The notes under the pieces are model-generated. The model saw only the letters and a list, made by a program, of their open reading frames with translations, was not told the DNA's origin and searched no databases. A DNA stretch of 64,000 nt from assembly GCF_024362785.1 (NCBI RefSeq), contig NZ_CP093301.1:744001-808000 (forward strand), written 5' to 3'. The translations under genes and the position numbers were made by a program. This stretch comes from Evansella sp. LMS18. GTDB lineage: Bacteria; Bacillota; Bacilli; Bacillales; Salisediminibacteriaceae. This document shows, one piece after another, positions 1 to 64,000 of this stretch. Positions within the stretch are counted from its first letter, which is position 1. Every line of letters starts with the position of its first letter.

Positions 1-887
1 GTTGCGCCCACAAACCCAAATTCTTCGCCAATAACTGTAAAAATAAAGTCCGTGTGAAGCTCCGGGATAATTCCGCTCTGGGATTTTGCCCCTTGAGCTA
101 AGCCGCTCCCGTATAATTTACCTGCCCCGATACCTTGGATCGCATGGTAAAGCTGGTAACCTTCCCCGCCAATATTAGCGGAGGGATCAAGCCAGGCATA
201 TATCCTGCTCAGCTGGTGGTCCTTGATGACCTTTGTAAATAAGCTGAAATAGTTATTATGCAGCCAGACGAGAAAAGCGATAGCCATGATCACAAGGGAA
301 GATAACAGGCCGATCATTCTGTATGTCACACCTGACATCAGGATCATACTGAAGATGATTGCGCCAATAACAAGAGCAGTTCCCAGGTCAGGCTGTACAA
401 GTATCAGTGCAAATGGCGGAAGCCCTACCGCAAGAATCTTTCCAATCACAATTGCATCTGATTTAAAAGACTTCTCTCTCGGAGTTTTCGTTATATGGTA
501 AAGCAAATGAGCCAGAGTAATAATAACGAATATTTTCACAAACTCCGATGGCTGGAACCGGAAACCGCCTTCAATCCCAATCCATCTTTGCGCACCGTTA
601 TGTTCAATTCCAAAAAAGTGAACGAGAAGGAGCAGCACCATTCCTAATGCATATAACGGAATGGAGAAATTTTTAAAAAGCTCATAATCTATACTCATCG
701 CTGCCAGCATAAGGATAGTCCCTATGCCGAACCAGACAATCTGTCTTTTTACATAAAACATTCGGTCTGCTGTGTATTGTTCGGTCGTCCCGCTGTATAT
801 GGCAAGCAGACTGATACACATCAGAACAAACAGAAGAAATAGCAATGTATAATCAAGCTGCTGAAACGTGGTTTTTCTTTCTTGCAT
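1..887 (-). CDS. rodA: RodA-like SEDS peptidoglycan polymerase, 3' end outside window
   Basis: The gene reads leftward off the window edge, so only the first 295 codons are present. SEDS proteins are polytopic membrane glycosyltransferases that polymerise lipid II together with a class B penicillin-binding protein. Visible hallmarks are GAQRWI near residue 100, FQPSEFVK just after it, and PELHTDFIF followed by GEEFGFVG near the truncated end; HTDF is the conserved family segment. The residues around HTDF look more RodA-like than FtsW-like. The ATG at 887 has an AGGTGG ribosome site five bases away that overlaps the TAG of the upstream ftsW-like gene, so the two are probably translationally coupled. 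The RodA versus FtsW assignment is less certain than the family. Confidence 0.85.
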   Translation of the reverse strand, partial: MQERKTTFQQLDYTLLFLLFVLMCISLLAIYSGTTEQYTADRMFYVKRQIVWFGIGTILMLAAMSIDYELFKNFSIPLYALGMVLLLLVHFFGIEHNGAQRWIGIEGGFRFQPSEFVKIFVIITLAHLLYHITKTPREKSFKSDAIVIGKILAVGLPPFALILVQPDLGTALVIGAIIFSMILMSGVTYRMIGLLSSLVIMAIAFLVWLHNNYFSLFTKVIKDHQLSRIYAWLDPSANIGGEGYQLYHAIQGIGAGKLYGSGLAQGAKSQSGIIPELHTDFIFTVIGEEFGFVGA

Positions 888-896
888 CTATACCAC

Positions 897-2117
897 CTAT
901 CTATTATTTCCTATTGATCTTACCGGACGAAGATGCTCTCTTTTGCTGAGTTTGGTGGCAGCCACTTCACTTTCCGCTTCCACGTCTTCCCTGTGGCGTT
1001 CGTGGTATTCTCTTTCAGCTCTCCTGGAAATATTCGCCAGGATCCCCATTGACACAAATGTCACCATTAATGAAGAGCCCCCGTAACTGAGAAACGGAAA
1101 TGGAATTCCTGTGATCGGAAGAAGCCCGCTGACCGCACCGGCATTAAAGCCCATCTGTATAGCCAGCTGGAAAACGATCCCGAAGGCTAATAAACTTCCA
1201 AAAGCATCCCGCGAACGGGCTCCAATAATAATACCACGAATTATTATAATCAGCATACATGTAAATACAAATAATATTCCCAGTAAGCCTAATTCTTCAC
1301 TTACAATAGCCAGGATAAAATCAGTATGTGCTTCCGGGAGATAGAACAGTTTCTGGACACTCTGGCCGAAACCTGCACCGGAAAGTCCCCCGTGGGCAAT
1401 TGCTATGTAAGACTGGACCAGCTGGTACCCTTCCGTTGCTTCCAGTTCAAACGGATTCCTGTGCCCTATAAGACGGTTTAACCGGTACGTTTCTGAATTT
1501 GCGTAATGCCAGAGACCCCAGGCTGCAATGCTTCCGAGCGATATCAAATGTATCAGCTTTGCTCCGGAGCAGAAAGCTATTAAACCGGCAACCAGGACGA
1601 TGGATGTTGCTGTACCAAGGTCAGGCTGCATCATGATTAAAACAAAAAACACAATGACTACTACGAGAGGCGGCATGACACCCTTAAAGAATTTATTTAT
1701 ATATGCTTGTTTACGGGAGTAAACATATGCGAGATAAATAATCGCCCCTATCTTTACAAACTCGGAAGGCTGCAATCTGAACCCGCCTGCATTAATCCAT
1801 CTTGTGGCCCCGTTCACTTCATGCCCCACACCCGGGACCAGAACGAGTAAAAGGAGAATAACAGAACCCCCCACGATAAACGGGGAAAGCTTCCGGAAAT
1901 GCCGGTATGGGAAAAACATAAAGACAGTAAATAAAACAGCTGAGATTATAAGAAATTGCAGCTGCCTGTCAAAAAAGTGAGCTATGTTTCCAAATGTTTC
2001 ATATCCCTGTACAAAACTTGCGCTGTATATCATAACAAGGCCGAATACGGCCATCACTGAAACTGTTATAACAAGAGTCCAGTCTATATATAATTTCCGT
2101 TTAGATTCTTCATCCAT
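897..2117 (-). CDS. ftsW: FtsW/SpoVE-like SEDS peptidoglycan polymerase
   Basis: Full-length SEDS membrane protein (about 406 residues, about ten membrane segments). Conserved segments are GATRWI, LQPSEFVK, a YLPEAHTDFIL loop, SEELG and, near the C-terminus, GIPFPFLSYGGSS, which is typical of FtsW/SpoVE. It should polymerise septal or spore-cortex peptidoglycan with a class B PBP. A GTG lies at 2126, but AGGTGA sits five bases before the ATG at 2117, so 2117 is preferred. The C-terminal tail is basic and cytoplasmic. It is the first gene of a two-gene SEDS operon; the second starts nine bases after its stop. Which septal or spore paralogue it represents cannot be decided from the sequence alone. 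Confidence 0.9.
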   Translation of the reverse strand: MDEESKRKLYIDWTLVITVSVMAVFGLVMIYSASFVQGYETFGNIAHFFDRQLQFLIISAVLFTVFMFFPYRHFRKLSPFIVGGSVILLLLVLVPGVGHEVNGATRWINAGGFRLQPSEFVKIGAIIYLAYVYSRKQAYINKFFKGVMPPLVVVIVFFVLIMMQPDLGTATSIVLVAGLIAFCSGAKLIHLISLGSIAAWGLWHYANSETYRLNRLIGHRNPFELEATEGYQLVQSYIAIAHGGLSGAGFGQSVQKLFYLPEAHTDFILAIVSEELGLLGILFVFTCMLIIIIRGIIIGARSRDAFGSLLAFGIVFQLAIQMGFNAGAVSGLLPITGIPFPFLSYGGSSLMVTFVSMGILANISRRAEREYHERHREDVEAESEVAATKLSKREHLRPVRSIGNNR

Positions 2118-2346
2118 CGGATTCACCTGCCATTCAATCCCAGTTTTAATTCTTTTATTATATCAGAACCTCAAGTAGTCTAAAAGAGACTTAAGGGATG
2201 CACGAGATTAATATATTATTTATTTTTTTACAGAATGATGACAAAAAGGGAGCGAGGCACTTTTTCGGGCAATCGGGGATGGGGACGGCCCTCGTGCGAC
2301 TGTCTTCCTAGCGTTTTGGACGTTTGGGAAATGGGGGTGCACTCTT

Positions 2347-2763
2347 GCGTTACCTTTCTCTATGTTTTTTCCGGTGTTCGGGCATGATGGACGCTCCAGC
2401 GTTACCTTTCCCCATGTTTATTCGGGAATTCGGGCATGATGGACACTCCAGCGTTACCTTTCCCCATGTATTTTCCGGAATTCGGGTATGATGGACACTC
2501 CAGCGTTACCTTTCTCTGTGTTTTTTCCGGTGTTCGGGCATGATGGACACTCCAGCGTTACCTTTCCCCATGTATTTTCCGGAGTTCGGGCATGATGGAC
2601 ACTCCAGCGTTACCTTTCCCCATGTATTTTCCGGAATTCGGGCACGATGGACGCTCCAGCGTTACCTTTCCCCATGTATTTTCCGGAGTTCGGGCATGAT
2701 GGACACTCCAACGTTACCTTTCCCCATGTATTTTCCGGAGTTCGGGCATGATGGACCTCTGGC
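2347..2763. repeat. Array A: eight tandem 52-bp repeats
   Basis: Eight units start at 2347, 2399, 2451, 2503, 2555, 2607, 2659 and 2711, exactly 52 bp apart with no indels. Each opens with GCGTTACCTTTC (ACGTTACC in the last), continues through TTCGGGCATGATGGAC and ends ACTCCA or GCTCCA. The TGGA and TCCA segments form a short hairpin with a CAC or CGC loop. Because 52 is not a multiple of three the frame shifts in every unit, so open frames here are not genes. The array lies between the 5' end of ftsW and the terminator of wrbA and is the same family as the array at 56.5 kb. Positions 2178-2346 hold nothing recognised. Confidence 0.97.
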
Positions 2764-2810
2764 ACCTCTTTCCCAACTGAAAAAGCCAGCAAACGCTGAT
2801 TTTTCCACTA

Positions 2811-2860
2811 AAAAAGACTGGCTCATACCTCCGGGGGAGGCATAAAAGCCAGCCTTCTTT
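2811..2860 (-). terminator. Rho-independent terminator of wrbA
   Basis: Read leftward just after the wrbA stop, GGCTGGCTTTTATGCCTCC pairs with GGAGGTATGAGCCAGTC around a short C/G-rich loop, and a run of T follows. The strong stem and T tract on the minus strand fit an intrinsic terminator. Confidence 0.85.
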
Positions 2861-2863
2861 TTA

Positions 2864-3484
2864 TTAACCATGCAGAGCTTTTGCTGTTTTTGTAACACGC
2901 TCTGCTAATCTCTTTGCCATTGTAAACTCTCTTTCATCCGGCTGGTTGCTACCGTCCGGTCCAGCAACTGTTGCGGCAGAATACGGAGAACCTCCAATAC
3001 CATCTGTTGTCAGCTGTTCCGAGTTTTCCCCGTAAGGAAGGCCAACATAAATCATTCCGAAATGGAGGAAGTTTATGAGCGCGGTAATCGGTGTCGTCTC
3101 CTGCCCGCCATGAATCGAGCCGGTACTTGTAATTACACCAGTTACTTTTCCTTCAAGGTCTCCATTTGCCCAGAGGCTTCCTGCAGAATCAAGATACTGC
3201 TTCATCTGGGCTGGCATACTGCCGTAACGGGTAGGGATGCCCCAGATAATCCCGTCAGCCCATTTCAGGTCGTCATGTGTAGCAACAGGAATATCTTCCT
3301 GCCTTTTTTGTGCTTCTGCATATGCATCCTGTGATGACATCGCATCTTTTACTACATCAAACTCCTCAATCCGCACGATTCTTACTTCCGCGCCGTCAAC
3401 TTCTTTCGCACCCTCTGCAGCTGCTTTTACCATATCGAGAATATGGCCATATGAGCTGTAATAAGGAATTAAAATATTTGCCAT
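2864..3484 (-). CDS. wrbA: NAD(P)H:quinone oxidoreductase, WrbA type
   Basis: Flavodoxin-fold FMN enzyme of about 206 residues, the usual WrbA length, reducing quinones by two electrons and so avoiding semiquinone radicals in the cytoplasm. N-terminal residues IPYYSSYGH form the FMN phosphate loop; GIPTRYGSMPAQMKQYLD and STGSIHGGQETT are the family's flavin-contacting segments. The longer frame opens at 3511, but AGGAGAGG lies seven bases before the ATG at 3484, which starts the typical MANILIPYY terminus. It is divergent from a CatR/YodB-type regulator at 3767. Those regulators control quinone-detoxifying enzymes in Bacillus, so control of wrbA by its neighbour is likely (inference). Confidence 0.93.
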   Translation of the reverse strand: MANILIPYYSSYGHILDMVKAAAEGAKEVDGAEVRIVRIEEFDVVKDAMSSQDAYAEAQKRQEDIPVATHDDLKWADGIIWGIPTRYGSMPAQMKQYLDSAGSLWANGDLEGKVTGVITSTGSIHGGQETTPITALINFLHFGMIYVGLPYGENSEQLTTDGIGGSPYSAATVAGPDGSNQPDEREFTMAKRLAERVTKTAKALHG

Positions 3485-3736
3485 GAGTAATCCTCTCCTT
3501 TGCTTGAGCACTCTGTAATTCTCGCTGATTATTCATTATGAAAGCCAGGTTTGGCACCTGATTTTCGCTATAGGTACGTTTTCCTGTATAGGTGGTCTTT
3601 TAAACTCGAAATCTCCTGCCTGGACAGAGTATGGAGCAATCCTGGATAAAAACAGATTATTGCCCTTCTAAATTTCGGCCTGCTCCACAGCTGGATAAGT
3701 TTTTGGACAGCAATTAAAACGGACTCTGGCAACATA

Positions 3737-3745
3737 TGTTATAAT
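3737..3745 (+). promoter_or_regulatory. Extended -10 promoter of the HxlR-type regulator
   Basis: TG-T-TATAAT (TATAAT at 3740-3745) is a perfect extended -10, 21 bases upstream of the regulator's preferred ATG. No good -35 is visible at the right spacing. The 3485-3736 gap also holds two copies of TATAGGT near 3573 and 3596, which could be operator half-sites (speculative). Confidence 0.55.
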
Positions 3746-3766
3746 GTTTCTAAGGAGATGATGAAT

Positions 3767-4078
3767 ATGGTTCAAATTAACATGTGCCCTAAATTTGAAT
3801 CAGCCTTTCAGCTGTTAGGAAAACGTTGGAATGGATTGATTTTAAACGTATTACTGCAAGGTCCTCAGCGTTTTAAAGATATATCGGCAGTTATTCCGAA
3901 CATGAGTGATAAAATGCTTGTAGACCGTCTGAAGGAGTTAGAGGAAGCGGGGCTTGTTACAAGGACCGTTTATCCTGAAACCCCTGTCAGAATTGAATAT
4001 ACAGTTACAGAGATGGGCCGGGAACTGAAGCCTGCAATGGATGAAGTCCAGAAATGGGCCGAGCGGTGGATGGACTGA
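3767..4078 (+). CDS. HxlR-family redox regulator, CatR/YodB-like
   Basis: Small winged-helix repressor of about 103 residues. It opens MVQINMCPKFESAFQLLGKR, the canonical HxlR start, with one Cys at residue 7. In B. subtilis the N-terminal Cys of YodB and CatR is the sensor for quinones and diamide. No C-terminal Cys is present, so it resembles single-cysteine CatR more than YodB. ETPVRIEYTVTEMGREL near the C-terminus is the wing and dimer segment. Several ATGs are in frame (3758, 3761, 3767); AAGGAG at 3752-3757 gives good spacing only for 3767. It diverges from wrbA, its likely target together with itself. Confidence 0.88.
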   Translation: MVQINMCPKFESAFQLLGKRWNGLILNVLLQGPQRFKDISAVIPNMSDKMLVDRLKELEEAGLVTRTVYPETPVRIEYTVTEMGRELKPAMDEVQKWAERWMD

Positions 4079-4098
4079 TTTTAATAACATACAGGGGA

Positions 4099-4132
4099 GA
4101 TAACCAGGGAAAATAGCCTGGTTATCTTTTTT
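4099..4132 (+). terminator. Terminator of the HxlR-type regulator
   Basis: GATAACCAGG and CCTGGTTATC form a perfect 10-bp stem with an 8-base loop, followed directly by TTTTTT. It begins 20 bases after the stop codon. Confidence 0.93.
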
Positions 4133-4246
4133 ATGAGTGGATAAATTCGCCTTCTTTTCCGACCAAAAGGAGGCAGGACGTGACAGTCGCTTCAAAAACC
4201 CAATCTTATTCAGGGATTAGGGCTAGACACAAATTACAACTCAACG

Positions 4247-4357
4247 GATGAATCACTCTCTTTCAGGAATCCATATAGAGCAATCACACAACTCAAGGTA
4301 TGAATCCCGTTCTTTCAGGAATCCACATATAGAGCAATCACACAACCAACGGATGAA
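4247..4357. repeat. Array with 52-bp period, two units plus remnant
   Basis: GATGAATC recurs at 4247, 4299 (as TATGAATC) and 4352, and TTTCAGGAATCC recurs at 4261 and 4313. The period is 52 bp, then 53. The second unit carries CACAACTCAAGG and CCACATATAGAGCAATCACA-like segments. It sits in the 426-bp gap between two convergent genes. The GATGAATC...CTCTTTC block also appears in the two-unit array at 25.2 kb, linking this locus to the larger family. Confidence 0.8.
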
Positions 4358-4459
4358 TGCCCTACATTTATCCCTTCAGATGAACCAAAACCGCATTTCA
4401 ATCATGCATGAGCCTTCCATTACCGTTTCCTCAATCGGCTCCCGCCCACCTTCACACAC

Positions 4460-4490
4460 AAAGAAAAACCGGACCCAGCGTCCGGTTTCC
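4460..4490 (-). terminator. Terminator of murJ
   Basis: AAACCGGAC and GTCCGGTTT arms flank a short loop (4465-4487), with a T tract on the minus strand at the left edge. It lies directly downstream of the flippase stop. Confidence 0.88.
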
Positions 4491-4504
4491 TCCCTTAACT
4501 ATTT

Positions 4505-6145
4505 CTACCCTTCTTCTCTTGCCCGCTTCTTCTCTAAAAATCTGAACCTGTGTCCGAGGATCTGCCCGGCGAGTCCTGACCGTAATCCCAGGAACAGATA
4601 TACAGCAGCTCCGGCAAGGACTGAAGCTCCAAGTATCACTGCGGCATTCAGCCTTGAATCCAATGTGAGGAATTGTTCGGCTCCTGTTCTGACACCAAAA
4701 ACAACCGCTCCCATAACTGCTGCGAACCCACCGATGAGAAGCAGCCTCTTAAGCAGGAAGTTATATTTGTAAGGGGCAAACTTTCCTATCGCCCATACGT
4801 TAACCCCCACTGCAATAGCATATCCTGTACCAGTCGCATACGGAGCACCTGCCGCACCGAACCAGAGGACGAATAAATAATTGAATACCGCTTTGAACAG
4901 CAGCCCTGAAAATAAAGCAATAACTGCGTATTTTTGGCGGTTTATTCCTTGCAGCAAGGAGGAAGTTACCGCAAAAATACAGAACAGAACTGCTACAGGA
5001 GCGTAGTTTCTGATCATTTCTGAACCAATTACAAGCTCAGCCTGGCCGACTCCGAACAGAGCCCCGTATACAGAATTAGAAAGGAGCATAAGGCCTAAAG
5101 CAGCCGGAATGCTCAGGAAAAGAATAATCTGGTACGTCTGGGTAATATACCGTTGTACCCTTTCATCATCTTTATTCGTATATGCATTCGTTACGGTAGG
5201 CAGGATAGTCAGTGACATCGCAGTCGCAATGGCTACCGGGATCATAATAAGCTTGTGGGCCGCCTGGGTGAATGCGCCGAAATACATTTCCGCAGTCTGC
5301 TGATCGTAACCATTATTAAACATCGCCTGATTAAACGTAAGCATGTCGACAAGCTGGTATAAAGGAATAGCAAGTCCTACTATCGCAATTGGGACGGAGT
5401 AGGAAAGCAGCTCCTTATAAAGCTCTTTTAATGGCTTGCCGCTCTCTGTCGTACTTTCGTCAACTTGCTGCTGGATGGACTGTCTTCTTTTTGCCCAGTA
5501 GACAAGAAGCACAGCAAGGCCTCCGACAGCTCCCACGAACGCCCCGAATGTGGCAAAACCTACGGCTGTACCAAGTTCGCCGTTCCAGACCTCGATAATC
5601 ACATAGGTCAGCACAAGTATGAAGGCGATCCGGATAATCTGCTCAATCACCTGGGACACAGCTGTTGGCCCCATAGACTGGAACCCCTGGAAGTAACCAC
5701 GTATAAGAGACATTATCGGCACTATTAAAAGGGCCACACTGACCATACGGATTGTAAATACAACGTCATCCATGCTGTTTCCCTGAAGATTATCAGGGTC
5801 TACCACCAGCCCTGCAATCGGTTGTGCAAGAAGGAATAAAATAATAAAAGTTATGAAGCCCATAACGGACATGACGACCAGACCTGACCGGAACAGCCGC
5901 TGCCCTGTTTTATAATCCCCAAGAGCGTTATACTTGGCAACAAATTTCGATACGGCGAGGGGAATGCCAATGGTTGAGAGGCTGAGCAGTATCGTGTACG
6001 GGATATAACCGTAAGAGTACAGCGCCAGTCCCCCCTGGCCTACTATAGCGGTAAAAGGAAATATGTATATTAGCCCGAGTATTTTCGAAATAAATATACT
6101 TGCTGATAAAATGGCCGTTCCCCGAATTAATTGTTTATCTGACAT
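4505..6145 (-). CDS. murJ: MurJ-type lipid II flippase (YtgP), MOP superfamily
   Basis: About 546 residues and roughly 14 membrane segments, with a short basic C-terminal tail. N-terminal GTAILSASIFISKILGLIY and YSYGY, and the segment MSLIRGYFQGFQSMGPTAVS, match B. subtilis YtgP closely. YtgP flips the lipid II peptidoglycan precursor across the membrane and is related to SpoVB. An ATG at 6166 is in frame, but AGCAGGAGAATCC places the ribosome site six bases before the ATG at 6145, which is chosen. Together with the SEDS genes at the left edge it gives this region a cell-wall theme. It could instead be a SpoVB-like sporulation paralogue, but the YtgP resemblance is stronger. Confidence 0.9.
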   Translation of the reverse strand: MSDKQLIRGTAILSASIFISKILGLIYIFPFTAIVGQGGLALYSYGYIPYTILLSLSTIGIPLAVSKFVAKYNALGDYKTGQRLFRSGLVVMSVMGFITFIILFLLAQPIAGLVVDPDNLQGNSMDDVVFTIRMVSVALLIVPIMSLIRGYFQGFQSMGPTAVSQVIEQIIRIAFILVLTYVIIEVWNGELGTAVGFATFGAFVGAVGGLAVLLVYWAKRRQSIQQQVDESTTESGKPLKELYKELLSYSVPIAIVGLAIPLYQLVDMLTFNQAMFNNGYDQQTAEMYFGAFTQAAHKLIMIPVAIATAMSLTILPTVTNAYTNKDDERVQRYITQTYQIILFLSIPAALGLMLLSNSVYGALFGVGQAELVIGSEMIRNYAPVAVLFCIFAVTSSLLQGINRQKYAVIALFSGLLFKAVFNYLFVLWFGAAGAPYATGTGYAIAVGVNVWAIGKFAPYKYNFLLKRLLLIGGFAAVMGAVVFGVRTGAEQFLTLDSRLNAAVILGASVLAGAAVYLFLGLRSGLAGQILGHRFRFLEKKRAREEG

Positions 6146-6308
6146 GGATTCTCCTGCTTTCTTCATAGAAACTATTTTTCGCTAGCTTGCATTTTATCAT
6201 ATTTTTCAGGGATTCGTTTAAAAAAGTGGCTTTATCGAGCTTGTTTTTTGATTTTCACAACAGGAAGTTCGTTTATGCCCATACAAAAAATATTAATTTC
6301 CACAGCAG

Positions 6309-6335
6309 AGAACCTGTCCACTTTGAACAGGTTCT
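6309..6335. repeat. Perfect 9-bp inverted repeat
   Basis: AGAACCTGT and ACAGGTTCT flank a 9-base spacer in the gap between the YjbQ-family gene stop and the murJ start. No T tract follows on either strand, so it is at best a weak terminator; an operator is also possible. Confidence 0.5.
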
Positions 6336-6365
6336 ACATGCACTTTATTTCCAGTCAGCTGAACT

Positions 6366-6773
6366 CTACCCTTCGATTACTTTCAGGTACATGTTTCGGG
6401 TTCTCGGCCCGTCAAATTCACAGAAGTAAATGCCTTGCCATGTCCCTAACACAAGCTCCCCTTTATGAATAATAACCACCTGGGAAGCTCCGGTTGTGCT
6501 TGCTTTCAGGTGTGAAGCCGAGTTGCCCTCTCCATGCCTGTATTTTTCATGTTCCCACGGGTAGACCTCATCCCAGCGCATAAGCATGTCATGTTTAACA
6601 TCCGGATCGGCGTTTTCGTTGATTGTGATACCAGCTGTCGTATGAGGAGAGTAGATATAAATTACACCTTCGGATACACCTGTTTCTTTTACGTAACGGC
6701 TCACTTCCTCAGTTACTTCCAGCATTTGGTCACGTGACTGAGTACTTAGAGAAATTTTCTTTACCATTGCCAT
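6366..6773 (-). CDS. YjbQ/UPF0047 family protein (YugU-like)
   Basis: A 135-residue single-domain protein of the UPF0047/YjbQ family. The family hallmarks are [20 protein letters not shown] (putative metal or phosphate site with His), SHLKAS and the C-terminal [16 protein letters not shown]. coli YjbQ has been associated with thiamine-phosphate synthase activity; the true physiological role is unclear. In-frame ATGs lie at 6788, 6773 and 6767; the GGAGG ribosome site is eight bases before 6773, which is chosen. It diverges from the DUF4349 lipoprotein gene. A nine-bp inverted repeat follows its stop codon. Confidence 0.88.
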
Positions 6774-6894
6774 AGCTGAACCCTCCATTCAAAACTATAT
6801 TCCTACCTAATATATTTCTGATTGTCTTTATGTGAATTGTAACTTAACTGAAAACGGTGCGTCTAATATTTTAAAGCAGACTGGGAGTGAAAAT

Positions 6895-7836
6895 ATGGAA
6901 ATAAAACCACGCTTCTTCATAATGATTGTTCTTCCCTTATTATTTTTCGTCCTATTTACTGGCTGTTCCAATAATGAATCAGCGCAGGAGAATACGGCAG
7001 GGTATAATGATGCCGACAACTCCGGCTATTCAGACATGGAAGAAGAAGCATACGAGACAAGCGAAGACGTTGATAATTATGAGGAGCCTGAGCTAAGAGA
7101 ATCAGCAGGCGTGGAAACCCAGCACAGGATGGTCATCTATAATGCTGACCTTTCCATTGAAGTAAATGATTATAACTCCGCCTATAACGATATCCAGAAT
7201 AAAACGGTATCAGCCGGAGGGTTTATCGTAGAGTCTTCCCAGCACCAAAGCGACGGGGGTGCCCTTTCAGGTTACATTACTGTCAGGCTGCCGCAGGAAC
7301 ATTTCCACTCCTTTATTAATGACCTGGAATCAGGAAGTTCCACCGTCCTGGACAAATATGTGCATGGAAACGATGTAACAGAAGAATATGTGGATCTTGA
7401 ATCACGCCTCCGATCCCAGGAAGCAGTAGAAGAACGGCTTCTGTCTTTTATGAATCAGGCGGAAAATACAGAAGATCTCCTGAATATCTCACAGGATCTT
7501 GCGGAGGTGCAGGAGGAAATCGAAACTATTACCGGGCGAATGAATTATTTGGAAAACCATGTAGCCTATTCTACTGTGTCCATTCATATAAGGGAAAGGT
7601 ACGGATCGGCCTCCACTCTGCAAAATACAGATGAGCTGAACACATGGGAGCGGGCTCAAAGCCTCTTTACAGATACTTTAAATTTTATAATTACCTTCTT
7701 TTCAGGCGCTGCAGTGCTGTTCATCGGACTGTCACCAGTGTTGCTGCCATTAATAATAGCCGCAGGGGTGATTCTTTTCACATACAGAAGAAAGGAACGA
7801 AGTGGCGTAAAAAATCCCGATACCCCCTCCGAATAA
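6895..7836 (+). CDS. DUF4349 domain lipoprotein
   Basis: The N-terminus is a lipoprotein signal: basic start, hydrophobic core, then a lipobox ending FTGC, so the mature protein should be anchored on the outer face of the membrane. A very acidic linker of about 60 residues follows. The DUF4349 domain then runs to about residue 255, with the motifs ADLSIEV, GGFIVESSQ, VTVRLPQ-like TVRLPQEHF and EEYVDLESRLRSQE, plus a coiled-coil stretch. One C-terminal membrane span and a short basic tail close the protein. The longer frame starts at 6832, but GGAGTGAAAAT before ATG 6895 sets the start. Function is unknown; in this family the architecture suggests an envelope sensor or scaffold (inference). 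Confidence 0.88.
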   Translation: MEIKPRFFIMIVLPLLFFVLFTGCSNNESAQENTAGYNDADNSGYSDMEEEAYETSEDVDNYEEPELRESAGVETQHRMVIYNADLSIEVNDYNSAYNDIQNKTVSAGGFIVESSQHQSDGGALSGYITVRLPQEHFHSFINDLESGSSTVLDKYVHGNDVTEEYVDLESRLRSQEAVEERLLSFMNQAENTEDLLNISQDLAEVQEEIETITGRMNYLENHVAYSTVSIHIRERYGSASTLQNTDELNTWERAQSLFTDTLNFIITFFSGAAVLFIGLSPVLLPLIIAAGVILFTYRRKERSGVKNPDTPSE

Positions 7837-7882
7837 AGTGTAATCACGAACTGGAGAGGATCAGAAACCTGCAGCTTAAGCT

Positions 7883-7911
7883 AAGGGCACGTGGATTTCC
7901 CACATGCCCTT
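7883..7911. terminator. Hairpin after the DUF4349 gene
   Basis: AAGGGCACGTGG and CCACATGCCCTT are 11/12 complementary around a 5-base loop, 47 bases after the stop. No clean T run follows, so termination is plausible but not strong. Confidence 0.5.
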
Positions 7912-7955
7912 ATGCAAACGGTTTAGTTTTCTCCCTGGCTTCGCGATAACGTATT

Positions 7956-8048
7956 CTTGTTGCGAAATTGGCATGTCTTGTTGCGAATTCATACTGGCTT
8001 GTTGCGAAATCATACTGGCTTGTTGCGAAATCATTGCCCCTTGTTGCG
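7956..8048. repeat. Five tandem 21-bp repeats reaching into the proC 3' end
   Basis: CTTGTTGCG starts at 7956, 7977, 7998, 8019 and 8040, exactly 21 bp apart, with AAATCATACTGG-like filler between. The last copies lie inside proC: its stop codon (8031-8033) and final residues RNKGQ are encoded by repeat sequence. The array lies between convergent genes. Confidence 0.9.
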
Positions 8049-8837
8049 CGCATGCCTGTTAACAACTTCCACAGCCTTACCAATCAGCTCATGGAATCCT
8101 GCTTCCTCCAGAACCTTTAACCCTTCAGCCGTTGATCCTCCAGGGGATGCTACCTGCCTCTGCAGGTCTCCAGGGTCAAAGCCTGCTTCAAGCATCGCTG
8201 CTGAACCGCTGAGCATTTTAATGACAAGCTCCCGCGCCTGCTCTTTTGTTACGCCGTTCTCAGCAGCGGCTTTTTCAAGGCCTTCTGCAAACGAGTAAAG
8301 AAAGGCAGGCGCACTGCCGGTTACAGCTGTTAAATTATGTACTTGTTCATTAGAGAGCTCCTTCCCATACCCAATAGCAGATAAGATAAGGGAGACCGTC
8401 TTTCTCTGGTCTTCTGTGACAAACTGCCCGACTGAATAAATCGACATAGATTTACCTATTTGAGCGGCAGTATTAGGCATAATCCAGCAAACAGCAGCTC
8501 CGTCCGGCAAGCGCCTTTCCATATAATCCGTGTCAATGCCGGCCGCAACAGTAATGACAAGCTGGCCCGACAACCGTTCGCCTATTTTCCTGAGCTGCTC
8601 ATCCTGAGTCCCTGGTGGTGATGCGAGGACAATTACATTATGTCCTGCCGTATCATCTTCCCAACCAGATGATGTATGTACTCCATACTTATCCTCCAGC
8701 TCAGTAAGTCTCTCCCTGTCTGAACGATTTGCAACTGTGATCTTTCCAATTTCAGAAGTTTCTTTAGCAATTAATCCGGAAATAACAGCTTCAGCCATTC
8801 TGCCGGCACCAATCATCAATATGTTTGTCTTTTCCAA
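8031..8837 (-). CDS. proC: Pyrroline-5-carboxylate reductase
   Basis: 268-residue NAD(P)H-dependent enzyme making the last step of proline synthesis, proline from 1-pyrroline-5-carboxylate. The N-terminal Rossmann loop is MIGAGRMAEAVISGL. Later blocks VITVAAGID, VCWIMPNTAAQIGKSMS and the C-terminal dimer/active segment VASPGGSTAEGLKVLEEAGF are diagnostic. A longer frame opens at 8891, but AGGGGAGG stands five bases before a TTG at 8837, giving MEKTNILMIGAG; this TTG start is chosen. The last few residues are encoded by the 21-bp repeat array, so the C-terminus has been remodelled by it. Proline is also an osmolyte, fitting a salt-adapted bacillus (inference). Confidence 0.93.
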   Translation of the reverse strand: MEKTNILMIGAGRMAEAVISGLIAKETSEIGKITVANRSDRERLTELEDKYGVHTSSGWEDDTAGHNVIVLASPPGTQDEQLRKIGERLSGQLVITVAAGIDTDYMERRLPDGAAVCWIMPNTAAQIGKSMSIYSVGQFVTEDQRKTVSLILSAIGYGKELSNEQVHNLTAVTGSAPAFLYSFAEGLEKAAAENGVTKEQARELVIKMLSGSAAMLEAGFDPGDLQRQVASPGGSTAEGLKVLEEAGFHELIGKAVEVVNRHARNKGQ

Positions 8838-8921
8838 ATGAACCTCCCCTTTCTGTTCCTTCCAATAGTTTATTATACATGCCGGGCACATTCATAAGAT
8901 TCCGCCTCTCTGATCTTTCAT

Positions 8922-9308
8922 TTAAAGCACCATCGCAAAAATAAAGTAAAAAGAAAATACAAACAAAATGACAAAAATAAAAGCGGTCAGTATATAAATG
9001 CTTACCCTGGAAGGTATAAAGATACCCTGTTCTATCTGCTTCAGTTTATTAAAATAGTCCTTCGTGCTGAAAATTAAAATAATGATGCCGGTAATTATTG
9101 AAGCGATACCCACGAAGTTAATTACATAATCGACCTGCTGTATTCCTTCCATATCAAAAGTGAAATGAAGATTTGTGACTAAAAACCCGATACCCATTAT
9201 TGCAATTGCTGTCCGTATCCATGCGAGATATGTCCTCTCATTGGACAGGTGCTGCTGTGCCAGCTTGACCGAGTGCTTCTCTCCGTTAGTTTTATTATCT
9301 TCCGTCAT
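8922..9308 (-). CDS. DUF202 (YidH-type) membrane protein
   Basis: 128 residues with a hydrophilic N-terminus and three predicted membrane segments (about 37-53, 68-84 and 103-127). The conserved DUF202 signature LSNERTYLAWIRTAIAI precedes the first segment. The role of the family is not established. AGGTGAACTTTA before the ATG supports the start. It lies 84 bases upstream of proC in the same orientation, so cotranscription is possible but the functions are not obviously linked. Confidence 0.88.
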   Translation of the reverse strand: MTEDNKTNGEKHSVKLAQQHLSNERTYLAWIRTAIAIMGIGFLVTNLHFTFDMEGIQQVDYVINFVGIASIITGIIILIFSTKDYFNKLKQIEQGIFIPSRVSIYILTAFIFVILFVFSFYFIFAMVL

Positions 9309-9505
9309 TAAAGTTCACCTGTCTTAACATCATTTTTACATTAGTTTATACCTCTTTTTACTTCTTACCCGGTGCACTATTCTAAAAACCAGCCTGACCC
9401 GAAACGAAAAAAACACTCGGATTTAATTACCCCAGCGGTTCTGATAGCGGAAAGAGAATCCGTTTATGCAAATTGGCGGATCGTCCACTCTTTTAACTCT
9501 TCATG

Positions 9506-9541
9506 AAAAAACAGACCAAATCTCAGGATTTGGTCTGTTTT
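9506..9541. terminator. Bidirectional terminator
   Basis: AAACAGACCAAATC and GATTTGGTCTGTTT form a perfect 14-bp stem with loop TCAG, flanked by A and T tracts on both sides. It terminates the leftward unknown gene at 9615. The rest of 9309-9614 holds nothing recognised. Confidence 0.92.
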
Positions 9542-9614
9542 CATAAAACTGTTCCATATTTATTTTGCCACCATAACGGAACTCATTCCTACAGGTGCCT
9601 CATTGAACAGCTGC

Positions 9615-10304
9615 TTATACACCATTCAGGCGTCTTTCAAGCTGTTTCATTTTAAACTCATCTTTATTGGCTCTTTCAAACTGCTTCAGCTTTCTTTTCA
9701 GACGGCTCTTAGTTAAAGGAATGTCAGTAATCCCTTTTTGGTTCAGATAAACCGCGAAGAAATCAATCTTGCCGCTGTCATATTTATATTCCGCCTCAAC
9801 AGTATCAAAATACAGTTCCAGAGCGTCTGCCAGAGTGACAGTCTCAGGGAGGAAGTCTCCATACTGCTCAAGGTTCACCCGGAAATTTTTCTCACGAAGC
9901 TTTGTAAGGAACGTGTTTAAGAACAGTTCTTCATTTCCTGATACTTTAAAACCTTTCCTTTCAAGAAGCTGTAAAAATATTTTCAGATCATTATGGTAAA
10001 AAGAATATGCTTTACGCATTTCTTTAGTCATATTTATATTGATGCTAACTGTGCCTTCGGAGCGAGCGTGCAACATGTTCAATAACGCCTTGTTAACCTC
10101 AGGCTTTAACAAAAACGCCGGATGAACTGTTTTCAGGTACTTATCAACCTCTTCATTCAAAAGACGCTGCTGCTTTTCTTCCATATCCATTTTTCTCAGT
10201 GATGCTGATTGTTCCTGTTTAGCATACTCTGCAATTCGCTGTTGTGTCTGTTCTGACCACACAGCCCGTTTAGCTTCAAACCTATTTTTTATTGTTTGAA
10301 ACAT
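9615..10304 (-). CDS. Conserved-looking hypothetical protein
   Basis: 229 residues, not recognised. It is soluble, rich in Lys, Glu and Gln, with no signal peptide or membrane segment. Residues 1-60 look helical and coiled-coil-like (many Glu/Gln/Arg). The middle (about 60-110) carries VHPAFLLKPEVNKALLNML, and the C-terminus (about 190-229) is strongly basic and helical, which could bind nucleic acid. GGAAGGAGGAGAAGCAC before the ATG is a strong ribosome site, so it is very likely translated. It is divergent from the YtfP-like gene and followed by a strong terminator, so it is transcribed alone. No function is proposed. Confidence 0.75.
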   Translation of the reverse strand: MFQTIKNRFEAKRAVWSEQTQQRIAEYAKQEQSASLRKMDMEEKQQRLLNEEVDKYLKTVHPAFLLKPEVNKALLNMLHARSEGTVSININMTKEMRKAYSFYHNDLKIFLQLLERKGFKVSGNEELFLNTFLTKLREKNFRVNLEQYGDFLPETVTLADALELYFDTVEAEYKYDSGKIDFFAVYLNQKGITDIPLTKSRLKRKLKQFERANKDEFKMKQLERRLNGV

Positions 10305-10557
10305 GTGCTTCTCCTCCTTCCAATGTTTTCTATGTCATTCACACTATGAAGTGTACCACATTAAAAACAGAAATAAAATAGAGTTTTTGTTTAAAATGTG
10401 AAATATTTATAAGTTCTCGGTCGATAATCACTTCTGAGCTTAATATTTAGTGATATATCCTGATATTTGCCGTTTTTTTCTTGATTATTTCGGAATTAAA
10501 ACAATTTTCAGATAATTTTATATTAGGGGTTGTAACATATATATCTGAGGAAAACTT

Positions 10558-10566
10558 TGTTATAGT
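10558..10566 (+). promoter_or_regulatory. Extended -10 promoter of the YtfP-like gene
   Basis: TG-T-TATAGT (TATAGT at 10561-10566) is an extended -10, 80 bases upstream of the ATG. No -35 is evident. The remainder of the AT-rich divergent gap 10305-10646 contains a small ACACT/AGTGT hairpin near 10340 and nothing else recognised. Confidence 0.45.
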
Positions 10567-10646
10567 AAAGAAGGATTTAGCGGCATGCCCGGCTTTTTTT
10601 ATCAATAAATTTGCTTGTTGCATAGCAAAAGAGAGGTTGTACTAAG

Positions 10647-11918
10647 ATGAAAGATGTGATTGTAATCGGTGGCGGACCATCAGGGCTGATGGCTTCGATT
10701 GCTGCAGCCCAGTACGGAGCTAAAGTGGTGCTCATAGATAAAGGTGATAAACTTGGCAGGAAACTTGCCATTTCCGGAGGCGGCAGATGTAACGTGACAA
10801 ACGTAAGCCCAATAGACCAGCTTATTGAAAACATCCCCGGGAACGGACAGTTTATGCACAGCCCCTTTTCCGTATTCAATAATCAGGATATCATCGGATT
10901 TTTTGAGGAACTCGGAATAAAACTCAAAGAAGAAGACAGGGGGCGAATGTTCCCTGTAAGCGATAAAGCGAAAACAGTGGTGAATACCCTGCTGAACAAA
11001 GTAAACGAACTAGGAGTGGAAATAAGAACAAACACGGGAGTCAAAGACTTAAAGTTTACGGAAGACAGAGTGGATTCCGTTATTCTTGCTAACGGGGAAA
11101 AAATCAAGACAAAAAATATAATCGTGGCCGTAGGAGGCAAATCTGTACCATACACCGGAAGCACCGGAGACGGATATCCGTGGGCTAAGAAAGCCGGACA
11201 TACGATTACCGAACTCTACCCTACCGAAGTCCCTATTACAGCAAAGGACAGATTTATTAAGGAGAAACTGCTGCAGGGCCTTTCTCTGCGTGATGTGAAG
11301 CTGACTGTCCTGGACCCATCTTCAAAAAAGGCTGTTAAGTCACATGAGGGGGACATGGTTTTCACCCATTTCGGCGTCTCCGGCCCCATTGCCTTAAGAT
11401 GCAGCCAGTTTGTCATAAAGGCAAAGAAGGAGCATAATGTGAAAGAAGTTGCCTTATCACTGGATCTGTTTCCTCATAAGGGTTATGAAGACGTTCAGGG
11501 AGAATTGGAGGACCTGCTCCAATCCCAGCCCAAAAAAGCGATTAAAAATGCATTGAATGGCTGGCTTCCAGAACGGATAATCCCGGTAATCCTTGATAAA
11601 GCAGGCGTTGAACCATCCATTGTCAAAGCGGAGCTTTCCAATGATAAAAAACGCTCACTTATTAATTCCATCAAAGAATTCTCCATTTCAGCAACCGGAA
11701 CATTGTCTATCGAGAAAGCATTTGTAACTGGCGGAGGCGTATCCGTTAAAGAAATAAAGCCAAAGAAAATGGAATCAAAATTTAAAAAAGGCCTGTTTTT
11801 CTGCGGCGAAGTACTGGATCTCCATGGATATACAGGCGGCTATAATATCACTGTTGCATTTTCAACCGGCTATACCGCAGGTCAGGCAGCAGCGATGAAT
11901 CTGTGGGAAGAAAGCTAA
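10647..11918 (+). CDS. ytfP: FAD-dependent oxidoreductase, HI0933/YhiN family (YtfP-like)
   Basis: 423 residues. The N-terminal dinucleotide-binding loop VIGGGPSGLMASIAAAQYG is followed by the family's signature KLGRKLAISGGGRCNVTN. The middle holds AVGGKSVPYTGSTGDGYPWAKKAGH and FTHFGVSGP, and the C-terminal FAD-closing motif is FCGEVLDLHGYTGGYNITVAFSTG. All are diagnostic for the HI0933-type flavoproteins (E. coli YhiN, B. subtilis YtfP), whose substrate is unknown. GAGAGG precedes the ATG by 11 bases, a moderate site. It is monocistronic between an extended -10 promoter and a strong terminator. Confidence 0.92.
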   Translation: MKDVIVIGGGPSGLMASIAAAQYGAKVVLIDKGDKLGRKLAISGGGRCNVTNVSPIDQLIENIPGNGQFMHSPFSVFNNQDIIGFFEELGIKLKEEDRGRMFPVSDKAKTVVNTLLNKVNELGVEIRTNTGVKDLKFTEDRVDSVILANGEKIKTKNIIVAVGGKSVPYTGSTGDGYPWAKKAGHTITELYPTEVPITAKDRFIKEKLLQGLSLRDVKLTVLDPSSKKAVKSHEGDMVFTHFGVSGPIALRCSQFVIKAKKEHNVKEVALSLDLFPHKGYEDVQGELEDLLQSQPKKAIKNALNGWLPERIIPVILDKAGVEPSIVKAELSNDKKRSLINSIKEFSISATGTLSIEKAFVTGGGVSVKEIKPKKMESKFKKGLFFCGEVLDLHGYTGGYNITVAFSTGYTAGQAAAMNLWEES

Positions 11919-11933
11919 TAAACGTATCAAAGG

Positions 11934-11970
11934 ATGTGAAGACCGGAGAAGTCTTCACATCTTTTTTTAT
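11934..11970 (+). terminator. Terminator of the YtfP-like gene
   Basis: ATGTGAAGAC and GTCTTCACAT form a perfect 10-bp stem (11934-11960), followed by CTTTTTTT. Confidence 0.95.
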
Positions 11971-12115
11971 CCCCTTACCACATCAATGTTTGTGTTTACT
12001 CGCCATCCCTTGTTATAACAGCCTTTCCTGGTTGGCGCTCCCCGAAAGAAAATTATTAAAATGCCCTTTCCCATCGCAGCCCTCCTTAATATACAAGTAT
12101 TAAGGAGTTGATAAT

Positions 12116-13228
12116 ATGGATAACACAAAGTATGCTGGCATCCTCGTTTCCCCGAGGACTTTCAGAAAAATACCACATATGAGTGGCAGACTTAGTAAAG
12201 TAGTGTCGTTATATGAGAAAGCCGCAAAAAGAAACAACATTAAAATATGTTTCCTGCGGGCTTCAAAAATTGATTTTGAATCATTAACTGCAGAAGCATA
12301 TATAAAATACGGAAAGGAATACAAACTAACTACGGTGGATTTGCCGGAAGTAGTATTCAGGCGGACTTCCTACAGCAAAAAGTATAAAAGAGACTTTGAG
12401 AAGTTATGTAACAGCGGCCGGCTTTTTATGTTTAATCTAAGAAGGTTTAAACATAAAAAATATAAAGACTATAAATTTCTGAAGAAGAATGCAGAGTTAA
12501 GGGGCCATCTTCCTGAGACAAAAAAGGCGACAGTCCGAACGATAAGGAGAATGATGAGAAACTACAGCGAATTGTTAATCAAACCTGACTCCGGAGCAGT
12601 CGGCAAAGGGATAATGAAGCTGGAAAAAACCGGTTCTCACTGGACTCTTCATTATAAGAAGCGAACGCAGGACGGTCTGGTATGGAAAACTAAAGAGTTT
12701 GACAAAGAATTCCCTGATGTTTTAACTGAAAAAATCAAAAAAAGAACGTATATAGTACAGGAAAGAATTGATCTGGCGACTGTAAACGGAGCGCCTTTCG
12801 ATATGAGAGTATCGGTACAGAAAAACGGTTCGGGAAATTGGCAGGTTTCAGGAATTATTGTTAAGCTTGGGGAGAAAGGGCATTTCCTGACTAACATTCA
12901 CCAGGGGGGCACTTCCTTCACTCTCACTCAGCTTCTGGCAGGCCACAGTTCCCTTCCTGCTAAAAAGATAAAAGCAGATGTCTCTTCTTTTGCCCTGAGG
13001 ATGGCTGAATATATCGGTACAAATTATCCCTTTATGGGCGACCTTGGATTTGACATCGGCCTGAGTAAAGATGGATTCCCTTACTTTATTGAACTTAATA
13101 CTGTTTCCGACTACCCAGCACTAACTTTAAGAAACAATAAGCTTGTCGTTAAAGAATGGCAGGCGGTTTTTACCACGCCGCTGGATTATGCAGCTTATCT
13201 GCTCCGTAGAAACTATAACAATATGTAA
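12116..13228 (+). CDS. YheC/YheD family ATP-grasp protein (spore-coat associated)
   Basis: 370 residues of the YheC/YheD family, which in B. subtilis is associated with the endospore coat. The N-terminus YAGILVSPRTF and the block HLPETKKATVRTIRRMM are typical. The ATP-grasp core follows: LLIKPDSGAVGKGIMKL (lysine/glycine-rich ATP loop), IVQERIDLATVNGAPFDMRV and, near the C-terminus, GDLGFDIGLSKDGFPYFIELN with the metal-binding Asp/Glu/Asn. The substrate of the putative ligase is unknown. AAGGAGTTGATAAT before the ATG fixes the start. A second paralogue lies at 13945 in the same orientation, with panD between them on the other strand. Confidence 0.9.
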   Translation: MDNTKYAGILVSPRTFRKIPHMSGRLSKVVSLYEKAAKRNNIKICFLRASKIDFESLTAEAYIKYGKEYKLTTVDLPEVVFRRTSYSKKYKRDFEKLCNSGRLFMFNLRRFKHKKYKDYKFLKKNAELRGHLPETKKATVRTIRRMMRNYSELLIKPDSGAVGKGIMKLEKTGSHWTLHYKKRTQDGLVWKTKEFDKEFPDVLTEKIKKRTYIVQERIDLATVNGAPFDMRVSVQKNGSGNWQVSGIIVKLGEKGHFLTNIHQGGTSFTLTQLLAGHSSLPAKKIKADVSSFALRMAEYIGTNYPFMGDLGFDIGLSKDGFPYFIELNTVSDYPALTLRNNKLVVKEWQAVFTTPLDYAAYLLRRNYNNM

Positions 13229-13304
13229 CAGAGCCAACGGGCCTTAAACAGTTTTTTTCTCCTGTGGAACTGCTCCCCGGCCCCCAAAAATAAATTCTTT
13301 TTAT

Positions 13305-13352
13305 AAAATAAGAGGATACTGCATAAGATCCAGCCGATCTGCAATATCCTCT
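13305..13352. terminator. Terminator between YheC/D paralogue and panD
   Basis: AGAGGATACTGCA (13311-13323) and TGCAATATCCTCT (13340-13352) pair 12/13, with an inner GATC/GATC pair. On the minus strand a T-rich stretch follows, so it terminates panD; it may also act rightward. Confidence 0.8.
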
Positions 13353-13357
13353 CTTTG

Positions 13358-13726
13358 TTATTCCCACTCTTTAATGAGGTCTGTAATATTATTTTTTTCA
13401 TCAAGCACTGCTACTACAGGCTTATGGCTGCTCACTTCCTCCTCTTTAAGGAGTACGTAGGACATGACAATAATAACATCCCCCTTTTGCACAAGCCTGG
13501 CCGCCGCCCCATTCAGGCAGATTACCCCGCTGCCGCGCTGGCCGGGAATAATATATGTTTCGAACCGGGCACCATTATTATTGTTTACTACCTGTACCTT
13601 TTCATTTGGTACCATTCCCACTTTTTCAAGAATCTCCTCATCGATTGTGATACTCCCTACATAATTGAGATCAGCATCGGTTACCCGGGCCCTGTGTATC
13701 TTTCCTTTCATCATCGTACGGAACAC
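13358..13726 (-). CDS. panD: Aspartate 1-decarboxylase precursor
   Basis: 122 residues, normal PanD length. Pyruvoyl enzyme that makes beta-alanine for pantothenate and coenzyme [14 protein letters not shown] contains the Gly-Ser self-cleavage site (Ser25 becomes the pyruvoyl group); [20 protein letters not shown] and [13 protein letters not shown] are conserved active-site and fold segments. The start is a GTG, eight bases after AGGAGG. PanD is commonly found beside panB and panC; here it stands alone between two YheC/YheD genes. Confidence 0.95.
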
Positions 13727-13944
13727 TTTTTTCCCTCCTTGTTCAGTGCTACCACCAAAATATGAACAACTTTGCCTTTTAGTGTGGTCAAAACCACCAG
13801 AACTGAAGGTTTTAGGTTCATTATGTGCTTTTTGCTATACGTCTGTCATCAAGCCTATTTGAAAAAACTGCTACAGCAGACCAAACCAATTACCCCATGA
13901 AGAAATATAAATATAAGAGGTTTAACGACGAAGGAGGGAAAACT

Positions 13945-15039
13945 ATGGAAAAACCTTATTTGGGCATTATTTATTCAAGGCGAAGATGGAAGCGGGTACC
14001 TAAAGCGAAAGGTAAACTAAAGAAACAGCTAAAGTACATTGAACAAGCAGGGAGGAGAAATGGTGTAAAGCCATGTTTTGTCCGGCTTTCCTATATCACC
14101 CCCGGACAAAAAACAATCAAAGCGTATGTAAAGGAAAAAGAGGGCTATATACTGACAGAAATCCCGTGCCCTGCTGTTTTTTATAATCGCATTGTCGACT
14201 GGCCAAAAAGGCGGAAAAAAATTGAAAAACTCCTTGCTGAAGGAAAAGTTATTTTTAACGTAAGAAATTACGACTATGGAAAATATCCAATATGGAAACT
14301 GCTTGCTGAAAACAGTGAAATTGCTGTTCATCTTCCTGACACCAAAAGGGCAACGGTAAAAAATATTAATAAAATGATGAAACTTTACGATCAGCTTATC
14401 CTCAAGCCGAATCTCGGGGAAGTAGGAAAGGGCGTAATGTCGTTAGTTAAACAAGGGGAGCAATGGCAGCTCTCATATAAAGACAAGGATAAAAATTGGA
14501 CAAACATCCATTTTAAAAAGAACCTCCCGGATTTCTTAAAAGACCGAATTAAAAAGTACTTTTATCTTGTACAGGAAAGAATCCCTCTTGAAAAGCATGA
14601 AGGTGAACCGTTTGATATTCGTGTTGTAGTTCAGAGAAACAAAACAGGAAACTGGGAGACGACCGCATTTATTGGAAAAGTTGCCCATAAAGGGAGACTC
14701 ATAACAAATATTACACAAGGAGGATATTCCATTCCACTGGAACACATCCTCGGAGACCATCCTTATCTGTCTTCCGATGGGACTGTATCAAAGATTTCAA
14801 ACTTTGCTATTAAAACAGCTGAATATTTAAGCACGAGGCTCCCTCACATCGGGGACCTTGGTATGGACATTGGTATTACAGCCGATGGAACGCCATTTTT
14901 TATCGAAGTGAATTATTTATCTGACTATGAAACACTAAGCTTCAGAAAAGATAAGCTCATTACGCGAAAATGGAAACGTATCTATATGACACCCATTGAA
15001 TATGGTGCCTATTTACTGCAGCAGCAAGAAAACAGCTGA
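13945..15039 (+). CDS. YheC/YheD family ATP-grasp protein, second paralogue
   Basis: 364 residues. It carries the same blocks as the gene at 12116: LGIIYSRRRW at the N-terminus, HLPDTKRATVKNINKMM, LILKPNLGEVGKGVMSL, YLVQERIPLEKHEGEPFDIRV and GDLGMDIGITADGTPFFIEVN. The proteins are clearly related but well diverged, so the duplication is not recent. The open frame begins at 13825, but GAAGGAGGGAAAACT precedes the ATG at 13945, which starts at the family's usual N-terminus. Likely role: an ATP-dependent ligase-like protein of the spore coat (family knowledge; substrate unknown). Confidence 0.9.
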   Translation: MEKPYLGIIYSRRRWKRVPKAKGKLKKQLKYIEQAGRRNGVKPCFVRLSYITPGQKTIKAYVKEKEGYILTEIPCPAVFYNRIVDWPKRRKKIEKLLAEGKVIFNVRNYDYGKYPIWKLLAENSEIAVHLPDTKRATVKNINKMMKLYDQLILKPNLGEVGKGVMSLVKQGEQWQLSYKDKDKNWTNIHFKKNLPDFLKDRIKKYFYLVQERIPLEKHEGEPFDIRVVVQRNKTGNWETTAFIGKVAHKGRLITNITQGGYSIPLEHILGDHPYLSSDGTVSKISNFAIKTAEYLSTRLPHIGDLGMDIGITADGTPFFIEVNYLSDYETLSFRKDKLITRKWKRIYMTPIEYGAYLLQQQENS

Positions 15040-15054
15040 ATTTTGACTGCCTGT

Positions 15055-15065
15055 GGGGGGGGGGG
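15055..15065. repeat. Eleven-G homopolymer
   Basis: An uninterrupted run of 11 G lies 16 bases after the YheC/D paralogue stop. It is intergenic; such runs are slippage-prone and also error-prone in sequencing. Confidence 0.9.
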
Positions 15066-15143
15066 TTCCAAAGGGGTTAATCCTCAGATAGACATTTACT
15101 GACAGCGCGGGATCTATATCCTCAATTTTTATACTGGTATATA

Positions 15144-15179
15144 AAAAGGAGCTGGATCCTTATGATCACAGCCCCTTTT
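15144..15179. terminator. Bidirectional terminator between YheC/D paralogue and leuS
   Basis: AAAAGGAGCTG and CAGCCCCTTTT pair (10/11) around a 14-base loop, with A and T runs on both sides. It lies between convergent stops. Confidence 0.82.
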
Positions 15180-15200
15180 ACATGTTACAAATATACCGTT

Positions 15201-17618
15201 CTAGTTTGCTACAATATTTACTAACTTTCCAGGAACTGCAATGACTTTCCTGACAGTTTTCCCTTCCAGTTCTTCTTTGATTTTTTCATTATTCACTGCT
15301 GTTTCTTCCATTTCCTCTTTAGAAGCATCTTTAGCTATCGTCAGCTTTTCACGTACTTTACCGTTAATCTGGACGACAATTTCCACTTCTTTTTCCACAA
15401 GCCACTCTTCTTCGTAAACAGGCCATGTCTGGTAGGCAATGGATTCTTCATGGCCAAGACGTCCCCAGATTTCTTCACTAAGATGCGGTGCGACCGGGGA
15501 AAGAAGCTTCACGAAGCCCTCAAGCTGTGTTTTTGACAGTTTATCCTGCTTATATGCTTCGTTAATAAACACCATCAGCTGGGAAATACCAGTATTAAAT
15601 CTGAGACCTTCAAAGTCCTCTGTCACTTTTTTAACCGTCTGATGATAAGTGCGCGTCATTTCTTCCGTGCCTTCCGCATCTACGATTGCCGGGTTTAACT
15701 TGTTATCGTCTGTGATAACAAGACGCCATATACGGTCTAGGAAACGGCGGGCTCCATCAAGGCCTGTTGTACTCCAGGCGATTGCAGCATCAAGGGGACC
15801 CATAAACATTTCATACAGCCGGAGTGTATCCGCTCCATGGCTTTCGATAATATCGTCAGGGTTTACAACATTCCCTTTCGATTTACTCATCTTTTCATTA
15901 TTTTCCCCGAGGATCATTCCCTGGTTATACAGCTTCTGGAACGGCTCCTTTGTAGGAACAACACCAATATCGTAAAGGAACTTATGCCAGAAACGAGCGT
16001 AAAGCAGGTGAAGCACCGCATGCTCCGCTCCTCCGATATAAATATCCACCGGAAGCCATTTTTTCAGCAGTTCTTCGTCCGCAAGAGCTTTGTCATTATG
16101 CGGGTCGATGTATCTCAGGTAATACCAGCAGCTTCCAGCCCATTGAGGCATGGTATTCGTTTCCCGGCGGCCTTTTTTACCAGTTTCCGGATCGGTTACA
16201 TAAAGCCAGTCTTCTGCGTTTGCCAGCGGGGATTCTCCGGTTCCGGATGGCTTAAACTCATCAAGTTCAGGAAGTGTAAGCGGCAGTTCCTCTTCAGGGA
16301 CCGGCTTCATTGTTCCATCCTCAAAATGAATCATTGGTATCGGCTCGCCCCAGTATCTCTGGCGGCTGAACAGCCAGTCACGAAGACGGTAAGTTACTTT
16401 CTTTTCCCCCCGGCCGTTTTCTTCCAGCCAGTCGATCATCTTGCTTATTGCTTCCTCATTATTAAGCCCGTTAAGGAAATCAGAATTGACGTGCGGGCCG
16501 TCGCCTGTATATGCTTCTTTCGCAATCTCTCCTCCAGAAACCACTTCTCTTATCGGCAGGTCGAACGCAGTCGCAAACTCATAGTCTCTTTCATCATGGC
16601 CAGGCACTGCCATGATCGCGCCAGTTCCGTATGTTGCAAGAACATAGTCAGCGATCCAGACAGGAACCATTTCCCTTGTTACCGGATGTTTCGCATACGC
16701 TCCAGTGAAAACTCCGGTCTTTTCCTTAGAAAGCTCCGTACGCTCCAGGTCACTCTTTGTAGCAACCTTTTTCTGGTACTCTTTCACAGCATCTTGCTGT
16801 TCTTCCGTCGTAATTTCATCTACCAGCTTATGTTCCGGCGCGAGAACCAGGTATGTTGCTCCGTACAATGTGTCAGGACGTGTGGTAAAAACTGTAACGG
16901 TTTCTTCCGAGTCTTCAAGCTGGAATGTCACATCCGCGCCTTCCGAACGGCCGATCCAGTTTCGCTGCATATCCTTGATGCTCTCGGGCCAGTCAAGCTC
17001 CTCAAGGTCTTCCAAAAGACGGTCGGCATAAGCAGTAATTCTAAGCATCCACTGCTTCATCGGACGGCGTTCTACCGGATGTCCTCCCCGCTCACTTTTT
17101 CCATCGATAACTTCTTCGTTGGCAAGCACTGTGCCTAAAGCCGGGCACCAGTTAACAGCAACTTCATCAATATACGCAAGACCTTTCTTGTATAGCTGGA
17201 TAAAAATCCATTGTGTCCACTTATAATAGTTTTCATCTGTCGTATTGATTTCACGGTCCCAGTCATAAGAAAAACCAAGGGCTTTAATCTGCCGGCGGAA
17301 AGTATCAATATTTTTCAGCGTAAAGTCTCTCGGATGTTTCCCTGTATCCAGGGCGAACTGTTCTGCAGGAAGCCCGAACGCGTCCCAGCCCATTGGATGG
17401 AGAACATTATACCCCTGCATCCTTTTCATTCGGGAAAGAATGTCGGTTGCCGTGTAACCCTCCGGGTGTCCTACATGCAGTCCGGAACCTGAAGGATATG
17501 GAAACATATCAAGCGCGTAGAACTTTTCCTTCGAAGGATCCTCCTCCATTTTGAATGTTTTATTTTCTTCCCAGTGTTTCTGCCATTTCTGTTCAACTGA
17601 TTTGTGGTCAAAACTCAT
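15201..17618 (-). CDS. leuS: Leucyl-tRNA synthetase
   Basis: 805 residues, the normal length for bacterial LeuRS. Class I signatures are present: the HIGH-type motif in [20 protein letters not shown] near residue 40 and [10 protein letters not shown] near 575. The CP1 editing domain is intact, with [12 protein letters not shown] and a conserved AVPGHDERD block. The C-terminal half carries the anticodon-binding helical domain and the small VQINGKVR domain. The ATG at 17618 follows a GGAGG ribosome site. Expression is controlled by a leucine T-box about 270 bases upstream (17888-18150), so the gene should be induced when tRNA-Leu is uncharged. A repetitive segment separates the T-box terminator from the start. 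Confidence 0.98.
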
Positions 17619-17742
17619 ATAAACTGCCTCCTTTTTAAAAATAAGGTGATGTTTTTTGTGTGCGTTCCGGTGTATCGAGGGAACGGGTTTTGGTGCAGGT
17701 GGTTTGGTGTGGTACGTGGATCATCTTGTACCGGGTTCACGG

Positions 17743-17872
17743 GTGCCATGTTGAGCGATCGCCATTCCTCATGTTTCCTCCTGAATACTCCCTCGTTCAT
17801 CCTGGCACTTTGGTTCCAGGTGCATTCGTGCCACGTTGAGCTGCTCGCCGGTGCCACGTTGCGGCGGCGCAC
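17743..17872. repeat. Imperfect repeats inside the leuS leader
   Basis: GTGCCATGTTGAGC at 17743, GTGCCACGTTGAGC at 17828 and GTGCCACGTTGCGG at 17851 are copies of one block, with GGTGC/GCACC-rich filler between them. They lie between the T-box terminator and the leuS ribosome site, so they are transcribed into the leuS mRNA leader. No regular period is kept here (85 then 23 bp). Confidence 0.75.
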
Positions 17873-17887
17873 TCCTGAGCGAAATAT

Positions 17888-18150
17888 AAAAAACCTCCCG
17901 CCACTGAATAACATTCAGGGACGAGAGGTTATATCCTTCCCGCGGTACCACCCACGTTAGCATACAAAGAATCGTATGCTCGCTCAAATCCCGTAACGTG
18001 GGGTTACGTCAGAAAGTAGTCAGGCTTTTTATGCCTTTTCCCTTCTGCAATTCAAAGGTGAGTTCATAAATCACTATGGTTAACTTGCACCGGCCGTTAA
18101 CTCTCTGAGGCATAATAATTTACTACTATTCCTTATCGTCATCTTTACTA
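17888..18150 (-). promoter_or_regulatory. T-box riboswitch of leuS (leucine, CUC specifier)
   Basis: On the minus strand the conserved T-box AACGTGGGTGGTACCGCGG lies at about 17940-17958. Downstream, AACCTC...GAGGTT arms (17892-17909 with 17913-17930) and a T run form the terminator that competes with the antiterminator. In stem I, GAA-CTC-A places a CUC (Leu) specifier codon at 18060-18062. Uncharged tRNA-Leu should bind and favour readthrough into leuS. Confidence 0.96.
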
Positions 18151-18178
18151 TATAGATAAAATTTATTAATTACTTGCT

Positions 18179-18207
18179 ATTTTATGCATTCAATGAATAA
18201 CTGTCAA
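18179..18207 (-). promoter_or_regulatory. Sigma-A promoter of the T-box-leuS transcript
   Basis: On the minus strand TTGACA (18202-18207) and TAAAAT (18179-18184) are separated by exactly 17 bases, just upstream of the T-box stem I. Confidence 0.9.
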
Positions 18208-18256
18208 GCAAGAATATCCATCATTTTACCCAATTCCACGATTTTTTAAACACTGA

Positions 18257-19462
18257 TCAGGAAACTGTGGACTCTTCTTTTCGTGAAAAGGACTGGTCTG
18301 TGATTTTCCGGTCAAATAAAGCGGTAGTAACATAGGCGATAAGAAACATTGCTGTAAGCACGTAAAAAACGGTGACCATACCGTATAAATCAGCCAGCAG
18401 CCCACCGAAAAACGGGCCGATAAGCCTTCCTCCTGTTCCGATACTGTTTACGATGCCCTGGTAAAAGCCTGCTTTTCCTTCAGGAGCCAGCCTGTGGGCA
18501 ATTGTAGGAACTGCCGGCCATACGAACATTTCCCCTATTGTAAGAATGACCATAGCTGCCACAAATGCAGTGAACACATCTGCCTGGGCAAGCACGAGGT
18601 ACGCTCCCATAAAGATAGTCACTCCGACATAAATCTGGCTTTTCAGGGAATGGACCCAGCGATTGATGAAAAATTTAATTATCGGCTGGCAGAAGACGAT
18701 CATCGCTCCATTAATTGTCCAGAGGAGACTGTACTGGCTTAACGGTATACCAAGATTCTGGGTATGTACCGATATAGTGGACGGCCATTGTGAATATGCA
18801 ATCCAGCAGACAAGAAAACCTGCACACAAAATGAGGAGTGCGTTAAACCGTTTCTTGTTTTCAATAAGCTGCCCTTGTTCGAAAACATTCGTTGCAGAGC
18901 CCGCTCCTCTCTCTCCCTGGAGATTTCTGAAGAAAAAGAATGCCAGAAAGAAAACAAACAAATACATGATGCCGTTGCCGATAAACACGAAATCAAACCT
19001 GTAGCTGGCGAGCAGCCCTCCAATTGCCGCACCTGCCGCGACACCAACATTCTGGGCTACATACATGGCGTTAAAAGGCTTCCTTCCTCCCTCCGGCCAT
19101 ACAGACCCTGCCATCGCATACATGCAGGGCACCATCATTCCTGCACCAAAGCCAAGCCCGACAAGAAGAAGAACATAAGCTGTGAACGATTCATGGAGCA
19201 TTGCCAGAGTAAATGCGCTGCTGGTAGTGATAATCAATCCGGCAATAATCGTTTTATATCCGCCTATCCGGTCAAACAGCTTCCCGCCGATCAGGTTTCC
19301 GATAATGCCCGCAGCACCGTTGAACATGAGGACAATTCCCGCCACTGTAAGGGACATGCCAAGTTCCTGATTAATATATATTGTATTTAATGGCCATAAA
19401 AAAGAGGCCCCTGTGACATTAATGGCCATGCCAATTACTAGTATCCAAATTGCTCTGGGCAT
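18257..19462 (-). CDS. yttB: MFS transporter, YttB-like
   Basis: 401 residues, about 12 membrane segments, major facilitator fold. The loop between helices 2 and 3 carries GGKLFDRIGGYK, the MFS motif A. MPRAIWILVIGMAINVTGAS and VWPEGGRKPFNAMYVAQN resemble B. subtilis YttB, an uncharacterised efflux-type transporter that also neighbours leuS there. The direction and substrate of transport are unknown; drug or metabolite efflux is the likely class. AAGGAGGTTCAAA before the ATG fixes the start. No terminator is visible before the leuS promoter, so some readthrough into the T-box leader is possible. Confidence 0.85.
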   Translation of the reverse strand: MPRAIWILVIGMAINVTGASFLWPLNTIYINQELGMSLTVAGIVLMFNGAAGIIGNLIGGKLFDRIGGYKTIIAGLIITTSSAFTLAMLHESFTAYVLLLVGLGFGAGMMVPCMYAMAGSVWPEGGRKPFNAMYVAQNVGVAAGAAIGGLLASYRFDFVFIGNGIMYLFVFFLAFFFFRNLQGERGAGSATNVFEQGQLIENKKRFNALLILCAGFLVCWIAYSQWPSTISVHTQNLGIPLSQYSLLWTINGAMIVFCQPIIKFFINRWVHSLKSQIYVGVTIFMGAYLVLAQADVFTAFVAAMVILTIGEMFVWPAVPTIAHRLAPEGKAGFYQGIVNSIGTGGRLIGPFFGGLLADLYGMVTVFYVLTAMFLIAYVTTALFDRKITDQSFSRKEESTVS

Positions 19463-19755
19463 TTTGAACCTCCTTATTTCGGTTTTCTAAGTAAATCTTA
19501 TTCTATAAACCTCTTTTTATCAATAAAATAATTCCAGCCTAAAATCCCGACTTTTCCGCTCTCTTTTATTAAATCCGACGGACATTCCAGCCATTCAGGT
19601 TCCCGATAACTGCTGCCTCAAAAGCAGGTTACTTTGAACCTTTCTTCCTGTTCCCAAGCTTATGTAAGTGTTTGTCAAATTGCCTGAATGCCTGTGCAGC
19701 GGTCCCGGAATATGGTAGGATTGGGAAAAGATATTTCGGAAAGCGTGGGGATAAA

Positions 19756-20772
19756 ATGATAGATTTAAGAAGCGATACGATTACACAGCCATCGGAAGAA
19801 ATGCGGAAAGTTATGTCTGAAGCTCTTGTTGGTGACGATGTATACGGAGAGGATCCTTCCATAAATGAACTAGAAGAATTTGCCGCCAGCTTATTTGGAA
19901 AAGAAGCAGCACTGTTCGTAACAAGCGGCACCCAGGGAAACCTTGCTGCTGTTCTTGCCCATACACGTCCTGGCCAGGAAATCATCTTAGATAAAGAATC
20001 CCATTTGTTCCTTTATGAAGGCGGAGGCGCTTCAGCTCTTGCTGGTGCTCAGCTTCGGATACTGGACCACGAGCGGGGACAGATGAAAATAGAGGAAATA
20101 GAAGCCTCCATCAGAGCGGAAGATATTCATTTCCCTGAAACTGGGTTAATCTGGCTGGAGAATACACACAACCGCAGCGGCGGTAACGTTCTTCCCCTTT
20201 CCTATATGAAAGACGTTTATGCCCTTGCCCAAAGAAATAATATCCCTGTCCATATAGATGGCGCCAGAATTTTTAACGCGGCTGCAGCAAGCGGCACTTC
20301 AGTCGAAGAAATCGCTTCCTATGCTGACTCTGTGCAGTTTTGTTTGTCAAAAGGGCTTGGTGCTCCAGTAGGTTCCATCCTCGTTGGAACTCAGCAATTA
20401 ATTGACTCTGCGAGAAAGAAACGAAAGATGCTCGGGGGCGGCCTTAGACAGGCCGGTGTCCTTGCAGCACCTGGCCTTCATGCCCTGAAAACAAATATTG
20501 ACCGCCTGAAAGAAGACCATGAAAATGCCAAAATGCTTGCAGAGGCAATTGAGGAACATACCCCACTGTCTGTAGTTAACACAGTGGAAACGAATATAAT
20601 TATGGCCGATACGACCGGCACTGGAAAAAATTCCGGAGAATGGCTTTCCGTTTTTAAAAATAATGGCATTCAGGCTGGAGCGATGTCCCCGACGATCATC
20701 CGCTTCACTACACATCTGGATTTATCAAAAGAGGACGTCCAGAACACTATTGATTTACTTAAAAACCTTTAA
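19756..20772 (+). CDS. ltaE: Low-specificity L-threonine aldolase
   Basis: 338-residue PLP enzyme of fold type I that splits L-threonine or L-allo-threonine into glycine and acetaldehyde. MIDLRSDTITQPSEEMRK is the family N-terminus, DDVYGEDPSINELE and LFVTSGTQGNLAA bind substrate and cofactor phosphate, and HIDGARIFNAA and FCLSKGLGAPVGS carry the PLP-contacting Asp and the Schiff-base Lys. The frame opens at 19672 but the family start and a GTGGGGATAAA ribosome site support 19756. It is monocistronic with its own terminator. Role: glycine supply or threonine breakdown. Confidence 0.93.
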   Translation: MIDLRSDTITQPSEEMRKVMSEALVGDDVYGEDPSINELEEFAASLFGKEAALFVTSGTQGNLAAVLAHTRPGQEIILDKESHLFLYEGGGASALAGAQLRILDHERGQMKIEEIEASIRAEDIHFPETGLIWLENTHNRSGGNVLPLSYMKDVYALAQRNNIPVHIDGARIFNAAAASGTSVEEIASYADSVQFCLSKGLGAPVGSILVGTQQLIDSARKKRKMLGGGLRQAGVLAAPGLHALKTNIDRLKEDHENAKMLAEAIEEHTPLSVVNTVETNIIMADTTGTGKNSGEWLSVFKNNGIQAGAMSPTIIRFTTHLDLSKEDVQNTIDLLKNL

Positions 20773-20773
20773 T

Positions 20774-20799
20774 AAAAGGGCCACCACTGGCCCTTTTTT
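20774..20799 (+). terminator. Terminator of the threonine aldolase gene
   Basis: AAAAGGGCCA and TGGCCCTTTT make a perfect 10-bp stem with a 4-base loop, followed by TT. It begins just after the stop. Confidence 0.95.
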
Positions 20800-20944
20800 C
20801 TTGGAAAACTATAGTGGATAGTGATTACTGGTTCAGCAGTCCCCTACTTTATATCATCAGCCACAAACCCCATTGCTTTCCCCGGGGAATTATTGTATTT
20901 TTAGATAATTAAAAAGTAGGACAATAAAGGAGAAATATGTAATT

Positions 20945-21907
20945 ATGATGGAACAGATACCTGCTTATTTTGGCGACAAAAGGTACTTTACCTGGAATGC
21001 ACATCTGAAACAGCAATTTGGCGAAAAGATAATTAAGGTGCCTCTTGATGCTGGCTTTGACTGCCCGAACCGGGATGGATCTGTCGCACATGGCGGCTGC
21101 ACCTTTTGCAGTGAACGTGGTTCCGGAGACTTTGCGGGTGACCGGAAAGATGATCTCGTAACTCAGTTCAATACAATAAAAGACAAGATGCACCGAAAGT
21201 GGAAAACAGGAAAATATATGGGCTATTTTCAGGCATATACAAACACCTATGCTCCAGTTGAACAGCTTCGGGAAATGTATGAAGTGATATTGGAACAGGA
21301 GGGTGTTATCGGGCTTTCGATCGCAACAAGGCCGGATTGCCTGCCGGATGATGTAGTGGAATACCTGGCGGAGCTGAATGAGCGGACTTATTTGTGGGTG
21401 GAGCTCGGCCTGCAGACAGTGCATGAACGGACTGCGAATCTGATAAACCGGGCGCATGACTACCAGTGTTATGTTGATGGAGTAGCTAAGCTGCGAAAAC
21501 ATAATATCAATGTCTGCTCCCATATTATAAACGGACTGCCGCTGGAAACGCCTGAAATGATGCTTGAAACCGCTAAGGAAGTGGCAAAACTGGACGTTCA
21601 GGGGATAAAAATCCATCTGCTTCATCTGCTGAAAAAGACACCGATGGTTAAACAATACGAAAAAGGCTTAGTAGAGCTCATGAATCGTGATGAGTATATC
21701 AGCCTGGTCTGTGACCAGCTGGAAATAATACCCCCGGAAATGATCGTCCACCGCCTTACTGGAGACGGACCTGCCGACTTGCTCGTCGGGCCGATGTGGA
21801 GTATGAATAAGTGGGATGTTTTAAATGGTATCGATAATGAGTTAAAGCAGAGGGACAGCTGGCAAGGTAAATACTATGCTGGCACGGGCGAGGTGACCGG
21901 GGTATGA
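20945..21907 (+). CDS. mnmL: Radical SAM enzyme MnmL (YtqA), tRNA wobble-uridine modification
   Basis: 320 residues of the TIGR01212 radical SAM family. The cluster motif has a long spacing, CPNRDGSVAHGGCTFCS, and FQAYTNTYAPVEQLREMYE, IGLSIATRPDCLPD and WVELGLQTVHE are family blocks. B. subtilis YtqA has been named MnmL and works with MnmM on the 5-position of the tRNA wobble 2-thiouridine (recalled literature). The gene overlaps mnmM by four bases (ATGA), so the two are co-translated. The ribosome site AAAGGAGA lies 12 bases from the ATG, and an ATG-TAA start-stop is placed at the optimal distance at 20937-20942. Confidence 0.9.
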   Translation: MMEQIPAYFGDKRYFTWNAHLKQQFGEKIIKVPLDAGFDCPNRDGSVAHGGCTFCSERGSGDFAGDRKDDLVTQFNTIKDKMHRKWKTGKYMGYFQAYTNTYAPVEQLREMYEVILEQEGVIGLSIATRPDCLPDDVVEYLAELNERTYLWVELGLQTVHERTANLINRAHDYQCYVDGVAKLRKHNINVCSHIINGLPLETPEMMLETAKEVAKLDVQGIKIHLLHLLKKTPMVKQYEKGLVELMNRDEYISLVCDQLEIIPPEMIVHRLTGDGPADLLVGPMWSMNKWDVLNGIDNELKQRDSWQGKYYAGTGEVTGV

Positions 21908-22497
21908 AACTTTCCGGAGTATTGCCATTCGCCAGGGAACTCCTGCAAAAAGCAGTCTCAGCAGGAGACATTGTGATCGACGGAACTGCCGGCAACGGCC
22001 ATGACACACTGTTTCTGGCTCAGCTTGTCGGGGAGCAGGGCACCGTTTACAGCTTTGACATTCAGCAGCAGGCCATTGAAAGTACGGCGAAGCGTCTTTC
22101 AGAAAAGGCAGCAGAACATCAGGTCCGTCTTATTCATGACGGCCATGAAAAAATAAGCCAGCATCTTTTGCCTGAACACTATGGTAAGGTCGCAGGCTCG
22201 ATTTTTAACCTTGGCTACCTGCCTGGCAGCGATAAAACAGTAGTAACAACACCGGAAACTACAATTTCCGCTGTGGAACAAGTTACGGAGCATTTGAAAC
22301 CGGAAGGGATACTCGTGCTTGTTGTATACCACGGCCATCCTGAAGGACAAGTGGAAAGAGATACCCTCCTTCCATTTGTTCGCAGTCTGCCGCAGGAGGA
22401 ATACCATGTATTGGAATACAGGTTTACAAATCAGAAAAATAACCCTCCATTTATCATTGCAGTGGAAAAACGAAAGAAGAAGAGCCAGGGAGCATAA
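21904..22497 (+). CDS. mnmM: tRNA nm5(s2)U methyltransferase MnmM (YtqB)
   Basis: 197-residue Rossmann-fold SAM methyltransferase. Motif I is VIDGTAGNGHDTLFLA near residues 25-40, with the acidic motif II in VYSFDIQQQA. IFNLGYLPGSDK is the conserved YtqB block, and VYHGHPEG follows. B. subtilis YtqB was identified as MnmM, which methylates 5-aminomethyl-2-thiouridine at the tRNA wobble position (recalled literature); MnmL is the partner encoded just upstream with a 4-base overlap. A terminator stem overlaps the final codons. Confidence 0.9.
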   Translation: MKLSGVLPFARELLQKAVSAGDIVIDGTAGNGHDTLFLAQLVGEQGTVYSFDIQQQAIESTAKRLSEKAAEHQVRLIHDGHEKISQHLLPEHYGKVAGSIFNLGYLPGSDKTVVTTPETTISAVEQVTEHLKPEGILVLVVYHGHPEGQVERDTLLPFVRSLPQEEYHVLEYRFTNQKNNPPFIIAVEKRKKKSQGA

Positions 22498-22523
22498 CAG
22501 CGTCCCAGGCTCTTTTTCTTTCA
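22481..22523. terminator. Terminator between mnmM and ytpB
   Basis: AGAGCCAGGGA (22481-22491) and TCCCAGGCTCT (22503-22513) pair 10/11; TTTTTCTTT follows on the plus strand. The left arm lies inside the mnmM stop region. It can also serve the convergent ytpB. Confidence 0.88.
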
Positions 22524-22524
22524 G

Positions 22525-23589
22525 TTACGTTTTGCTTTTCCTTCTGTAAATCCACCCATTCATATAGAAAAACAGTGTTGGTGCTCCACCGCTTTTTATA
22601 AAACGATTCCCTTTTCTCCTCAGTTCAGGATCCTTTTTAACTTTGTCATCTGCCAGGTAGATAGCCAGCAGCCCGTTATTGATGAGACGGTGAAACTTCC
22701 AGTCAGGCAGATCTTTAATGCTCTGTTCCGCCATTATGTAAAAATACTCCATTCTTGTGAGCATTTCCTCTTCATTTTTATAATAAAAACAGAAGTTTAA
22801 ATCTCCACCCTGCCTGTCCTCTTCCTGGTCTATGAAATAGTCCATTAAAATATGAAGCCCCTGAACCCATGGGAAATAGCCTGATTTAATTTTCTCGGCT
22901 TCTTCTAATGATAAGGTCTCTATTGCGGCTGAGTAGGCTGTAAGGCAGAAAATACCAAGTGTGGAGCCTGTGCTTGCGGAAAACTCATACCAGCTCATCG
23001 GAGGAAGGTTCTCTTCGTAACCGGCAAACCATTTTTCCAGCCGGTGAACCCGCTCCTCTTTTTCCACATGCTTATGTACTTGCAAATCACTGTACAGGAG
23101 AGAAAGTTCCAGGTTGTGCTTCTCCACACAGTGATAGGATGGAAATTCGGCGATACACCTCTGGCATGTTCTTACTAAATCGGCCAGGTAGCCCCCATCC
23201 TCATTTTCATCCCTGTAACGGTAGTAATCCTTAAGTTCTGCACCTGGTGTCAGTGCATCCTGCATGCTTTCATGCAGGGCACGGAAGTCGTCAGGGTCAA
23301 GCGAGGTACTGCGGTCGCAAAGATTATCGAGGTAGTCGCTGATTGTCTGGTAAGCTACAATAAATTCGATGACTTCCTCTCTTTTTTCCCCGCCGAGCAG
23401 TCCGTAGATGGCGCCCCCTTCACAGTGGAATGTTTTCGTCTCTATGCTTGCAAGCGCCTGAGTTCGCAGTTCCTGGTCAGGTATATTAGCCGCTCTATTT
23501 TTCCAGCCAGTTAAATATTTGTGCACAGAAGGAAGAACCTTCTTATATATTTGATACATTAGTGTCCACGAGGTCGTGGGAATTTTCAC
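22525..23589 (-). CDS. ytpB: Tetraprenyl-beta-curcumene synthase (YtpB)
   Basis: 354-residue helical protein of the DUF2600 family. B. subtilis YtpB cyclises tetraprenyl (C35) diphosphate to the sesquarterpene precursor tetraprenyl-beta-curcumene. The acidic motif DYLDNLCD near residue 85 fits a Mg-diphosphate site, and YSDLQVHKH and DYFIDQEED are further conserved acidic blocks. The start is a GTG preceded by GAGGGGGCGCAGATT. It is adjacent to ytpA in the same orientation, as in B. subtilis. Product identity is inferred from family knowledge. Confidence 0.88.
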   Translation of the reverse strand: MKIPTTSWTLMYQIYKKVLPSVHKYLTGWKNRAANIPDQELRTQALASIETKTFHCEGGAIYGLLGGEKREEVIEFIVAYQTISDYLDNLCDRSTSLDPDDFRALHESMQDALTPGAELKDYYRYRDENEDGGYLADLVRTCQRCIAEFPSYHCVEKHNLELSLLYSDLQVHKHVEKEERVHRLEKWFAGYEENLPPMSWYEFSASTGSTLGIFCLTAYSAAIETLSLEEAEKIKSGYFPWVQGLHILMDYFIDQEEDRQGGDLNFCFYYKNEEEMLTRMEYFYIMAEQSIKDLPDWKFHRLINNGLLAIYLADDKVKKDPELRRKGNRFIKSGGAPTLFFYMNGWIYRRKSKT

Positions 23590-23640
23590 AATCTGCGCCC
23601 CCTCACATCTGTCTGATTCTAAAAGGTCATAGCTTATAGA

Positions 23641-24429
23641 TTAACATGAGATATTGAGAGTGACAAACCCAAGCATATGAGCGAAAACTCTGTCTTGTTC
23701 CGGTTCATTAAGTACTTCATGGTACAGGCCTTCCCATTCCCTGTAATATTTATTGGATACAGGCAGCTTGTCAAACCAGGCCCGCCCCCGTTCCTTATTG
23801 ACAATAAGATCGGTACCTCCCTGAGAGACAAGGACAGGTATATCCGGGAAAGCATCTGTTCTCTCCTGTGCCTGTTTCATCGCTTTGACCAGTTCGGTGT
23901 ACCATCTTGCACTGACTTTTTTCACGAGCAGCGGGTCTGCCACATCTCTCTTCCTCATTTCTTCACTTCTTGTACCTGAACCCGGGGCCAGCCCGGACGG
24001 AAAACGGAAGCGTGGTGCCGCTATATTTAAAATCGATGCCATAAGTTTTTTGGACACTGGCGGATCATTCGCAAGCCCTAAGCATGGTGAAGATAAAATC
24101 ACTGCGTCAGGCAAATCCTTTTCATTCATTTTCATCAACGTATGAATGGAAATGAGTCCACCCATACTGTGAGCAAGCAATATTACCGGAAGCTCGTATT
24201 GCTTAGCTTCTGAGAGCCATTTTGCAACGTTGACTATATAATCATTGAACGAATTTATGTGACCGGAAGGACCTGTGGTGGTCCCCTGTCCCGGGAGGTC
24301 ACCGAGAACTACGTGATATTGGAGCTTTGTCAGCTGTTCCACCACCCAGTTGTAACGGACATGGTACTCTCCCGCTCCGTGTACAATAACAAAGACAGCT
24401 TTTGCGTCTTTAGCTTCATATTTCCACAT
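23641..24429 (-). CDS. ytpA: Alpha/beta hydrolase, YtpA-like lysophospholipase
   Basis: 262 residues. Alpha/beta hydrolase with VIVHGAGEYHVRY (oxyanion His-Gly), the nucleophile elbow LLAHSMGGLIS, and the acid/His part in GGTDLIVN and EWEGLYHEVLNEPEQD. This is the serine-hydrolase set typical of monoacylglycerol lipase/lysophospholipase-like enzymes. In B. subtilis YtpA is linked to formation of the lysophospholipid bacilysocin. The ATG follows AGGAGGGATTTCG. The gene is 51 bases upstream of ytpB and probably shares its transcript. Confidence 0.87.
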   Translation of the reverse strand: MWKYEAKDAKAVFVIVHGAGEYHVRYNWVVEQLTKLQYHVVLGDLPGQGTTTGPSGHINSFNDYIVNVAKWLSEAKQYELPVILLAHSMGGLISIHTLMKMNEKDLPDAVILSSPCLGLANDPPVSKKLMASILNIAAPRFRFPSGLAPGSGTRSEEMRKRDVADPLLVKKVSARWYTELVKAMKQAQERTDAFPDIPVLVSQGGTDLIVNKERGRAWFDKLPVSNKYYREWEGLYHEVLNEPEQDRVFAHMLGFVTLNISC

Positions 24430-24557
24430 CGAAATCCCTCCTGATTTATACTCTATATCATCCGTCCTTCAGTTCTCTTCGTCAAGCGGCAGGCTCCATG
24501 GTTTTTATCATAACTGAAAATTTGATAAACTTAGCAATAGAAGAAGGAGGCGATTTG

Positions 24558-25091
24558 ATGATTTATCCATATAAAGATAAATGGCCGGAAATTGATGAAA
24601 CAGCTTATCTCGCTGAAGGTGCCGTAGTAACGGGCGATGTAACCATCGGCGAAAAATCAGGCATTTGGTTTAACACAGTGATCCGCGGGGATGTAGCGCC
24701 AACATATATTGGCAAAAGAGTTAATATTCAGGATAACAGTATGCTTCATCAGAGCCCGAATAATCCCCTTGTGATAGAGGATGGGGTGACGGTCGGGCAC
24801 CAGTGTACCCTGCACAGCTGCGTTATCAGGAAGCATGCGCTGATTGGAATGGGGTCTGTCATCCTGGATAAAGCAGAGATTGGTGAAGGAGCATTTATCG
24901 GAGCAGGAAGCCTCGTACCTCCGGGAAAGGTCATTCCCCCACGAACTATGGCGTTCGGCCGCCCGGCTAAGGTCATTCGTGAAATAAATGATGAAGATTT
25001 GATGGATATGGACCGGATTCGCAGAGAATATATCGAAAAAGGCCAGTATTATAAAGAAATGAAAGAGAAGGGGATTGGGAAAAAAAGATAG
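24558..25091 (+). CDS. ytoA: Gamma-carbonic-anhydrase-like hexapeptide protein (YtoA)
   Basis: 177 residues with left-handed beta-helix hexapeptide repeats (such as VVTGDV, VGHQCTLHSC, IGMGSVI, IGAGSLV) and a C-terminal helix. The three metal-binding His of gamma-carbonic anhydrases are suggested by MLHQSP, VGHQCTLHSC and neighbouring repeats. Fits YtoA/YrdA-type proteins, whose activity is often unproven. The frame opens earlier, but GAAGGAGGCGATTTG before ATG 24558 fixes the start. The 3' end is followed by a long repeat region. Confidence 0.9.
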   Translation: MIYPYKDKWPEIDETAYLAEGAVVTGDVTIGEKSGIWFNTVIRGDVAPTYIGKRVNIQDNSMLHQSPNNPLVIEDGVTVGHQCTLHSCVIRKHALIGMGSVILDKAEIGEGAFIGAGSLVPPGKVIPPRTMAFGRPAKVIREINDEDLMDMDRIRREYIEKGQYYKEMKEKGIGKKR

Positions 25092-25181
25092 TTAAGGTTG
25101 TGGATGAGGCTGGGCGGGGGGGCATGTAGCGAGCGATTGGCCCATTTTCGGAAGAGCGATGGGGATGATCAGGGGGGAATT

Positions 25182-25258
25182 GGGCTCTTTCTGGAATTGA
25201 GGCGGGGTGTTTCTTTCGTTCAAGGGATGAATCGGGCTCTTTCTGGAATTCAGACGGA
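25182..25258. repeat. Two-unit 52-bp repeat
   Basis: GGGCTCTTTCTGGAATT occurs at 25182 and 25234, exactly 52 bp apart. The second unit contains TTCAAGGGATGAATC, joining the TCAAGGGATG block of the next array with the GATGAATC block of the array at 4.25 kb. Nothing else is recognised at 25092-25181. Confidence 0.85.
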
Positions 25259-25275
25259 GCGATCTTCCTCCTCAA

Positions 25276-26236
25276 TGCATGAACCCACCTCTTGCACTAC
25301 TTGAGTGGTTATAATTCTTTAACTCATGGGGTGCAAGAACCTCTTGCAGTACTTGAGCCGGTAAATTCCTCTCCCTCATGGGATGCAAGACGCCCTTGCA
25401 ACACTTGAGGTCACCTTTTCCTCTCTTTGAAGGGATGCAAGACGCCCTTGCAACACTTGAGTGCACCCTTTCCTCTCTTTGAAGGGATGCAAGACGCCCT
25501 TGCAACACTTGAGGTCACCTTTTCCTCTCTTTGAAGGGATGCAAGACGCCCTTGCAACACTTGAGTGCACCCTTTCCTCTCTTTCAAGGGATGCAAGACG
25601 CCCTTGCAACACTTGAGTGCACCTTTTCCTCTCTTTGAAGGGATGCAAGACGCCCTTGCAACACTTGAGGTCACCTTTTCCTCTCTTTGAAGGGATGCAA
25701 GACGTTCTTGCAACACTTGAGTTCACCTTTTCCTCTATTTGAAGGGATGCAAGACGCCCTTGCAACACTTGAGTGCACCCTTTCCTCTCTTTGAAGGGAT
25801 GCAAGACGTTCTTGCAACACTTGAGTGCACGCTTTCCTCTCTTTCAAGGGATGCAAGATGCTCTTGCAACACTTGAGTTCACCTTTTCCTCTCTTTGAAG
25901 GGATGCAAGACGTTCTTGCACCACTTGGGTGCACCCTTTCCTCTCTTTCAAGGGATGCAAGACGTTCTTGCAACACTTGAGTTCACCTTTTCCTCTCTTT
26001 GAAGGGATGCAAGACGCCCTTGCAACACTTGAGTGCACCCTTTCCTCTCTTTGAAGGGATGCAAGACGTTCTTGCAACACTTGAGTGCACCTTTTCCTCT
26101 CTTTGAAGGGATGCAAGACGCTCTTGCACTACTTGAGTTCAAGCTTTCCTCTACTTCAAGGGATGCAAGACGCCCTTGCAACACTTGAGTGCACCTTTCC
26201 CTCTCTTTGAAGGGATGCAAGACGTTCTTGCAACGC
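25276..26236. repeat. Array B: 18 tandem 52-bp hairpin units plus one degenerate copy
   Basis: TGCAAG recurs 18 times between 25332 and 26216 on an exact 52-bp grid (17 intervals, 884 bp, no net indel). A degenerate unit precedes it (TGCATG at 25276). Each unit reads GGGATGCAAG, a five-base loop, CTTGCA, ACACTTGAG and then a CACC/TTTCCTCTCTTT stretch. TGCAAG and CTTGCA pair perfectly in nearly every unit, while the loop varies among ACGCC, ACGTT, ATGCT, AACCT and ACGCT. It fills the gap between the convergent ytoA and metK genes. Confidence 0.97.
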
Positions 26237-26285
26237 CCACAAGGAGCTATAAGCCATACTACCTTCCCCACACTCCCCTCACAAA

Positions 26286-26331
26286 ACAAAAAAAAATCCC
26301 TGAAGGCACATTCACCGCCTTCAGGGATTTT
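26286..26331 (-). terminator. Terminator of metK
   Basis: AAATCCCTGAAGG and CCTTCAGGGATTT make a 13-bp stem around an 11-base loop, with A/T tracts at both ends. It lies immediately downstream of metK and may also stop rightward transcripts. Confidence 0.93.
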
Positions 26332-26347
26332 CAATTCACTTCTTTAA

Positions 26348-27556
26348 TTAACCAGAAATTCTTTCAGCATCTTCTTTCATAATTTCTGCTTTGTCTGTAC
26401 GCTCCCATGGCAGTTCCACATCTGTACGGCCAAAATGTCCGTAAGCAGCTGTCTGCTTATAAATTGGTCTGCGCAGGTCAAGCATTTTAATGATTCCTGC
26501 AGGTCTCAGATCAAAGTTGTTGCGCACAACGTCTACAAGCACATCTTCAGAAACTTTTCCCGTACCAAATGTATCAACAGAGATGGATACTGGCTGGGCA
26601 ACACCAATTGCATAAGCAAGCTGCACTTCACAACGGTCAGCCAGTCCGGAAGCCACGATATTTTTCGCAACATAACGGGCAGCGTATGCTGCGGATCTGT
26701 CTACTTTCGTAGCGTCTTTCCCGGAGAAAGCACCTCCGCCGTGACGCGCGTATCCGCCATAAGTATCAACAATAATTTTACGTCCGGTAAGTCCGGCATC
26801 TCCCTGAGGACCGCCAATAACAAATCGGCCTGTAGGGTTGATGAAATATTTTGTTTCCTCGTCAATGAGTTCTTCAGGTACGACCGGCTTGATTACATGC
26901 TCTTTCAATGCCGCCTTTATTTCTTCCAAAGTAGCTTCAGCATGGTGCTGTGTGGATATAACAATCGTGTCGATTCTCACTGGATTGTCATTTTCATCGT
27001 ATTCCACAGTTACCTGTGTTTTCCCATCCGGGCGAAGGTAGTCCACTACTCCGCTTTTTCTCACTTCGCTCAGGCGGCGGGAAAGACGGTGTGCCAGTGA
27101 AATTGGCAATGGCATAAGCTCAGGTGTCTGGTTATCCGCGTATCCGAACATCAGCCCCTGGTCGCCAGCTCCGATTGCTTCAATTTCTTCATCCGTCATT
27201 TGGCCTTCACGTGCTTCAAGTGCCTGGTCTACACCCTGGGCAATATCCGGTGACTGTTCATCAATGGAAGTCAAAACAGCACAGGTTTCATAGTCAAACC
27301 CGTATTTAGCCCTTGTGTATCCGATTCCTTTTATCGTTTCCCGGACAATTTTCGGGATGTCCACGTAAGTCGTAGTGCTGATTTCCCCGGCTACCAGCAC
27401 TAAACCGGTTGTCACCGATGTTTCACATGCTACGCGGGCGTTTGGGTCGTTTTTCATGATTTCATCTAAGATGGCATCGGAAATCTGGTCACAGATTTTA
27501 TCAGGATGCCCTTCTGTTACTGATTCAGATGTAAATAAACGTCGTTTTGTTGCCAC
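26348..27556 (-). CDS. metK: S-adenosylmethionine synthetase
   Basis: 402 residues. Makes SAM from methionine and [23 protein letters not shown] is the N-terminal signature, [12 protein letters not shown] the conserved hexa/hepta-peptide region, and [19 protein letters not shown] the P-loop-like C-terminal motif. The start is a GTG eight bases after AAGGAGG. A SAM-I riboswitch 230 bases upstream controls it, so high SAM should stop its own synthesis. The gene sits convergent to ytoA and divergent from pckA, as in B. subtilis. Confidence 0.98.
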
Positions 27557-27782
27557 AGTACGTACCTCCTTAAGATTTTGCAGTAATTAGGTTATGTGCA
27601 ATAATTCAACGGTACTCGTTCTCCGAGCTGTATGTGACTGATCATATAAGCTGCAACACAATAGTTAACTTTGTTACATAAACAAAGCGTTTCAAGGCGG
27701 ATACTGCTCTCTGCCGGTTCGTTAAAAACAGCATAAAACTCCGCCAGCCGGATGATCTGCATGTTTTACAGGATATTAACCA

Positions 27783-27960
27783 ATAAAAAAACCCTTTTCC
27801 AATGGAGGAAAAGGTTGCTCACTAGCCTTTTGCCTCTTATCAGCCAAGGTATATACACAGATGTACCTTGCAGGTTAGCACCGTTCACCATTGTCTAAGG
27901 GTGGTGATGGTTGCCGGGCTTCTTCGGGCCTGTCCCTCCGCCATCTCGGGATAAGAGTAT
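27783..27960 (-). promoter_or_regulatory. SAM-I (S-box) riboswitch of metK
   Basis: Read leftward, CTCTTATC...GAG...GGCGGAGGGACAGGCCC and GAAGCCCGGCAACC are the S-box core, followed by the P3/P4 region and the closing GATAAGAG. AACCTTTTCC and GGAAAAGGGTT with a T run form the terminator at about 27784-27814. Binding of SAM should favour the terminator. Confidence 0.97.
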
Positions 27961-27972
27961 CCGTTCGGAAAA

Positions 27973-28001
27973 AGGATAACTGATTTAATACCCTCTGTCA
28001 A
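27973..28001 (-). promoter_or_regulatory. Sigma-A promoter of the S-box-metK transcript
   Basis: On the minus strand TTGACA (27996-28001), 17 bases, then TATCCT (27973-27978), directly upstream of the riboswitch. Confidence 0.82.
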
Positions 28002-28114
28002 CATATAAGACATTTTTCCCTGTATAGATGAGGGAAATTGTTAGTCTTCGTCGTAAAAACTTTTTCCTCATTCCACGAAGATGCATTTTTAAGGATTTTT
28101 TATCCCGATGTAAT

Positions 28115-28250
28115 CGTCCGTAAAACTCCCGCCTCAAAACATGAGGTGAAACGAAGGTGTTCTTTTATGGCGTGAGATAACGGACGCTAACGTCCCGATT
28201 GGTTCAACTAACAATCAGCGGGAGATCAATAAAACCCCCACTGATTGAAG
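28115..28250. other. Compact multi-hairpin non-coding element
   Basis: CGTCCGT...CTCCCGCC (28115-28133) pairs with GGCGTGAG...ACGGACG (28169-28186) over an inner CCTCA/TGAGG hairpin. GGACG-CTAA-CGTCC (28182-28195) follows, then CCCGATTGGTT with the TAACAATC-GCGGG arm (28194-28222). CAATCAGCGGG can pair instead with CCCACTGATTG (28236-28246), giving two exclusive folds. No protein is encoded. It may be the end of an IS200/IS605-like element or a small RNA. The rest of 28251-28727 shows nothing recognised. Confidence 0.6.
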
Positions 28251-28727
28251 GTTCACTTTATACTGGTAGTCTTTTCAGCTTTCAGAATAATTATTAATAT
28301 ACAGCTAAGTATTTAGAAATATCATAAGCATGCTTTATGCATATAACATAATCATGCATGAAGGATGCACCTCCAAACAGGCACTCAGAACTATCCGGTA
28401 TCCACTGACTCATGCTGCAGCAATAACCTGTATATTCCTCTTCCCGCCACTTATTCCCATGAAACTTCATTCAGGAAGGCAGCTTGACTTCCAGGTATTG
28501 AATGGGACATTGAAAATCAGCAGCCACACAGGACCTCTGGAAAAAACAATGTTATACTAATGGTAAGCTCGTCAAAACGTTAAACATGAAGCACCAAAGA
28601 AATCGGCACTGATTTTTTGAAAGGGCTTTATTTTAAAAATATCCTTGAGATGTCAACTGTTCTAATACAGATAACCGACATAAAAACTACATAGAAAATT
28701 TTTTCAACAAAACTTCCTAAAAAATCA

Positions 28728-28779
28728 TTGCACAAAATTTATAAATTAGTATAAATTATTTAAACATATGTGTTATACT
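28728..28779 (+). promoter_or_regulatory. Candidate promoters of pckA
   Basis: TTGCAC (28728-28733) and TATAAA (28750-28755) are spaced by 16 bases. A second candidate is the extended -10 TG-T-TATACT with TATACT at 28774-28779. Both lie in the AT-rich stretch before pckA. Confidence 0.5.
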
Positions 28780-28847
28780 ATTTAGCAGATTACAATGAAA
28801 TGCACGACTTATATAGAAGAAACCTCTTAACCGAAAGGAAGATAATT

Positions 28848-30431
28848 ATGAGTATTATTCATTTTGAAACAGAACTTGAAAGAGCATTGGATAATGCAAA
28901 TGTAAACAAGGATCTGTCTGCAGCCCGCCTCATTGAAAAAGGACTTGAACGTGGGGAAGGAATACTCACTTCCACCGGGGCGTTCAGAGCCACTACCGGC
29001 AGCTACACAGGGCGGTCTCCTAAGGATAAATTCATTGTTGAAGAACGTTCTGTAAAAGATAAAATAGCCTGGGGCGCTGTCAATAAGCCTGTCTCTCCGG
29101 AAGTGTTCGAACGTCTTTATGTGAAAGTGCTGAATTACCTGAGCGAGAGGGACGAAATTTTTGTGAGGCACGGGTTTGCAGGGGCGGATAAAAGCACTCA
29201 GCTGCCAATCCGCACAATCAACGAATTGGCGTGGCATAATTTGTTTGTCCAGCAGCTCTTCATTCGTCCTACGGATAACGAACTGAAAGATTTCACTCCT
29301 GAATTCACGATTGTGTCAGCTCCCGGCTTTAAAGCGAATCCGGCAATTGACGGCACAAATTCTGAAGCATTCATTATAGTATCCTTTGAGAAGAAGACAA
29401 TCCTCATCGGAGGAACAGAATACGCTGGAGAAATGAAAAAATCTATATTTTCCATCATGAACTACCTTCTTCCGGAAAGAGAGGTCCTTCCTATGCACTG
29501 TTCTGCCAACGTTGGCAGAGAAGGAGATACAGCACTTTTCTTTGGTCTTTCAGGGACAGGGAAAACAACTCTCTCCGCTGACCCTCAGCGCTCTCTCATA
29601 GGCGATGACGAGCATGGCTGGTCCCTCAACGGTGTCTTTAACATTGAAGGTGGCTGCTACGCAAAAACTATTAATCTTTCTGAAGCAAAGGAACCGCAGA
29701 TTTTTAACGCAATCAGATATGGTTCCGTCCTGGAAAACGTGGTTGTTGATGAAGAAACGAGAATCCCGGATTACGACAGTAACTTTTATACAGAAAACAC
29801 AAGAGCTGCTTATCCGATTGATTACATCCCGAACAGCATGGTTCCGAGCATCGCCGGCCATCCAAACACGATCATTTTCCTGACTGCTGATGCGTTTGGC
29901 GTATTGCCGCCAATCAGCAAACTGACAAAGGAACAGGCTATGTATCATTTTATTTCCGGTTATACTAGTAAACTTGCAGGCACTGAACGGGGCGTAACGA
30001 AACCGGAAGCAACCTTCTCCACATGCTTCGGGGAACCATTCCTCCCTCTTCCTGCAAACCGTTACGCTAAAATGCTCGGAGACAAAATTGCGGAACATGA
30101 TGTAAACGTATTCCTCGTAAATACCGGCTGGTCAGGGGGCCCGTACGGCGAAGGAAAAAGAATGAACCTGGCTTACACAAGAGCTATGGTACAGGCCGCG
30201 TTAGAAGGAGAACTCGCTTCGACGGAAACTGCCATCGATCCCTTTTTCGGCGTCCATATACCGATGCACTGCCCAGGTGTTCCTGATGAAGTGCTCCAGC
30301 CAAGAGAAACATGGACAGATAAAGAAGCCTATGACAGAAAAGCAAGAGAACTTGCTCTGAAATTTAAAGAGAACTTCAAAAAATTCGAGGATATTCCTGA
30401 AGAAATATACGCAGCAGGACCGACAGTTTAA
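28848..30431 (+). CDS. pckA: Phosphoenolpyruvate carboxykinase (ATP)
   Basis: 527 residues, the length of B. subtilis PckA. Converts oxaloacetate and ATP to PEP and CO2, the entry into gluconeogenesis. The substrate block is [17 protein letters not shown] and the kinase-1a P-loop [13 protein letters not shown], the metal site DDEHGW and [12 protein letters not shown] are all present. The frame opens at 28770, but the usual start [12 protein letters not shown] follows GAAAGGAAGATAATT at ATG 28848. It is divergent from metK as in B. subtilis and has its own terminator. Glucose repression by CcpN is known for B. subtilis pckA; no CcpN site was identified here. Confidence 0.97.
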
Positions 30432-30442
30432 CAGTTTTTCAG

Positions 30443-30480
30443 GAGCCGGAGACCATAGAGGTCGCCGGCTCTTTTTTTTC
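30443..30480 (+). terminator. Terminator of pckA
   Basis: GAGCCGG (30443-30449) and CCGGCTC (30465-30471) with inner GACC/GGTC pairs, followed by eight T. The rest of 30481-30717 shows no riboswitch I recognise. Confidence 0.94.
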
Positions 30481-30717
30481 GGTAAAGAAAACTTGGCAAG
30501 CCAAGCCTTAAAAGAGGCGAAGGATGGCCTTAGTTGCACTTATACTATAATCCTAAAAATTTTATCAGCGTCGAGACGGCTACGTTACTGAAATTTTATA
30601 CTTCTTATAGTACAAAAATAGATTCCCCTCTTCCCTCCTTTAATGAATCACCTTTTTTTCTGCAGCTACATATTTTAATCCATAAGCGGATACCTAATTT
30701 TTTCAGGAGGGAAAAAA

Positions 30718-31716
30718 ATGAAATCATTAAAATATTGCTGTTTATTTTTAATATTCCTGGCAATAGCAGCCTTCACAACTGGTTGCGGTTCCAATGATGA
30801 GACTACCGAAGTAAGGCTTGCTGAAGTAACAAGGTCTATTTTTTATGCACCTCAATACGCAGCAATCACCCAGGGATTTTTTGAAGAAGAAGGTCTTGAT
30901 GTAGAACTCACAACTACCTGGGGCGGAGATACAACGATGACTACCCTTCTCTCTGGCGGTGCTGACATCGCCCTTGTTGGCGCGGAAACTTCCATCTATG
31001 TATATGCCCAGGAAGCCTCAGATCCTGCGATAAATTTCGCGCAGCTTACTCAGACTGATGGCACATTTCTCGTATCCAGAGAACCGGTGGAGGACTTCCA
31101 GTGGGACGATCTGAAAGGAAGCACTTTCCTCGGGCAGCGTAAAGGCGGTATGCCCCAGATGGTCGGCGAATACGTGCTTAAGCAAAATGGAATTAATCCC
31201 CAGCAGGATCTGGATCTGATTCAGAATATCGATTTTGGCAATATTGCATCTGCATTCGCCTCCGGCACTGGCGATTACGTGCAATTATTTGAGCCTCAGG
31301 CAACTGTTTTTGAACAGGAGGGCATCGGCCATATTATCGACTCGTTTGGAACACAATCAGGGAATGTCCCATATACTGTATACATGACAAAGGAAAGCTT
31401 TTTAAATAAAAACGAAGATACAATCGAACGGTTCACCCGGGCAATCAATAAAGCCCAGAAATGGGTGCAGGAACAGCCGGCAGATGTGGTTGCAGAAGCT
31501 ATTGAAGAATTTTTCGATGATACACCTCTTGATGTAATTGAACAAGTAGTTGTCCGCTACAGAGACCAGGGTTCTTATGCAGAATCCCCTGTTTTGCAGG
31601 AAGAGGCATGGTATCATCTGCAGGGCATTATGCAGGAAGCCGGTGAACTGCCGATGGAAGTGGACTATGAAGATCTCGTAAACACGGAGATTGCAGAAAA
31701 AATAATGAATGAGTAA
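30718..31716 (+). CDS. ytlA: ABC transporter substrate-binding lipoprotein (YtlA-like, NMT1/THI5 family)
   Basis: 332 residues. A lipoprotein signal ends FTTGC-GSN, so the mature protein is tethered outside. The periplasmic-binding core has the NMT1/THI5-SsuA type blocks YAPQYAAITQGFFEEEGLDVEL, GGADIALVGAE and FLGQRKGGMPQMVGEYVL. Substrates of this clade include pyrimidine/thiamine precursors, alkanesulfonates and taurine; the exact one is unknown. It is the first gene of a three-gene importer with ytlC and ytlD, preceding ytkD as in B. subtilis. The GGAGGGAAAAAA ribosome site supports the ATG. Confidence 0.88.
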   Translation: MKSLKYCCLFLIFLAIAAFTTGCGSNDETTEVRLAEVTRSIFYAPQYAAITQGFFEEEGLDVELTTTWGGDTTMTTLLSGGADIALVGAETSIYVYAQEASDPAINFAQLTQTDGTFLVSREPVEDFQWDDLKGSTFLGQRKGGMPQMVGEYVLKQNGINPQQDLDLIQNIDFGNIASAFASGTGDYVQLFEPQATVFEQEGIGHIIDSFGTQSGNVPYTVYMTKESFLNKNEDTIERFTRAINKAQKWVQEQPADVVAEAIEEFFDDTPLDVIEQVVVRYRDQGSYAESPVLQEEAWYHLQGIMQEAGELPMEVDYEDLVNTEIAEKIMNE

Positions 31717-31739
31717 CTCCGGAACAGGAGGCGGTATAA

Positions 31740-32513
31740 ATGGCTCTTTTGGAGCTTGAGAAAGTAGAAAAATTATTTTTCTCGAGAGATTCCATGACAA
31801 CAGCCATAAAAAATATCAGCTGTGCTATAGATAAAGGTGAATTCGTTTCTGTTATAGGACCAAGCGGATGCGGTAAATCCACTCTTCTTTCCCTTATATC
31901 CGGGTTGATTCATCCAACAAGCGGTACTATTAAACTCGATGGAAAAGAGATAAAAAAGCCTACACCAGAGACTGGCTATATGCTGCAGCAGGATTATTTA
32001 TTTCCGTGGCTGACGATTGAACAGAATATAACCCTTGGATTAAAGACAATGGGGAAACTGACAGAAGAGACAAGAAAGCATTCCCTGTATTTATTAAATG
32101 AATTAGGGTTGGGAGACAGAGCAAACCATTATCCGAATGAGCTTTCCGGTGGTATGCGCCAGAGGGCTGCCCTCGTCCGGATGCTTACCTCCGACCCGAA
32201 ACTCCTTCTTTTGGATGAACCATTTTCAGCATTGGATTACCAGACTAAATTAAAGCTGGAAGACCTGGTTTTTTCCACGATAAAACAACACAGGAAAACT
32301 GCTATTCTCGTCACCCATGATATAGGCGAAGCAATTGCGATGAGCGACCGGATCATCCTGCTGAGCCACAGGCCGGCCCAGGTCATACGCATATTCAATA
32401 TACCAGATGAGCTCAGAAACGAGCTGCCATTTCAGGCAAGGAACCATCCAGCGTTCAATGGATGGTTCCAGGATGTATGGAAGGAGCTGGAGTCCCTTGA
32501 GCAGCAAATATGA
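31740..32513 (+). CDS. ytlC: ABC transporter ATP-binding protein (YtlC-like)
   Basis: 257-residue nucleotide-binding subunit of the importer. Walker A is GPSGCGKST, the Q-loop region [10 protein letters not shown], the ABC signature LSGGMRQR, Walker [13 protein letters not shown] and the switch His in VTHDIGEA. It couples ATP hydrolysis to import through YtlD and resembles SsuB/TauB-type ATPases. AGGAGG eight bases before the ATG sets the start, 23 bases after the ytlA stop; ytlD overlaps its 3' end by 17 bases. Confidence 0.93.
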
Positions 32514-33303
32514 ACAGCTCCATAAGGAATATAAGAATAAATTAACGAGGGAAAAACGGCTCATCCGCCTCGTCCAGGCAGGAATCCTCGTTTCTTTCTT
32601 CGCCCTGTGGGAAATTGCAGCTTCCAGGCACTGGGTAGATCCGTTATTATTCAGTTCCCCATCACGGGTATGGAATATGTTTTTAATCCGGATTCATGAT
32701 GGCAGTCTGCTCACCCATACATCTGTGACATTATTTGAGACAATACTCGGGTTTCTCCTTGGAACCCTTCTCGGAACGCTTCTTGCAGCGATTCTCTGGT
32801 GGTCGCCATTTTTATCCCGGGTACTTGACCCATATCTTGTCATATTAAATTCCATGCCGAAAGTTGCTTTAGGACCGATTCTTATCGTTGGGCTCGGGCC
32901 AGGTTTCGCATCAATTATCGCCATGGGAGCCTTGATTTCCGTTATTATCACAACAATTGTCGTCTACAATGCCTTCAGGAATGTGGATGATAACTACGTT
33001 AAGGTCATAAGGTCTTTTGGAGCGGGAAAAAAACAAGCGTTCTTTTCCGTCATATTTCCCGCCTCCTATCCAACGATCATATCCACTTTGAAGGTCAATG
33101 TAGGCCTGTCGTGGGTCGGAGTCATTGTAGGAGAGTACCTCGTCTCTAAACAAGGACTGGGATATATGATTATTTACGGCTTCCAGGTTTTCAACTTTAC
33201 GATGGTAATGCTGTCACTGCTTATCATAGCTGTCCTTGCAACGTGTATGTACCAGCTCGTTGAATTGCTGGAAAAAAGGCTCGTCACCAGACATCAAAGT
33301 TAA
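32497..33303 (+). CDS. ytlD: ABC transporter permease (YtlD-like)
   Basis: About 268 residues, roughly six membrane segments, BPD-type permease of the SsuC/TauC group. The EAA-type loop that docks the ATPase reads [21 protein letters not shown]. The open frame begins further upstream inside ytlC; the most plausible start is TTG 32497, four bases after a GGAG, giving [17 protein letters not shown] 32473 is the alternative. The 17-base overlap with ytlC implies tight translational coupling, and with ytlA it completes one importer. Confidence 0.85.
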
Positions 33304-33345
33304 GCTGAAAAAATAACAAGGCTCCTCAAGGTCTTGTTCATATAA

Positions 33346-33394
33346 AAAAGCCAGTGTAAACCGATGAGGAAAAGATCAGTTTACACTGGCTTTT
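33346..33394. terminator. Bidirectional terminator between ytlD and ytkD
   Basis: AAAAGCCAGTGTAAAC and GTTTACACTGGCTTTT form a perfect 16-bp stem around a 17-base loop. It separates convergent genes and its right arm reaches the ytkD stop codon. Confidence 0.95.
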
Positions 33395-33896
33395 ATTCTG
33401 GCACCCGAAGGCCCCGCTGCCTTACTTCATTAAGTGTAAGGTGAAGCACATCATCTTTCATAATAAAACTGTATTTATGGTTCGTCCGAATATTTTCAGG
33501 AAAACTTTTCAGCAGTTTAGGACCCTTCGTTTCGAAGTAATTGTTCTTGCTGACCAGTTCATCAACCTCAGCGTAATACACATTTTTGATAACCGTTTCA
33601 GATTTACCGGAAACTTTATATTGCCCTATATATTTCAGGCTGCTCACCTTTCCTCCAGTTTCCTCAAAGACCTCCCTAACCGCAGCTTCCTCTGGAGTTT
33701 CCCCTTCCTCCACTTTACCTCCGGGAAATTCCAGCCCTCTTGAAGGATGAATGGTCAGGAGCCAGCTGCCCTTGTACTGGCTTACAACCCAGACATGTTT
33801 AGGAGAATCAGAAAAAGGGTGGTCATTGATTGAGTAAATAACTGTATTGTTGTAGAAGTCTTTAAAGCTATGTTCCTGAATGATGACCACCTCCAT
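33393..33896 (-). CDS. ytkD: Nudix hydrolase YtkD (nucleoside triphosphatase)
   Basis: 167 residues. The Nudix box is complete: GGKVEEGETPEEAAVREV followed by FEETGG. The N-terminal half PFSDSPKHVWVV and the YIGQYKVSGKSETVIKN block match B. subtilis YtkD, which hydrolyses 8-oxo-dGTP and other NTPs and is linked to oxidative-damage avoidance. The start is the ATG at 33896 with AAAGGGA seven bases upstream; a stronger GGAGGTG lies inside the coding region, so the exact start is not certain. Genomic position next to ytlACD is as in B. subtilis. Confidence 0.9.
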   Translation of the reverse strand: MEVVIIQEHSFKDFYNNTVIYSINDHPFSDSPKHVWVVSQYKGSWLLTIHPSRGLEFPGGKVEEGETPEEAAVREVFEETGGKVSSLKYIGQYKVSGKSETVIKNVYYAEVDELVSKNNYFETKGPKLLKSFPENIRTNHKYSFIMKDDVLHLTLNEVRQRGLRVPE

Positions 33897-34102
33897 TTAT
33901 TAATCCCTTTTTATTCTATATAACGACAGTTCCCATGTCTAACTGGACGCCTTATCATATGCTGGTTTCTGCCTGGTGAAAACCTCCGTACTTTAATACC
34001 CCGCAAGCATAAGTAGGAAACTGCTGTGGATTTGTTAGTCTGCCAGTCGGGAGGCGGAACGACAGTCATTTTTTGGGGAGAGCTGGCCAGGTTCCTTAGT
34101 TG

Positions 34103-34242
34103 CTGGACAAATTTTTGGATTTTCGCTTGGATTTGTCCGGCAAATCCTTTTTGCTGGACAAATTTCTCTTTATCCAGCCACATTTGTCCATGAACAACGC
34201 TTGCCGGACAAATCCGCTTCTATAAGCCCGTATTTGTCCAGA
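34103..34242. repeat. Three inverted-repeat units with GGACAAAT/ATTTGTCC arms
   Basis: GGACAAAT occurs at 34105, 34157 and 34207 and ATTTGTCC at 34131, 34182 and 34232, so three hairpin-capable units are spaced by about 50-51 bp. The second and third pairs are exact complements. It lies in the 579-bp gap between the ytkD start and the tatA stop. Positions 33897-34102 and 34243-34430 hold nothing recognised. Confidence 0.85.
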
Positions 34243-34432
34243 AACCCTTCCCACAAAAACTGTCATACATGAACCATTAAATGAATATATATAATAAGTT
34301 GTGACCGATCGGGACATTTACCTGCACTAACACTATTTTTATTATGGAATAAATTATGCACTTTCATCCATACTTCATGCCCCTGGCCTTAGTTACTCCC
34401 GCAGGGTCAGCACACCCTCCCTCAGGAAACAA

Positions 34433-34463
34433 AAAACCTCAGACTTTATTCGCCTGAGGTTTT
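34433..34463 (-). terminator. Terminator of tatA and the FDH/Mo cluster
   Basis: AAAACCTCAG and CTGAGGTTTT form a perfect 10-bp stem around an 11-base loop, with A/T tracts. It is 12 bases after the tatA stop. Confidence 0.94.
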
Positions 34464-34475
34464 CATAGTACATTA

Positions 34476-34685
34476 TTATTTATCTTCCGTTACCTTCTTT
34501 GCTTCTTGCTTAATATCGTTAATTGGCTCCGTTACCTCTGAAGTAAGTTCCTTCGTTGACTTTTTAAACTCTTTTAAAGTCTGTCCAACTGCGCGTCCGA
34601 TTTCCGGCAGCTTTTTAGGCCCGAAAATTACTAAAGCAATAACTAATATTAAAATTAAACCGGGAACTCCGATGTTTGATAACAT
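34476..34685 (-). CDS. tatA: Sec-independent translocase subunit TatA
   Basis: 69 residues: one membrane span at the N-terminus ([21 protein letters not shown]), the FGPKKLPE hinge, an amphipathic helix and a charged tail. It forms the pore component of the twin-arginine pathway. The longer frame begins GTG at 34694; AGGAGTGG lies five bases before the ATG at 34685. It follows the molybdenum cofactor genes of the formate dehydrogenase cluster, whose catalytic subunit carries a Tat signal (TRRQFLK). No tatC is in this window, so the partner must be elsewhere. Confidence 0.93.
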
Positions 34686-34805
34686 ATTAACCACTCCTGA
34701 TTAAGTTATTTTCTTCTGTTCTATGGAGTATTATAGCATTATTCTCTGCCTGCATGCTGCATTTAACAAAACGTTCATTTTATTTTCATAATGCCAATGC
34801 TGTTT

Positions 34806-36716
34806 TTATAAGAACACAGGCTCCTGTTCGGCGGTCACACGGTAGCCGCCGAGGTCTTCCACCTGCATTCTGAACTGTTCACTTTGGAGGATTTCACGAA
34901 TCCTTCTGCCTTTTGCACTCTCGAAAAATTCTCTCGTCATAATGAGGTCATATGACTCTTCTGCGACAGGGACGAAATCCAGGTCAAAAGCTTTCGCTGC
35001 CGAATAGATCCCCATGCCCACATTCCGCTGTTCCATATTCACTTCCGCGGCTACGGCGAGATGGGTAAACATTTCCCTCCCATAGCCCTGGATAGCAGCA
35101 GTATCTATCTCAGCTTTTTTCAGGAGATGATCAAACAGAACTCTCGTGCCAGCGCCTCTCTGGCGATTCACGAAAACAGCCTCACTGCCTGCAAGGTCGG
35201 AAACCTTGTGGATGTTCAGCGGATTGCCTTTAGGCACTATCCAGCCTTGCTGCCTTTTCAAAAACGGCAGCAGGACAACCTCTTTCCCCTTCAGGAACCG
35301 TTCAACATAAGAAATGTTATACACACCTGTATCAGGGTCGAGGAGATGGATTCCCGCAATATGAGCTTCATCCCGTTTGATTGACATGAGCCCGGCCATG
35401 CTGCCAGTGTGGCTCGCTGTTACCTGGCTGAGTGGTGAGCTTTCCTTCATAAGAGAAGATAATATATCAATACACAAGTCATGGCTTCCGGAGAACAAGA
35501 CAGCTTCCTCAAGCTCCCGGGGATTCCGGAACAACTGGGCCGTTACTTCTTCCCCCTGCTCAACTCCAAGGTGGCCTGGTGGAATCACCACAAGCCCGTC
35601 TGCTTTCACAAGCGACATGGTGACACTTGCTGATCTTGTCAGAGGAATAGCTACATATTTCCCGTTTACATAGCCGATATTCACCCGGATAAAGTCCTCA
35701 GAGCCCATATTCGAAACGATCCTCCGGCCTGCTGTTACAGTAAGCTCGGGACGTTCCGGAACAGGCGCGCCTAAATAGGCGGAAACCAGAGGCTTTACAA
35801 ACCAGTCCATCACGAGAAAAGCAGAGACAGGATAGCCTGGCACTCCAACAACGATGGTACCGTTTATCTTCCCAATAACAACAGGCTTTCCAGGCCTTGT
35901 TGCAATTCCGTGGGTAAAAACTTCGCCGATTTCAGCGATAACCTTGGCTGTAAAATCCTTTGAACCTGCAGAAGATCCTGCATTGATAACTACGATATCT
36001 GCTTCAGCGGCACTCCGTAAAAGAGACTCTCTGATAGCCTCAGGCTTATCAGGAGCGATTGGCATAATTTTACCTTCGCCGCCCCATTCAGCAACAAGAC
36101 CTGCAAAAATTGTCCCGTTGAATTCAATCAGCTTTCCTGCCTTCAGCGGCTCAGACGCCTGTACTATTTCATTTCCCGAAGGAATGATATGCACAAGAGG
36201 CTTCTTGACTACTTCCACCTCTGTTATACCAGCGGCCAGAAGCGCTCCAGCGTCAACTGGGCGGATGACATGCCCCTGTGGCAGAAGCATCTCCCCGTAA
36301 GTAATATCCTCACCTATCGGGCGGATTCGCTGCCATGGTGTTGCAGGAGCAATGATCTCCACTATGCCGTCCCCAGCTTCATTTATGTCCTCTATCATAA
36401 TAACGGCGTCATAGCCGGTCGGAATAAGGTTGCCAGTGTCCACATATTCGAAATCAGTTCCTTCTTCCAGGTGTACAGGCCGGTGTTCATGTGCTTCAGA
36501 AGTGTCAGCTGCCCTGACCGCTATCCCATCCATCGCTGAAGCATGGTAATGGGGCATGGATCTGCCAGCATAGACTGGCTCTGACGTAACCCTGCCTGCT
36601 GCATCGGGAACAGATATTTTTTCAACAGCCCTTTCAGGAGAAAATTGTGCAAGACATTCTTCCAGTGCCTGCATGCGCGGTTTATCTTCCAGATATATAG
36701 TTCTCTTATAGCTCAT
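34806..36716 (-). CDS. MoeA domain fused to a periplasmic-binding-like domain
   Basis: 636 residues in two parts. Residues 1 to about 400 are a MoeA-like molybdopterin molybdotransferase, with SAMDGIAV and GAGAPVI-type blocks such as GYDAVIMIED, INAGSSAGSKDF, TRPGKPVVIG and GVPGYPVSAF. Residues about 420-636 form a substrate-binding-like domain (SGSHDLCIDILSSLMKE, KGNPLNIHKVSDL, RQRGAGTRVLFDHLL), a known fusion partner in some anaerobes and Bacilli. The C-terminal part may sense molybdate, tungstate or a cofactor precursor (inference). AGAGGAGGCAGCAAACT precedes the ATG. It lies downstream of an ordinary moeA. Confidence 0.87.
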   Translation of the reverse strand: MSYKRTIYLEDKPRMQALEECLAQFSPERAVEKISVPDAAGRVTSEPVYAGRSMPHYHASAMDGIAVRAADTSEAHEHRPVHLEEGTDFEYVDTGNLIPTGYDAVIMIEDINEAGDGIVEIIAPATPWQRIRPIGEDITYGEMLLPQGHVIRPVDAGALLAAGITEVEVVKKPLVHIIPSGNEIVQASEPLKAGKLIEFNGTIFAGLVAEWGGEGKIMPIAPDKPEAIRESLLRSAAEADIVVINAGSSAGSKDFTAKVIAEIGEVFTHGIATRPGKPVVIGKINGTIVVGVPGYPVSAFLVMDWFVKPLVSAYLGAPVPERPELTVTAGRRIVSNMGSEDFIRVNIGYVNGKYVAIPLTRSASVTMSLVKADGLVVIPPGHLGVEQGEEVTAQLFRNPRELEEAVLFSGSHDLCIDILSSLMKESSPLSQVTASHTGSMAGLMSIKRDEAHIAGIHLLDPDTGVYNISYVERFLKGKEVVLLPFLKRQQGWIVPKGNPLNIHKVSDLAGSEAVFVNRQRGAGTRVLFDHLLKKAEIDTAAIQGYGREMFTHLAVAAEVNMEQRNVGMGIYSAAKAFDLDFVPVAEESYDLIMTREFFESAKGRRIREILQSEQFRMQVEDLGGYRVTAEQEPVFL

Positions 36717-36731
36717 AGTTTGCTGCCTCCT

Positions 36732-37967
36732 CTAGTAAAACAAATGCACCATTGCAGTTTCTCCTTTAAGAAGCCCTTCCTTCTTTTCCGGAACTTCCAG
36801 CAGGCCGTCACTTTCCACAAGTGTCTTAATTAACCCCGATTTCCCCAGGACAGGTACTGCCGTCCAGCCATCGCCCTCTTTTTCCAGTCTTACTCTTAAA
36901 AAGTCTGTTCTTCCTGGACCGGAGTGAATATTCTGGCTTACTTTCGCCTTTACAGCCAGCTCAGAAACATCACTCTCCCCCTGAAGGCGGGAAAGCATTC
37001 GCCTGCCGAACAACTGGTAGATAACCATGGCGGAAGCAGGATGACCTGGCAGCCCGAGTACAGGCTTTCCTGAAGATACGGAAAAAATCGTTGGTTTACC
37101 AGGCTTTACCGAAATTCCATGCACAAGGATGCCAGGATCCCCGTTCCCCAGGTTCTTGATCACTTCTGTCGTATAATCCCTTTCTCCAACAGAACTGCCG
37201 CCGGAAATTACGACAGCATCGCAGCTGTCAAACAGCTCTTTCGCCTTATTGTAAAAATCATCGTACTCATCTTTCGCGATAGTGCTTGTAACAGTTTCAT
37301 ATCCCCATTGCTTCGTAAGCGCAGGGATGGTAACTCCATTTACATCACGGATTTGTGCTCCGTTAATTTCTCTCGTATTAAATGGGACGATTTCATCCCC
37401 TGAGGAAAGATAGCCTATTTTCAGCCGTTTTTTTACGTTTACTTCCGCAATCCCGAGAGAAGCTAATGCTCCAAGCTCCTGAGGACGAAGTGATTTTCCG
37501 GCCGGAAGCAGCTCTTCGCCGGTTCTCACATCTTCCCCTTCAAGGATAATATTTTCATTTTTTGAAACAGATCTGTATACGTTCAAGACATCTTCCATCG
37601 CTTCACAATCTTCAATCATAACCACTGCATCTGCGCCTGGAGGTAGCATTCCTCCTGTCGGCACATAAATGGCTTCACCTGTGGAGACAGCTTTTTCACT
37701 CGTTTCCCCCATAAGGACCTCTCCGGTTACGTTGAGAAAAGCAGGAAGTGTCTCGTTGGCCCCGAATGTGTCACTGGCCTTTACTGCGTAGCCGTCAACT
37801 ACTGAACGGGAAAAACCAGGGACGTTCTCTTCTGCTGCAACAGCTTCAGCCAAAACACGTCCGGCCCCTTCTTCCAGAGGAATTTTTTCCGACTCGGAAA
37901 CAGGTTTTATTTGATCCTTCATTATTTGAATGACATTTTCTACAGACTGAACACGGAAAAATTTCAT
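36732..37967 (-). CDS. moeA: Molybdopterin molybdenumtransferase
   Basis: 411 residues. Inserts molybdate into adenylylated molybdopterin, giving Mo cofactor. MoeA N-terminal block PGFSRSVVDGYAVKASDTFG, then VPTGGMLPPGADAVVMIED, and the MPT-binding segment VVISGGSSVGERDYT, GISVKPGKPTIFSV and LGLPGHPASAMV are present. AGGAGGCAGTT precedes the ATG. It is the gene directly upstream of a MoeA fusion, with 15 bases between them, so the two are probably co-expressed and may form a pair of different specificities. Confidence 0.94.
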   Translation of the reverse strand: MKFFRVQSVENVIQIMKDQIKPVSESEKIPLEEGAGRVLAEAVAAEENVPGFSRSVVDGYAVKASDTFGANETLPAFLNVTGEVLMGETSEKAVSTGEAIYVPTGGMLPPGADAVVMIEDCEAMEDVLNVYRSVSKNENIILEGEDVRTGEELLPAGKSLRPQELGALASLGIAEVNVKKRLKIGYLSSGDEIVPFNTREINGAQIRDVNGVTIPALTKQWGYETVTSTIAKDEYDDFYNKAKELFDSCDAVVISGGSSVGERDYTTEVIKNLGNGDPGILVHGISVKPGKPTIFSVSSGKPVLGLPGHPASAMVIYQLFGRRMLSRLQGESDVSELAVKAKVSQNIHSGPGRTDFLRVRLEKEGDGWTAVPVLGKSGLIKTLVESDGLLEVPEKKEGLLKGETAMVHLFY

Positions 37968-37987
37968 AACTGCCTCCTGAATGAAAG

Positions 37988-38617
37988 TTAATTGGTAGAT
38001 TTGTCAGCAGCAAATTTATAATCTTCAGGCCGGTTCATATTAAAGAAAGCATCAGCGATTTCCTTTTTGCTGAACCCGACTTCGTAAAATTCCTGTTCTG
38101 TGACTTCACAGACTAAAAGCTGTTCAAGGGCATCTTTGATTCTCAGCCTGTCCTGGGAAAGACACTCTTCCACCACTGGAAGAACCGATGCTCTGTAAGC
38201 CGCAAACAAAGGATGCAGCCTCCCGTCGATGAGCGGGACAACAGCGTCTGCTTTTTGGTTTTTTGTAAGCTCTGCCAGGTACCTGGCAGCTTTTTCATTA
38301 AAAAAAGGAAGATCACATGCTGCTACTATATTCCATTCTGCAGAGGAGGCGGTTATTCCTGCCTGTATGCCTGCAAGAGGGCCCTTACCTTTTACGGCAT
38401 CCTCCGTAAGCGTGGTATTCAAATACTTGTATAACTCTGGTGTGTTAGTCACAATAATAACTTCACTGGTGATCCCCGACATTTTTTCAGTAAGCCGCTC
38501 TATATTTTTACGTCCATTGATTTCAAGGAAAGCTTTATCTTTCCCCATGCGGCTTGATTTTCCGCCTGCGAGAATAATTCCATTGATATCAGTTCCTGCA
38601 CCTGTCGCTTCCATCAT
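37988..38617 (-). CDS. mobA: Molybdenum cofactor guanylyltransferase
   Basis: 209 residues. MobA attaches GMP to Mo cofactor, making the bis-guanine-dinucleotide form that formate dehydrogenases use. NTP-transferase motif ILAGGKSSRMGKDKAFL near the N-terminus, KGPLAGIQAG and the metal site AACDLPFFN are clear. The ATG shares one base with the fdhE stop (TAATG), so the genes are translationally coupled. The fusion of accessory and cofactor genes in one run is what supports the role in this cluster. Confidence 0.94.
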   Translation of the reverse strand: MMEATGAGTDINGIILAGGKSSRMGKDKAFLEINGRKNIERLTEKMSGITSEVIIVTNTPELYKYLNTTLTEDAVKGKGPLAGIQAGITASSAEWNIVAACDLPFFNEKAARYLAELTKNQKADAVVPLIDGRLHPLFAAYRASVLPVVEECLSQDRLRIKDALEQLLVCEVTEQEFYEVGFSKKEIADAFFNMNRPEDYKFAADKSTN

Positions 38618-39408
38618 TAATGCTCCTCGCCATAACCTTCGTCCTGCGCGATAAAATCAAGATGGATTGTTTCCAGATCAAGGAGTGCCGCCTGTTTACC
38701 TCGAGACTGCCTGTCTATCTTTACAAGTTTAAGGTAATTCCTGCATGACTTGCATACTTCTATCGATGTGTTTTCTTCCTCTTCCACATTAATGTAAAAA
38801 AGATTTTCATGCTTGTCATTGCCGCAATGGACACATTGGAGGCGTTTCTGTTTCCATTCTGATTCACAGCGTGGACAGTGGAGGATTTTCTGGCCGTCTT
38901 TTTTAAGCTTGCCTATCCTTGATGGCTCACCACAGCAAGGGCAAGAGCCCATTACTTCCATTTCATCAATAAATGGGGCACATGCATCAGCGATCACTTG
39001 CATAAACGGCCTTAAAGCCTGCTCCGCAATAAAGTGGGGCAGCCATTCAGAAACCTCTTTATCTTTTGAAAACTGATAAAAATATTCCGTGTCAAATTTA
39101 ATTGCCCCGTTGATCCATTCATCCAGGTCTTCCAGTGTCAGCGTTTCAATTAAAACTTTATTATCATTGGAAAGTTCCTCATTACTTTCATTCAGTACTT
39201 GTGTTATTTTCATTACTGCATCTTCGTATAATTTAACTGGTACAGGAGTGGAATTCAGCTGGGGAACAACCGGAATGTTCTTTTCGAGTTCCTCTTTATC
39301 AATAGCGAATTCCAGCTCCTGCTCCAGGTTTTTCTTTATTTGCTTCTGGGCTTCCATAATGTTTTTCTGTAATGTGAGATATTCTTCGGAAACTGCGTTT
39401 GGATTCAT
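38617..39408 (-). CDS. fdhE: Formate dehydrogenase accessory protein FdhE
   Basis: 263 residues. FdhE binds the catalytic subunit during assembly on the way to the Tat pathway. It has a mostly helical N-terminal half and a C-terminal rubredoxin-like part with zinc- or iron-binding pairs: CPCCG, CPRC, CVHCG and CKSC. The ribosome site GGGGTG precedes the ATG by eight bases. It lies between the FDH subunit genes and mobA, and overlaps the mobA start by one base. A hairpin in the preceding gap could modulate its expression relative to the structural genes. Confidence 0.92.
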   Translation of the reverse strand: MNPNAVSEEYLTLQKNIMEAQKQIKKNLEQELEFAIDKEELEKNIPVVPQLNSTPVPVKLYEDAVMKITQVLNESNEELSNDNKVLIETLTLEDLDEWINGAIKFDTEYFYQFSKDKEVSEWLPHFIAEQALRPFMQVIADACAPFIDEMEVMGSCPCCGEPSRIGKLKKDGQKILHCPRCESEWKQKRLQCVHCGNDKHENLFYINVEEEENTSIEVCKSCRNYLKLVKIDRQSRGKQAALLDLETIHLDFIAQDEGYGEEH

Positions 39409-39461
39409 TTCTGCACACCCCGTTGTCCTTAGTTAATAGTTTAATTATATCTTTCGAAAGG

Positions 39462-39490
39462 AAAGGCTGTCCACGCCGGGACAGCCTTTT
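39462..39490. terminator. Hairpin between the FDH structural genes and fdhE
   Basis: AAAGGCTGTCC and GGACAGCCTTT form an 11-bp stem. On the leftward transcript a modest T-rich stretch follows, so it may be a partial terminator that lowers fdhE-tatA expression relative to the subunits. Confidence 0.6.
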
Positions 39491-39509
39491 CTCTTTTAGT
39501 ACCCGGGCA

Positions 39510-40208
39510 TCATGCCCCTTTTGACTTGTCTTTCTCTTCTTTTATTTCGCCTTTTTTCACCATTTCATCGTACCAGACACCGTGATGCTCTTTCGCGTAG
39601 CTGATTGGAACATCCCCTTTTGTCATCCCTCTCATGGAAGCCTTGGAGTTTGGATGGCCTATACTCAGGAAGATGTGGCCGACTACTACTGCTAAAGCAA
39701 GCCCGAAACCTATATTGTGAATTGGATAGGCCCACTGGACGATGCCTGATGAGAATGCTCCCGGAAACCACATAACAAACCCGGAACCGATCAGCATAAG
39801 CGTACACATAATTGTCAGCAGGGAATTAAGTTTTTCACCGGCATTGAAGAAGTCCTGTTTTGGTACCTTCGACTTCCCGAGGAAGAATTCCTTTGGAAAA
39901 GCCAGCAAAAATTGAAAATCTTTCTTTTCCCACTTTAAAATGTTCTTTGCCCAGTTTTTAAACCCGGCGAAGTCAAAAATGATCAGCAGGAATAATGGGA
40001 CAATAAACAGGACGGCAAAGATTCTGTGAAGCAGCCTTGCCATTTCCGGGCCGCCGAATACTGGGTAAAGCCAGTTAAAAAAGTCTGTGTATAAAGGCAA
40101 AGCTGTTATATACAGTGCAAAGAATGCAAACGCATTTACCCAGTGGGAGATAATAAATGCTTTAGAAAAACGTTTAACAGTTCTTTCATTACTGTTTTGT
40201 TTCTTCAT
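39510..40208 (-). CDS. Formate dehydrogenase gamma subunit, cytochrome b
   Basis: 232 residues with four membrane segments, the FdnI/FdoI-type cytochrome b. It anchors the complex and moves electrons from the FeS subunit to the quinone pool. Candidate haem-ligand His lie in ISHWVNAFAF, LLHRIFAV, IHNIGFGL and VVVGHIFLSIGH. The ATG follows GGAGGAGAAATAA and overlaps the beta-subunit gene by 20 bases. The C-terminal tail KKGEIKEEKDK is cytoplasmic or exposed. The subunit completes a three-subunit, quinone-reducing, Fdn-like enzyme. Confidence 0.93.
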   Translation of the reverse strand: MKKQNSNERTVKRFSKAFIISHWVNAFAFFALYITALPLYTDFFNWLYPVFGGPEMARLLHRIFAVLFIVPLFLLIIFDFAGFKNWAKNILKWEKKDFQFLLAFPKEFFLGKSKVPKQDFFNAGEKLNSLLTIMCTLMLIGSGFVMWFPGAFSSGIVQWAYPIHNIGFGLALAVVVGHIFLSIGHPNSKASMRGMTKGDVPISYAKEHHGVWYDEMVKKGEIKEEKDKSKGA

Positions 40209-41028
40209 TTATTTCTCCTCCTTCCTCAGTATCATGGCCGTGCCCATCTTTATTGAACAGCTTGTTCGTTATGAATCCTGTGAAAACCGCCATAGTTGTC
40301 ACACCAAGCAGCGCTTTTCCTAATGGCTGGGCATAATCTTTCCACACTACCGCAGAGGTCGGCACCTTCGGGTTCGGAGGCAGATCATACACTTCCGGAG
40401 GATGAGCGAGCAGGTAAATCATGTTCGTTCCATCCACACCAGGCGGATCGTAAATCTGGGCATCCGGGTAAGTGAGCTTCGCTTCTTCAAGACGCTCTTT
40501 AGCAAGCTCAAGCATTTCTTCTTTCGTACCGAAAACGATTGCGTCCAGAGGACATGTAACAGCACAGGCAGGCTCAAGGCCTTCATGAATTCTGTCGTTA
40601 CACATATCACACTTCTGAGCCCGCTCAACTTTCTCCCCTTCATCGTTAACATACTCGGCGAGTTCCACAATTCCAAATGGGCAGTTCTGTACACAATACG
40701 TACAACCGACACATTTCTCCTGGTCGATGACTACGTTACCCATGTCCGTAGTAGTGATAGCTACTTCCGGACAAACCTTAACACAGGCAGCCTCTTCACA
40801 ATGCATACAAGCCTGATGGCGGAAAAGCCATTCAAAACCACCGCTATTATTCTCGTATTCTTTCATCTGCAGTACGTTCCATGTTTTCCCGTTAGGTTTA
40901 TCGTGAGACTGGTAGCTGCCTTGATAGTCTCTCGTATCCACAGGAAGGTCGTTCCAGTTTTTACATGCCACCATACAGCCGCGGCAGCCAGTACAAATCG
41001 TTACGTCTACTAATTTAGCATAGGCCAT
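40189..41028 (-). CDS. Formate dehydrogenase beta subunit, four [4Fe-4S] clusters
   Basis: 279 residues. Ferredoxin-like electron carrier between the catalytic subunit and the cytochrome b. Four cysteine groups are visible: CTGCRGCMVACKNW, CMHCEEAACVKVCP, CVGCTYCVQNCP and CDMCNDRIHEGLEPACAVTCP. One C-terminal membrane helix (KALLGVTTMAVFTGFITNKL) anchors it, as in FdnH. The ATG lies two bases after the catalytic-subunit stop with AAGGAGGG upstream, so the subunits are co-translated. Residues near the start are typical of the family (MAYAKLVDVTICTGC). Confidence 0.95.
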   Translation of the reverse strand: MAYAKLVDVTICTGCRGCMVACKNWNDLPVDTRDYQGSYQSHDKPNGKTWNVLQMKEYENNSGGFEWLFRHQACMHCEEAACVKVCPEVAITTTDMGNVVIDQEKCVGCTYCVQNCPFGIVELAEYVNDEGEKVERAQKCDMCNDRIHEGLEPACAVTCPLDAIVFGTKEEMLELAKERLEEAKLTYPDAQIYDPPGVDGTNMIYLLAHPPEVYDLPPNPKVPTSAVVWKDYAQPLGKALLGVTTMAVFTGFITNKLFNKDGHGHDTEEGGEINEETKQ

Positions 41029-41030
41029 CT

Positions 41031-44018
41031 TTAAGCCCTCCTTACGTCACAAAGGAATGCTTTGTATTCCGGGATCATCGTATTTGCATCCCCTATATGC
41101 GGTGTTAAATAGTTTGCAATCGAACCAGTAGCAATTCCTTCATATCCATAATGCCAAGGCATACCTACGTGATGTACCATCTGGCCCCGAACATTGTAAG
41201 GCTTAAAGCGCTTAGTGACCATCGCGAACGCTTCAATTTCCCCGCGTGCTGAAGAAATGACAACTTTGTCTTTTTCCTTGATTCCTTTTTCTTTAGCAAG
41301 CTCTTCACTCAGTTCCACGAACATATGAGGCATAATCTCAGACGGCCACTCCAGGTTTCTCGTCATAGAACCTGATTGCCAGTGCTCTGTCAGACGATAT
41401 GTTGTAGCAACAATCGGGAATTCGGCAGCTTCTCCCTTTTGGTTCATCTCCCCGCCCCAAATCTTCACTGCCGGGTTCAGCTGAACACTGGAGAAAGCAT
41501 TTGGAACCGGGCTTTCGTATGGCTCATAATGCTCTGGAAACGGCCCTTCCGCCATCCCTGCTGCAAATAGTCCGCCTTTCCCATCAGGAAGCATGATGAA
41601 TGGGTTTTCCCACCCTGGATCTGATGGTGAAGTAGCGACACCAAAGTCAGGAACATCATTGCCTGTCCATGTTTCCGCTGCTTTGTCATACCAGATTCCT
41701 TCTTTATCGCTGCTCCATGGCTTACCATTCAGGTCAGCGGATGCGCGGTTATAAAGGATTCTTCTGTTAGCTGGCCATGCATAAGACCAATTCAGGTAGT
41801 TTTCCATCCCTGTATCTTTGTCATCTCTTCGTTTCGCATAGTTTTTCTCTTCTCCAGGTGCTGCGTCAGGATAGAATCCAGCATAAATCCAGTTTCCGCT
41901 GGATGTGGTGCCATCATCTTTAAGGTCTGCAAAATGGTTTACTGTTCTTCCGGTATTCAGATCATATCCATTTATCTCCCGGTTGACTAAATCCATGTCA
42001 GGGTAATCTGAATCCCCAAAACTCCAGTCCATTGCTTTAAATGGCTTAGCAATTTCGCTGTTATCGTTTTGATATAACTTCTGGAGCCTTAATGCAAGAT
42101 TATGGGCAAACCATGAGTCTGATCTGGAATCGTCCTTCGGATCAATTGCCTTCCAGCGATACTGCATCCAGCGTCCACTGTTAGTCACAGACCCTTCTTT
42201 TTCAAAAGGACCAGCGGCAGGGAGCATAAACACTTCTGTCTGCACTTCTGCCGGGTTGCTTCCAGCCTTTTCTTTCCAGAATGCAGCTGTTTCTGTTTCC
42301 CAGAGATCCATAGCTACAAGCCAGTCCAGCTTCTGGAGTGCGGCTCTTACTTTTCTCACGTTAGCACCGCCGACCATCGGGTTCTGTCCCCAGATGAGCA
42401 TTCCCTTAATATCTCCGTCGTACATAGATTCAAATAAGGAAATATGGGAATAGTTCCTGCGGCCTTTCGGGAAAAAGTCATATCCAAAATCGTTTGCTTT
42501 CGTTGCATTCTTTCCGTATTGCGCTTTCAGATAGCTTGCCAGAAACTTTGGTTTATTTGACCAGAATCCGGCTGCTGGAGTTTCATTTTCATTATAAGCA
42601 GCAAGAGACTTATGCTTCTCAGATTGTGTTGGAGCGCCAATATAGCCTGAAATAAGATGGAATAACAATCCGAAGTCCGTGGAACCTTGTACGTTACATT
42701 CTCCACGCATCGCATTTACTCCGCCTCCAGGTCTTCCGATATTTCCAAGAAGAAGCTGGAGCATTCCGTAAGCTCTTATGTTCTGGGAACCTACTGTGTG
42801 CTGTGTTGTTCCCATCGCATACATAATCGTTCCTGTTTTACCCTTCGCGCCAGTGCTGCAGAAAGCTTCTGCTACTTTCAGATAATCTTCTTTCGGAGTA
42901 CCTGTCACAGAACAAACGGTGTCCACATCATAGCGGCTGAAATGGTCTTTCATCATTTGGTAAACCGTTCTTGGATGGGATAGTGATTCATCTTTGATGA
43001 CGTTTCCTTCCTCATCCCGCTCGAACACCCAGGTGGATTTTTCATAGCTTCGGCTGTCTTCGTCATAACCGGCGAAGATTCCGTCTTCAAAATCAAAGTC
43101 TTCACTTACTATAAATGCCGCGTTTGTAAACTTCCTTACATATTCTTCATGATACAGCTTGTTTTCCAGTACGTAGTTTATCAATCCGCCAATAAAAGCG
43201 ATATCTGTACCTGAACGCATTGGTGCGTAAATATCTGAAACGGCAGCAGTTCTCGTAAAACGAGGGTCTACTGTAATCAGTGTACCGCCATTCTTTTTCG
43301 CTTTAGTTACATATTTCATACTGATCGGATGGTTTTCGGCAGGGTTCCCTCCGATTACCAGCATACAGTCACTGAACTGAATATCGTTCCAGTGGTTTGT
43401 CATTGCGCCACGACCTAATGTAGGTGCCAGACCGGCAACCGTAGAGGAGTGTCATATCCTCGCCTGGTGCTCAATATTAGTTAAGCCCAGGCTGCGCATT
43501 AATTTTACGATCAGGTAACATTCTTCATTCTCAAGCGCTGCACCGCCCAGGTTGGCAATTGCTTCTGTACGGTTTACAGGCATTCCGTCATCGTGTGTAA
43601 CAAAGGATTTATCACGGGTTTCCTTGATTTTTTCAGCGATTCTGTCAAGCGTCCAGTCCCAGTCTTTCTCTTCCCACGTATTGCTGCCTGGTGCCCGGTA
43701 CATAGGTTTCTTCACTCTTCTGTCTGAAGTAAAAAGCTGTCTGACAGAGTTTCCTTTACTGCAAAGTGTGCTTCTGTTAATCGGGTGATCCGGATCCCCT
43801 TCCGTATACACCACATCGTCATTTTTCACATGAACCAGAATACCGCAGCCAACAGAACAATACGGACATATGGTCGGCGTCACTTTCGATTCTGCGATTT
43901 TAAGTTCTTTTGACGCAGCCTGAGCTTTCTTCGGATCGAAACCAAGTTCGATTACCGCGAGAGTAGCCGCTGTTGCACCTGACAATTTCAGAAACTGTCT
44001 GCGTGTAACTTCAATCAT
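41031..44018 (-). CDS. Selenocysteine-containing formate dehydrogenase catalytic subunit, Tat-exported
   Basis: Single 995-residue gene read through an in-frame UGA at 43452-43454 as selenocysteine 189. Around it the protein reads EHQARI-U-HSSTVAGLAPTL, the FdnG active-site pattern (EHQAR(V)-U-HGPTVA). A twin-arginine signal opens the protein (VTRRQFLKLSG). A [4Fe-4S] site, CPYCSVGCG...CSKG, and molybdopterin-family segments follow. It oxidises formate to CO2 with a bis-MGD molybdenum or tungsten cofactor, selenium being a metal ligand. SD GAGGGGGAATATCA precedes ATG 44018. A SECIS element follows the UGA. Sec insertion also needs selA/B/C/D, not in this window. Automated tools would call two genes, 43452-44018 and 41031-43403. 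Confidence 0.93.
43423..43454 (-). promoter_or_regulatory. Bacterial SECIS element with the Sec UGA codon
   Basis: UGA (43452-43454) is followed by 11 bases, then GGTTGCCGGTCTGGCACC (43423-43440) on the sense strand. GGT/ACC and GCC/GGC pair with a bulged U and an apical GGTCT loop. This matches the SelB-binding SECIS of E. coli fdhF (GGTTGCAGGTCTGCACC), including the 11-base distance, recalled from the literature. Confidence 0.9.
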
Positions 44019-44127
44019 TGATATTCCCCCTCATCTTACTATCCTTTATGAATAACCACCGAAGCCTTATGAACAAAGCCTTCAACGGGTTATTTCCCTG
44101 ATTAACCCCAAACTCCCGTTTCGATAA

Positions 44128-44877
44128 TCACGATCCCGCAGTGGTAACCGTTTTCAAATCGTTATAAATCTTCCCATGATTCGTATATACTACCGTCATC
44201 TTTCCCCTTATATATCCTACAACTTCAATCCCCAGGAATTTCGCAAGCTGTACTGCCTGTTTTGTTGCTGCTGTTCTGCTTCCCACAATGCCAAATCCGA
44301 ATCTTGCAGATTTAGAGAGCATTTCATAGGAGATACGGCCTGTTGTAATCAAAATAAGCTTGCTGGCATCCAGGTCTTCCCGTATTGCATAGCCGATTAT
44401 TTTATCAACAGCATTATGCCGCCCAATATCTTCCCTGACGAAAATCTCCCCATTTTCGAGAACAATACATGCCCCATGCATCCCCCCTGATTCGTTATAC
44501 ATTGGTGAAGCTTTCGCAAATTCATGCCGCTTTTTTAACATGTATGATAAAGGCAGAACCTGGGTTGTATGGATTTTCGGAAATCTTTTCACATCTGTCA
44601 TGGAAAAAAACGTGACTCCGTTGCCACAGCCGGCGGTAACATGTTTTTTCTTCTTCAACACTTTCCTGAGTAATGTCTCATCTGTTAATGAGACATAAAT
44701 TCTGTTATCAGCTATTTTCAGCTTTTGTACTTCCCCGGCTTTATTAATGATCCCTTCAGTAAACAAGTGGCCGTATGCCCAGTCTTCCAGGTCGGCTTTC
44801 GTTAACTGGTACGTCCCGATTTCATTGCCTTCGACGATCAGGGTTACCGGGTATTCTTCAGGGCAGCATGTCCTCAT
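44128..44877 (-). CDS. fdhD: Formate dehydrogenase accessory sulfurtransferase FdhD
   Basis: 249 residues. FdhD passes sulfur from a cysteine desulfurase to the Mo cofactor of formate dehydrogenase. LTDETLLRKV and VFVREDIGRHNAVDKIIGYA (read EIFVREDIGRHNAVDKIIGY here) and ILITTGRISYEML, FGFGIVGSRTAAT are strong family blocks. The catalytic loop reads TAGCGNG, with one Cys rather than the CGxC pair seen in E. coli FdhD. AAAGGGGGAGG precedes the ATG by six bases. It is the first gene of the FDH/Mo cluster; the FNR-type box lies 85 bases upstream of its start. Confidence 0.93.
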   Translation of the reverse strand: MRTCCPEEYPVTLIVEGNEIGTYQLTKADLEDWAYGHLFTEGIINKAGEVQKLKIADNRIYVSLTDETLLRKVLKKKKHVTAGCGNGVTFFSMTDVKRFPKIHTTQVLPLSYMLKKRHEFAKASPMYNESGGMHGACIVLENGEIFVREDIGRHNAVDKIIGYAIREDLDASKLILITTGRISYEMLSKSARFGFGIVGSRTAATKQAVQLAKFLGIEVVGYIRGKMTVVYTNHGKIYNDLKTVTTAGS

Positions 44878-44961
44878 ATAACCTCCCCCTTTCTTTTATT
44901 TAAATCTGTTAATATTAAATTAATAACTATCTAAATGGTATATTAGACAAAAGTAAATTTC

Positions 44962-44977
44962 TGTGACCTTCTTCACA
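44962..44977 (-). promoter_or_regulatory. Fnr/CRP-type operator upstream of the FDH cluster
   Basis: TGTGA-CCTTCT-TCACA is a perfect inverted repeat of the Bacillus Fnr consensus (TGTGA-N6-TCACA). On the minus strand a TATACC-like -10 lies at about 44937-44942, about 30 bases downstream of the box centre, consistent with activation from near -40. It suggests anaerobic induction of formate dehydrogenase. The rest of 44878-45219 holds nothing else recognised. Confidence 0.75.
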
Positions 44978-45219
44978 TCTGCAAATCTTTAAATTTTCTT
45001 TTCATGTCTCTTTCTCAGAAGCTGAAATTTACTCCCTGTTCAACATCTCAATCTTGAATCCCTTCATGTACCTAGGGTTCTGGCGTTTTTTTGAATGCAG
45101 CATTCGTAGCGGCCGGCTCGAAAAAGTTTAGATTTTACATAAGTAACCAAAAAAACATTCACAATTTGTTCATTTAAAAACTAATGTTTATCACTGAAAC
45201 ATATTAAAGGAGCGGACAG

Positions 45220-46134
45220 ATGGAGAAAAAACATAAATCTCTTATTTTTACATCAATGCTTATCCTTTTCAGCGGAGCTGCTGTTCTGTTATTAAACAGC
45301 ACAATTTTTGAGGAAACTACGAAGAGTTATACAGCTATGGAGCATAATGGAGTTTCCCATACAAGAACTCTCCCTGAGGTTCCCTATCTTGTTACGGAAA
45401 GCAATCCGGCCAGGGCGGGGCATGCGGAACAGGTCAGGGAAAAGTGGGCGGGGACAGAAATTGAGCCGGCCCAGTGGGGAGAACAGGTTACAGGGGTTAA
45501 GAACAGGATGGCCACAGAAGAAAAAGTCCTCACACTGACACTGGATGCTTGCGGTGGACCATACGGAAGCGGTTATGATGAGGAGCTTATAGATTTCCTG
45601 CGTGAAGAAGAAATCCCGGCTGTATTGTTTGTTAACGCCCGCTGGATTTCTGAAAACGAAGCTGTTTTCCTGGAACTCAGCGAGGATGATCTTTTTACGA
45701 TTGAAAACCATGGTACAGAACACCTCCCACTCTCTGTTTCCAGCGGTACGGCGTGGGGAATTAAAGGCACAGGCGGGGCAGAGGAAGTGATTGATGAAGT
45801 GATGGAAAATCAGGAACTGATCTACTCTTTAACAGGAATCTGGCCATCCTTTTTCCGTTCAGGCACGGCTTACTATGATGAAGCAGCCGTCCAGATAGTT
45901 AATGACCTTGGTCTTGAAGCAGTCAATTACGATATTCTTGGAGACGCAGGAGCAACATATACAAGCTCCCAGGTTAAAGAGGCTCTGCTTACCGCAGAGG
46001 CAGGATCGATTGCGTTGCTGCATATGAATCAGCCTGGGAGCGGTACTGCAGAGGGGGTTATGGAGGCAGTGCCTCTTCTGCAGGAAAGAGGGTTTGAATT
46101 TGTTCATCTTGGGGATTATGAGCTGGAAGAATAA
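45220..46134 (+). CDS. Exported polysaccharide deacetylase (NodB fold)
   Basis: 304 residues. A signal/anchor segment (about residues 8-27) puts the enzyme outside the membrane. The NodB domain begins near residue 105: LTLDACGGPYGSGYDEELID is the catalytic/metal motif 1 variant, ENHGTEHLPLS gives the HxxxH metal pair, FFRSGTAYYDEAA and GDAGATYTSSQV later motifs, and LLHMNQPGSGTAEG the final His. Acts on N-acetylated cell-wall or surface glycans. AAAGGAGCGGACAG precedes the ATG. Not obviously tied to the FDH cluster that diverges from it. Confidence 0.88.
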   Translation: MEKKHKSLIFTSMLILFSGAAVLLLNSTIFEETTKSYTAMEHNGVSHTRTLPEVPYLVTESNPARAGHAEQVREKWAGTEIEPAQWGEQVTGVKNRMATEEKVLTLTLDACGGPYGSGYDEELIDFLREEEIPAVLFVNARWISENEAVFLELSEDDLFTIENHGTEHLPLSVSSGTAWGIKGTGGAEEVIDEVMENQELIYSLTGIWPSFFRSGTAYYDEAAVQIVNDLGLEAVNYDILGDAGATYTSSQVKEALLTAEAGSIALLHMNQPGSGTAEGVMEAVPLLQERGFEFVHLGDYELEE

Positions 46135-46192
46135 TTAATGGAAAAACGGAAGCGGCTGGCTTTTCAGGTGGTAGCAGTTCCGGCTGAAAGTG

Positions 46193-46500
46193 TGCAAGAC
46201 TTCTTGCGTCCCTTGAGTTGTATGGTTGCCCCTGCTCAAGGGATGCAAGGCCTTCTTGCGTCCCTTGAATTGTAGAATTACTCCTGCTCAAGGGATGCAA
46301 GGCCTTCTTGCGTCCCTTGAATTGTAGAATTGCCCACGCTCAAGGGATGCAAGGCTTTCTTGCGTCCCTTGAATTGTAGAATTACTCCTGCTCAAGGGAT
46401 GCAAGGCCTTCTTGCGTCCCTTGAATTGTAGAATTGCCCACGCTCAAGGGATGCAAGGCCTTCTTGCGTCCCTTGAGATATAGGATTGCTCACGCTCAAA
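46193..46500. repeat. Array C: six tandem 52-bp hairpin units
   Basis: TGCAAG starts at 46193, 46244, 46296, 46348, 46400 and 46452: one 51-bp step, then four 52-bp steps. Units read CAAGGGATGCAAG, GCCTT (or GCTTT, ACTT), CTTGCGTCCCTTGA, then a GAATTGTAGAATT stretch. The arms TCAAGGGATGCAAG and CTTGCGTCCCTTGA pair 13/14, a strong hairpin. The one short step has a loop one base shorter. TCAAGGGATGCAAG is shared with array B. It lies between convergent genes and ends at the next gene's terminator. Confidence 0.96.
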
Positions 46501-46529
46501 AAAAACAAGGATGCAGCGATATGCATCCT
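46498..46529 (-). terminator. Terminator of the PAS-STAS operon
   Basis: AGGATGCA and TGCATCCT form an 8-bp stem (46508-46529) and on the minus strand TTGTTTTTTTT follows. The GGATGCA arm resembles the neighbouring repeat unit. Confidence 0.88.
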
Positions 46530-46534
46530 AATAC

Positions 46535-47290
46535 TTATTCGTAAAATTTCCTAACTGCTGCTTTAAGTGAATGAATGAATTCGATATGTAACTTTATATC
46601 CAGTTCGTGCAGCCTTTTTGCCTGATCCGGCTTTACGCCTGTAATAAGAACCTCATTTCCCATATAACAAAGGGAAGCGAACATTCTTTTCAGCATTCTT
46701 ACACCAGAGGCTTCAATGCTGCCAACTGCAGTAAAGTCAAACAGCAGGGTTTCCGTACTCTGTTCTTTTGAAGACGCCAGTACATTGTTTTGTATAACGT
46801 TCATTTTGTCTTCGTTGAGATCCCCATATAACGGAATGAGAGCCACTCCATCCGTAATTTGTATGTACGGAGCCGACAGGCGGTTATTCTCCTGCAGCGC
46901 TTCCTCCAGCTTTTCCTTTTCTCCGAGCAGCTCAAAATTAGTTTCACTAAGCCGCTCTCGCAGGTTCGCCAGCTGTCCTGAAACTTCATCAATGGATCTA
47001 TCTTTCCGGAAGATGATTATCTCTCCATACAGGTCATTTCCCCAGCCTACAGCAAGTTCAACAGGAATGACTTCCCCTTGCTCAGTAACCAGGTTAGCTT
47101 CCAGGGTTACTTTTTCCTCTTCCGGTTTAACCCACCTTTTTACTTTATCCCGGCTTCCTTCCTCCACAGCCGAAAGAAAGGTATCTGCTTTACCGAGAAG
47201 TGCCGCCGCCTCTGAGGTAGAATCTAAAATCTTAAAGTTCCTGTCTATTACAACCGCGGAGAGCGGCAGATGATTAAGAGCTGTTTGCAT
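46535..47290 (-). CDS. PAS-coiled coil-STAS regulator (RsbR-like)
   Basis: 251 residues in three parts: a PAS domain (about 1-95: LSAVVIDRNFKILDSTSEAAALL...GEIIIFRKDRS), a coiled-coil (about 100-140, rich in Glu/Leu) and a STAS domain (about 150-250: VALIPLYGDLNEDKM, LLFDFTAVGSIEASGVRML). RsbR-type stressosome proteins have a variable sensor plus this type of STAS. The preferred ATG at 47290 has AAGGGAGG eight bases upstream; a longer frame starts at 47317. It overlaps the upstream B12-binding gene by 17 bases, so the two are likely one signalling unit. Confidence 0.85.
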   Translation of the reverse strand: MQTALNHLPLSAVVIDRNFKILDSTSEAAALLGKADTFLSAVEEGSRDKVKRWVKPEEEKVTLEANLVTEQGEVIPVELAVGWGNDLYGEIIIFRKDRSIDEVSGQLANLRERLSETNFELLGEKEKLEEALQENNRLSAPYIQITDGVALIPLYGDLNEDKMNVIQNNVLASSKEQSTETLLFDFTAVGSIEASGVRMLKRMFASLCYMGNEVLITGVKPDQAKRLHELDIKLHIEFIHSLKAAVRKFYE

Positions 47291-47939
47291 TATTTCTGCC
47301 TCCCTTACAGTCGTCAAGCCAGTATTGAAGGGAGCGTAAATCCCTTATTATAATTACATCATCCTTTTGAAAGGAGGAAAGTCCATACTTTTTTGCCATC
47401 CGGCCGCCAACAAGAATTAATGGTTTATATTCCCCATTGCTGATTTTTGCAATATATTCCTTTACCGCAGGGAGTCTGTAGGACAAAGCTGCAGAAAGGG
47501 AAACGACATCCGGCTTCCACTGTTTAATGGCTGCCAGTGCATGATCAAGCGGAAGGTCGGGACCGTGGTATCTTACACTCCACCCTTTATCCCTGAAGAG
47601 TGCTGCAGCCATTTTCATTCCTATATAGTGCTGCTCCCCTTCTACACTAAAGAGCATCGCTTTCTTTTTTACCGGCAAATCCTCATCCGCCTGCCGGTAT
47701 TTCTGTTCCATTGTCCGGGAAAGAGCGAAATCGCAAACTGCTGTAGCAAGATGCTCGTCAGCTACGGTAATCTCGTTTTCTTCCCAAAGTTCGCCTATAT
47801 AGTACATGGCAGGGGTTATGAAATCTTCATACAAACTAAGCCGGGAATATTTATTCTCAATTTCCTTAAATTGCTCTATTACCCCGTCTTCCCGCCCTTC
47901 AAGTAAAAGGCCAGCCAGCTGCTTCGGTTCCATTATCAT
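47274..47939 (-). CDS. B12-binding protein with CarH-like photoreceptor motifs
   Basis: 221 residues. Residues 1-85 are a helical bundle with W52-x9-E62-H63, the Wx9EH signature of the adenosylcobalamin photoreceptor family (CarH/LitR type). A Rossmann cobalamin domain follows, with an ExHxxG motif in GEQHYIG whose His104 should be the lower axial ligand, and SLSAALSYRLP and LVGGRMAKKYG as later motifs. There is no MerR DNA-binding domain. This suggests a light or B12 sensor whose output is the PAS-STAS protein next to it (inference). AAGGTGG precedes the ATG. It is the third gene of the operon. Confidence 0.85.
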   Translation of the reverse strand: MIMEPKQLAGLLLEGREDGVIEQFKEIENKYSRLSLYEDFITPAMYYIGELWEENEITVADEHLATAVCDFALSRTMEQKYRQADEDLPVKKKAMLFSVEGEQHYIGMKMAAALFRDKGWSVRYHGPDLPLDHALAAIKQWKPDVVSLSAALSYRLPAVKEYIAKISNGEYKPLILVGGRMAKKYGLSSFQKDDVIIIRDLRSLQYWLDDCKGGRNNANSS

Positions 47940-47957
47940 CTGTCATCCCACCTTGGC

Positions 47958-48314
47958 TTACCGGCCAGACTTGAGTATAGCAATCGCTTCATCAAGCATA
48001 TGCAAAAATGCCTGCTCCTCATCAGGGTCTGTTTTACCGGGTATGATTTCTTTTAATCTTTGAAAATTATCGATGATAAGCTCCGTCCCTACCTGTCTGC
48101 TCGTTAGTACTCGTTCAAGCCACTCCGTATAATCAGTAAAATACTTATTATCATCCATTAAACAGGCGGTTTCCAGATGATTCAGATGGTGGAAGTTATC
48201 CTCTTCGGTCCGTTTATATCCATTTTCACCAAACTTACCCCACAGCGCTGGATAGGCATCGTAAATTTGCTTTACAGCCTCGCTAACTATTTCTCTCTTC
48301 ACTTCCTGTTTCAT
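47958..48314 (-). CDS. Small helical protein associated with B12-binding sensors
   Basis: 118 residues, unrecognised by strict motif but all-helical in pattern. It carries YPALWGKFGENGYKRTEEDN, then HHLNHLETACLMDDNKYFTD and YTEWLERVLTSRQVG. I recall similar stretches at the N-terminus of cobalamin-binding regulators in other bacteria, where they precede the B12 domain; here the module would be a separate protein (inference). The ATG overlaps the preceding gene by four bases (ATGA), and the B12-binding gene starts 18 bases after its stop. Role unknown. Confidence 0.7.
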   Translation of the reverse strand: MKQEVKREIVSEAVKQIYDAYPALWGKFGENGYKRTEEDNFHHLNHLETACLMDDNKYFTDYTEWLERVLTSRQVGTELIIDNFQRLKEIIPGKTDPDEEQAFLHMLDEAIAILKSGR

Positions 48315-48616
48315 CGGGCCACTACCTTATATCGGGAGACTTTCGGCACGATAGAAGCCAGTTCTTTATCCGGATACTTTTTTTCAAGTTCATGTATTTT
48401 TTTATATTCGTCACTGGTCACCCAGGCGAGATAATTCTCTTTTGTTTCCCATTCCAGATGTACGGTTAGTTCCTGGGGTTTTTTATCATTCTGAAGCAGC
48501 TGAAAAGAAAGGAATCCTTCAGCTTTATCAACACCCCTCGTCCGGTTCCGGTATATGTTGATTACTTCTTCCGTCTTTTCTTCGGGCACAGTCACGGTGG
48601 AGGTAACAATGTACAT
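48311..48616 (-). CDS. ABM-fold monooxygenase, HmoA/IsdG-like
   Basis: 101 residues, a dimeric antibiotic-biosynthesis-monooxygenase fold. MYIVTSTVTVPEEKTEEV, EGFLSFQLL and HLEWETKENYLAWVTSDEYKKIH match small haem-degrading or quinone-type monooxygenases. The W and H in YLAWVTSDEYKKIH could be the haem-contacting pair of the IsdG/HmoA group, but the N-terminal Asn is replaced by Thr or not obvious, so haem degradation is not assured. AAAGGAG precedes the ATG by seven bases. It is the promoter-proximal gene of the B12/STAS operon, linked by a 4-base overlap to the next gene. Confidence 0.75.
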   Translation of the reverse strand: MYIVTSTVTVPEEKTEEVINIYRNRTRGVDKAEGFLSFQLLQNDKKPQELTVHLEWETKENYLAWVTSDEYKKIHELEKKYPDKELASIVPKVSRYKVVAR

Positions 48617-48932
48617 TCAAAAACTCCTTTACAAAAAAAAAATAGAGGTGCCGTTTCATAATCTATATACTAACCATATAGAAGGGGTAAAGCTGTGTCA
48701 AACGTTAATGTTCTGTGTGCGCTATCGATGGTTAGTGTGGATTATCCAAAGACGGAAGTTGTCTTTTTGGTAAATGTTAATTAAATCAATTTGGCAAAGT
48801 TATTTCATGAAGCTCTGTTCAGTAACTCCTCCTGTAAAAGTGCTGTTCCCGCTAGAGTCGCCGTCTTACGCTGCTATCGAAAAGAAACGTTCGTTTTTTA
48901 AAACACAAGTCTATATATGAAACTCATTCATC
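48617..48932. other. Intergenic gap, no gene recognised
   Basis: 316 bases between the ldh stop and the start of the four-gene B12/STAS operon. It should contain that operon's leftward promoter, but no convincing -35/-10 pair or riboswitch was found. A short AAACGTTCGTTT palindrome with a T tract near 48887-48900 might end ldh. Confidence 0.4.
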
Positions 48933-49871
48933 TTAAAAAATCTTTTCTATATATCCTTTAAGGATATCCGCAGAGTTATCAAAACGGGCTGTCTCTTCTT
49001 TGTTCAGCTTTAAATTCACTATTTCTCGTATTCCCCCTGAATTAATTACCGCAGGTACCCCTGTATAAACTTCCTCATGGCCGTACTCACCTTTCAGCAG
49101 GGCTGAAACGGGCAGGACAGCATTTTCGTCTTTCGCAATTGCCCTGGTTATCCTAGCCAGCCCCATCCCGATACCGTAATATGTTGCTCCTTTTCGCTTA
49201 ATAATCTCATAGGCAGCGTCACGTACTTTTATAAATAATTCCTCTAATTCTTCCTCATTCGGCCTGTTTTCTTCATCAAAATCGAATAATGGTTTCCCGG
49301 CAATCATTACATGGCTCCATAATGGCAGTGATGAATCGCCGTGTTCCCCTAAAATGAGGGCATGTACGTTCCTGGAATCCACCTTAAACTTATCCGCTAA
49401 TAAGTAGCGGAATCTCGCTGAATCAAGTACTGTCCCAGAGCCAATCACCTGGCTGGAAGGAAGGCCGGAGTACTTCCATGTCGCATATGCCAGCACATCA
49501 ACTGGATTAGTCGCAACTAAAAAGATTCCCTTGAATCCCGATTCCATTACTTTAGTAACAATATCTTTAAATATCTTTGCGTTCTTCTCCAATAATTCCA
49601 GCCGTGTTTCTCCAGGAGCCTGATTCGCCCCTGCACAGTTGACAACGAGATTGGCATCTTTGCAGTCTTCATAGGAACCCGCCCATATATTCATTGGGAA
49701 CGAAAAAGGCATACCATGCAGCAGATCGATCGCATCCCCTTCCGCTTTATCGTGGTTTACGTCAATAATAACCAAGTCTCTCACAAAGCCTTGGTTTAAC
49801 AGAGCATAAGCAAAACTCGAACCGACTGCACCTGCACCGATGATCACAACTTTCATACTTTTAATTTCCAT
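48933..49871 (-). CDS. ldh: L-lactate dehydrogenase
   Basis: 312 residues. NAD-dependent reduction of pyruvate to lactate. The Rossmann loop is [17 protein letters not shown], the catalytic-loop block is [35 protein letters not shown] and the active-site [12 protein letters not shown] with the catalytic His. [16 protein letters not shown] is typical of LDH rather than MDH. GTG 49880 lies too near the GAGAGGAG site; ATG 49871 is ten bases after it and chosen. The two lactate permeases at 59-62 kb give this region a lactate theme. No Rex box was seen upstream. Confidence 0.94.
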
Positions 49872-49962
49872 GCATACCACTCTCCTCTCATTTAACCATT
49901 CCTCTATATTTTCAAGAAAAAAACTGTTTTTATGTAAAAGAGCTATAAAAACACAATAAAAT

Positions 49963-49987
49963 AAGGACGCAGCCTCTGTGCGTCCTT
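49963..49987 (-). terminator. Terminator of the DUF2642 gene
   Basis: AAGGACGCA and TGCGTCCTT form a perfect 9-bp stem around a 7-base loop; on the minus strand ATTTTATT follows. Confidence 0.85.
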
Positions 49988-50005
49988 GCAGCCTCTATGA
50001 ATAAT

Positions 50006-50236
50006 TCAGTCTGGCATGGCCCAGATTATTTCCTGGATTCTTATGAAAAAAGTCGTATCTTTGCTCTGGACAGTTATATGGTCAGGTTTCACTTCCATTA
50101 ACTGTCCCTGCACAGTCCCTCTCCCTGTCTCTATAACTACATGTCTGCCGATAAGCGACCGCAGTGTCTCATTTAAGAATGGGTCATACAGTGAGATATA
50201 CTGCACACTCCCCTGCGTGTTCCTGTTCTCAGCCAT
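50006..50236 (-). CDS. DUF2642 family protein (YuzF-like)
   Basis: 76 residues, near the 78 of B. subtilis YuzF. PFLNETLRSLIGRHVVIETGRGTVQGQLMEVKPDHITVQ is the DUF2642 block, a small Sm-like or SH3-like beta-barrel (shape inferred). In-frame ATGs occur at 50296 and 50236; AGGAGG lies nine bases before 50236, which is chosen. Function unknown, with spore-coat association seen for some members. The next 302 bases to 50538 hold a TATAAT at 50481-50486 that could serve the rightward gene, without a clear -35. Confidence 0.82.
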   Translation of the reverse strand: MAENRNTQGSVQYISLYDPFLNETLRSLIGRHVVIETGRGTVQGQLMEVKPDHITVQSKDTTFFIRIQEIIWAMPD

Positions 50237-50538
50237 ATATACATGCCTCCTGGACCTGGCCATCTCTGCCAGCTTTTTTTCAAAAATAGGATTCACGATG
50301 TTCAGCAGGAAAGTTTTTTTCTCCCGCCAGTCTCATTATATGCCCTGGTAATCGCCTGGTGACGGGAAAGAGGATTTTTGTGGCAGGCAGAATTAATTAT
50401 TGTCTTTATAAGAGGATGCATCCCAGCCAGCCTTTCTTCTTTCGGTATTCATTCCTATTTCGTTTCCTCTCTTTATCTATTATAATTAAGTCAGCTTTAT
50501 ACTAACAACATAGTATGTCCACTAGCCGAGGTGAAAAA

Positions 50539-51309
50539 ATGTCGAAGAACAAGAAAATTTATTTTGGGGCAGGGGCTGTTATTCTCTTAGCTTTATCACT
50601 GCTAATGATAGTAATGACGATGGATGAACCCCAGAACGGAGCCTCACAGCCTCAGGTCTCACAGGATTCTGCGAGCGAGACTGAAGAAACAGAAAGTAAC
50701 GGGTCTGACAGCAATGATAATGTTACTGACGAACCAGTCGGGGAAGGAAGCATATTGGGAGATGATCAATTTAATGATGACGAAATAATGGAGTACGCAG
50801 AAGAAGCTGTCAGCAATACATCACTGACAAGCTCTATTGATGGTCCCAGAATCGAATCTTTCAGAGAACATGCTCTTCTACGGCAAAATTATCTCAACCT
50901 TATGGGGCAGAATTTATCTGAAGAAGACGAAATGGAGAATGAAGCTGATTGGTCAGCTAAGGAACTCAATGCCTGGATAGCCGTTGCTGAAGAAGAAACG
51001 GGATTTACCTATTCAGAAGATGAGTTTATGGAGTTTGTGAATGAAGAAGGATATATCGAAGAAGATGACCAGGAAACAAGAATATTACTGCATGTACTTT
51101 CAGAAGAAGACGACAACCTCTATACAAGGCAGCTGGAATATCTATATATGCGGCCATTCGTCTGGCAATCGGTAAAACCGGCTTTAGAAGAGCAATATGA
51201 GCAGGAATCTGACGAGTCAGATGAAGAATATGAATACAGGCTTTATTTAGAACTTGGAGAAGCAATATCAGCCTATCTTGATGAAAACCATCCCGAACTC
51301 ATGCAATAA
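50539..51309 (+). CDS. Membrane-anchored acidic hypothetical protein
   Basis: 256 residues, unrecognised. An N-terminal membrane anchor (about residues 8-25, IYFGAGAVILLALSLLMIV) is followed by a Ser/Glu/Asp-rich linker (about 28-80) and a helical acidic domain with EDEMENEADWSAKELNAW and RQLEYLYMRPFVWQSVKPAL. The extreme acidity of the exported part resembles proteins of halophilic or alkaliphilic bacilli. GAGGTGAAAAA precedes ATG 50539; the open frame begins at 50515. It ends at a bidirectional terminator. No function is assigned. Confidence 0.72.
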   Translation: MSKNKKIYFGAGAVILLALSLLMIVMTMDEPQNGASQPQVSQDSASETEETESNGSDSNDNVTDEPVGEGSILGDDQFNDDEIMEYAEEAVSNTSLTSSIDGPRIESFREHALLRQNYLNLMGQNLSEEDEMENEADWSAKELNAWIAVAEEETGFTYSEDEFMEFVNEEGYIEEDDQETRILLHVLSEEDDNLYTRQLEYLYMRPFVWQSVKPALEEQYEQESDESDEEYEYRLYLELGEAISAYLDENHPELMQ

Positions 51310-51324
51310 GTAACAAATAACACG

Positions 51325-51352
51325 AACAGCCACCAAATATCCGGTGGCTGTT
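51325..51352. terminator. Bidirectional terminator
   Basis: AACAGCCACC and GGTGGCTGTT form a perfect 10-bp stem, with TTTT after the right arm. It separates two convergent hypothetical genes. Confidence 0.93.
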
Positions 51353-51396
51353 TTTACATTTTTTAATAGGATCTATTACAAGGTGTGTACAAATTC

Positions 51397-52014
51397 TCAG
51401 TCATACTCAGAAAAAACTAAAGTAAACATTGCTTTTTCATCAGTCACTGTATCTATTAATACCAATTTTGCCTCTGTTTCAAAATCGAGGGCCGGGACAT
51501 TGAAATAGGCCCTCTTCATCGCTCCGCCGCCAAGAACTTCCTCTTTTTCAGCATATATAATTTCTCCATCCTGTTCTATCGCCGCCTCGTAAAGAAAACC
51601 TTTATTTTCCCTGAAACGGATGCTGAATGGAAGGTAACCGTCCATTAATTCTTTTGTAACTTCTTCTCTTTTTACTTTTCGGCCGTATAGCTGATATGTT
51701 TCAGAGGTCTTTCTTGCAACGGTTAATGCAGGTGGTTCTATGTATGCGAATGCAATATCTTCAGAGTCTGAAGCAGCTGGAAGAATATATTTTTCCAAAG
51801 AAAAGAAAGAGGTAATCCCTTCCTCAATGATCTTATCAATCTCTTGTTCTGTTAAGTAATAGAAATATGTATCGTCGCTAAAAGTCCTGGCAAGCGCAGA
51901 CTTTTCATCCGGGCTGCCTGATGTCTCACCAGAAGTCAGAGCGATGAGCATGAATACAACAGCTGCGGCTGTTACTCCCATAGCCGTCATACTGACCAGC
52001 ATTTTTTTCACCAT
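51397..52014 (-). CDS. Membrane-anchored hypothetical protein
   Basis: 205 residues, unrecognised. An N-terminal basic/hydrophobic segment (MVKKMLVSMTAMGVTAAAVV) anchors or exports the protein, and the remainder has no clear motif; YLPFSIRFRENKGFLYEAAI and LVLIDTVTDEKAMFTLVF look beta-rich. An earlier in-frame ATG lies at 52044, but AAGGAAG sits seven bases before ATG 52014, which is chosen. It is convergent with the acidic protein gene at 50539. No function is assigned. Confidence 0.7.
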   Translation of the reverse strand: MVKKMLVSMTAMGVTAAAVVFMLIALTSGETSGSPDEKSALARTFSDDTYFYYLTEQEIDKIIEEGITSFFSLEKYILPAASDSEDIAFAYIEPPALTVARKTSETYQLYGRKVKREEVTKELMDGYLPFSIRFRENKGFLYEAAIEQDGEIIYAEKEEVLGGGAMKRAYFNVPALDFETEAKLVLIDTVTDEKAMFTLVFSEYD

Positions 52015-52159
52015 AAACTCACTTCCTTCAGCTACATTATACAATTTCGGCAGGTTCCAGGGAATAGCAACCCAATCTTTTGCGTTTCAAGCAGGTGGCA
52101 GGTGAAAACGATTTCCTTTTTCAAAAAATATAAACTTTATTTTTTTGGGAGAAAACCTG

Positions 52160-52188
52160 TTGGGAAGGGACGGGGCATATGTTATACT
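52160..52188 (+). promoter_or_regulatory. Promoter of the YitT-like gene
   Basis: TTGGGA (52160-52165), 17 bases, then TATACT (52183-52188) with a TG one base upstream (extended -10). Confidence 0.65.
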
Positions 52189-52225
52189 TCGTCTCGTTGA
52201 CTTTAAAACAAGGGGGTTGGCTTAT

Positions 52226-53110
52226 ATGTCTAAATTATTTGAAGGTGTTCGTTTAACTCCAATCATTATAATATTTTTCGGCACATTGATCTTTTCTTTC
52301 GGAATTATACATTTTAACATGCAGAACGGATTAGCCCACGGCGGAGTAACCGGAATTACTTTGCTGCTGTACTATGTGGCTGGCATCGAGCCTTCCTTAT
52401 CAAACCTTTTGATAAATATACCTTTATTCATCATCGGCTATAAGCTGTTAGGCCGGGTTATGCTTATTTACAGCGTTATTGGAACTTTATTTCTCTCGCT
52501 GACTTTACGTTTCTTTGAACTAAATCCTGTTACGGAAATCCCGCTGCAAAATGACATGATTCTCGTTTCCATTTTTGCAGGTGTTTTCACAGGTGCAGGC
52601 CTTGGAATTATATTCCGCGCAGGAGGAACCACAGGCGGCGCAGACATCCTTGCCCGTCTCGCTGATAAATTTTTCGGGATCAGCCTTGGAAAGTTTATGT
52701 TCGGATTCGATGCTGTAGTAATCACCGTTTCATTGATTCATCTTTCACCTACGCAGGCAATGTACACACTTGTCACAGTCTTCGTTGGAACGAGAGTGAT
52801 TGATTTTATCATTGAAGGTGCCAGCGCGGCTAAATCAACGATGATCATCACTTCGAAAACAGAGGAAGTATCCAAAGCTATCATTGAACGCATGTCCCGG
52901 GGTTCAACAGTGCTGACAGGAAGAGGCAGCTTCACTTCCGACGAACGCCAGGTACTCTACTGTGTTGTAAACCGCAATGAACTGATTCAGCTGAAAAAAA
53001 TCATTAATGAAATTGACCCGTATGCTTTCTTCTCCATCAACGATGTGAAAGAAGTATCAGGAGAAGGTTTTACATTCGACCAGGAAAAACGGCCGCTTAA
53101 AATATCGTAG
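52226..53110 (+). CDS. YitT/DUF161-DUF2179 membrane protein
   Basis: 294 residues with about five membrane segments (DUF161: NGLAHGGVTGITLLLYYVAG, GTTGGADILARL) followed by a C-terminal cytoplasmic DUF2179 domain (SAAKSTMIITSKTEEVSKAI, STVLTGRGSFTSDERQVLYCVVNRNE). The family includes B. subtilis YitT, YpjC and YvjA; their role is unknown. The longer frame opens at 52145; AAGGGGGTTGGCTTAT before ATG 52226 and the family N-terminus support the shorter start. A 178-bp palindrome follows the stop codon. Confidence 0.88.
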   Translation: MSKLFEGVRLTPIIIIFFGTLIFSFGIIHFNMQNGLAHGGVTGITLLLYYVAGIEPSLSNLLINIPLFIIGYKLLGRVMLIYSVIGTLFLSLTLRFFELNPVTEIPLQNDMILVSIFAGVFTGAGLGIIFRAGGTTGGADILARLADKFFGISLGKFMFGFDAVVITVSLIHLSPTQAMYTLVTVFVGTRVIDFIIEGASAAKSTMIITSKTEEVSKAIIERMSRGSTVLTGRGSFTSDERQVLYCVVNRNELIQLKKIINEIDPYAFFSINDVKEVSGEGFTFDQEKRPLKIS

Positions 53111-53150
53111 GATATAGAAAGAGGCCGAAACAGAATTAAATATTAAATTT

Positions 53151-53328
53151 AAAAAACGAATGATGAACTCATTAGCGTAGGAAATATACGTAGACTCCTG
53201 CGGGAATAGCGTGAGCCGAAGACCCCGCAGGTTGGTTTTTACCGAGGAGGCTGAGGCCATGCCCGCGGACGCGAAGTATATTTCCGGAGCGGTGTCTAAG
53301 CTCCTCTTTTGGTTCTCATTCGTTTTTT
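53151..53328. repeat. 178-bp nested palindrome of a widespread Bacillus type
   Basis: Outer arms AAAAAACGAATGA (53151-53163) and TCATTCGTTTTTT (53316-53328) are a perfect inverted repeat. Inside lie GGAAATATAC (53180-53189) / GTATATTTCC (53276-53285) and CCTGCGGG (53197-53204) / CCCGCAGG (53224-53231). I recall the inner pattern as a dispersed repeat of Bacillus genomes. With A/T runs at both ends it can terminate both convergent genes. No gene is inside. Confidence 0.8.
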
Positions 53329-53361
53329 CTTTAGTTGTATATAATTTTGTCCCATCAATTT

Positions 53362-54387
53362 TTAGTCCGCTGACTGATAGTTTTCCCTTTTATTATTGCT
53401 GGATTCCTGTTCCTCTGTCCTGTTTTTATAGTAATCTATTTCAAGCTTATACAGCTGTCTCCGGACAGAATTCCAGTCCTCATTCGACATTGGTGTCTCC
53501 CTGAGTTCCCTCGTTATTTCATGCATTCTTTCCAGATCATCTTCAGTCTCTTCCTTATCTTTAATCCTGTTTTTGATCTTCCTGATTTCTTCTTCTTTTT
53601 CCCGAATAGGATCGTCCCATGTAAAATAAAGATGTTCCGGTTCAATCTCTTCCGATAAAACATGCTTTAGAAAATAGACTGCTTTTTTCGGGCCGACAAT
53701 GGATAAATCTGTCGCATGGAGAGTAATCGTGGCTCCGTCGTCATATCCCTCTACTTTTATATACTTCATTTTTTTATCAAATTTATTGTTAAAGATTCTT
53801 TCCATGACGTGAGTAAGAACCACAAATGTCCAGCGTGCCACTTTTTCTGTATCCTTCACTTCTGCCTTCAGATCATGACTCTCCAGAATATCCACTATTT
53901 CATCTAGCACATCCTCGTATTTACCTTCTCTTATCATAATGGCAAACTGCTCCTGGACATGCCTTTTCATATAATTTGGCATCTTAAGAATCGGGATTAC
54001 GATGATCAGTGCCATGGACAGCAAACCGAGAACGAGAGCATAAGGGAACCCCATTAATGTCTGCTTCACCCTGGAGTGATCCGGATGCCTGTTTTCCAGT
54101 TTTGTTGAAGTATAGCCGATAACCAGAGGGATAAGAATCCAGATAAGGACAGCAATTATTCTGATAATCATATCATCATCCGGGAGGAAGGGGATAAAGT
54201 ATTCCGCCAGATCCGGAAAGATAACTGATAAACTAATATAAATCCAGTATAAGGACAGGAGTCCCATAAAACTTATTTTTGAGTCGTCCTTTGACGGCAC
54301 CCGGCCGAAAAATGTAAGAGTTGCCATGCTGAACACTTTACTTAGCAATTTGGCTAATCCTGTTAATAACACTCTAATAATAGGCAT
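53362..54387 (-). CDS. Membrane protein of unknown function
   Basis: 341 residues with a basic N-terminus, three or four membrane segments in residues about 40-160, and a soluble, acidic C-terminal half with a coiled-coil-like REKEEEIRKIKNRIKDKEET stretch. A GTG is possible at 54396, but AAGGTG six bases before ATG 54387 sets the start. It follows the DedA-family gene with only 15 bases between them, so they are probably one transcript; the second half might contact other membrane proteins (inference). No family recognised. Confidence 0.72.
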   Translation of the reverse strand: MPIIRVLLTGLAKLLSKVFSMATLTFFGRVPSKDDSKISFMGLLSLYWIYISLSVIFPDLAEYFIPFLPDDDMIIRIIAVLIWILIPLVIGYTSTKLENRHPDHSRVKQTLMGFPYALVLGLLSMALIIVIPILKMPNYMKRHVQEQFAIMIREGKYEDVLDEIVDILESHDLKAEVKDTEKVARWTFVVLTHVMERIFNNKFDKKMKYIKVEGYDDGATITLHATDLSIVGPKKAVYFLKHVLSEEIEPEHLYFTWDDPIREKEEEIRKIKNRIKDKEETEDDLERMHEITRELRETPMSNEDWNSVRRQLYKLEIDYYKNRTEEQESSNNKRENYQSAD

Positions 54388-54402
54388 ACGTTTCACCTTA
54401 CT

Positions 54403-55008
54403 TTACGAAGATTTGCATGACTTGTTTGATTCCTTCGCAGCATCGTATTTTTTTCTCCTGTAGACTCTGAATAAAATGTAGCAAAAACCGCCGAGAACCA
54501 AAGCAGCAAATATGAATCCCTGAGTGTTTTGGAACCACTCTGCCATAGCCTCCACATTACCGAGAGTTCCTAGGTAGAACATTAAGACTGATAAAGGATA
54601 AAAGCCAATAAAAGTTAACATCATGAATTTTTTTACTGATATCTGGCAAAAGCCAGCAATATACGAAATATAACCCATTCCAATAAGACGGCCCAAAGCG
54701 ATCATCCAGTCACCGTACTTTTCGATTTTTTCCTGGGCGAATTTCACTTTTCTTTTCGGCAGCTTTTCTCTCAGCTTGTCTTCATATTTAATGCTGATCC
54801 AGAAGGGAATTAAACTGACTACCATATATGTCAGTGTCGTAAAAACTGAAAAATAGAGAATTTCCCACCAGCCAGGATCCAGAAGATATCCATAAGCCAG
54901 AACAAATAAAGCGGCTGGAAACGGGATTGAAGCCGCTTCGACTGCCACTCCTAGAATTAAGCCGAACCATCCTAATGCCTCAAGCACTTCAAAAATTAAT
55001 TCGAGCAT
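54403..55008 (-). CDS. DedA family membrane protein
   Basis: About 201 residues. DedA/VTT-type protein, some of which flip undecaprenyl phosphate or phospholipids. The GLILGVAVEAASIPFPAAL start, FAQEKIEKYGDWMIALGRLIGMGYIS and FCQISVKKFMMLTFIGFYP are the family blocks. Membrane segments are in the middle and C-terminal half; the tail is basic. In-frame ATG 55026 has no ribosome site, whereas AGGGGT lies seven bases before ATG 55008. It forms an operon with the membrane protein downstream. A lipid-carrier role would match the wall and flippase genes elsewhere (inference). Confidence 0.87.
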   Translation of the reverse strand: MLELIFEVLEALGWFGLILGVAVEAASIPFPAALFVLAYGYLLDPGWWEILYFSVFTTLTYMVVSLIPFWISIKYEDKLREKLPKRKVKFAQEKIEKYGDWMIALGRLIGMGYISYIAGFCQISVKKFMMLTFIGFYPLSVLMFYLGTLGNVEAMAEWFQNTQGFIFAALVLGGFCYILFRVYRRKKYDAAKESNKSCKSS

Positions 55009-55229
55009 CTTTTTTACCCCTGTCATCTTGTTGTTTGCTGATTACCATCACTAGCAGCCGGCCCCGGTAAGTTGTTTTCTCTTCGATTCCCTCTGCTTGC
55101 TTTCTTTAACCGTCTTTATTATGATGAAAAATCTTCCAGCAGCTAACCCTTGGAAGCTGGCCAGCTTATCGCAAGTGGAGACGCAGACAGAAGCAGGAAC
55201 AAAAGCACAAGCGCTTTGGTCACGAGCGA

Positions 55230-55290
55230 CACTCTTTACCTGCGACGAGTAATCGCAGGAGCACTCTTTACCTGGACCGAGTAATCGCAG
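55230..55290. repeat. Two-unit repeat with 32-bp period
   Basis: CACTCTTTACCTGCGACGAG (55230) and CACTCTTTACCTGGACCGAG (55262) begin copies 32 bp apart, each ending AGTAATCGCAG. More TCGC/CGAG-rich related sequence surrounds them, including an AGAAGCC/GGCTTCT hairpin near 55316. They lie in the 466-bp gap between dedA and the phosphodiesterase gene. Confidence 0.75.
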
Positions 55291-55425
55291 ATCCAAGCAC
55301 TGGAAGGACTTTGACAGAAGCCGCTCTTTGGCTTCTGAAATGTCCTGAAGTTACCTCGAGCTCGTAAGCGCTGGAGCTGGACGACTTATCCAACAAAATT
55401 AAACTTTTATAATTTCCTAAACAAC

Positions 55426-55462
55426 AAAAAAGCCTTACCTGCTTAAATAAGCAGACAAGACT
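55426..55462 (-). terminator. Terminator of the phosphodiesterase gene
   Basis: On the minus strand CTTGTCTGCTT pairs with AAGCAGGTAAG (two mismatches) around ATTT, followed by GCTTTTTT. It lies just after the stop codon. Confidence 0.85.
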
Positions 55463-55474
55463 CTCAATAACTTA

Positions 55475-56422
55475 TTATTCGTATTCTTCGAGAATTTCCA
55501 GCATCAGATCCGGACGGTCGGTGACAATTCCGTCAGCCCCGAGCTCAATCAGTTCTCTCATTGTTTCCTCATCATTAATCGTCCAGTAATAAACCTCCAT
55601 GCCACGGCGGTGCGCCCCTCTTATAATTTTATCATCCTTCAGGTTAAAAATGCTTTCCTCCGTAGGTATTTGCACGGCGTCAACTTTAGGACGGTAAAGC
55701 CCGTTGAGGAAGAATTTGTGCAAAACTACAAATCTTGTGATTTCGTCGACTCCGCCGCTCACTGCCGCCCTTCCGCCGGAGATTTCAGTCATCATATCAT
55801 TAATGCTCTGATTAAAAGAAGCGGCCAGCACCTGGTCTTCCATATTATATTCCACCATAAGCTCCCAAAGCCTCTCAGCCATAGGGCGGTGCAGCTCCTC
55901 ATCATTTGTTGCCTTTAATTCAATGTTAAATGCCATGTCAGGAAACTCCGAAAAAATGTCCTCCACTGTCGGTATCATAATCCCCTGCCCCCGGAAGCTG
56001 AATTCCCCGTGGAGATCCTGAAAATAATCAGCAGCGTCAAGTTCTCTTAACTCAGCAAGTGTCATGTCATTAACTCTGCCTGTCCCGTCAGTTGTTCTGT
56101 CCACCGTATTATCATGAATAGCCACAAGATACCCATCACTGGTCATATGTACATCAAATTCAATAACATCGACCCCCATCTCATCTGCCATCCTGAAAGC
56201 TTCCATCGTATTTGAAGGCGCAAGATGCTCCCCGCCCTGGTGCGCAATTACCAGCGGACGATTCTCTAAATCTGCAAAAAACGGTTTTACTGGCCGTTCA
56301 CTCACAGGAAACAGTAAAATTGTCACCCATCCTGCAAGCATCGCCAAAAATAAAATACCTGCCCAGCGAAGAAGACGCTGCTTTTTTGATCTGTTAGTGA
56401 CGGTCACTACTGATACTTTCAT
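55475..56422 (-). CDS. Glycerophosphodiester phosphodiesterase, membrane-anchored
   Basis: 315 residues. An N-terminal membrane anchor (residues about 19-39) precedes a GDPD TIM-barrel. The catalytic block LVIAHQGGEHLAPSNTMEAF includes the HxxG...E-N-T pattern, then VIEFDVHMTSDGYLVAIHD with the metal Asp/Glu and catalytic His, and NIELKATND. It splits glycerophosphodiesters to sn-glycerol 3-phosphate and an alcohol, perhaps on the outer surface. AAAGTGGGGACATCAG precedes the ATG. Not tied to a neighbour. Confidence 0.93.
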   Translation of the reverse strand: MKVSVVTVTNRSKKQRLLRWAGILFLAMLAGWVTILLFPVSERPVKPFFADLENRPLVIAHQGGEHLAPSNTMEAFRMADEMGVDVIEFDVHMTSDGYLVAIHDNTVDRTTDGTGRVNDMTLAELRELDAADYFQDLHGEFSFRGQGIMIPTVEDIFSEFPDMAFNIELKATNDEELHRPMAERLWELMVEYNMEDQVLAASFNQSINDMMTEISGGRAAVSGGVDEITRFVVLHKFFLNGLYRPKVDAVQIPTEESIFNLKDDKIIRGAHRRGMEVYYWTINDEETMRELIELGADGIVTDRPDLMLEILEEYE

Positions 56423-56535
56423 CTGATGTCCCCACTTTCTATTATGTCTCTGCTTATTATTTTAAAGGATAGGTGACGGAAGACACATCATTTTTTTATA
56501 AATAATTGGAAGCGGCGGGTACGCGAGACGCTCTT

Positions 56536-57219
56536 ACGTTACCTTTCTCTCAGTTTTTCATGGAGTTCGGGCATGATGGAGCCCCAGCGTTACCTTTCTC
56601 TCACTTTTTCACGGAGTTCGGCCATGATGGAGCCTCCTGCGATACCTTTCGCTCACTTTTTCATGGGGTTCGGGCATGATGGAGCCTCCTGCGTTACCTT
56701 TCTCTCACTTTTTCATGGGGTTCGGGCATGATGGACGCTCCAGCGTTACCTTTCTCTCACTTTTTCATGGGGTTCGGGCATGATGGACGCTCCAGCGTTA
56801 CCTTTCTCTCACTTTTTCACCGAGTTCGGGCATGATGGAGCCTCCTGCGTTACCTTTCTCTCACTTTTTCACGGAGTTCGGGCATGATGGAGCCTCCTGC
56901 GTTACCTTTCTCTCACTTTTTCATGGAGTTCGGGCATGATGGAGCCCCAGCGTTACCGCTTGCTTTGTTTTTTTCCCGAGCGGGCATGCGAGACGCTCTT
57001 GCGTTACCGCTTGCTTTGTTTTTTTCACCGAGCGGGCATGCGAGAACCTCTTGCGTTACCGCTTGCTTTGTTTTTTCCCCCAAGCGGGCATGCGAGAACC
57101 TCTTGCGTTACCGCTTGCTTTGTTTTTTCCCACGAGCGGGCATGCGAGAACCTCTTACGTTACCGCTTGCTTTGTTTTTTCCCCCGAGCGGTAACGCAAG
57201 CCCCCCTTGCGTTACCTCG
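56536..57219. repeat. Array D: about 13 tandem 51-52-bp units in two subtypes
   Basis: Unit starts (GCGTTACC and near variants) are at 56536, 56587, 56639, 56691, 56743, 56795, 56847, 56899, 56950, 57001, 57053, 57105, 57157 and 57209. Steps are 52 bp except three 51-bp ones. Units 1-8 (TTCGGGCATGATGGA...TCC) match array A; units 9-13 (AGCGGGCATGCGAGA...CTTGCG) have another sequence at the same length. The last unit contains a perfect palindrome, GGTAACGCAAG with CTTGCGTTACC. It lies between divergent genes. Nothing else was found at 56423-56535 or 57220-57380. Confidence 0.96.
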
Positions 57220-57406
57220 CTAATCTATATTCAACCTCTTCTCCCGTTCTTTTATTCTATGAATTCATTCTGAAATGCATGACAAGCTTTCAAACGTGTG
57301 ACAGATTTTTGACAACTGTGTGTTTTTACCCGGGTCATATGTTTGAAATAAACAGTCAGTGGTATTAGGGGAACGACTTCATTTATTTTGAAAGGGAGGT
57401 ATTTAT

Positions 57407-59056
57407 GTGTCCATGAAAAAAGGCGGATTTCACCACTACGGAGAAACTGGAAGACCGGTTGTCCAGGGTAAAAACGGAGCCGTTACTTCCCCCCATTATT
57501 TAGCGACACAGGCAGGAAAAGACATCCTGCAAAAAGGCGGGCATGCAGTAGAAGCTGCTATAGCATTGAATTCCGTTCTGTGTGTAGCCTATCCTCATAT
57601 GGCAGGGCTTGGCGGTGATCTATTCGCTTTAGTATGGGACAAGTCAGAAAAAGAAGTGAAGGCCGTGAACGGAAGCGGGCGCTCCGGGGAAAAAGCGACG
57701 AGAGATTTCTTTGCAGATAAAAATATGGACAGCATTCCACCAAGAGGGCCGCTTGCGGCAAACACCGTACCTGGTACTGTGGATGCCTGGTGGGAAATGC
57801 ACCAGCAGTACGGAAAATTGGAATGGGAGACATTATTCCAGGATGCTATTCACTATGCGGAAGAGGGTTTTCCTGTAAGTGAAAAATTCAGCAGATTCGT
57901 TCACGAAAAACAGGACCTGATTAAACAGTATCCAGAAACAGAAAAGGCCTTCTTTATTGAAGGACGCCCTGTAAAAACTGGTGAGCTTTTAGTTCAGCCG
58001 GATCTTGCATGGTCCTTCCGCCAGATTGCCAAATCAGGACGTGAAGCTTTTTACGAGGGAGAAATCGCTGAAAAGCTCATAAGTTCCCTTGAACAGCACG
58101 AAGGACTCCTTACGAAGAATGATCTGAAAAACCACGAGACAACATGGGAATCCCCTGCTACCACAACCTATAAAGGGTATGAAGTGCATGAATTAAAACC
58201 GAATACACAGGGTATTGCCACTTTAATGATGCTTAATATGCTTGAAAAACATGATTTACGGGAAATTGGTGATGGTACACCTGATTATTACCACCTTATG
58301 GCCGAGGCTGCAAAAATCACTTTCCGGTACAGGGACAAATGGGTAACAGATATGGATTTCAAAGATATCCCCCTCGATAAGCTTATTTCAAAAGAGCATG
58401 GAGAAAAAATGAACGAACATTTCTCCTGGGATTCTGTTTATTCACTGGATGACTTGGAAAACCTCCCGGATATTAAAGGAAACAGGGACACCACGTACAG
58501 CTGTGTGACTGACAGCGAAGGGAACAGCATCTCCCTTATCCAGAGTGTCTTCCATGAATTTGGTTCCGGTTTTATCGCTGAAGGAACAGGGTTTTTACTG
58601 CAAAACAGAGGTTCTTACTTCAGTCTCGATCCGGAACATCCAAATACACTTGAGCCGAATAAGCGCACTTTCCACACGATTATACCTGCGATGGCAACGA
58701 GAAACGGAAAGCCGTTCATGCTGTTTGGTTCTATGGGCGGGGAAGGCCAGCCGCAGACACAATGCGCGCTGTTTACAAGAGTCGTAGACTTCGGCTACAA
58801 CATCCAGCAGGCTATCGAGGCACCTCGCTGGCTCTACGGAAAGACATGGGGCGAAGACAGTTCTTCCCTTAAACTGGAAGGAAGAATTCCAGACAGAATC
58901 GCCCTGGAATTATCAGACCGTGGACATGAAATTGAACGGACAGAAAATTACTCACAGCAGATGGGTCATGCGCAAGGTATTGTCATTGACCAGGAAACTG
59001 GCGTATACAATGCCGGGGCTGACCCCCGCGGTGACGGGATTGCCCTGAGCTGGTAA
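57407..59056 (+). CDS. ggt: Gamma-glutamyltranspeptidase-like Ntn-hydrolase
   Basis: 549 residues without a signal peptide. The GGT fold: GGHAVEAAIALNSVL, HMAGLGGDLFALVWD, and the self-cleaving nucleophile block NRDTTYSCVTD, where Thr362 should become the N-terminal catalytic residue of the small subunit. FGSMGGEGQPQTQCALFTRVVDFG and HAQGIVID follow. Members hydrolyse gamma-glutamyl amides or cephalosporin side chains. The start is a GTG seven bases after GGGAGG; an ATG-TGT-CCA-TGA mini-frame begins three bases earlier. It is first in a group with two lactate permeases. Confidence 0.9.
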   Translation: MSMKKGGFHHYGETGRPVVQGKNGAVTSPHYLATQAGKDILQKGGHAVEAAIALNSVLCVAYPHMAGLGGDLFALVWDKSEKEVKAVNGSGRSGEKATRDFFADKNMDSIPPRGPLAANTVPGTVDAWWEMHQQYGKLEWETLFQDAIHYAEEGFPVSEKFSRFVHEKQDLIKQYPETEKAFFIEGRPVKTGELLVQPDLAWSFRQIAKSGREAFYEGEIAEKLISSLEQHEGLLTKNDLKNHETTWESPATTTYKGYEVHELKPNTQGIATLMMLNMLEKHDLREIGDGTPDYYHLMAEAAKITFRYRDKWVTDMDFKDIPLDKLISKEHGEKMNEHFSWDSVYSLDDLENLPDIKGNRDTTYSCVTDSEGNSISLIQSVFHEFGSGFIAEGTGFLLQNRGSYFSLDPEHPNTLEPNKRTFHTIIPAMATRNGKPFMLFGSMGGEGQPQTQCALFTRVVDFGYNIQQAIEAPRWLYGKTWGEDSSSLKLEGRIPDRIALELSDRGHEIERTENYSQQMGHAQGIVIDQETGVYNAGADPRGDGIALSW

Positions 59057-59105
59057 ACAGCTCGGGGCCCCGCCCTTTACTTAATGACTGAAAGAGAGGG
59101 ATAGT

Positions 59106-60731
59106 ATGGATAATAACTTACCAGTGGATCTCCTTCATTGGTCCCTGGCACTCTTACCTTTAGCTTTACTGCTTATAATGCTTGTTGTTTTAAAATGGTC
59201 CGGACCTGTTTCCGGCTGGATCGCCATGGGTGTGGCTGCCTTAATCGCATTTACTATGTACCAGGCCCCGCTGGATAACGTGGCAGTCGGATTCGGAAAA
59301 GGACTTTGGGAAGCATTCTTTATTCTGCTCGTTGTCTGGCCGGCATTGCTACTTTATCAGGTAACAAAAGAGGCTGGCGCTTTCACAGCAATCCGAGAAG
59401 GTTTGCAGGAACATACGAAAAACTACTTATTTCTTGTACTGGCATTTGGCTGGGTTTTCGCTTCCTTTTTACAAGGTATCGCAGGATTCGGTGCTCCAAT
59501 AGCAGTAGTAGCCCCGCTCCTGATTGGGATCGGCGTAAAGCCAGTCACGGCAGTTGTTATTCCGCTGATCGGGCATGCCTGGGCAAACATGTTCGGTACT
59601 CTTGCAGTGGGATGGATAGCTACTATTAATATCATTGAGATTGAGAACCAGGCATTAACCCTTACCCTCACAGGGATTATGTTATGGATTCCAAACATAG
59701 TTGCCGGTTTAATGATTTGCTGGCTTTTCGCTAAGTGGAAAGGTGTTAAGGAAGGATTTATTGCTGTAATTGTCATTTCTGTTATTCACGGTGGCGGGCA
59801 GCTTGCATTAGTGCAGGTAAACCCTACGTTAAGTAACTTTATTCCTGCAACACTCGCTATCGGTGCTCTGTTCCTCCTAGCAAGAATGGATAAATATAAA
59901 GAAAAAACAGAGCTCCAGAAAGATACGGATATTCTTGAAGAAGACGATCCGGATGAAGCAGCTGAGGAAGGAGAAGTTAAGACCTCCATCCATAAAGCCT
60001 TCATGCCTTACTATGTGCTCACTGTAATTTCGATTATTGCTCTTGGTATACCTGGTGTTACGAATATGCTTGAGCAAGTTGAGTGGGGGCCGCCGTTCCC
60101 TGCTGTAGAAACAGGCTATGGTCATGAAGTGGAAGCGGAAGAGGCTTATTCGCCAATTGAGCCGCTCACACATCCAGGACTCTACCTGCTCATTTCATCG
60201 ATATTCGCTTATTTCTGGTTCAAAAAAGTTGGACTGTATAAAGATGACAATGAAGTGAAAAGTAATATCTGGTCCGGCGTAAAAGACAATGCTGTCGGTG
60301 CTTCTCTAGCAATTTCCGGTTTCCTCACAATGACAGAAATCATGGGAAGCTCCGGGCAGACTACAGTGCTCGCTCTTGGAATTGGGGAAGTATCACCGCC
60401 TGTCGTTTACGTAGCCTTAGCAAACGGCATCGGGATTATCGGTGCATTTATGACGTCTTCAAACACCGCGTCTAACGTCCTGTTTGCGCCACTTCACCAT
60501 TCTGTTGCAGGATCCATGGATGGGCTCAGTGTGCCACATGTCATTGCAGCACAGTCAGTCGGCGGTGCCATTGGTAACTCCATCGCGCCAGCAAACGTCA
60601 TATTAGGAACAAGTACGGCAGGGATTAAAGGTAAGGATGCAGAGGTATTTAAACCGACACTCGTATTTACACTCATTTCCGGTATCCTTGTCTCCGCAGT
60701 TGCGGTTGTAATGTTCCTGATGCTTGGATAA
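59106..60731 (+). CDS. L-lactate permease (LctP family), copy 1
   Basis: 541 residues, about 12-13 membrane segments. Family blocks are VGFGKGLWEAFFILLVVWPALLLY, QGIAGFGAPIAVVAPLL, MTEIMGSSGQTTVLALGIG and SIAPANVILGTSTAGIKG, diagnostic for lactate/glycolate permeases (TC 2.A.14). It imports lactate with a cation. An acidic loop (near residue 280) carries EEDDPDEAAEEGE. GAGAGGGATAGT precedes the ATG. It follows ggt by 49 bases and precedes a close paralogue. Which hydroxy acid is used is not visible. Confidence 0.9.
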   Translation: MDNNLPVDLLHWSLALLPLALLLIMLVVLKWSGPVSGWIAMGVAALIAFTMYQAPLDNVAVGFGKGLWEAFFILLVVWPALLLYQVTKEAGAFTAIREGLQEHTKNYLFLVLAFGWVFASFLQGIAGFGAPIAVVAPLLIGIGVKPVTAVVIPLIGHAWANMFGTLAVGWIATINIIEIENQALTLTLTGIMLWIPNIVAGLMICWLFAKWKGVKEGFIAVIVISVIHGGGQLALVQVNPTLSNFIPATLAIGALFLLARMDKYKEKTELQKDTDILEEDDPDEAAEEGEVKTSIHKAFMPYYVLTVISIIALGIPGVTNMLEQVEWGPPFPAVETGYGHEVEAEEAYSPIEPLTHPGLYLLISSIFAYFWFKKVGLYKDDNEVKSNIWSGVKDNAVGASLAISGFLTMTEIMGSSGQTTVLALGIGEVSPPVVYVALANGIGIIGAFMTSSNTASNVLFAPLHHSVAGSMDGLSVPHVIAAQSVGGAIGNSIAPANVILGTSTAGIKGKDAEVFKPTLVFTLISGILVSAVAVVMFLMLG

Positions 60732-60760
60732 TTGAACTTAAACAGGCAAGGAGGTCTTAT

Positions 60761-62374
60761 ATGGAAAATTCGTTACCGGTAGATTTTCTTCACTGGTCAA
60801 TGGCGGTACTGCCATTGATTCTGCTCCTGGTCATGCTTGTGCTGCTGAAATGGTCCGCGCCTGTTTCCGGCTGGATTGGAATGGGGATAGCAACTGTCAT
60901 TGCTTTCACCCTTTTCCAGGCCCCAGTTGATAATCTCCTTGTCGGTTTCGGGAAAGGTCTCTGGGAAGCACTTTTCATCCTCCTGGTCGTATGGCCGGCC
61001 CTTTTGCTGTACCAGGTTACAAAAGAGTCAGGAGCTTTTACAGCCATTCGCGAGGGAATCCAGGAACATACGAGAAATTACCTGCTCCTGATCCTCGCCT
61101 TCGGCTGGGTTTTTGCATCTTTCCTACAGGGTATTGCCGGGTTCGGCGCACCTATCGCAGTAGTGGCCCCGTTGCTGGTGGGCATCGGGGTCAAACCAGT
61201 GATGGCCGTTGTCATCCCTTTAGTCGGACATGCATGGGCTAATGTTTTCGGTACTCTCGCGGTTGCCTGGATTGCTACCACGAATGTCGTCCAGATTGAA
61301 AATCAGGCACTTACCTTGTTTTATACTGGCGTCCTGCTCTGGCTGCCGAATATTATAGCCGGGCTGATGATTTGCTGGCTTTTTGCAAGATGGAAAGGGA
61401 TAAAAGAAGGCTTCATCGCTGTCATGATTATTTCAGTGATCCATGGAGGAGGCCAGCTTTTCCTCACACATATTAACCCAACATTGAGTGCCTTCGTACC
61501 GACTGTTATTGCTTTAGGAGCGTTATTCCTCCTCTCAAGATGGAAACGCTACAGTGAAAAAACAGAGCTTGAGAACGAAACGGAAATACTGGAGGAAGAC
61601 CATTCAAGCGATGTGGAAGAGCAGCCAAAGATCAATATGCACCAGGCGTTTATGCCTTATTATGTGCTTACGGTTCTGTCAATCGTAGCCCTTGGTATTC
61701 CGTGGGTGTCAAACGTTCTCGAACAGGTTGAATACGGCCCGCCGTTTCCTGCAGCAGAAACTGGTTACGGTTTTGAAGTTGAAAGCGAGGAGTCTTATTC
61801 ACCGATTGAACCATTGACCCACCCTGGATTATATTTATTTATTTCAGCTGTCTTCGCTTACTTCTGGTACAAAAGATTGAATATGTACGATAAAGACAGC
61901 CCGAAAGATATACGAGCAGGTATGAAAGAAAATGCTGTCGGGGCTTCCCTTGCCATTGCCGGATTTCTGACAATGACCGAAATAATGGGCAGCTCAGGAC
62001 AGACTACCGTAGTTGCCTTGGGAATTGCTGATGTGTCTCCGCCGGTGGCTTATATTGCCCTGGCAAATGTAATAGGAATTGTGGGGTCATTCATGACTTC
62101 TTCAAACACATCCTCGAACGTGCTGTTCGCGCCGCTCCATGATTCCGTGGCACAGTCCATGGACGGTCTGTCACAGGCAGGAGTTATTGCGGCCCAGTCA
62201 GCCGGAGGTGCAATCGGTAACTCCATATCACCATCGAACGTAGTGCTTGGCACAAGTACTGCAGGCATAAAAGGAAAGGACGCAGAAGTATTTAAACCGA
62301 CCCTTATATTTGTGCTCCTTTCAGGGATTGCGGTTTCCGGAGCTTCTGTGCTGTTCCACCTGATTGGATCTTAA
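60761..62374 (+). CDS. L-lactate permease (LctP family), copy 2
   Basis: 537 residues, very similar in every block to copy 1: VGFGKGLWEALFILLVVWPALLLY, QGIAGFGAPIAVVAPLL, MTEIMGSSGQTTVVALGIAD, SISPSNVVLGTSTAGIKG. The same EEDHSSDVEEQ-type acidic loop is present. AAGGAGGTCTTAT precedes the ATG. It is 29 bases after copy 1, so a tandem duplication produced the pair. Many Bacilli keep several LctP paralogues; two adjacent and co-transcribed copies suggest either dose or different specificity. Confidence 0.9.
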   Translation: MENSLPVDFLHWSMAVLPLILLLVMLVLLKWSAPVSGWIGMGIATVIAFTLFQAPVDNLLVGFGKGLWEALFILLVVWPALLLYQVTKESGAFTAIREGIQEHTRNYLLLILAFGWVFASFLQGIAGFGAPIAVVAPLLVGIGVKPVMAVVIPLVGHAWANVFGTLAVAWIATTNVVQIENQALTLFYTGVLLWLPNIIAGLMICWLFARWKGIKEGFIAVMIISVIHGGGQLFLTHINPTLSAFVPTVIALGALFLLSRWKRYSEKTELENETEILEEDHSSDVEEQPKINMHQAFMPYYVLTVLSIVALGIPWVSNVLEQVEYGPPFPAAETGYGFEVESEESYSPIEPLTHPGLYLFISAVFAYFWYKRLNMYDKDSPKDIRAGMKENAVGASLAIAGFLTMTEIMGSSGQTTVVALGIADVSPPVAYIALANVIGIVGSFMTSSNTSSNVLFAPLHDSVAQSMDGLSQAGVIAAQSAGGAIGNSISPSNVVLGTSTAGIKGKDAEVFKPTLIFVLLSGIAVSGASVLFHLIGS

Positions 62375-62383
62375 AAGCAAAAG

Positions 62384-62421
62384 AAAGCTCACTTGCTGTC
62401 ACCACAGCGAAGTGAGCTTTT
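62384..62421. terminator. Bidirectional terminator after the second permease
   Basis: AAAGCTCACTTGCTGT and ACAGC...AAGTGAGCTTT pair in two stems around CACC, followed by a T-rich run. It separates convergent genes. Confidence 0.92.
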
Positions 62422-62429
62422 AATTTGAT

Positions 62430-63644
62430 TTATTCTTCCCTTCCTTTAATAGTGAGGCGGAGCAGCCGGTCATCATTTCCGTCAGGATTGCCCCTTCCGT
62501 CTGTATTATTAGTAATTACGTATAAATTTCCTTCATGCACTTTAACATCCCGAAGTCTGCCTTCACCGCTGAAAACTTCTTTAAGCTCTGAATTTTCTTC
62601 GCTTAGGACGTAAAGATTCTGTCCCCGCAGCCCGGTTACAAATAATTGGTCTTCAAGGAAGGCGGTTCCGGATGGCGCCCATGTATTTTCACCTGAATGC
62701 ACAAGTGGCTGTTCCATCTCTCCCATTTCCTCATCACCGATGATTTCCGGCCAGCCGTAGTTGTTTCCAGCTTCGATTACATTGATTTCATCATGTCCAG
62801 TTGGCCCGTGCTCAGAACTGTACAATTCCTCATTGCTGTTCCAGGCGAGCCCTTGAGGGTTTCGGTGTCCGTACGAAAATACAAATGAATCTTCAAACGG
62901 ATTGTCGCCAGGAACCTCCCCTTCCACCGTCAGACGGAGAATGCTCCCGGCAAGATTATCCGGATCCTGTGAAAGAGCCGGCTCGTTCGCATCACCGGTT
63001 GTCACATATAGATAACCGTCAGGTCCAATAACAATCCGCCCTCCATTATGAATACCATCGCCTGGTATCTCATCAAGGAGTATTTCTGTTTCCTCCCAGC
63101 TGCCATCTTCCTGTACAGCTTTTACAACCCTATTTTCTAATCCGCTGCTTCCTTCATACGTATAATACAGGAAAATCTCTCCTGTATCGCCAAAGTCTTC
63201 CGAAACGGCCATGCCTAAGAGACCGCCTTCCCCTTCATGGATGATTGGATCGGAGGTATTTATTTCCTGTCTGTCACTGGAACCGTCCTCAACCGCAGTA
63301 ATTGTTCCTTCACGCTCAGTCAGGAAGATAGTATCCTCAAAAAAGTTAATATCCCAAGGAACATGCAGGTTTTCTGCTAAAACTTCTGTCTGCCAGTCCT
63401 CGGATGAAAGATTGGTATAATTACTTTCTCGTTCTGTAAGGCTATTATCGTTTTCAGCTGTATTACTGTTTTCATCCGGCAATTCTTCCGCGTCATTTTC
63501 ATCCGTTGGTGCTATCACTTCGTTTTCCTCATTCTCTTCTATACTGGATGGATCCTGTTCCAGCTCAGATTCGTTTTCTGTATTATTTCCGCACGCTCCC
63601 AGCAATAATGCAAAAGCAGTGAACGAAACTGCTGACCTTTTCAT
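62430..63644 (-). CDS. PQQ-type glucose/sorbosone dehydrogenase lipoprotein
   Basis: 404 residues. A lipobox (LLLGAC-GNN) makes it a surface lipoprotein, followed by a strongly acidic linker of about 70 residues. The beta-propeller core (about 85-400) has VPWDINFFED, IIHEGEGGLLGMAV, GDGIHNGGRIVIGPDGYLYV and SSEHGPTGHDEIN, the GSDH family pattern (PF07995). It may oxidise sugars with PQQ, though most Bacilli do not make PQQ, so its cofactor is uncertain. AAGGGGCGGTTGCG before ATG 63644 fixes the start; the open frame extends to 63728. Confidence 0.87.
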   Translation of the reverse strand: MKRSAVSFTAFALLLGACGNNTENESELEQDPSSIEENEENEVIAPTDENDAEELPDENSNTAENDNSLTERESNYTNLSSEDWQTEVLAENLHVPWDINFFEDTIFLTEREGTITAVEDGSSDRQEINTSDPIIHEGEGGLLGMAVSEDFGDTGEIFLYYTYEGSSGLENRVVKAVQEDGSWEETEILLDEIPGDGIHNGGRIVIGPDGYLYVTTGDANEPALSQDPDNLAGSILRLTVEGEVPGDNPFEDSFVFSYGHRNPQGLAWNSNEELYSSEHGPTGHDEINVIEAGNNYGWPEIIGDEEMGEMEQPLVHSGENTWAPSGTAFLEDQLFVTGLRGQNLYVLSEENSELKEVFSGEGRLRDVKVHEGNLYVITNNTDGRGNPDGNDDRLLRLTIKGREE

Positions 63645-64000
63645 CGCAACCGCCCCTTTTGTATTTATTTTCACCAAATATTTCTCTACGTTCCCGCTGG
63701 CCTGAGCTGATGAAGTCAAAGAGTACATATGTATCCCGGTTTATCAAAAATTAGATTCCCTTTTAATCCCTGTATTAATCCGCATTTTATGTTATCAATA
63801 CCCTTGTTATGCGATAAATAAAATCACCGGCAGACGCCTTCTGCCCCCGAGGATCCCGTTTCCTTTCCAGGCTAGCTTCCCAATAAAAAACACTCTTGAT
63901 GACGATTCATCAAAAGTGTTTTCCGAAATATTTGACGGGCAAGCTGCCTGTATAATTAAGTGTTCTCCAGACTCCTGCTCCCCTTTTAAAGCGCCACCTT
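63645..64000. other. Right-end gap, no gene recognised
   Basis: Holds the promoter-side region of the dehydrogenase gene and a strong hairpin at 63887-63922 (AACACTCTTGATGA against TCATCAAAAGTGTT) with a T run on the minus strand. The hairpin probably terminates a leftward gene lying mostly beyond 64000; its 3' end cannot be placed. Confidence 0.5.
63887..63922 (-). terminator. Terminator of a leftward gene to the right
   Basis: AAAACACTCTTGATGA (left) and TCATCAAAAGTGTTTT (right) pair with one mismatch around a short loop; on the minus strand TTTTTTATTG follows. Confidence 0.8.

Follow-up and report, generated by a model that had tools for sequence, protein, structure and literature searches.

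A candidate photocobilin-like light sensor split into subunits and linked to a PAS-STAS protein in Evansella sp. LMS18

Photocobilins such as SasPcob (8J2W/8J2X) and AbDPcob (8J2Y) join a CarH-like B12-binding domain to a bilin domain of phycobiliprotein fold, as described by Zhang et al. 2024 (PMC10979010). Such proteins bind AdoCbl and biliverdin, and both green and red light cleave their Co-C bond. Asp270 of SasPcob contacts biliverdin rings A-C, Trp296 contacts the bilin D ring and the corrin, and STAS and SpoIIE partners have been suggested for this protein from predicted interaction networks; AbDPcob, a fused photocobilin, binds biliverdin weakly (PMC10979010). In BBAG-2 globins and photoglobins, a globin is found beside a B12-binding protein, BBAG-2 has been shown to bind biliverdin, and globin-B12 pairs occur in non-photosynthetic bacteria, with pre-2 clusters and Myxococcales as examples in Rockwell et al. 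2023 (PMC10151467). Among the papers listed in literature searches, Schneider et al. 2022 not being one of them, no title or opening of an abstract showed a B12-STAS operon in Bacillales. Photoglobins were reportedly named in that work of Schneider et al.

Here we describe an operon found in a window of 64,000 nucleotides (the whole stretch of DNA analysed, positions 744,001 to 808,000 of contig NZ_CP093301.1). We consider it somewhat probable that this operon encodes a photocobilin-like light sensor that is divided among separate proteins and feeds into the general stress pathway.

Organization and conservation of the operon

Analysis of the sequence confirmed the coordinates and strand of the four overlapping or closely spaced leftward genes reported by the initial annotation, which encode an ABM protein, a globin, a B12-binding protein and a PAS-STAS protein and span 48616-46535 (-) (Table 1). 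The ABM and globin genes overlap by 4 nt, an 18-nt gap separates the globin gene from the B12 gene, and the 5' end of the PAS-STAS gene overlaps the B12 gene with either of its two candidate starts, the ATG fitting the homologues better than the TTG. Promoter-like sites (8 found vs 7.1 expected in shuffles) and terminator-like sites (4 vs 3.8) are not evidence by themselves. A 52-bp tandem repeat lies downstream.

Table 1. Coordinates of the operon and of its features within the window.
Feature	Position	Strand	Basis or remark
Promoter-like site TTGACA-17-TATGGT	48673..48701	(-)	Upstream of first gene; 10/12 matches
ABM-fold protein, 101 aa, IsdG/HmuQ-like; candidate bilin-forming heme-degrading enzyme	48311..48616	(-)	Pfam ABM 2.9e-18
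Photoglobin, 118-aa phycobiliprotein-fold globin; candidate biliverdin-binding subunit	47958..48314	(-)	PF00502; 8J2Y/8J2W C-terminal domain; AlphaFold2
Globin D39-x-x-H42-H43	48186..48200	(-)	D39 aligns with SasPcob Asp270 (profile alignment)
Globin W65	48120..48122	(-)	Aligns with SasPcob Trp296 (profile alignment)
CarH-like B12-binding protein, 221 aa, helical bundle and Rossmann part	47274..47939	(-)	Pfam; best solved relatives 8J2W/8J2X
W52-x9-E62-H63 adenosyl-pocket motif	47751..47786	(-)	Sequence
E102-x-H104-x-x-G107 lower cobalt ligand motif	47619..47636	(-)	Sequence
PAS-STAS output protein, YtvA/RsbR-type STAS with LSxP linker	46535..47317	(-)	Start TTG 47317 or ATG 47290
Terminator-like hairpin with T-run	46508..46529	(-)	Just 3' of STAS stop; 8 pairs

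The order ABM-globin-B12-STAS was found in 77 of the 80 named loci, which are the best 80 of 298, and such recurrence of four genes in one order exceeds chance. Furthermore, pairwise distances of the four proteins co-vary (r 0.78-0.92) across the 78 loci with matches to all four, L179 included and relatedness kept in. In L034 and L179, which are probably one genome, a different STAS protein is encoded upstream of ABM. Of the 15 genomes of the window's family that carry the globin, 13 show no B12 match next to it, and four loci of this family (L028, L029, L032, L033) have neither B12 nor ABM there. Outside the conserved order, six of the seven globin matches in the phylum sample are single-ORF fusions of globin and B12-binding protein.

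Predicted chromophore proteins and bilin supply

The initial annotation had recorded the 118-residue product as helical, which holds, and had left it unexplained, overlooking a match to PF00502 (Phycobilisome) that is barely over the cut-off (22.8 vs 22.2 bits). Detection of solved relatives needed the family profile, which found 8J2Y at 2.8e-4 and 8J2W/8J2X at 0.04; the lone sequence reached 8J2Y at only E 0.16 (phmmer). With an AlphaFold2 model of mean pLDDT 95.8, 48 of the 50 Foldseek matches listed were titled phycobiliprotein, phycobilisome or smURFP, and the other two (8u0f) were titled only 'bacterial fluorescent protein'. The best E value was 5.6e-3 and no PDB match occurred at E <= 0.001, with a probability of 1.00 and TM-scores of 0.69-0.83. 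Comparison of folds (VIA) gave Z 15.1 for allophycocyanin B and Z 14.1 for SasPcob. Across both comparisons the fold relatives comprise phycobiliproteins, smURFP-biliverdin and photocobilin. Profiles and model together identify the 118-aa product as a globin that has the phycobiliprotein fold and is kin to the photocobilin bilin domain.

Fold as well as profile alignment place D39 and W65 at the positions of the two bilin-contacting residues of SasPcob. D39, H42, H43 and W65 are each conserved in 79/79 named homologues (44/45, 41/45, 45/45 and 45/45, respectively, in the earlier set). The Cys of the CXQD or RGMC motifs is missing from the window globin, which reads T36-E-E-D39; 21 of 79 homologues have Cys at position 36. 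Heme globins are expected to carry their proximal ligand in the third helix, and the lack of an invariant His in that helix (model residues 56-71) weakens a heme-globin reading.

The B12 protein matched Pfam B12-binding (1.3e-15) and B12-binding_2 (8.7e-14), and its best solved matches were the photocobilins 8J2W/8J2X, followed by 8JBS and CarH. Both motifs named by the initial annotation, Wx9EH and ExHxxG, were located in the sequence, and W52, E62, H63, E102 and H104 supply the W-x9-EH and E/DxH residues of photocobilins. The first motif, which is that of the adenosyl pocket of B12 light sensors (PMC10979010), is kept in 80/80 named homologues and 31/31 of the earlier set; E102, H104 and G107 are each kept in 80/80 (30/31, 31/31 and 31/31 in the earlier set). 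All four SignatureFinder light signatures (GxxW, EH, GxxH, GxxxP; PMC11796333) are present as G49-W52, E62H63, G101-H104 and G126-P130, with G101 in 43/80 homologues, P130 in 69/80 and the remaining positions in 80/80. A PF01923 adenosyltransferase was present in 20/20 genomes. B12-binding_2 begins at residue 7 and no further Pfam family was found to E 1, which upholds the earlier description of a CarH-like protein that has no DNA-binding domain. Assignment to CarH itself was rejected because the N-terminal MerR-type domain is missing and the score is 56.5 bits against a cut-off of 400.

The operon thus pairs a bilin-globin fold with a B12-binding partner, as in photoglobins and BBAG-2. Since the globin is kin to the photocobilin bilin domain and keeps its Asp and Trp, the unit reads as a two-protein photocobilin.

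The ABM call of the initial annotation was borne out by Pfam, and relatives of this protein include heme-degrading enzymes. IsdG-type heme oxygenases use a catalytic triad of Asn, Trp and His. The window protein keeps W65 and H75, and Ser6 occupies the position of the Asn in solved relatives; S6, W65 and H75 are each found in 80/80 named homologues (39/40, 38/40 and 40/40 in the earlier set). None of its scores against the NCBIfam heme-degradation families comes near the cut-off (best 45 vs 130 bits). No PF01126 heme oxygenase was found in any of 20 genomes, and no PF05996 bilin reductase in any of 16. From its sequence, the protein is a possible ABM-type source of bilin.

These two absences and the Ser at the Asn position would also suit a sensor of light or cobalamin that relies on B12 only, with a structural or regulatory globin that no longer uses a bilin and an ABM protein in some other role, a reading to which we give perhaps one chance in four. 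It accommodates loci with a globin and no ABM (L028, L029, L032, L033 and L048, with a fragment in L064) and L174, where ABM, B12 and STAS occur and no globin was detected. However, of the loci with a globin, 40 of 46 in the earlier set and 79/79 in the named set have ABM next to it, and the bilin-pocket pair D39 and W65 is invariant in the named homologues. AbDPcob bears on both sides, since its biliverdin occupancy of about 20% goes with a working protein, yet this weak binder has lost the Asp (PMC10979010).

The PAS-STAS protein and the stressosome

The STAS domain was identified by Pfam (4.7e-9). Pfam recognises the PAS part poorly: PAS_9 was found in 1/20 members of alignment A4, a member other than the window protein. 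The AlphaFold2 model is of moderate confidence (mean pLDDT 76, pTM 0.42), with block means of 81-88 over residues 21-100. The VIA list spans residues 120-260 only, so that the PAS fold was judged from topology: the order of strands and helices in the model suggests PAS for the N-terminal part. Membership in the YtvA/LOV group was rejected (66.3 bits vs cut-off 250); there is no Cys in residues 1-110, and a PAS domain lacking any Cys is not LOV.

Our results agree with the YtvA-like STAS output proposed initially, as the best solved relatives of the STAS profile were YtvA, then RsbR. The best fold match was the Listeria stressosome (Z 17.4), and the LSxP motif of the helical linker before STAS is conserved (L147 78/79, S148 79/79, P150 79/79). 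These conservation counts rest on alignment A4 and the named homologues; an earlier set (n=30) included L047, L049, L054 and L055. The first three had been taken for long STAS proteins, their profile match was to the PAS part, and they read as histidine-kinase-type proteins, a nature supported by Pfam for L049 and L054. The STAS label given to L055 in the profile pass was wrong, as this is a GGDEF protein. A related PAS is thus joined to a histidine kinase in L049, L054 and L189 and to GGDEF in L055, suggesting that outputs are exchangeable.

The initial annotation had thought a stressosome link possible and proposed looking for rsbT- and rsbX-like genes. The same genome carries both, in a cluster that we take, by similarity, to be rsbR-S-T-U-V-W-sigB-rsbX. 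Stressosome STAS proteins of the RsbR/YtvA type assemble with RsbS and RsbT, and this cluster includes the genes of both. RsbT was found in 132/132 genomes with a PAS-STAS match vs 185/265 others (397 genomes) and, in the genus-level count by which alone phylogeny was handled, in 44/44 genera vs 64/91. Together with the YtvA and RsbR relatives, these results support the direction of that proposal. The operon lies <=12 kb from rsbT in at least 26 cases, and most operons were not seen adjoining rsbT.

A sensor working as proposed whose STAS acts on another partner or pathway is rather unlikely, about as probable as the B12-only reading. The exchangeable outputs and the many operons not seen adjoining rsbT would fit it, as would the STAS domain having no Thr at either position matching the two Thr of RsbRA that RsbT phosphorylates. 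On the other hand, the closest relatives in sequence and fold are YtvA and stressosome RsbR, the S and P of LSxP are invariant, and RsbT accompanies every PAS-STAS match. Furthermore, RsbT is missing from only three of 161 globin-positive genomes; a kinase replaces STAS in G096 and G233, and G135 has only a weak globin match.

Proposed working and comparison with known systems

We infer the chromophores, the light response and the entry into the stressosome as follows. A linear tetrapyrrole would arise from heme through ring opening by the ABM protein, and the photoglobin, whose pocket residues are present within a predicted phycobiliprotein-type fold, would hold this bilin, probably non-covalently. 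The B12 protein, by homology, would bind adenosylcobalamin through Wx9EH and ExHxxG and dimerise in the dark; homology and the natural fusions suggest that it docks the globin so that bilin touches corrin, as in fused photocobilins. The Co-C bond would break when B12 receives green light or the bilin receives red light, and the B12 oligomer would change. The PAS domain may read this change and pass the signal through the helical linker to STAS, probably an unphosphorylated stressosome subunit controlling RsbT and hence SigB. Cobalamin supply would be sensed simultaneously, because no dark state forms without AdoCbl. Several features tell against this scheme: the Cys missing from the globin and the weak biliverdin binding of AbDPcob, the Ser6 and low scores of the ABM protein, the poor PAS match, the GxxH and GxxxP signatures kept in only part of the homologues, the missing Thr residues of STAS, and the genomes of the window's family that show no B12 match next to the globin. 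A heme or tetrapyrrole stress sensor, with heme degradation by ABM, a globin that takes up heme or the breakdown product, B12 and STAS reporting tetrapyrrole status, and light as incidental, is improbable: heme-degrading ABM relatives and the two globin His kept in 79/79 speak for it, but the third helix has no invariant His, the nearest folds of the globin are bilin proteins and the adenosyl pocket is of B12 light-sensor type (PMC10979010).

More tentatively, the photocobilin-like reading extends to a widespread design that has a little less than an even chance of being right. Separate B12 and globin subunits would form a green/red sensor in trans, fed by a new ABM-fold bilin-forming enzyme in place of an HO-type oxygenase, possibly with a product other than biliverdin, and a shared PAS would lead to exchangeable outputs, namely the SigB stressosome in most species and a histidine kinase or diguanylate cyclase in others. 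If the photocobilin-like reading is right, B12 and a bilin would let many Bacillales (Halobacillus, Planococcus, Sporosarcina, Fictibacillus, Cytobacillus and others) perceive both green and red light and pass the signal to the general stress response. B. subtilis probably has no such route: PF02310 was matched in 12 of 14 control genomes, and B. subtilis was not one of these 12. A photocobilin made of two subunits would serve well as an optogenetic part, the ABM protein would raise the question of which bilin arises without classical heme oxygenase, and the exchange of STAS, kinase and GGDEF behind a related PAS would show evolutionary re-wiring of a sensor.

The initial interpretation is supported in its direction (CarH-like, no DNA-binding domain, STAS) but incomplete, as the 118-aa protein was unexplained and ABM unlinked. 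With globin and ABM included, the closest known system is photocobilin, with B12 and biliverdin, rather than CarH alone. CarH shares Wx9EH and the lower His ligand with the window B12 protein, but has a MerR-type DNA-binding domain. YtvA (LOV-STAS) and RsbR share the STAS domain with its LSxP linker, and YtvA also has no Thr at the RsbT sites; however, YtvA senses through a LOV domain with a flavin-binding Cys, whereas the chromophores here would sit in separate proteins. IsdG, HmuQ and HmoB are heme-degrading monooxygenases of the ABM family that share the Trp and His positions, and the window protein differs by its Ser and by scoring under all family cut-offs. BBAG-2 and photoglobins are accompanied by an HO-type heme oxygenase, encoded within the cluster or at another site, and BBAG-2 also by a bilin reductase (PMC10151467), whereas both families are absent here in the genomes searched, the partner is a STAS protein and the CXQD/RGMC Cys is missing. 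Photocobilins share the adenosyl-pocket motif and the pocket Asp and Trp, but are fused in one polypeptide, whereas here B12 protein and globin are separate ORFs, accompanied by an ABM gene and a PAS-STAS protein. Photocobilins and YtvA are already known, as are bilin globins associated with B12; what makes this system a new form is its split into two proteins, the ABM partner and the stressosome-type output.

The globin, B12 and ABM proteins

The four leftward genes lie where the initial annotation had placed them. The ABM and globin genes overlap by 4 nt, the globin and B12 genes are 18 nt apart, and the B12 and PAS-STAS genes overlap; for the latter, an alternative ATG start at 47290 fits the homologues better than the TTG at 47317. 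A promoter-like site and a hairpin flank the four genes and are consistent with the operon reading, of which they are no proof; scans for such promoters and hairpins gave site counts no higher than in shuffled sequence. The convergent gene beyond a 52-bp repeat is presumably polysaccharide-deacetylase-like.

Features of the operon and its flanks (window positions)
Feature	Position	Strand	Remark
Promoter-like site TTGACA-17-TATGGT	48701-48673	-	5' of operon; motif scan
ABM gene	48616-48311	-	101 aa
Globin gene	48314-47958	-	118 aa
B12 protein gene	47939-47274	-	221 aa
PAS-STAS gene	47317-46535	-	260 aa counted from TTG start
Hairpin and T-run	46529-46508	-	3' of last stop codon; terminator scan
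52-bp tandem repeat, 5.5 copies	46193-46476		between PAS-STAS gene and convergent neighbour gene

The globin matched Pfam Phycobilisome barely above the cut-off (22.8 bits, cut-off 22.2); of 13 family members, 6 matched it at E ≤0.1. Used as a single query, it weakly retrieved the C-terminal domain of the photocobilin 8J2Y (E 0.16), while a 13-member profile reached 8J2Y at 2.8e-4 and SasPcob (8J2W/8J2X) at 0.04, with phycobiliproteins next at 0.2-0.4. In this profile alignment, D39 and W65 stand opposite an Asp and a Trp of SasPcob, with the same 26-residue spacing as Asp270 and Trp296, both named among the biliverdin contacts in PMC10979010. An AlphaFold2 model (34-sequence input, mean pLDDT 95.8) was submitted to Foldseek. 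Among the matches listed, 48 of 50 were titled phycobiliprotein/phycobilisome or smURFP and the other two (8u0f) 'bacterial fluorescent protein', with a best E of 5.6e-3, TM of 0.69-0.83 and no listed match at E ≤0.001. VIA-align superposed the model on allophycocyanin B (Z 15.1, 2.0 Å, 117 residues) and on the SasPcob light state (Z 14.1, 2.2 Å, 114 residues). Because unrelated helical bundles can reach such Z-scores, we rely instead on sequence, fold and pocket residues all pointing the same way.

The closest solved relatives of the B12 protein were photocobilins (5.7e-14), followed by 8JBS and CarH. A Pfam scan found nothing besides its B12 domains, in keeping with the initial annotation's view that a DNA-binding domain is missing, and W52, E62, H63, E102, H104 and G107 are as described there. 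All four signatures that mark light-responsive cobalamin domains according to PMC11796333 are present, two of which are not universal among the best 80 of 298 homologues in named genomes (GxxH, 43/80; GxxxP, 69/80). In our own alignment, His133 (H in 48/80 homologues, Y in 21/80) lies opposite SasPcob His137, which contacts the bilin propionate across the dimer. The proteins of the operon may bind chromophores, form a complex and respond to light. PF01923 adenosyltransferase was found in 20 of 20 genomes tested. A PF02310 search of the source genome returned only three further proteins, one of 588 aa and two that we take to be a mutase subunit and a protein of MetH size, leaving the operon's B12 protein as the sole CarH-like candidate.

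The ABM protein matched heme-degrading families, though with scores far under their cut-offs (best 45 bits, cut-off 130). Trp65 and His75 are each present in 80/80 named homologues (38/40 and 40/40 in an earlier set), as is Ser6 (80/80; 39/40), where 1IUJ and 8AVH have Asn, the residue that is catalytic in IsdG-type enzymes. PF01126 heme oxygenase was found in 0/20 genomes and PF05996 bilin reductase in 0/16, while the same searches were positive in 3/14 and 1/14 control genomes, respectively. Given these results and its heme-degrading kinship, the ABM protein is the best local candidate for a bilin source.

Distribution of the operon and exchange of outputs

Among 397 genomes of the window's order, profiles matched the globin in 161, the B12 protein in 183, PAS-STAS in 132 and RsbT in 317, the weakest B12 and STAS matches possibly being other proteins. 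Among the matches listed, globin and B12 were both present in 119 genomes (≤2.5 kb apart in 90), B12 and STAS in 115 (adjacent in 110), and all three lay together in 81. The order ABM-globin-B12-STAS was found in 77 of the best 80 of 298 named Bacillales relatives (72 exact, 5 with an additional STAS match), a sample biased toward the intact operon because it was picked by B12 similarity; the exceptions lack the globin (L174) or STAS (L178), or have STAS upstream (L179). Hosts include Evansella clarkii (86%), Halobacillus, Pontibacillus, Thalassobacillus, Sporosarcina, Planococcus, Fictibacillus, Cytobacillus and Metabacillus.

Within the window's own family, the globin was matched in 15/35 genomes, 13 of which show no B12 or STAS match beside it; nine of these 13 have B12 and STAS adjacent elsewhere. 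One locus (L021) has only ABM-globin, with a 234-aa gene (3962-4666), apparently an amino-thiazoline-carboxylate hydrolase relative, ending on the ABM start. At four other loci (L028, L029, L032 and L033), a globin gene without ABM lies directly 3' of two genes, which we take to encode an HD-domain protein and a YwgA-like protein of 170 aa; this suggests that there is a second genomic setting for the globin.

In a phylum sample of 299 genomes, including G000 and a few of the window's order, nine carry the globin, seven of them outside that order. In six of these seven, one ORF of 358-363 aa encodes the globin domain followed by the B12 domain; in the seventh (L211), a 202-aa ORF, the globin alone was detected. 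A histidine kinase comes after two of the fusions and a GGDEF protein after two. According to Pfam, PAS-HisKA-HATPase replaces PAS-STAS in genomes G096 (L049) and G233 (L189). The kinase form also occurs in RsbT-bearing genomes (L054, L184, L196), hence output exchange is not tied to RsbT loss. The kinase and STAS forms share homologous PAS domains (8e-15), and the PAS of the GGDEF form gave a weaker match (46 columns, probability 60%). At locus L055, ordered B12-ABM-globin-PAS-GGDEF, the same module has a diguanylate cyclase as its output. At eight loci between L182 and L199, the B12 protein adjoins a PAS-like protein whose C-terminus was not recognised, a possible further output; large neighbours at several of these are presumably CheR/CheB-like proteins.

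The PAS-STAS protein and its possible link to the stress pathway

The initial annotation had drawn a parallel with YtvA in proposing a light- or cobalamin-gated stress pathway, and YtvA was indeed the top solved match of the STAS profile (7.4e-19), followed by RsbR (about 1e-14). The top VIA match of the PAS-STAS model was a Listeria stressosome chain (Z 17.4, 3.0 Å, 157 residues). No Cys was found in the sequence of the PAS part. The rsbT- and rsbX-like genes for which that annotation advised a search were both found by similarity in the same genome, clustered with rsbR, rsbS, rsbU, rsbV, rsbW and sigB (L093), names that we assign partly by assumption.

RsbT was present in 132/132 PAS-STAS genomes vs 185/265 others (Fisher 1.4e-16, kinship ignored) and, counted by genus, in 44/44 with PAS-STAS vs 64/91 without (p 6e-6, shared ancestry still included). 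It was also present in 158/161 globin genomes, the exceptions being G096, G233 and G135, where the globin match is weak. STAS lies ≤12 kb from rsbT in at least 26 genomes, and at two loci (L090, L091) the operon precedes the alr-to-sigB region by a few genes. One genome (G147) has an rsbS-rsbT-like pair (L092:13699-14509) about 6 kb from the operon, additional to the pair at its sigB locus. The PAS-STAS protein may enter the stressosome.

E169 and A203 occupy the positions of RsbRA T171 and T205, presumably the Thr sites phosphorylated by RsbT; in the STAS profile alignment, YtvA likewise has no Thr at either position. We judge that the operon would work like a photocobilin with a YtvA-like output. 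However, photocobilins are defined by a fused architecture, whereas the operon encodes the two domains separately, and we therefore call it a split relative of photocobilins.
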